Positions 1 through 11,325 of a stretch of DNA of 11,325 nucleotides are shown here, in pieces (the stretch's first letter is position 1; each line of letters starts with the position of its first letter). The notes under the pieces are model-generated. The model was not told the DNA's origin, did not search any database, and was given only the letters and a program-made list of their open reading frames with translations. The stretch is from assembly GCA_026398575.1 (NCBI GenBank), contig JAPLSP010000500.1, positions 1-11,325 of the forward strand. The letters are read 5' to 3'. Both the position numbers and the translations under genes were made by a program. This DNA comes from Candidatus Sumerlaeota bacterium (lineage in GTDB: Bacteria; Sumerlaeota; Sumerlaeia; JADFCT01).

Positions 1-4
1 CAGT

Positions 5-155
5 CGGTTCACCCCCACGTGCGTGGGGAATACGTAGGGTTCTGATTTCTCTCGTGTGTTGGGGCCGGTTCACCCCCACGTGCGTGGGGAATACTATCCG
101 CTGATTGATCGAAATCTTGAAACCTACGGTTCACCCCCACGTGCGTGGGGAATAC
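5..155 (-). CRISPR. Type I-E CRISPR array, leader-proximal end (3 repeats, 2 spacers)
   Basis: Three identical 29-base repeats lie at 5-33, 66-94 and 127-155, separated by two unrelated 32-base spacers (34-65 and 95-126). A 29/32 geometry is the standard for type I-E. Read on the minus strand, the repeat begins GTATTCCCCACG and ends GGTGAACCG. Its centre CCCCACG-CA-CGTGGGG can form a hairpin of 6-7 bp, the expected substrate of Cas6e. The orientation follows the cas operon: cas2, then leader, then array, so 127-155 is the leader-proximal repeat and 95-126 the most recently acquired spacer. Bases 1-4 are the end of a further spacer, so the array continues beyond the left edge. The identical repeats indicate an undegenerated leader end. 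Confidence 0.97.
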
Positions 156-285
156 TCTGCTTTTTGCTGAGAATTATCCATTAATTTACCTTCTAGTCAG
201 TAATGCGATATAAGGCATTATAAATACTTTAAGGTCCTTTTATGAATGCTTATGATTAAACTCCTTTGCCATGAGCTGTGACATC
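156..285 (-). promoter_or_regulatory. CRISPR leader with promoter-like sequence
   Basis: This 130-base AT-rich stretch lies between the cas2 stop codon and the first repeat, where a type I-E leader is expected. On the minus strand it contains a perfect TATAAT (plus positions 217-222). A TTCATA, matching 4 of 6 bases of the -35 consensus, lies 18 bases upstream (plus 241-246). Transcription from it would start near position 210 and run into the array. The leader should also hold the docking sequences for Cas1-Cas2 integration. I found no convincing IHF consensus site. Leader identity is inferred from position and composition; the promoter is a sequence match only. Confidence 0.7.
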
Positions 286-696
286 CTAAAAAACAAGATC
301 TGTTTCAGCACTGCTCTTGCCGCTATCTGGCTCAGGTAGTATGTCGTCATCCTCTGAAGATGGGTGATGCGCCAGCGAGACGCTGGCGCTCCCAGTGGGG
401 GGCGCTGAAGCATCTTCTTTCTTCCTTGGATGGGTGACGAGTTTGAGCCCCTCCCAATTGACGATTCTACGCTTGGTGGCGCCCCAGAATTCAACGTCGA
501 ATCCCTGCTCGTTGTTGGTCCCGTGGAGCAGGATGCATCCGCCGCCATTTGATTTTTCGCAAACTTTCCGCCAGAGATATCCCCGGACAAGAGCCGAGAG
601 ATTGCCCACGAACACGCCCGCTTTGGGCTCAATCATCCAGCGTGTGATTTCCCCCCTGAGCGAGCGGGGAACTTTTTCAAGGATCAGGACTACCAT
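286..696 (-). CDS. cas2: CRISPR-associated endoribonuclease-like protein Cas2, type I-E, with C-terminal tail
   Basis: Cas2 forms the central dimer of the Cas1-Cas2 integrase that inserts new spacers. Residues 1 to about 90 match the I-E Cas2 family: an N-terminal strand ending in E7-K-V-P, then L13-R14-G15, the A26-G27-V28-F29-V30-G31 segment, and the terminal W81-E-G-L-K-L-V strand. The family is usually about 95 residues, and this protein has 136. The extra ~45 residues are Ser/Pro/acid-rich, with an EDDD stretch, and are probably disordered. They do not resemble the DnaQ domain fused to some I-E Cas2 proteins. The ATG at 694-696 has a GGAGG 7 bases upstream (plus 704-708). The start overlaps the end of cas1 by 7 bases, implying translational coupling. 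A perfect palindrome sits inside the tail-coding part (369-389). Confidence 0.93.
   Translation of the reverse strand: MVVLILEKVPRSLRGEITRWMIEPKAGVFVGNLSALVRGYLWRKVCEKSNGGGCILLHGTNNEQGFDVEFWGATKRRIVNWEGLKLVTHPRKKEDASAPPTGSASVSLAHHPSSEDDDILPEPDSGKSSAETDLVF
369..389. repeat. Perfect 9-bp palindrome with 3-base loop inside the cas2 tail
   Basis: Plus-strand GCGCCAGCG-AGA-CGCTGGCGC forms a 9-bp stem with a three-base loop. It lies within the part of cas2 encoding residues 103-110, beyond the conserved fold. A weaker partner hairpin (386-405, with G-T pairs) overlaps its right arm. Stable GC-rich palindromes of this size are typical of dispersed REP-like elements, some of which are known to sit in frame in coding regions. 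Whether this one is dispersed in the host genome cannot be told from one copy. Confidence 0.6.
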
Positions 697-1883
697 TTTA
701 ATTCCTCCATTTGCTCGTCCAGGGTCTTGCGGGGCTTTCGATAATCATAGGGGCCGCTCGGGTACTCCTGCTCGTTGCTTGGCGGTTGCGGTTCCGGCGC
801 CTGGCGGGATGCTCCGGCTTCCTTTGGCGGACTCGCGGCCTCGTTGGAAGCGCCGTCGGCCTTGGGCGCGGCGGTTTGCAGCGGTTGCGGCGCCGAAGCG
901 GGAGAAGGCGGTAGTCCGTCGGTTCCCGTTAGCGCCGCCTCGCTCGCGGCGGGTTCCCACAAGGGCGCGGGCGCCGCCGGATCGGAATTGAAATCTATCA
1001 CCGCGGCATCGCCGCTTTCGGCGGCATCAGCAGCAACAGCAGAAGAAGAAGAAGCGGCGGAGTCCCGCAGTCCGAGCACGAATTCGATGTCGGGAATGAT
1101 ACGTTTGAGAATGCGCCGTTCGCGGAAGGCGTCGCGCAGCCGCAGGCGGACGGCGCGGTCGAGGCCGGGCGGATTGGCGGCGGCCATCTCGAAAGCGACG
1201 GGAATGGTCAACTCGGCTTTGTAGAGATCGGCGATGTCGTAAACGAAGGAGAGTTGCTTGCCGGTGTGGACGAATCCGAGCGCGGGCGAGAATCCCGCAG
1301 ACAGGATCGCGGCGTGGGCGATGCCATAGAGGCAGGCGTTGGCGGCAGACAGGGCGCGGTTGACCGGATCGCTGCGCGTCCAGGCCTCGCGATCATAGGT
1401 GCGGCCCGTCCATTGAATGCCATATTTGCGCGCGGCTTGCTGGTAGGCATCGCGCACGCGGGCGCCCTCCATGCCGCGAATCTGCTGGATCGAAAGGCGC
1501 GTGTCGAGCGGTTCGGGGAAGCGGATTTGATACATGCGCCAGACGACTTCGAGATGGAGTTTTTCATCGAGGCAGAGGCGGGCTTGTTCGAGCAGATGCG
1601 CGGCTTGGCGCGTTTCGCCCATGCCGGCGGCGTAGAAGCGGATGCCTTCCTCGCCGCACCAGACGGCCAGACATCCGTTGTCAGCCAGGGCTTTGATGGC
1701 GGCATGAGTCACCCGCGTTCCCGGCCCCAGCATCAGGAGCGCAAGCGCGGCGGCGGGAACGGGCGTGACGCCGCTCGCGTCATGAATAGCGATGGCCTGC
1801 GCCTCCTGATCCACGCGGCAATGCTCGACATAGAGATACGTCAGCCCATCGCGCACCTTGGGAAGGTCGTGCAGATCATGCAT
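690..1883 (-). CDS. cas1: CRISPR-associated integrase Cas1, type I-E, with long C-terminal extension
   Basis: Cas1 is the catalytic subunit of the spacer integrase. Residues 1 to ~272 match I-E Cas1 throughout, including G53-P-G-T-R-V, the catalytic E139 in R-G-M-E-G, H206 in G-F-V-H-T-G-K, and D216/D219 in V-Y-D-I-A-D. The metal-binding triad Glu-His-Asp is therefore intact. The family is usually about 300 residues, and this protein has 397. Residues ~273-370 are Ala/Pro/Ser-rich and low-complexity, with a Ser run encoded by a short trinucleotide repeat near 1041-1054. They are followed by a charged and aromatic end (Y374-P-S-G-P-Y-D-Y-R-K, then D389-E-Q-M-E-E-L-K-W). The ATG at 1881-1883 has a GGAGGAG 7 bases upstream. 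The gene follows cas6e after 40 bases and overlaps cas2. Confidence 0.95.
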   Translation of the reverse strand: MHDLHDLPKVRDGLTYLYVEHCRVDQEAQAIAIHDASGVTPVPAAALALLMLGPGTRVTHAAIKALADNGCLAVWCGEEGIRFYAAGMGETRQAAHLLEQARLCLDEKLHLEVVWRMYQIRFPEPLDTRLSIQQIRGMEGARVRDAYQQAARKYGIQWTGRTYDREAWTRSDPVNRALSAANACLYGIAHAAILSAGFSPALGFVHTGKQLSFVYDIADLYKAELTIPVAFEMAAANPPGLDRAVRLRLRDAFRERRILKRIIPDIEFVLGLRDSAASSSSAVAADAAESGDAAVIDFNSDPAAPAPLWEPAASEAALTGTDGLPPSPASAPQPLQTAAPKADGASNEAASPPKEAGASRQAPEPQPPSNEQEYPSGPYDYRKPRKTLDEQMEELKW

Positions 1884-1923
1884 GGTTTTTCTCCTCCGTC
1901 GAAAAACCAGGTTGCTTCTTGTT

Positions 1924-2688
1924 TCATGGCTTCGCGACGGAAAGCAGGCCGAAGCCTACCGCTTTTCCTGATCCGATGCCCCGCATGATTGTTTCGGAAA
2001 AAGCGCGAGCGTCCGTCACGCGAAGAACGCCCTCGAACAGCGCAGAGCGGAATCGCATCTTGTGTTTGTTGTTGGACCCAGAAACCCAACCCAGTTGCTC
2101 GACCTTGCATTGCTCGATCTCGAAACCGCAGGGCTGCTTGCTTGACTGGATTTTGTCCTTCAGCCACTCCGCAAGGGCCTCTCCGGGATTCTGTTCTTTC
2201 TCCCATGTGACGGAGACGCGGCGGTGTTTTTCTTTCGCGCCGCCTTCCAGTCTTTCGGCCTTTGACATCTTCATGCGCATGGTAGGATTGGCGCGCAGGC
2301 GGAAACGCAAGCGCTCCCCTTCCGCGAAGTCAGGCGTCCATTCCTTCACAGTCACCGGCGCGCGCAGCATTTCCGGAGCATTGGCAAAAGCATAATCCCA
2401 ATCCGGCCTGCGCGCTGATTGCATAACGATCACCGGTCCGCGTCCGGCCAGCGCATCCACTCGAAACAGGAAACCTTTGTCGGCGTCGCGCTGCTCGTGG
2501 ACATCGGCTGCGAAATCGCCCGGCGCAAACGGCGCCAGAAAGGCGGCGTCTCGCTCGAGTCTTTCCTTCGATGGGAACGCCATCGCCAACCGCTGGTGCA
2601 CGCGATAGACATTGCGCAGCCAAAGGCGGCCCGGCCTCGGGCGGTCGGGATCGTCTCCCACGTTTATCAGAAGACAAGACAGATACAT
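1924..2688 (-). CDS. cas6e: crRNA-processing endoribonuclease Cas6e (CasE)
   Basis: Cas6e cuts the pre-crRNA at each repeat hairpin and stays bound to the 3' handle as a Cascade subunit. The protein starts M-Y-L-S-C-L-L-I-N, as I-E Cas6e proteins do. It carries the Y28-R-V-H-Q segment, in which H31 aligns with the catalytic His20 of E. coli Cas6e. It has the conserved R-L-R-A-N-P-T segment in the middle and ends with the glycine-rich G-I-G-S-G-K-A-V-G-F-G-L-L-S loop. At 254 residues it is longer than the E. coli protein (199), through expanded loops after strand 1 and in the second ferredoxin-like half. The ATG at 2686-2688 is chosen over one 96 bases upstream because of homology and a GAGGAGG 7 bases away. 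It overlaps the cas5 stop by one base (TAATG). Confidence 0.95.
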   Translation of the reverse strand: MYLSCLLINVGDDPDRPRPGRLWLRNVYRVHQRLAMAFPSKERLERDAAFLAPFAPGDFAADVHEQRDADKGFLFRVDALAGRGPVIVMQSARRPDWDYAFANAPEMLRAPVTVKEWTPDFAEGERLRFRLRANPTMRMKMSKAERLEGGAKEKHRRVSVTWEKEQNPGEALAEWLKDKIQSSKQPCGFEIEQCKVEQLGWVSGSNNKHKMRFRSALFEGVLRVTDARAFSETIMRGIGSGKAVGFGLLSVAKP

Positions 2689-3785
2689 TATTCGACCTCC
2701 TCGGCGGCAAGTCTGCGGCGCCGCCGCTCCAATGAACGAAACGCGATAATCTGGCGGCGCTTCTCGGCGATCTGTTCGCGCCATTGAGGCTCCTCAGGAT
2801 TGATGCGGTCCAATCCCATGCCCGCGCCGTATTCCAGCATGGTGACAGCATCGTGACACAAGCGGCACAAGGACCTGAGTTCTTCTACTTGTTCATTGCC
2901 GCCGGCGTGGCGATAGGTAGTGTGCTGCACCGTCGTCGCCATCGCCTTGCAGAAGACGCAGAGACCGGCATCCATTTCCATGCGCTGCTCTCGTTTCTTT
3001 CTGTATTGCGAGTTCGTGTAATCGGCGCGGGGTCTAAGAGGCGGAGGCGTTCCCGATTGGGCGGCCTTCTCATCCACACGAATATCCCCATTCTCGCCGA
3101 CCATCAGTGTCTTTCGGATAACGAAACGAGCCTGATGCGACGGAGGCTCGAAGGACAACGGCGCGTCATACCAGATTTCAGCATCTCGCGGCGCCCTGGG
3201 CTCATTCGATAACGGTCTCCATTCAAGGATGCAGTCTACGGATTCAGGAATGGCGTCGTATTTGAGTCTTCTTTGCAGCGGGTGAGACCGCAACGCTGAG
3301 AGAAGGCTGCTGTGTTCGGAGGGTTCGGCCACGAATGGCGGGCGCGACATCGGGCAGCACTTGCGGCCAAGGTAGAGCGTCCAGCGCGGATGTCGCATGG
3401 CTTGCGCGAGCTCGGCGATTAACGCGGCATCACCTCGCAGGGCGACGAGAAAGCTGGCGTCGCACAAATATTCGCGCCGTGTGAGAATAGCGCCCGGTTT
3501 TAGTTTGCCTTCGGCTGTCGGCATCATCACGCCGCCGCCCACGGTATGGTAATCCCACCATCGAACTCCGGAAGCGTCTATACGGACTCCCATTTCGAGA
3601 GCGTTCAGCCGGGGCAAAGTATCGCGAGCCGCAGGGCGAGAAACGCCCATCGCTGCGCATAACAATCCGAGAACGCCGGATTTGGTAGGCGCTTCGCTGC
3701 TGCGGCGGACGACAAATTTCGATTCCTGATCGCCCCATGCTTGCATAGGGCCTTCGAGACGAAGCAAGAGTGTGTTCGCGCTCAT
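2688..3785 (-). CDS. cas5: Cas5e fused to a C-terminal HNH nuclease domain (Cas5-HNH)
   Basis: Residues 1 to ~229 are Cas5e, which caps the 5' handle of the crRNA in Cascade: L-R-L-E-G-P-M-Q-A-W-G at 8-18, then P33-T-K-S-G-V-L-G-L-L. A linker (~230-268) rich in Pro and Arg leads to an HNH domain at ~270-320. The domain has C276-x2-C279, H288-T-T-Y, A294-G-G-N-E298, L303-R-S-L-C307-x2-C310-H311 and D312-A-V-T. The two CxxC pairs would hold a structural zinc; H288 and H311 are the expected catalytic base and metal ligand. A basic helix (~335-360) ends the protein. At 365 residues it far exceeds the usual ~225-250, and the fusion is continuous with no frameshift. The ATG at 3783-3785 overlaps the cas7 stop (ATGA). 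With no cas3 nearby, this domain is the likely target-DNA nuclease. Position 287 is Gln, where His or Asp is usual. Confidence 0.93.
   Translation of the reverse strand: MSANTLLLRLEGPMQAWGDQESKFVVRRSSEAPTKSGVLGLLCAAMGVSRPAARDTLPRLNALEMGVRIDASGVRWWDYHTVGGGVMMPTAEGKLKPGAILTRREYLCDASFLVALRGDAALIAELAQAMRHPRWTLYLGRKCCPMSRPPFVAEPSEHSSLLSALRSHPLQRRLKYDAIPESVDCILEWRPLSNEPRAPRDAEIWYDAPLSFEPPSHQARFVIRKTLMVGENGDIRVDEKAAQSGTPPPLRPRADYTNSQYRKKREQRMEMDAGLCVFCKAMATTVQHTTYRHAGGNEQVEELRSLCRLCHDAVTMLEYGAGMGLDRINPEEPQWREQIAEKRRQIIAFRSLERRRRRLAAEEVE
2696..2702 (-). promoter_or_regulatory. Ribosome binding site of cas6e
   Basis: Minus-strand GAGGAGG lies 7 bases before the ATG at 2688. It fixes the start there rather than at the in-frame ATG at 2784, whose extra 32 residues have no counterpart in Cas6e and fall inside the HNH-coding part of cas5. 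Confidence 0.8.
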
Positions 3786-5029
3786 GATACAGCCTCGGCA
3801 TTGATAACTTTCTTTTGCACTTCGGCCCAATCAAATCCCAGCGCGCTGATAGTCTTCACGACGAGTTCATCCAGAGACTTGAGGTTTTCGCTTGCCAGCG
3901 GCATTTCCACTTTTTCCTCAATCACAGTCAAAGCATGGTGCAGATTGGGTGAGAACCAGAAGCGATGGTTTGGCTTCCCATAGCCAACGTCCAAGTCGCG
4001 CATGTATTGGGCCAGTTGGGCGATGCTCTGCGAAACGATGTCGCGCGTATCCGTTTTGACGGGGCTTGCGAAGGCGTTGGCATAGCTGATCGGCATTTCT
4101 TTTATTTCCACAGCGACACCGTCAGGAGGATTATGCGCCGCGTAGCTGTTCTGTTTGCCAGTGGGATTGGCAAGCATAGCGCCACGAATGAAAGCGCCAA
4201 CAGTATGCGCGGCCAGTTCTTCGTCGCCTTTCAGATTCTTAACCAGCGTTTCCCAGTGGATCGAGAAATACTTATAGAAACAGGCCGAGGCGAACATTGC
4301 TTCATCTACGAAAGCTGCTCCTGCGTCGTCGCCAGGAACATCGTCGGAGGCGACGTAGTAATCCACTTCCGGGCGCGCTTCGTGTGTCGAGAGCGCATGA
4401 GCTACTTGGAGAGCTGCTGTAACATTCAGGTCCATTCCTTTCCATACGCCCTTATCTTTGGGTTTCTCGCCACTTTCTTCGTCTTTTATCTCGTCCGCGT
4501 CATCAGATTTCCCCTTTTTAGCTTTCTTAGTTTTTTTGGGCTCCAGCATTCTCCCGCAAAGCGCCATATCCGGAGCGGCAGTATGCTCAACAATTAGTTT
4601 GGCAAATTCTACTGCCAGTTGTTGATCCGACTTTTCCTCATTCCGCAGCAGCATAGACATTTCATGGACCGCTTTGTGAGTCGTATATACGCGCCCAGCG
4701 CTTTTATCTTCATCTTTCAGGCTGTCATTATCGCTGCCTCCCTTCTTCTCTTTTGGCGCAATGCCGCAGATTTTAAGGACCCTCATTGCTTTTTCAAACT
4801 TGGATAAATCGAAGCCATCTCCAGCAATTAACTGCCCCAACCGGCGAGTAGCAACGCCACCGAGCAGAGCCTTGAACTCGTCACTCATACGAATGCTTCG
4901 CTTAATGCATTGGCTCGAGATTCGCGAGCGCAATACACCGCCGAAGTAGCACGTCTTGGGCGCGCCCAGATCGTCCCGGTTCAGGTTCGATGGTGGGTGA
5001 TTTTGAATTACATGGATTTCGATTAACAC
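3782..5029 (-). CDS. cas7: Cascade backbone subunit Cas7e (Cse4/CasC)
   Basis: Cas7 polymerises along the crRNA spacer to form the Cascade backbone. The protein has the hallmark N-terminus of the family: I-E-I-H-V-I-Q-N-H, then P13-S-N-L-N-R-D-D-L-G, G30-G-V-L-R-S-R-I-S-S-Q and C41-I-K-R-S. Later come N202-V-T-A-A-L-Q-V-A-H-A-L-S-T-H and the R328-x-T-like D327/D330 region. At 415 residues it is about 50 longer than E. coli CasC. Most of the excess is a Lys/Asp/Glu-rich segment (residues ~162-195) just before the N-V-T-A-A helix. The start is a GTG at 5027-5029, overlapping cse2 by 7 bases. It is chosen over an ATG at 5074 because the homology begins here and an AAGGAGGAG lies 8 bases upstream. 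The stop overlaps the cas5 start (ATGA). Confidence 0.95.
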   Translation of the reverse strand: MLIEIHVIQNHPPSNLNRDDLGAPKTCYFGGVLRSRISSQCIKRSIRMSDEFKALLGGVATRRLGQLIAGDGFDLSKFEKAMRVLKICGIAPKEKKGGSDNDSLKDEDKSAGRVYTTHKAVHEMSMLLRNEEKSDQQLAVEFAKLIVEHTAAPDMALCGRMLEPKKTKKAKKGKSDDADEIKDEESGEKPKDKGVWKGMDLNVTAALQVAHALSTHEARPEVDYYVASDDVPGDDAGAAFVDEAMFASACFYKYFSIHWETLVKNLKGDEELAAHTVGAFIRGAMLANPTGKQNSYAAHNPPDGVAVEIKEMPISYANAFASPVKTDTRDIVSQSIAQLAQYMRDLDVGYGKPNHRFWFSPNLHHALTVIEEKVEMPLASENLKSLDELVVKTISALGFDWAEVQKKVINAEAVS

Positions 5030-5538
5030 GGTGTTTTCTCCTCCTTGTCTATATTCAGAAATTGCGCCGCCCATCCGCGGCGCGTCTTTTCCCGTTCCCA
5101 GATCGAAAGGTCATCGGTCAGCTGCGCCCAGTCCACTGATAGCCCGGCCTTCTTCAATTCGTTGAGCGCCCATTGAAGCATCGGCTCGATGGCGCTGAGT
5201 GGAGTTTGGAGCAGTTCATCAAAGCATTCCTGCTTCCTTGCTTTTGTTTTCTCATCTCGCCTGCAGACCCTTCCCATCTGCGCCGCAAGATAATTGAATT
5301 CACCTGCTTGGTGAGCGAGCGGGCGGAAGGCGTAGAGCTTCGCCACCAGCCAAGCCACCGTACGCCGCGGCGCTCTCTGATTTTTTTCGCGCAGCGGCCA
5401 CCACAAGCCCGCGAACAAATCGAAGGCATCCACGCTCTTGTCCAGCGGCGATCCCGCATGCTTTCGCAAGAGGCCAAGATCGCCTTCTTTGAGCGAGCAA
5501 AGAATCCGAATATAATCTTCCGTCGCTTTTGAGCTCAT
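5023..5538 (-). CDS. cse2: Cascade small subunit Cse2 (CasB, Cas11)
   Basis: Cse2 dimerises in the belly of Cascade and helps hold the displaced target strand. The 171-residue, helix-rich sequence fits the family (E. coli CasB 160 residues). It has an early G-D-L-G-L-L-R-K-H-A-G segment corresponding to the family's conserved L-R-R region, then F40-D-L-F-A-G-L-W, and near the end W148-E-R-E-K-T-R-R-G-W-A, the usual closing helix. The start ATG (5536-5538) overlaps the cse1 stop in the sequence ATGA, and its stop overlaps the cas7 GTG start. These junctions place it in a single translationally coupled unit with cse1 and cas7. Confidence 0.92.
   Translation of the reverse strand: MSSKATEDYIRILCSLKEGDLGLLRKHAGSPLDKSVDAFDLFAGLWWPLREKNQRAPRRTVAWLVAKLYAFRPLAHQAGEFNYLAAQMGRVCRRDEKTKARKQECFDELLQTPLSAIEPMLQWALNELKKAGLSVDWAQLTDDLSIWEREKTRRGWAAQFLNIDKEEKTPC
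5038..5046 (-). promoter_or_regulatory. Ribosome binding site of cas7
   Basis: Minus-strand AAGGAGGAG lies 8 bases before the GTG at 5029, within the 3' end of cse2. It is the strongest Shine-Dalgarno match in the operon and decides for the GTG start. The strength fits the need for about six Cas7 copies per Cascade, which is an inference. Confidence 0.8.
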
Positions 5539-6896
5539 TTGCGTTTGCCTTTCTTTGGCTTTGGCGGCTCCGCTTCCATGCGGGGCATCGTTGCGCTAAT
5601 CTGTCGTCGCCGCTCCAATGCCTTTGTCGTTACTCCTGGAGAGATCGCGCCCGCCAGAACCTTCATCAATGGCGAATAATTTTTTGCTGCATCTTTCCAT
5701 GCTTCTTCCCCGCCGGCAATTAATTCTGTCGCTTGCGCCGCCACTCGCGCTTCCACGTGCGGCCGAATCGCCGTCGCCAAGATACCGAGTTCTGTATGTT
5801 TGCGGTTCGATTCGTGCCAAGGACGAAGCTGGGCAGGCAGCTTCTTCCCTTCATTTTCCCATCGGATCAATAGCTCATCTGCTCCAAATAACGCTTCGGG
5901 TAGTTCCAGCAGATTTTCCCAAACGTCAATGTTCTTGGCTTTATTTGTTGCAAAGCCTGTCACAAACAAGTGCAGCGGTTTAGGGCCGCCATGTGCAAGG
6001 AAATTTGCCATTAATGCGGTCCATGGCCGATCCATGCGGAAATATCCTGCTGTCAGATCCGGCGCCTTGACTTTTTTTTCAGGTTCCTCCGCATAGCTAA
6101 CGACGTGCGGGTCTGTCCACACTTTCGACTCAAGAGTTCCTGCGCTTTCGCTCTCGCATGATCTGACAAGCATATCAGATCGCACGCCGCATGATGCGCA
6201 TGCGCCTGCTGTGTCGCCCGGTTCATGAAGCCAGACGCGGCGCGAAAGCGCGCTCAATCCCGTAAGGATTGGCACATCGCTATTCCCTTCAGGCCGCGCA
6301 AGCGGATTGTCCAAGGCAAAGATGCCAAGGTTTTCGACTGGAGGACAATTAATTTGCAAAGTATCAAGCAAAGATTCGCCGATTGGGATTACATAGATTG
6401 GCGGCGTTCCATTGATTCCCGATTTGAGATCCGGCAACCCGCTTACCGAGAACATAGGCAGCCTTAGAAGCCCCATTATGCAGCAAGGCAGACACAAACC
6501 GGCATCATAATCCTCGATATGACAGAAATGCACATAGTTGTGTCCCGATGGCGCTTCCTGAATAAGGTCCGTGATAGGCCGGCGCCTGCGCGCCGTTTGG
6601 TCCTGATAAAAACGCAGACCTTCTCCAAGGAGGTTAAATAAATTCCTCTGCTGTTTAAGCTTGTTAATGCAGGCCTGCCATTTCGCATTCTCCAAATTGC
6701 TGCCGCCCCAGTATGTAAGGGCGATCAAGAATCTGAGAATCGCCGCACGATCCATTGGATTGGGCGCGGCGATTTGACGGATGTCTGCTGCGTTCTCGAA
6801 GGCTTGCTGTATTCCGATCTTCGCCACAGTTCCATCGTGATAGATAACCGGCATCCAAGCTTGATCCAGCAAATTATAGTCGGTTGTGTTTTTCAT
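5535..6896 (-). CDS. cse1: Cascade large subunit Cse1 (Cas8e, CasA)
   Basis: Cse1 recognises the PAM, opens the target duplex and, in classical I-E systems, recruits Cas3. The protein begins Y7-N-L-L-D-Q-A-W-M-P-V, the usual Cse1 N-terminus. It carries the two zinc-binding pairs C135-x2-C138 and C233-x2-C236, the M148-F-S-V-S-G segment before the glycine-rich loop, and S159-G-I-N-G-T-P-P. The C-terminal helical bundle covers roughly residues 320-440, followed by a Lys-rich end. At 453 residues it is somewhat shorter than E. coli CasA (502). Whether the missing part is the Cas3-docking surface cannot be judged by eye. The ATG at 6894-6896 is the first gene of the operon; only a weak GGAG lies 14 bases upstream. 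Confidence 0.93.
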   Translation of the reverse strand: MKNTTDYNLLDQAWMPVIYHDGTVAKIGIQQAFENAADIRQIAAPNPMDRAAILRFLIALTYWGGSNLENAKWQACINKLKQQRNLFNLLGEGLRFYQDQTARRRRPITDLIQEAPSGHNYVHFCHIEDYDAGLCLPCCIMGLLRLPMFSVSGLPDLKSGINGTPPIYVIPIGESLLDTLQINCPPVENLGIFALDNPLARPEGNSDVPILTGLSALSRRVWLHEPGDTAGACASCGVRSDMLVRSCESESAGTLESKVWTDPHVVSYAEEPEKKVKAPDLTAGYFRMDRPWTALMANFLAHGGPKPLHLFVTGFATNKAKNIDVWENLLELPEALFGADELLIRWENEGKKLPAQLRPWHESNRKHTELGILATAIRPHVEARVAAQATELIAGGEEAWKDAAKNYSPLMKVLAGAISPGVTTKALERRRQISATMPRMEAEPPKPKKGKRK

Positions 6897-7020
6897 AGCT
6901 CAGTATATTTCTCCGAAGGTGATAATAGACGCGCCTTGCTCCTGATCTGAATGCTCGTTTTTCACTTTTATATTCAGGCTGTTGCTTTCTTGATAGCGGG
7001 GCAGCAGCCATCGCAGACGC

Positions 7021-7026
7021 ATTATA
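7021..7026 (-). promoter_or_regulatory. Candidate -10 element for the cas operon
   Basis: A perfect TATAAT on the minus strand lies in the 192-base gap between the hydrolase gene and cse1. No good -35 lies at the normal distance; a TTGACC (plus 7066-7071) is 39 bases away, too far to pair with it. If used, it gives a 5' leader of about 115 bases. The gap holds nothing else I can name. Confidence 0.3.
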
Positions 7027-7088
7027 CTTTAATGATACAAAGCGATAGCGCGTTTTAGCGCGGCTGGTCAAGAGGAAAAGGAAAATGA

Positions 7089-7784
7089 CTATATGAAAGG
7101 CCGCGGGCCTATGATTGGGCGCAGCCAGACATAAAGCGCTCCGAGAATGAGCCACGCGAATGAGACAACCCACGCTCGGCGCTGCCATTGGGGGCGCTGG
7201 CCTTCGCGTGATGCTCTGCTCAGAAAATCGCGCTGAATCATCCAGGCGGCGGCGGTTATTATCAGCAGCCAAGGATCGAGTGAATTGACGCGATTTAGTT
7301 GCGCGTCGAAGGTCGAGAAAGGCCAGAAAATTCTGAGTGTGCCCCAGGAGGTGATGGCGTCCAGGATGAAATGGATGAATACTGCAATCAGCGCGATGCT
7401 GAAAAGTCTTTGCAGTGAAGGTTGAGCAATGAAACCAAGACTTGGCTGATCAGTCGCATTGGCAATCGGTTGGTTTTTTCTGCGAAGTGACGGCAGGAGC
7501 CATCGTTCCGGCCAATAGCGCGCGATCAGGGCCGAAACGGCGGCTATCGCGAGAAAGCCGATGACCGAGTGCGTCAGGACGCGATGGTACTTTGCATAAA
7601 GGGCGCTGGGCGCAGCGCCGCCGGTATCCAGAAGTCCCAGGATTCCGTCGGCGTCCGGCAGCAGCGCGCCGAGGATCACGCATGCGCGGTCGCGCCATCG
7701 GGCAAAAGATTTACTTTGGCCCGCCGGCGCCGGAATCGGCTCGGTCCAGAGCAACGCGCCTAAAATGTGAGTGACGGAGTCCAT
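7089..7784 (-). CDS. YdjM/DUF457-family membrane-bound putative metal-dependent hydrolase
   Basis: The 231-residue protein has the conserved pattern of the YdjM family (Pfam PF04307): T5-H6-I-L-G-A near the N-terminus, L42-P-D44-A-D46, H67-R-V-L-T-H72-S, and H138-F-I-L-D142-A-I-T-S-W-G. These His and Asp residues would form the metal site of a putative hydrolase. Hydrophobic segments at about 74-90, 126-142, 172-183 and 205-221 predict an inner-membrane protein. The substrate is unknown for the family. E. coli YdjM is LexA-regulated, but I see no LexA box here. The ATG at 7782-7784 is preferred to one 93 bases upstream because the family homology starts M-D-S-V-T-H and the extra residues would be encoded by the intergenic palindrome. 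No clear Shine-Dalgarno is present. It occupies the place where cas3 often lies but is unrelated to it. Confidence 0.85.
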   Translation of the reverse strand: MDSVTHILGALLWTEPIPAPAGQSKSFARWRDRACVILGALLPDADGILGLLDTGGAAPSALYAKYHRVLTHSVIGFLAIAAVSALIARYWPERWLLPSLRRKNQPIANATDQPSLGFIAQPSLQRLFSIALIAVFIHFILDAITSWGTLRIFWPFSTFDAQLNRVNSLDPWLLIITAAAWMIQRDFLSRASREGQRPQWQRRAWVVSFAWLILGALYVWLRPIIGPRPFI

Positions 7785-7812
7785 AGGCCCAAGCTGATTT
7801 TGAAATGACCAA

Positions 7813-7869
7813 CAGGCAGAATCATTGAGGGCAGAATCATTATCATTCTGCCCCCAATCATTCTGCCTG
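7813..7869. repeat. Long near-perfect inverted repeat (25-base arms, 7-base loop)
   Basis: Arms 7813-7837 and 7845-7869 are reverse complements with two mismatches, around the loop CATTATC. Each arm contains two copies of the GCAGAAT / ATTCTGC core found in the neighbouring tandem units, so this looks like one unit lying inverted next to another. It ends 29 bases before the hydrolase start codon. Transcribed on the minus strand it would form a long hairpin in the 5' region of that gene or the 3' region of the gene before it. Confidence 0.85.
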
Positions 7870-8115
7870 CGTTTCACCGGCTGACAGAGTAATTATCATT
7901 CTGCCCTCAATAATTCTGCCTGCGTTTCGACCGCCGGCTGACAGAATAATTATGATTCCGCCCTCAATGATTCTGCCTGCGTTTCGACCGTTGGATGACG
8001 GAATAATTATGATTCTGCCCTCAATGATTCTGCCTTCGTTTCGACCGCTGGATGATAGAATAATTATGATTCTGCCCTCAATGATTCTGCCTGCGTTTCG
8101 ACTGCCAACTGACAG
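7868..8115. repeat. Tandem repeat: four units of 53-57 bases plus a partial fifth
   Basis: Units begin TGCGTTTC (unit 4 TTCGTTTC) at 7868 (53 bases), 7921, 7978 and 8035 (57 each), with a 24-base partial at 8092-8115. Within each unit ATGATTCTGCC occurs twice, four bases apart, with single-base variants in units 1 and 2. GACAGAAT-7 bases-ATTCTGCC can form a small stem. Differences between units cluster after CGACC. The partial copy ends at the last base before the TAG stop of the GxGYxYP gene. Together with the inverted repeat, this fills the 331-base gap between the two genes, and I see no small gene in it. Confidence 0.92.
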
Positions 8116-11058
8116 CTATTGAGTAATCTCCCATAAAACAATTTCACTCACTGCCAGCGAGGCTTTGCCGGGCCAATAGACGCGGGTTTCGAGGGCGCCG
8201 CCGGGATGAGTGAATTCGAGCGGGAAGGCGCGCCAGGCGTTGAGCGGCGTTTCCGCTGTCGTGATTGCGCGCGCCGCCGCGTCTGTTTTCGCGTCGGCGG
8301 CGTGAACGTCTATGCGCGCCAGCTCCCCCACCCCTTCGCCAATACGTTTGAGGCGGAAAAGCGCCAGATAGCGCCCTGGCGGCAATGGCTTGTAGGGGCC
8401 GAAGATAACGTGTCCTGCTTCAGTCTCGCCCGTTTTCGCGACCCAGATTTTCCCGCCTGCGATTGCGCCATCGGCTTGCGCAACGCCGGAACGATGCGAG
8501 AGCTCTGCCGCCACGAAGCGGTCGGCGTATCGCAACGAACCGCGCTGCGGCAATGCGCCGGCGACTTCGCGCGAGGGGATAATTTGCAGTCCGATATCAT
8601 TCGATGCTTCTCCGAAAACGCCATGGAACGCGATTTTCAGCGACTTGCCTTGCGGCTTGCCGCGGAAGACGAACGTTTGGGACTGAAGCGCAGGAATCTC
8701 GGCGCGCGCAGGCTCGACCTTGGCGCCGTCAAGCCCTTCAGCCACTTTTGCGCTGACTGCCAGCGGCGCATTCGTCGCATTGAAGGCCGACGCCTGAAAG
8801 CATATCTCCTGTCCTTCTATCGCCATTACGCTCGGCGCGCATCGCACTACGATCTTGCTCCGCGCGAGCGCTTGGGATGCGAGCGCCGCAAGATGATCCG
8901 GCCTGACCGCAATGTATTGCGATCCCAGGCGTTCCATGACTTCGGGCAGTGTGGACAAATCGGCGCCCCAGTTCCAGATGAAGGCATGTAGAAACGCCGG
9001 CCGCGCCGTTGGCGTGGCGGCGCGAATCTGCTCGACGAACAGATCGCTCTTGCGCTGGCGCGTGGCGCCTTCCTCCCAATTGGTCACCGCGTGAAAGACG
9101 GGCACGCCGCGCGCCGTGGGATAAAAGGCTTCATCGTAGCGGCTCAGGCGGCGGCCATAATCGGGGAAAATCCCATCCACGTCCGGTATGTCGGACGCAT
9201 AGCGGGAAATCAAATCCTCCCGCGTGGCATTCATGATCCAAATCTGGCGCAGGTCCGAGCGCGCCAAATATTCGCGTGTCAGCGTGAGGAATCCGTCGAA
9301 GACTCGTTTGCGTGCCTCCGGTTCGAATCGCTGCCCGTAGTCGTCCGGATAGGTGTACCCCACTCCGGAAACGGCGCCAACGAAGGCGTCCGCCGGTCCG
9401 GCGTTGGCATAATAGTAGTCGGCAACAGCAGGCATCAACAATGCGGCGCACGGCGAAAAACTCCAGGCGATCGGGACGCGGCCATGCGCCTTGTCGCGCC
9501 AGAGTTGCGGAAAATTGCCCCGGCTCAGGACCGGCAAATTGTCGCCATCCGACATGAGCCACGTCAGATAAACCTTGTTGGGCTGCAGCTCGGGCGCGGG
9601 CGGGCGGCGTTGTTTCAGTTCGGGCGCCGGGAAGCCGGATTGCAGGCTGAGATTCGTGGCGCTCACCGACCCCACCAGGAATTTGCCGTATTGCGCAAAC
9701 AGCCGAACGCCGCCGCCTTCGCCGATGCCGACGTCGTCGCCGGCCCAGGGGAATCCCATGACGGGAATGTTCGCGGGATATTTGGCGAGAATTTCCTCCA
9801 TCAGGCGCGCCTCGGCCGTCGGGTCGCCGCCGGGCTGCGCGCCGTCAATCGGGCCGGTGATCCAAAACGTGAAGACGCGCTGCTGATAAAGGTAGTCGCG
9901 CAATCCGCTCACGTCATCGGGATAAAGACACGCCAAAACGAAATGATTGAGCTGGGGCCAGAGATGATCGAAGGCCCAGCGATAGGCTTCGGCGTTTGTC
10001 TTCCAGCGTCCGCGCAGATCGTCGAGGACGGGTAGCCCCAACTCGCGCGCCAAACGCGGCGAGACCACGAGGCCGTCCTTGACGGAGGCAATCATCATCG
10101 CCACGTTTTTCGTGGATGAAAGGCGCGGATCGCATAGGACGACGCCTTTGATTTTTTCCCGATAGCGCGCGATAAGCACCATGGGATCACCGGCGGCGTC
10201 TTCGCCTTCGATCCATTTTCGCGACTTCATCCAATCGAGCCACTGCCGGTCTGTTTCGTCCAACAGCGCATAAAGAGAGGGCTGTTCGCGATTGACCAGC
10301 CCCTGCAAAGACAGAAGCGCCATGCGGCGATCGGTGGGGAGGTTGCGCAAATCCATGACGGTCAAACGCGAGGCCGGCTTCGGCGCGTGCGGGAAGACAT
10401 CCGGGAACGGGCGCGCTTCGGGACGATATGGCAGATTGTCGGGCTTCCCGCTTGGCGAGGCGCTGGGCGCGCGCAAAGCGGAAATCCCGCCGCCGCCTTC
10501 CAGCGCGAAGAGCGTCACTTTATCGAGGCGCACTCCGGCGTAGCCATTCCAGAAGAGTCGGCATTCGAGTTTGCCGCCGGGAGAGCGGAACGCCAGAGGA
10601 ATCTGCGCATAGCGTTCGCGCGAGAGGTCGCCCGTCCAGACGTCGCGCGCCGCGAGTATCTTCACGGAAACGCCGACGGAGGCATCCAACTGAGCCGTCA
10701 CGTCGTCTTCGGTCTGGTCCAGAAGCTTGAGCCGGAAGAAGGCGACGTAATCGCCCGCGGGCGTTTCGAGATAGGGACCGAAGATCAGATGCTTGCTTGC
10801 GGTATCGGCGCCGCTGCGCGCTTCCCACGCGTTGCCGCCGGAGGCATCGGCGTCGGCAGCGGCGTGGCCGGTGTTGTGATTCGCCGGCGTCTCCGCCTCC
10901 CACGAGCGAATCAACCGATAAGTTCCCTTGGGCAGACGCTCGCGCGAGGGAACTTCGCGCAGAATGTCTTCGGGCGGAGTTTGCGCCACGACAGAGACTG
11001 ATAGAATTGTCGCCAGCCAAGATATGAGAAATAGCGATCTTGTCATGAATCTTGTCAT
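8116..11058 (-). CDS. Secreted GxGYxYP-family putative glycoside hydrolase with duplicated flanking domains
   Basis: A signal peptide (R3..R7, hydrophobic 9-24, V-V-A/Q cleavage near 25) marks export. The core matches the GxGYxYP family of putative glycoside hydrolases. An N-terminal part lies at ~232-400, with L249-S-L-Q-G-L-V-N-R. The catalytic-type part lies at ~495-725, with S503-D-G-D-N and the name-giving G565-V-G-Y-T-Y-P571. Residues ~735-825 look like an Ig-like strand-rich domain. Residues ~52-187 and ~846-978 are clearly related to each other: both have an A-E start, H-(L/V)-I-F-G-P-Y, an F-R-L-K strand and P-G-G-x-L-E. They may bind carbohydrate. The 980-residue form starts at the ATG at 11056-11058; an ATG at 11163 would bury the signal peptide. 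A GGAGG lies 15 bases upstream, rather far. Substrate is unknown. Confidence 0.88.
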   Translation of the reverse strand: MTRFMTRSLFLISWLATILSVSVVAQTPPEDILREVPSRERLPKGTYRLIRSWEAETPANHNTGHAAADADASGGNAWEARSGADTASKHLIFGPYLETPAGDYVAFFRLKLLDQTEDDVTAQLDASVGVSVKILAARDVWTGDLSRERYAQIPLAFRSPGGKLECRLFWNGYAGVRLDKVTLFALEGGGGISALRAPSASPSGKPDNLPYRPEARPFPDVFPHAPKPASRLTVMDLRNLPTDRRMALLSLQGLVNREQPSLYALLDETDRQWLDWMKSRKWIEGEDAAGDPMVLIARYREKIKGVVLCDPRLSSTKNVAMMIASVKDGLVVSPRLARELGLPVLDDLRGRWKTNAEAYRWAFDHLWPQLNHFVLACLYPDDVSGLRDYLYQQRVFTFWITGPIDGAQPGGDPTAEARLMEEILAKYPANIPVMGFPWAGDDVGIGEGGGVRLFAQYGKFLVGSVSATNLSLQSGFPAPELKQRRPPAPELQPNKVYLTWLMSDGDNLPVLSRGNFPQLWRDKAHGRVPIAWSFSPCAALLMPAVADYYYANAGPADAFVGAVSGVGYTYPDDYGQRFEPEARKRVFDGFLTLTREYLARSDLRQIWIMNATREDLISRYASDIPDVDGIFPDYGRRLSRYDEAFYPTARGVPVFHAVTNWEEGATRQRKSDLFVEQIRAATPTARPAFLHAFIWNWGADLSTLPEVMERLGSQYIAVRPDHLAALASQALARSKIVVRCAPSVMAIEGQEICFQASAFNATNAPLAVSAKVAEGLDGAKVEPARAEIPALQSQTFVFRGKPQGKSLKIAFHGVFGEASNDIGLQIIPSREVAGALPQRGSLRYADRFVAAELSHRSGVAQADGAIAGGKIWVAKTGETEAGHVIFGPYKPLPPGRYLALFRLKRIGEGVGELARIDVHAADAKTDAAARAITTAETPLNAWRAFPLEFTHPGGALETRVYWPGKASLAVSEIVLWEITQ

Positions 11059-11325
11059 AGTGAGGTGAATTTGCCTCCATTGAGTTCGGGACGATGATCG
11101 CCATCCCGAAAAAGCGGGCAAGCGGTTTCTTGAGGCGCATCCCGACACGCGTTTGGAATCCACCGTTCATTTAGCGGCAAAACAATGCCTGACAAAATGA
11201 GTACCTGGTGCGTATATTCGTAAATGCGATAACATAGAACCATCGCGAATACTCATGCCGGAAGAATGGATTCATGCGGATAAGAGCGGCGCCAGCATTT
11301 GGAGTGCGGTTGCTTGCTGCCGCTT
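11059..11325. other. Upstream region of the GxGYxYP gene, no gene seen
   Basis: These 267 bases hold no reading frame I can support. A weak promoter-like pair is present on the minus strand: TTGTCA (plus 11190-11195) and TAAATG (plus 11168-11173), 16 bases apart. It would read into the GxGYxYP gene, but the match is poor. Confidence 0.3.

Follow-up and report, generated by a model that had tools for sequence, protein, structure and literature searches.

The 11,325-nucleotide stretch of Candidatus Sumerlaeota DNA that was analyzed (contig JAPLSP010000500.1, here called the window) carries an operon that we assign with high confidence to type I-E2. The Cas5e of this operon carries a fused HNH domain whose zinc and histidine positions are intact, and no cas3 is found in the contig. 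We predict that the encoded Cascade uses its crRNA to bind a PAM-flanked target and then likely cuts both strands with the HNH domain near the PAM-distal end. Our analysis directly covers the gene content and order, the array, the presence of the fused domain and the conservation of its residues, a predicted fold and kinship to a solved Cas5-HNH Cascade, and I-E2 membership rests on the outcome of these tests; DNA cutting would carry over from the relative. Cas5-HNH Cascades without Cas3 are already known, and the window holds a fairly divergent further I-E2 member. The first-pass annotation had correctly pointed to Altae-Tran and colleagues (2023) as the source of Cas5-HNH, described there mostly from loci without cas3 (PMC10910872). 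The variant was named I-E2 by Makarova and colleagues (PMC12669027), and the Cascade structures are summarised in PMC11822464. In PMC10910872 and PMC12669027, absence of cas3 from I-E2 loci is typical, not universal.

The CRISPR-Cas features of the window are:

5..155, minus strand: CRISPR array, 29-nt repeats at 127-155, 66-94 and 5-33, repeat GTATTCCCCACGCACGTGGGGGTGAACCG
95-126 and 34-65, minus strand: the two complete spacers, 32 nt each; the contig end cuts the array
286..696, minus strand: cas2e, 136 aa (PF09707, E 2.4e-29; TIGR01873, E 1.6e-17)
690..1883, minus strand: cas1e, 397 aa (TIGR03638 Cas1e, E 2.9e-115, residues 5-270)
1924..2688, minus strand: cas6e, about 254 aa (PF08798 and TIGR01907 matches start at residue 33 of a longer ORF)
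2688..3785, minus strand: cas5e-HNH fusion, 365 aa (Cas5e residues 5-215, HNH about 250-350)
3782..5074, minus strand: cas7e, 430 aa (PF09344, E 2.6e-84; 8yb6_D, E 9.7e-118)
5023..5538, minus strand: cas11e/cse2, 171 aa (PF09485, E 2.4e-13; 8yb6_K, E 5.9e-37)
5535..6896, minus strand: cas8e/cse1, 453 aa (PF09481, E 4.9e-32; 8yb6_J, E 5.1e-74; below the TIGR02547 cut-off)

Along the minus strand the gene order is cas8e-cas11-cas7-cas5HNH-cas6e-cas1e-cas2e, followed by the array on the same strand. Genes of the operon overlap by a few bases, as at the cas7/cas5 junction (ATGA). Translation of cas6e probably begins at Met33 of ORF 1924-2784, at 2688, so that the gene would share a single base with the stop codon of cas5 (TAATG in the junction sequence). 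The gene families and the operon bear out the type I-E setting that had been proposed for the fusion. Cas1e and Cas2e were identified by family models; Cas1e also has a Pro/Ala-rich tail after about residue 270, extending about 125 residues past the Cas1e model (window 690-1073). Upstream of cas8e lie a gene for a YdjM-type membrane protein (7089-7877; PF04307, E 4.2e-22) and one for a 1015-aa GxGYxYP putative glycoside hydrolase (8116-11163), with about five copies of a 57-nt tandem repeat (7822-8159) between these two genes.

All five Cascade subunits have the Candidatus Cloacimonetes Cas5-HNH Cascade 8yb6 as their best solved relative, and we therefore take the system to be type I-E2. We also compared the window with a Cloacimonetes locus from our survey (L048) with an HNH motif identical to the one published for 8yb6. 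Identities were about 51% for Cas5-HNH, 36% for Cas8e, 43% for Cas11, 49% for Cas7 and 44% for Cas6e.

Translation of 2688-3785 gives 365 codons and a stop in a single open frame, so that the uninterrupted frame with a full Cas5e part that the first-pass annotation described is real. Residues 5-215 match Pfam Cas_Cas5d (PF09704, E 3.7e-40), and the protein matches the Cas5e model TIGR01868 (E 7.9e-47). The proposed motif layout and the numbering of H288 also hold: CxxC occupies 276-279, HTTY starts at H288 and LCRLCH spans 306-311, which places the HNH residues at C276, C279, H288, C307, C310 and H311. By Pfam alone, the HNH match of this single protein is borderline. PF01844 scored 19.3 bits (E 0.0013, residues 282-314), just below its curated cut-off of 21.4 bits, and no HNH family was listed for the protein at E 0.001 by Pfam or PADLOC; the solved Cas5-HNH chain 8yb6_A, however, matched across both the Cas5 and the HNH part (E 2.6e-117). 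The HNH part searched alone against solved Cas5-HNH gave E 3e-38, and PF01844 was found in 87 of 88 aligned Cas5-HNH proteins, each scanned singly, at E ≤10 (best 3.4e-7). Judged from sequence comparison, the HNH fusion match is far above chance, the decisive match being 8yb6_A. The fold predicted from the 88-row alignment likewise shows an HNH domain following Cas5 at the C-terminal end (a first fold, from a 33-row alignment, was poor, with a mean pLDDT of 46.1, and was dropped). Two structure alignments of the predicted fold at Z 30 both have an rmsd near 9, and the placement of HNH relative to Cas5 is therefore not fixed by the model.

A protein search with Cas5-HNH returned at least 2111 matches at E ≤0.001 among 7997 scored candidates, and the best 120 of these, the window protein itself excluded, were 64-69% identical to it. 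Scanning genome contigs yielded 62 loci, namely 61 with Cas5-HNH and one with plain Cas5 (L062), and viral contigs added one more (L063), for 62 Cas5-HNH loci in all. All seven window cas genes were matched by tblastn in 43 of the 62, with the same order and strand in 42 of these 43; at L027 the best cas2e match sits in a neighbouring operon. The other 19 loci lacked one to three cas genes, some at contig ends and some not (for example, cas1 in L021 and L054, cas1 and cas2 in L047, and cas8, cas11 and cas7 in L060). In the Cas5-HNH tree, the labels span 14 phyla, the phylum being taken from the title of MAGs whose bins may include foreign contigs. The window groups with the metagenomic protein P0002 (SH-aLRT 95) and falls outside the Cloacimonadota branch (SH-aLRT 99), which also includes one Bacillota-labelled MAG.

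Several of these loci have peculiarities of their own. On the IMG/VR contig L063:1-8259, an I-E2 operon running from cas8e to the start of cas6 is accompanied by two phage genes in divergent orientation, one for a portal protein (phrog_21, E 1.6e-68) and one for a head maturation protease (phrog_3244, E 7.1e-25). The portal gene starts about 0.5 kb from cas8e, and the contig may represent a host operon with a prophage next to it, an I-E2 system carried by a phage, or a misassembly. At L060, an apparent new 631-aa fusion (6837-8732) was rejected, as what remains of Cas5-HNH, starting at about residue 166, runs in frame into an RHS-like repeat reading frame; this broken locus keeps cas6-cas1-cas2 and a 38-repeat array. 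In five loci the Cas7 ORF is longer, at 546-610 aa compared with 430 aa for Cas7 of the window (L036:5599-7371, L043:1153-2790, L044:8283-9986, L049:6182-8011 and L052:8271-9980). No named domain was found in the extra stretch, Pfam giving Cas7 alone in L036, L043, L044 and L052.

The HNH domain might have lost its cutting activity, leaving a Cascade that merely binds and silences its target. Many HNH nucleases have a metal-binding Asp or His at the position of Gln287, and IscB, aligned with the HNH part, has a His there. The glutamine and the borderline Pfam score thus favour loss of cutting. However, glutamine is the rule before H288 (the presumed general base): it was found in 60 of the 62 loci, with His in L043 and L054, and in 118 of the best 120 proteins (117 of the 119 that fit the motif pattern, and P0017 by eye). 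The solved 8yb6 chain carries the same VQH motif, so that Gln287 is a family trait and not a sign of decay, and the Candidatus Cloacimonetes relative with VQH cuts dsDNA (PMC10910872). The window protein retains the zinc cysteines and catalytic histidines. C276, C279, H288, C307, C310 and H311 are invariant across the 88 aligned proteins, and the 62 related loci keep the zinc cysteines along with both key histidines. In the HNH part, dN was below dS in all eight chosen pairs of related loci, some dS values being near saturation. We consider loss of cutting extremely improbable.

It is also conceivable, if very unlikely, that the window encodes a classic type I-E effector with its cas3 elsewhere in the genome, the HNH domain being an accessory and Cas3 doing the cutting. 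None of the nine main ORFs of the window matched a Cas3 family in Pfam or TIGR profiles, and a Cas3 query run by tblastn against the window, including the 4.4 kb upstream of cas8e, gave nothing significant (best E 0.062). Within the contig, then, the locus is without cas3, as in type I-E2, and lacks the Cas3 helicase-nuclease of a classic type I-E locus; the contig is short, which leaves room for a distant cas3. The Cas3 model TIGR01587 scored above cut-off in 18 of 61 related genomes (10/32 and 8/29) or, with the genome of the plain-Cas5 locus L062 (G061) set aside, in 17 of 60 Cas5-HNH genomes, which speaks for Cas3 elsewhere. The other 43, incomplete MAGs, had no Cas3 above cut-off, which speaks against it; weaker helicase matches were present in every genome, and a few of them, such as those scoring 97.7 bits in G038 and 89 bits in G018, may represent genuine Cas3.

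Where Cas3 was present, it was never seen inside the Cas5-HNH operon (0/17, many contigs being short). The two genes lay on separate contigs in 15 of the 17, several of the HNH contigs being short enough to leave some chance of linkage, and were about 110 kb apart in G026 and about 16 kb apart in G027. Plain Cas5 was found within 5 kb of Cas3 in five of the 17 (G003, G025, G026, G027 and G050), and also in G061, which means that Cas3 has an operon of its own in these five genomes. Thus, G003 has a separate plain I-E operon (265-aa Cas5, 929-aa Cas3), and in G027, a Synergistaceae MAG, a Cas5-HNH operon without Cas3 adjoins a classic I-E operon that encodes plain Cas5 and an 844-aa Cas3, a 98-repeat array separating the two (L064:1-19801). 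Among 63 loci, the Cas3 query matched L062 only. These separate operons, together with the continued conservation of the HNH residues, argue against the reading in which Cas3 does the cutting.

We also searched for partners, ancestors, mobile carriers and targets. For the 47 loci that retain 1.5 kb or more of sequence upstream of cas8e (44 Cas5-HNH loci from genomes, together with the window, L062 and L063), we clustered the ORFs lying within 7 kb of that gene on this side. The sole group present in at least three loci (five loci) starts like ordinary signalling proteins, and a hidden partner replacing Cas3 was rejected. A 111-aa HNH query retrieved 75 small proteins, 57-81% identical, that resemble fragments of Cas5-HNH genes (for 44 of these, judged by identity and length only); a stand-alone HNH ancestor was likewise dropped, as this query yielded no more distant free-standing family. 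The Cas5-HNH query matched 226 plasmid records, all below 60% identity and none covering 80% of the query (coverage was confined to the Cas5 part in the 20 matches listed), and four phage records, again none covering 80%. No exact match to either window spacer was found in viral contigs. Against phages, the window array gave one 21-base match at chance level (E 0.5, present in two records that belong to the same phage), and the L026 array gave none.

The closest characterised system is the Candidatus Cloacimonetes I-E2 Cascade (PDB 8yb6, 8yha, 8zlu, 8zm3, 8zol, 8zp7, 8zp9 and 9jxs), which shares with the window the C-terminal HNH on Cas5e, five Cascade genes, a locus without cas3, 29-nt repeats, 32-nt spacers and the VQH and CxxCH motifs. 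The window differs in that its Cas5-HNH lies off the Cloacimonadota branch and its cutting is a prediction. With classic type I-E systems (E. coli; Thermobifida-type 5u07/6c66) it shares Cas8e, Cas11, Cas7, Cas5, Cas6e, Cas1e, Cas2e and the repeat type, whereas its Cas5 is fused to HNH and its contig has no detected cas3. The type I-F4 Cas8-HNH Cascade of Selenomonas sp. similarly has an HNH within Cascade replacing Cas3, but in Cas8f and a type I-F frame rather than Cas5e and a type I-E frame; the window Cas8 matches Cse1 only. IscB and Cas9 HNH and the phage HNH endonuclease GVE2 (5h0m) are single-protein or stand-alone, with no Cas5 or Cascade.

In the Cloacimonetes relative, Cas5-HNH Cascade cuts dsDNA without Cas3, in a PAM-dependent manner 3-4 and 8 bp past the protospacer, these PAM-distal cuts leaving 3' overhangs, and also cuts ssDNA collaterally, and changing HNH residues abolishes Cas5-HNH editing (PMC10910872). 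By analogy, Cas6e of the window would process pre-crRNA and Cas8e would read the PAM. A complete R-loop would shift Cas6 and the HNH domain, opening the active site, in which H288 would act as general base and H311 as metal ligand. The single HNH domain would cut both strands, giving a defined break and not the shredding of Cas3, and collateral cleavage of ssDNA, which has been reported in the relative, might accompany it. New spacers would be acquired through Cas1e-Cas2e.

As far as the literature searched shows, the biochemistry and structures of Cas5-HNH Cascade come from the one Candidatus Cloacimonetes system. We consider it unlikely that the I-E2 systems outside the Cloacimonadota make up a large lineage, spanning phyla, of Cascades that cut by themselves through a Gln-His site replacing Asp/His-His, the window branch differing in cut geometry or collateral activity from the sole characterised member. 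Our survey puts numbers on the published statement that most Cas5-HNH loci are without cas3. The window offers a full complement of cas genes from another branch, only about half identical in the nuclease subunit, and so can test which cutting features (sites, overhangs, collateral ssDNA cutting) are general, which gives it moderate value as a divergent I-E2 test case.
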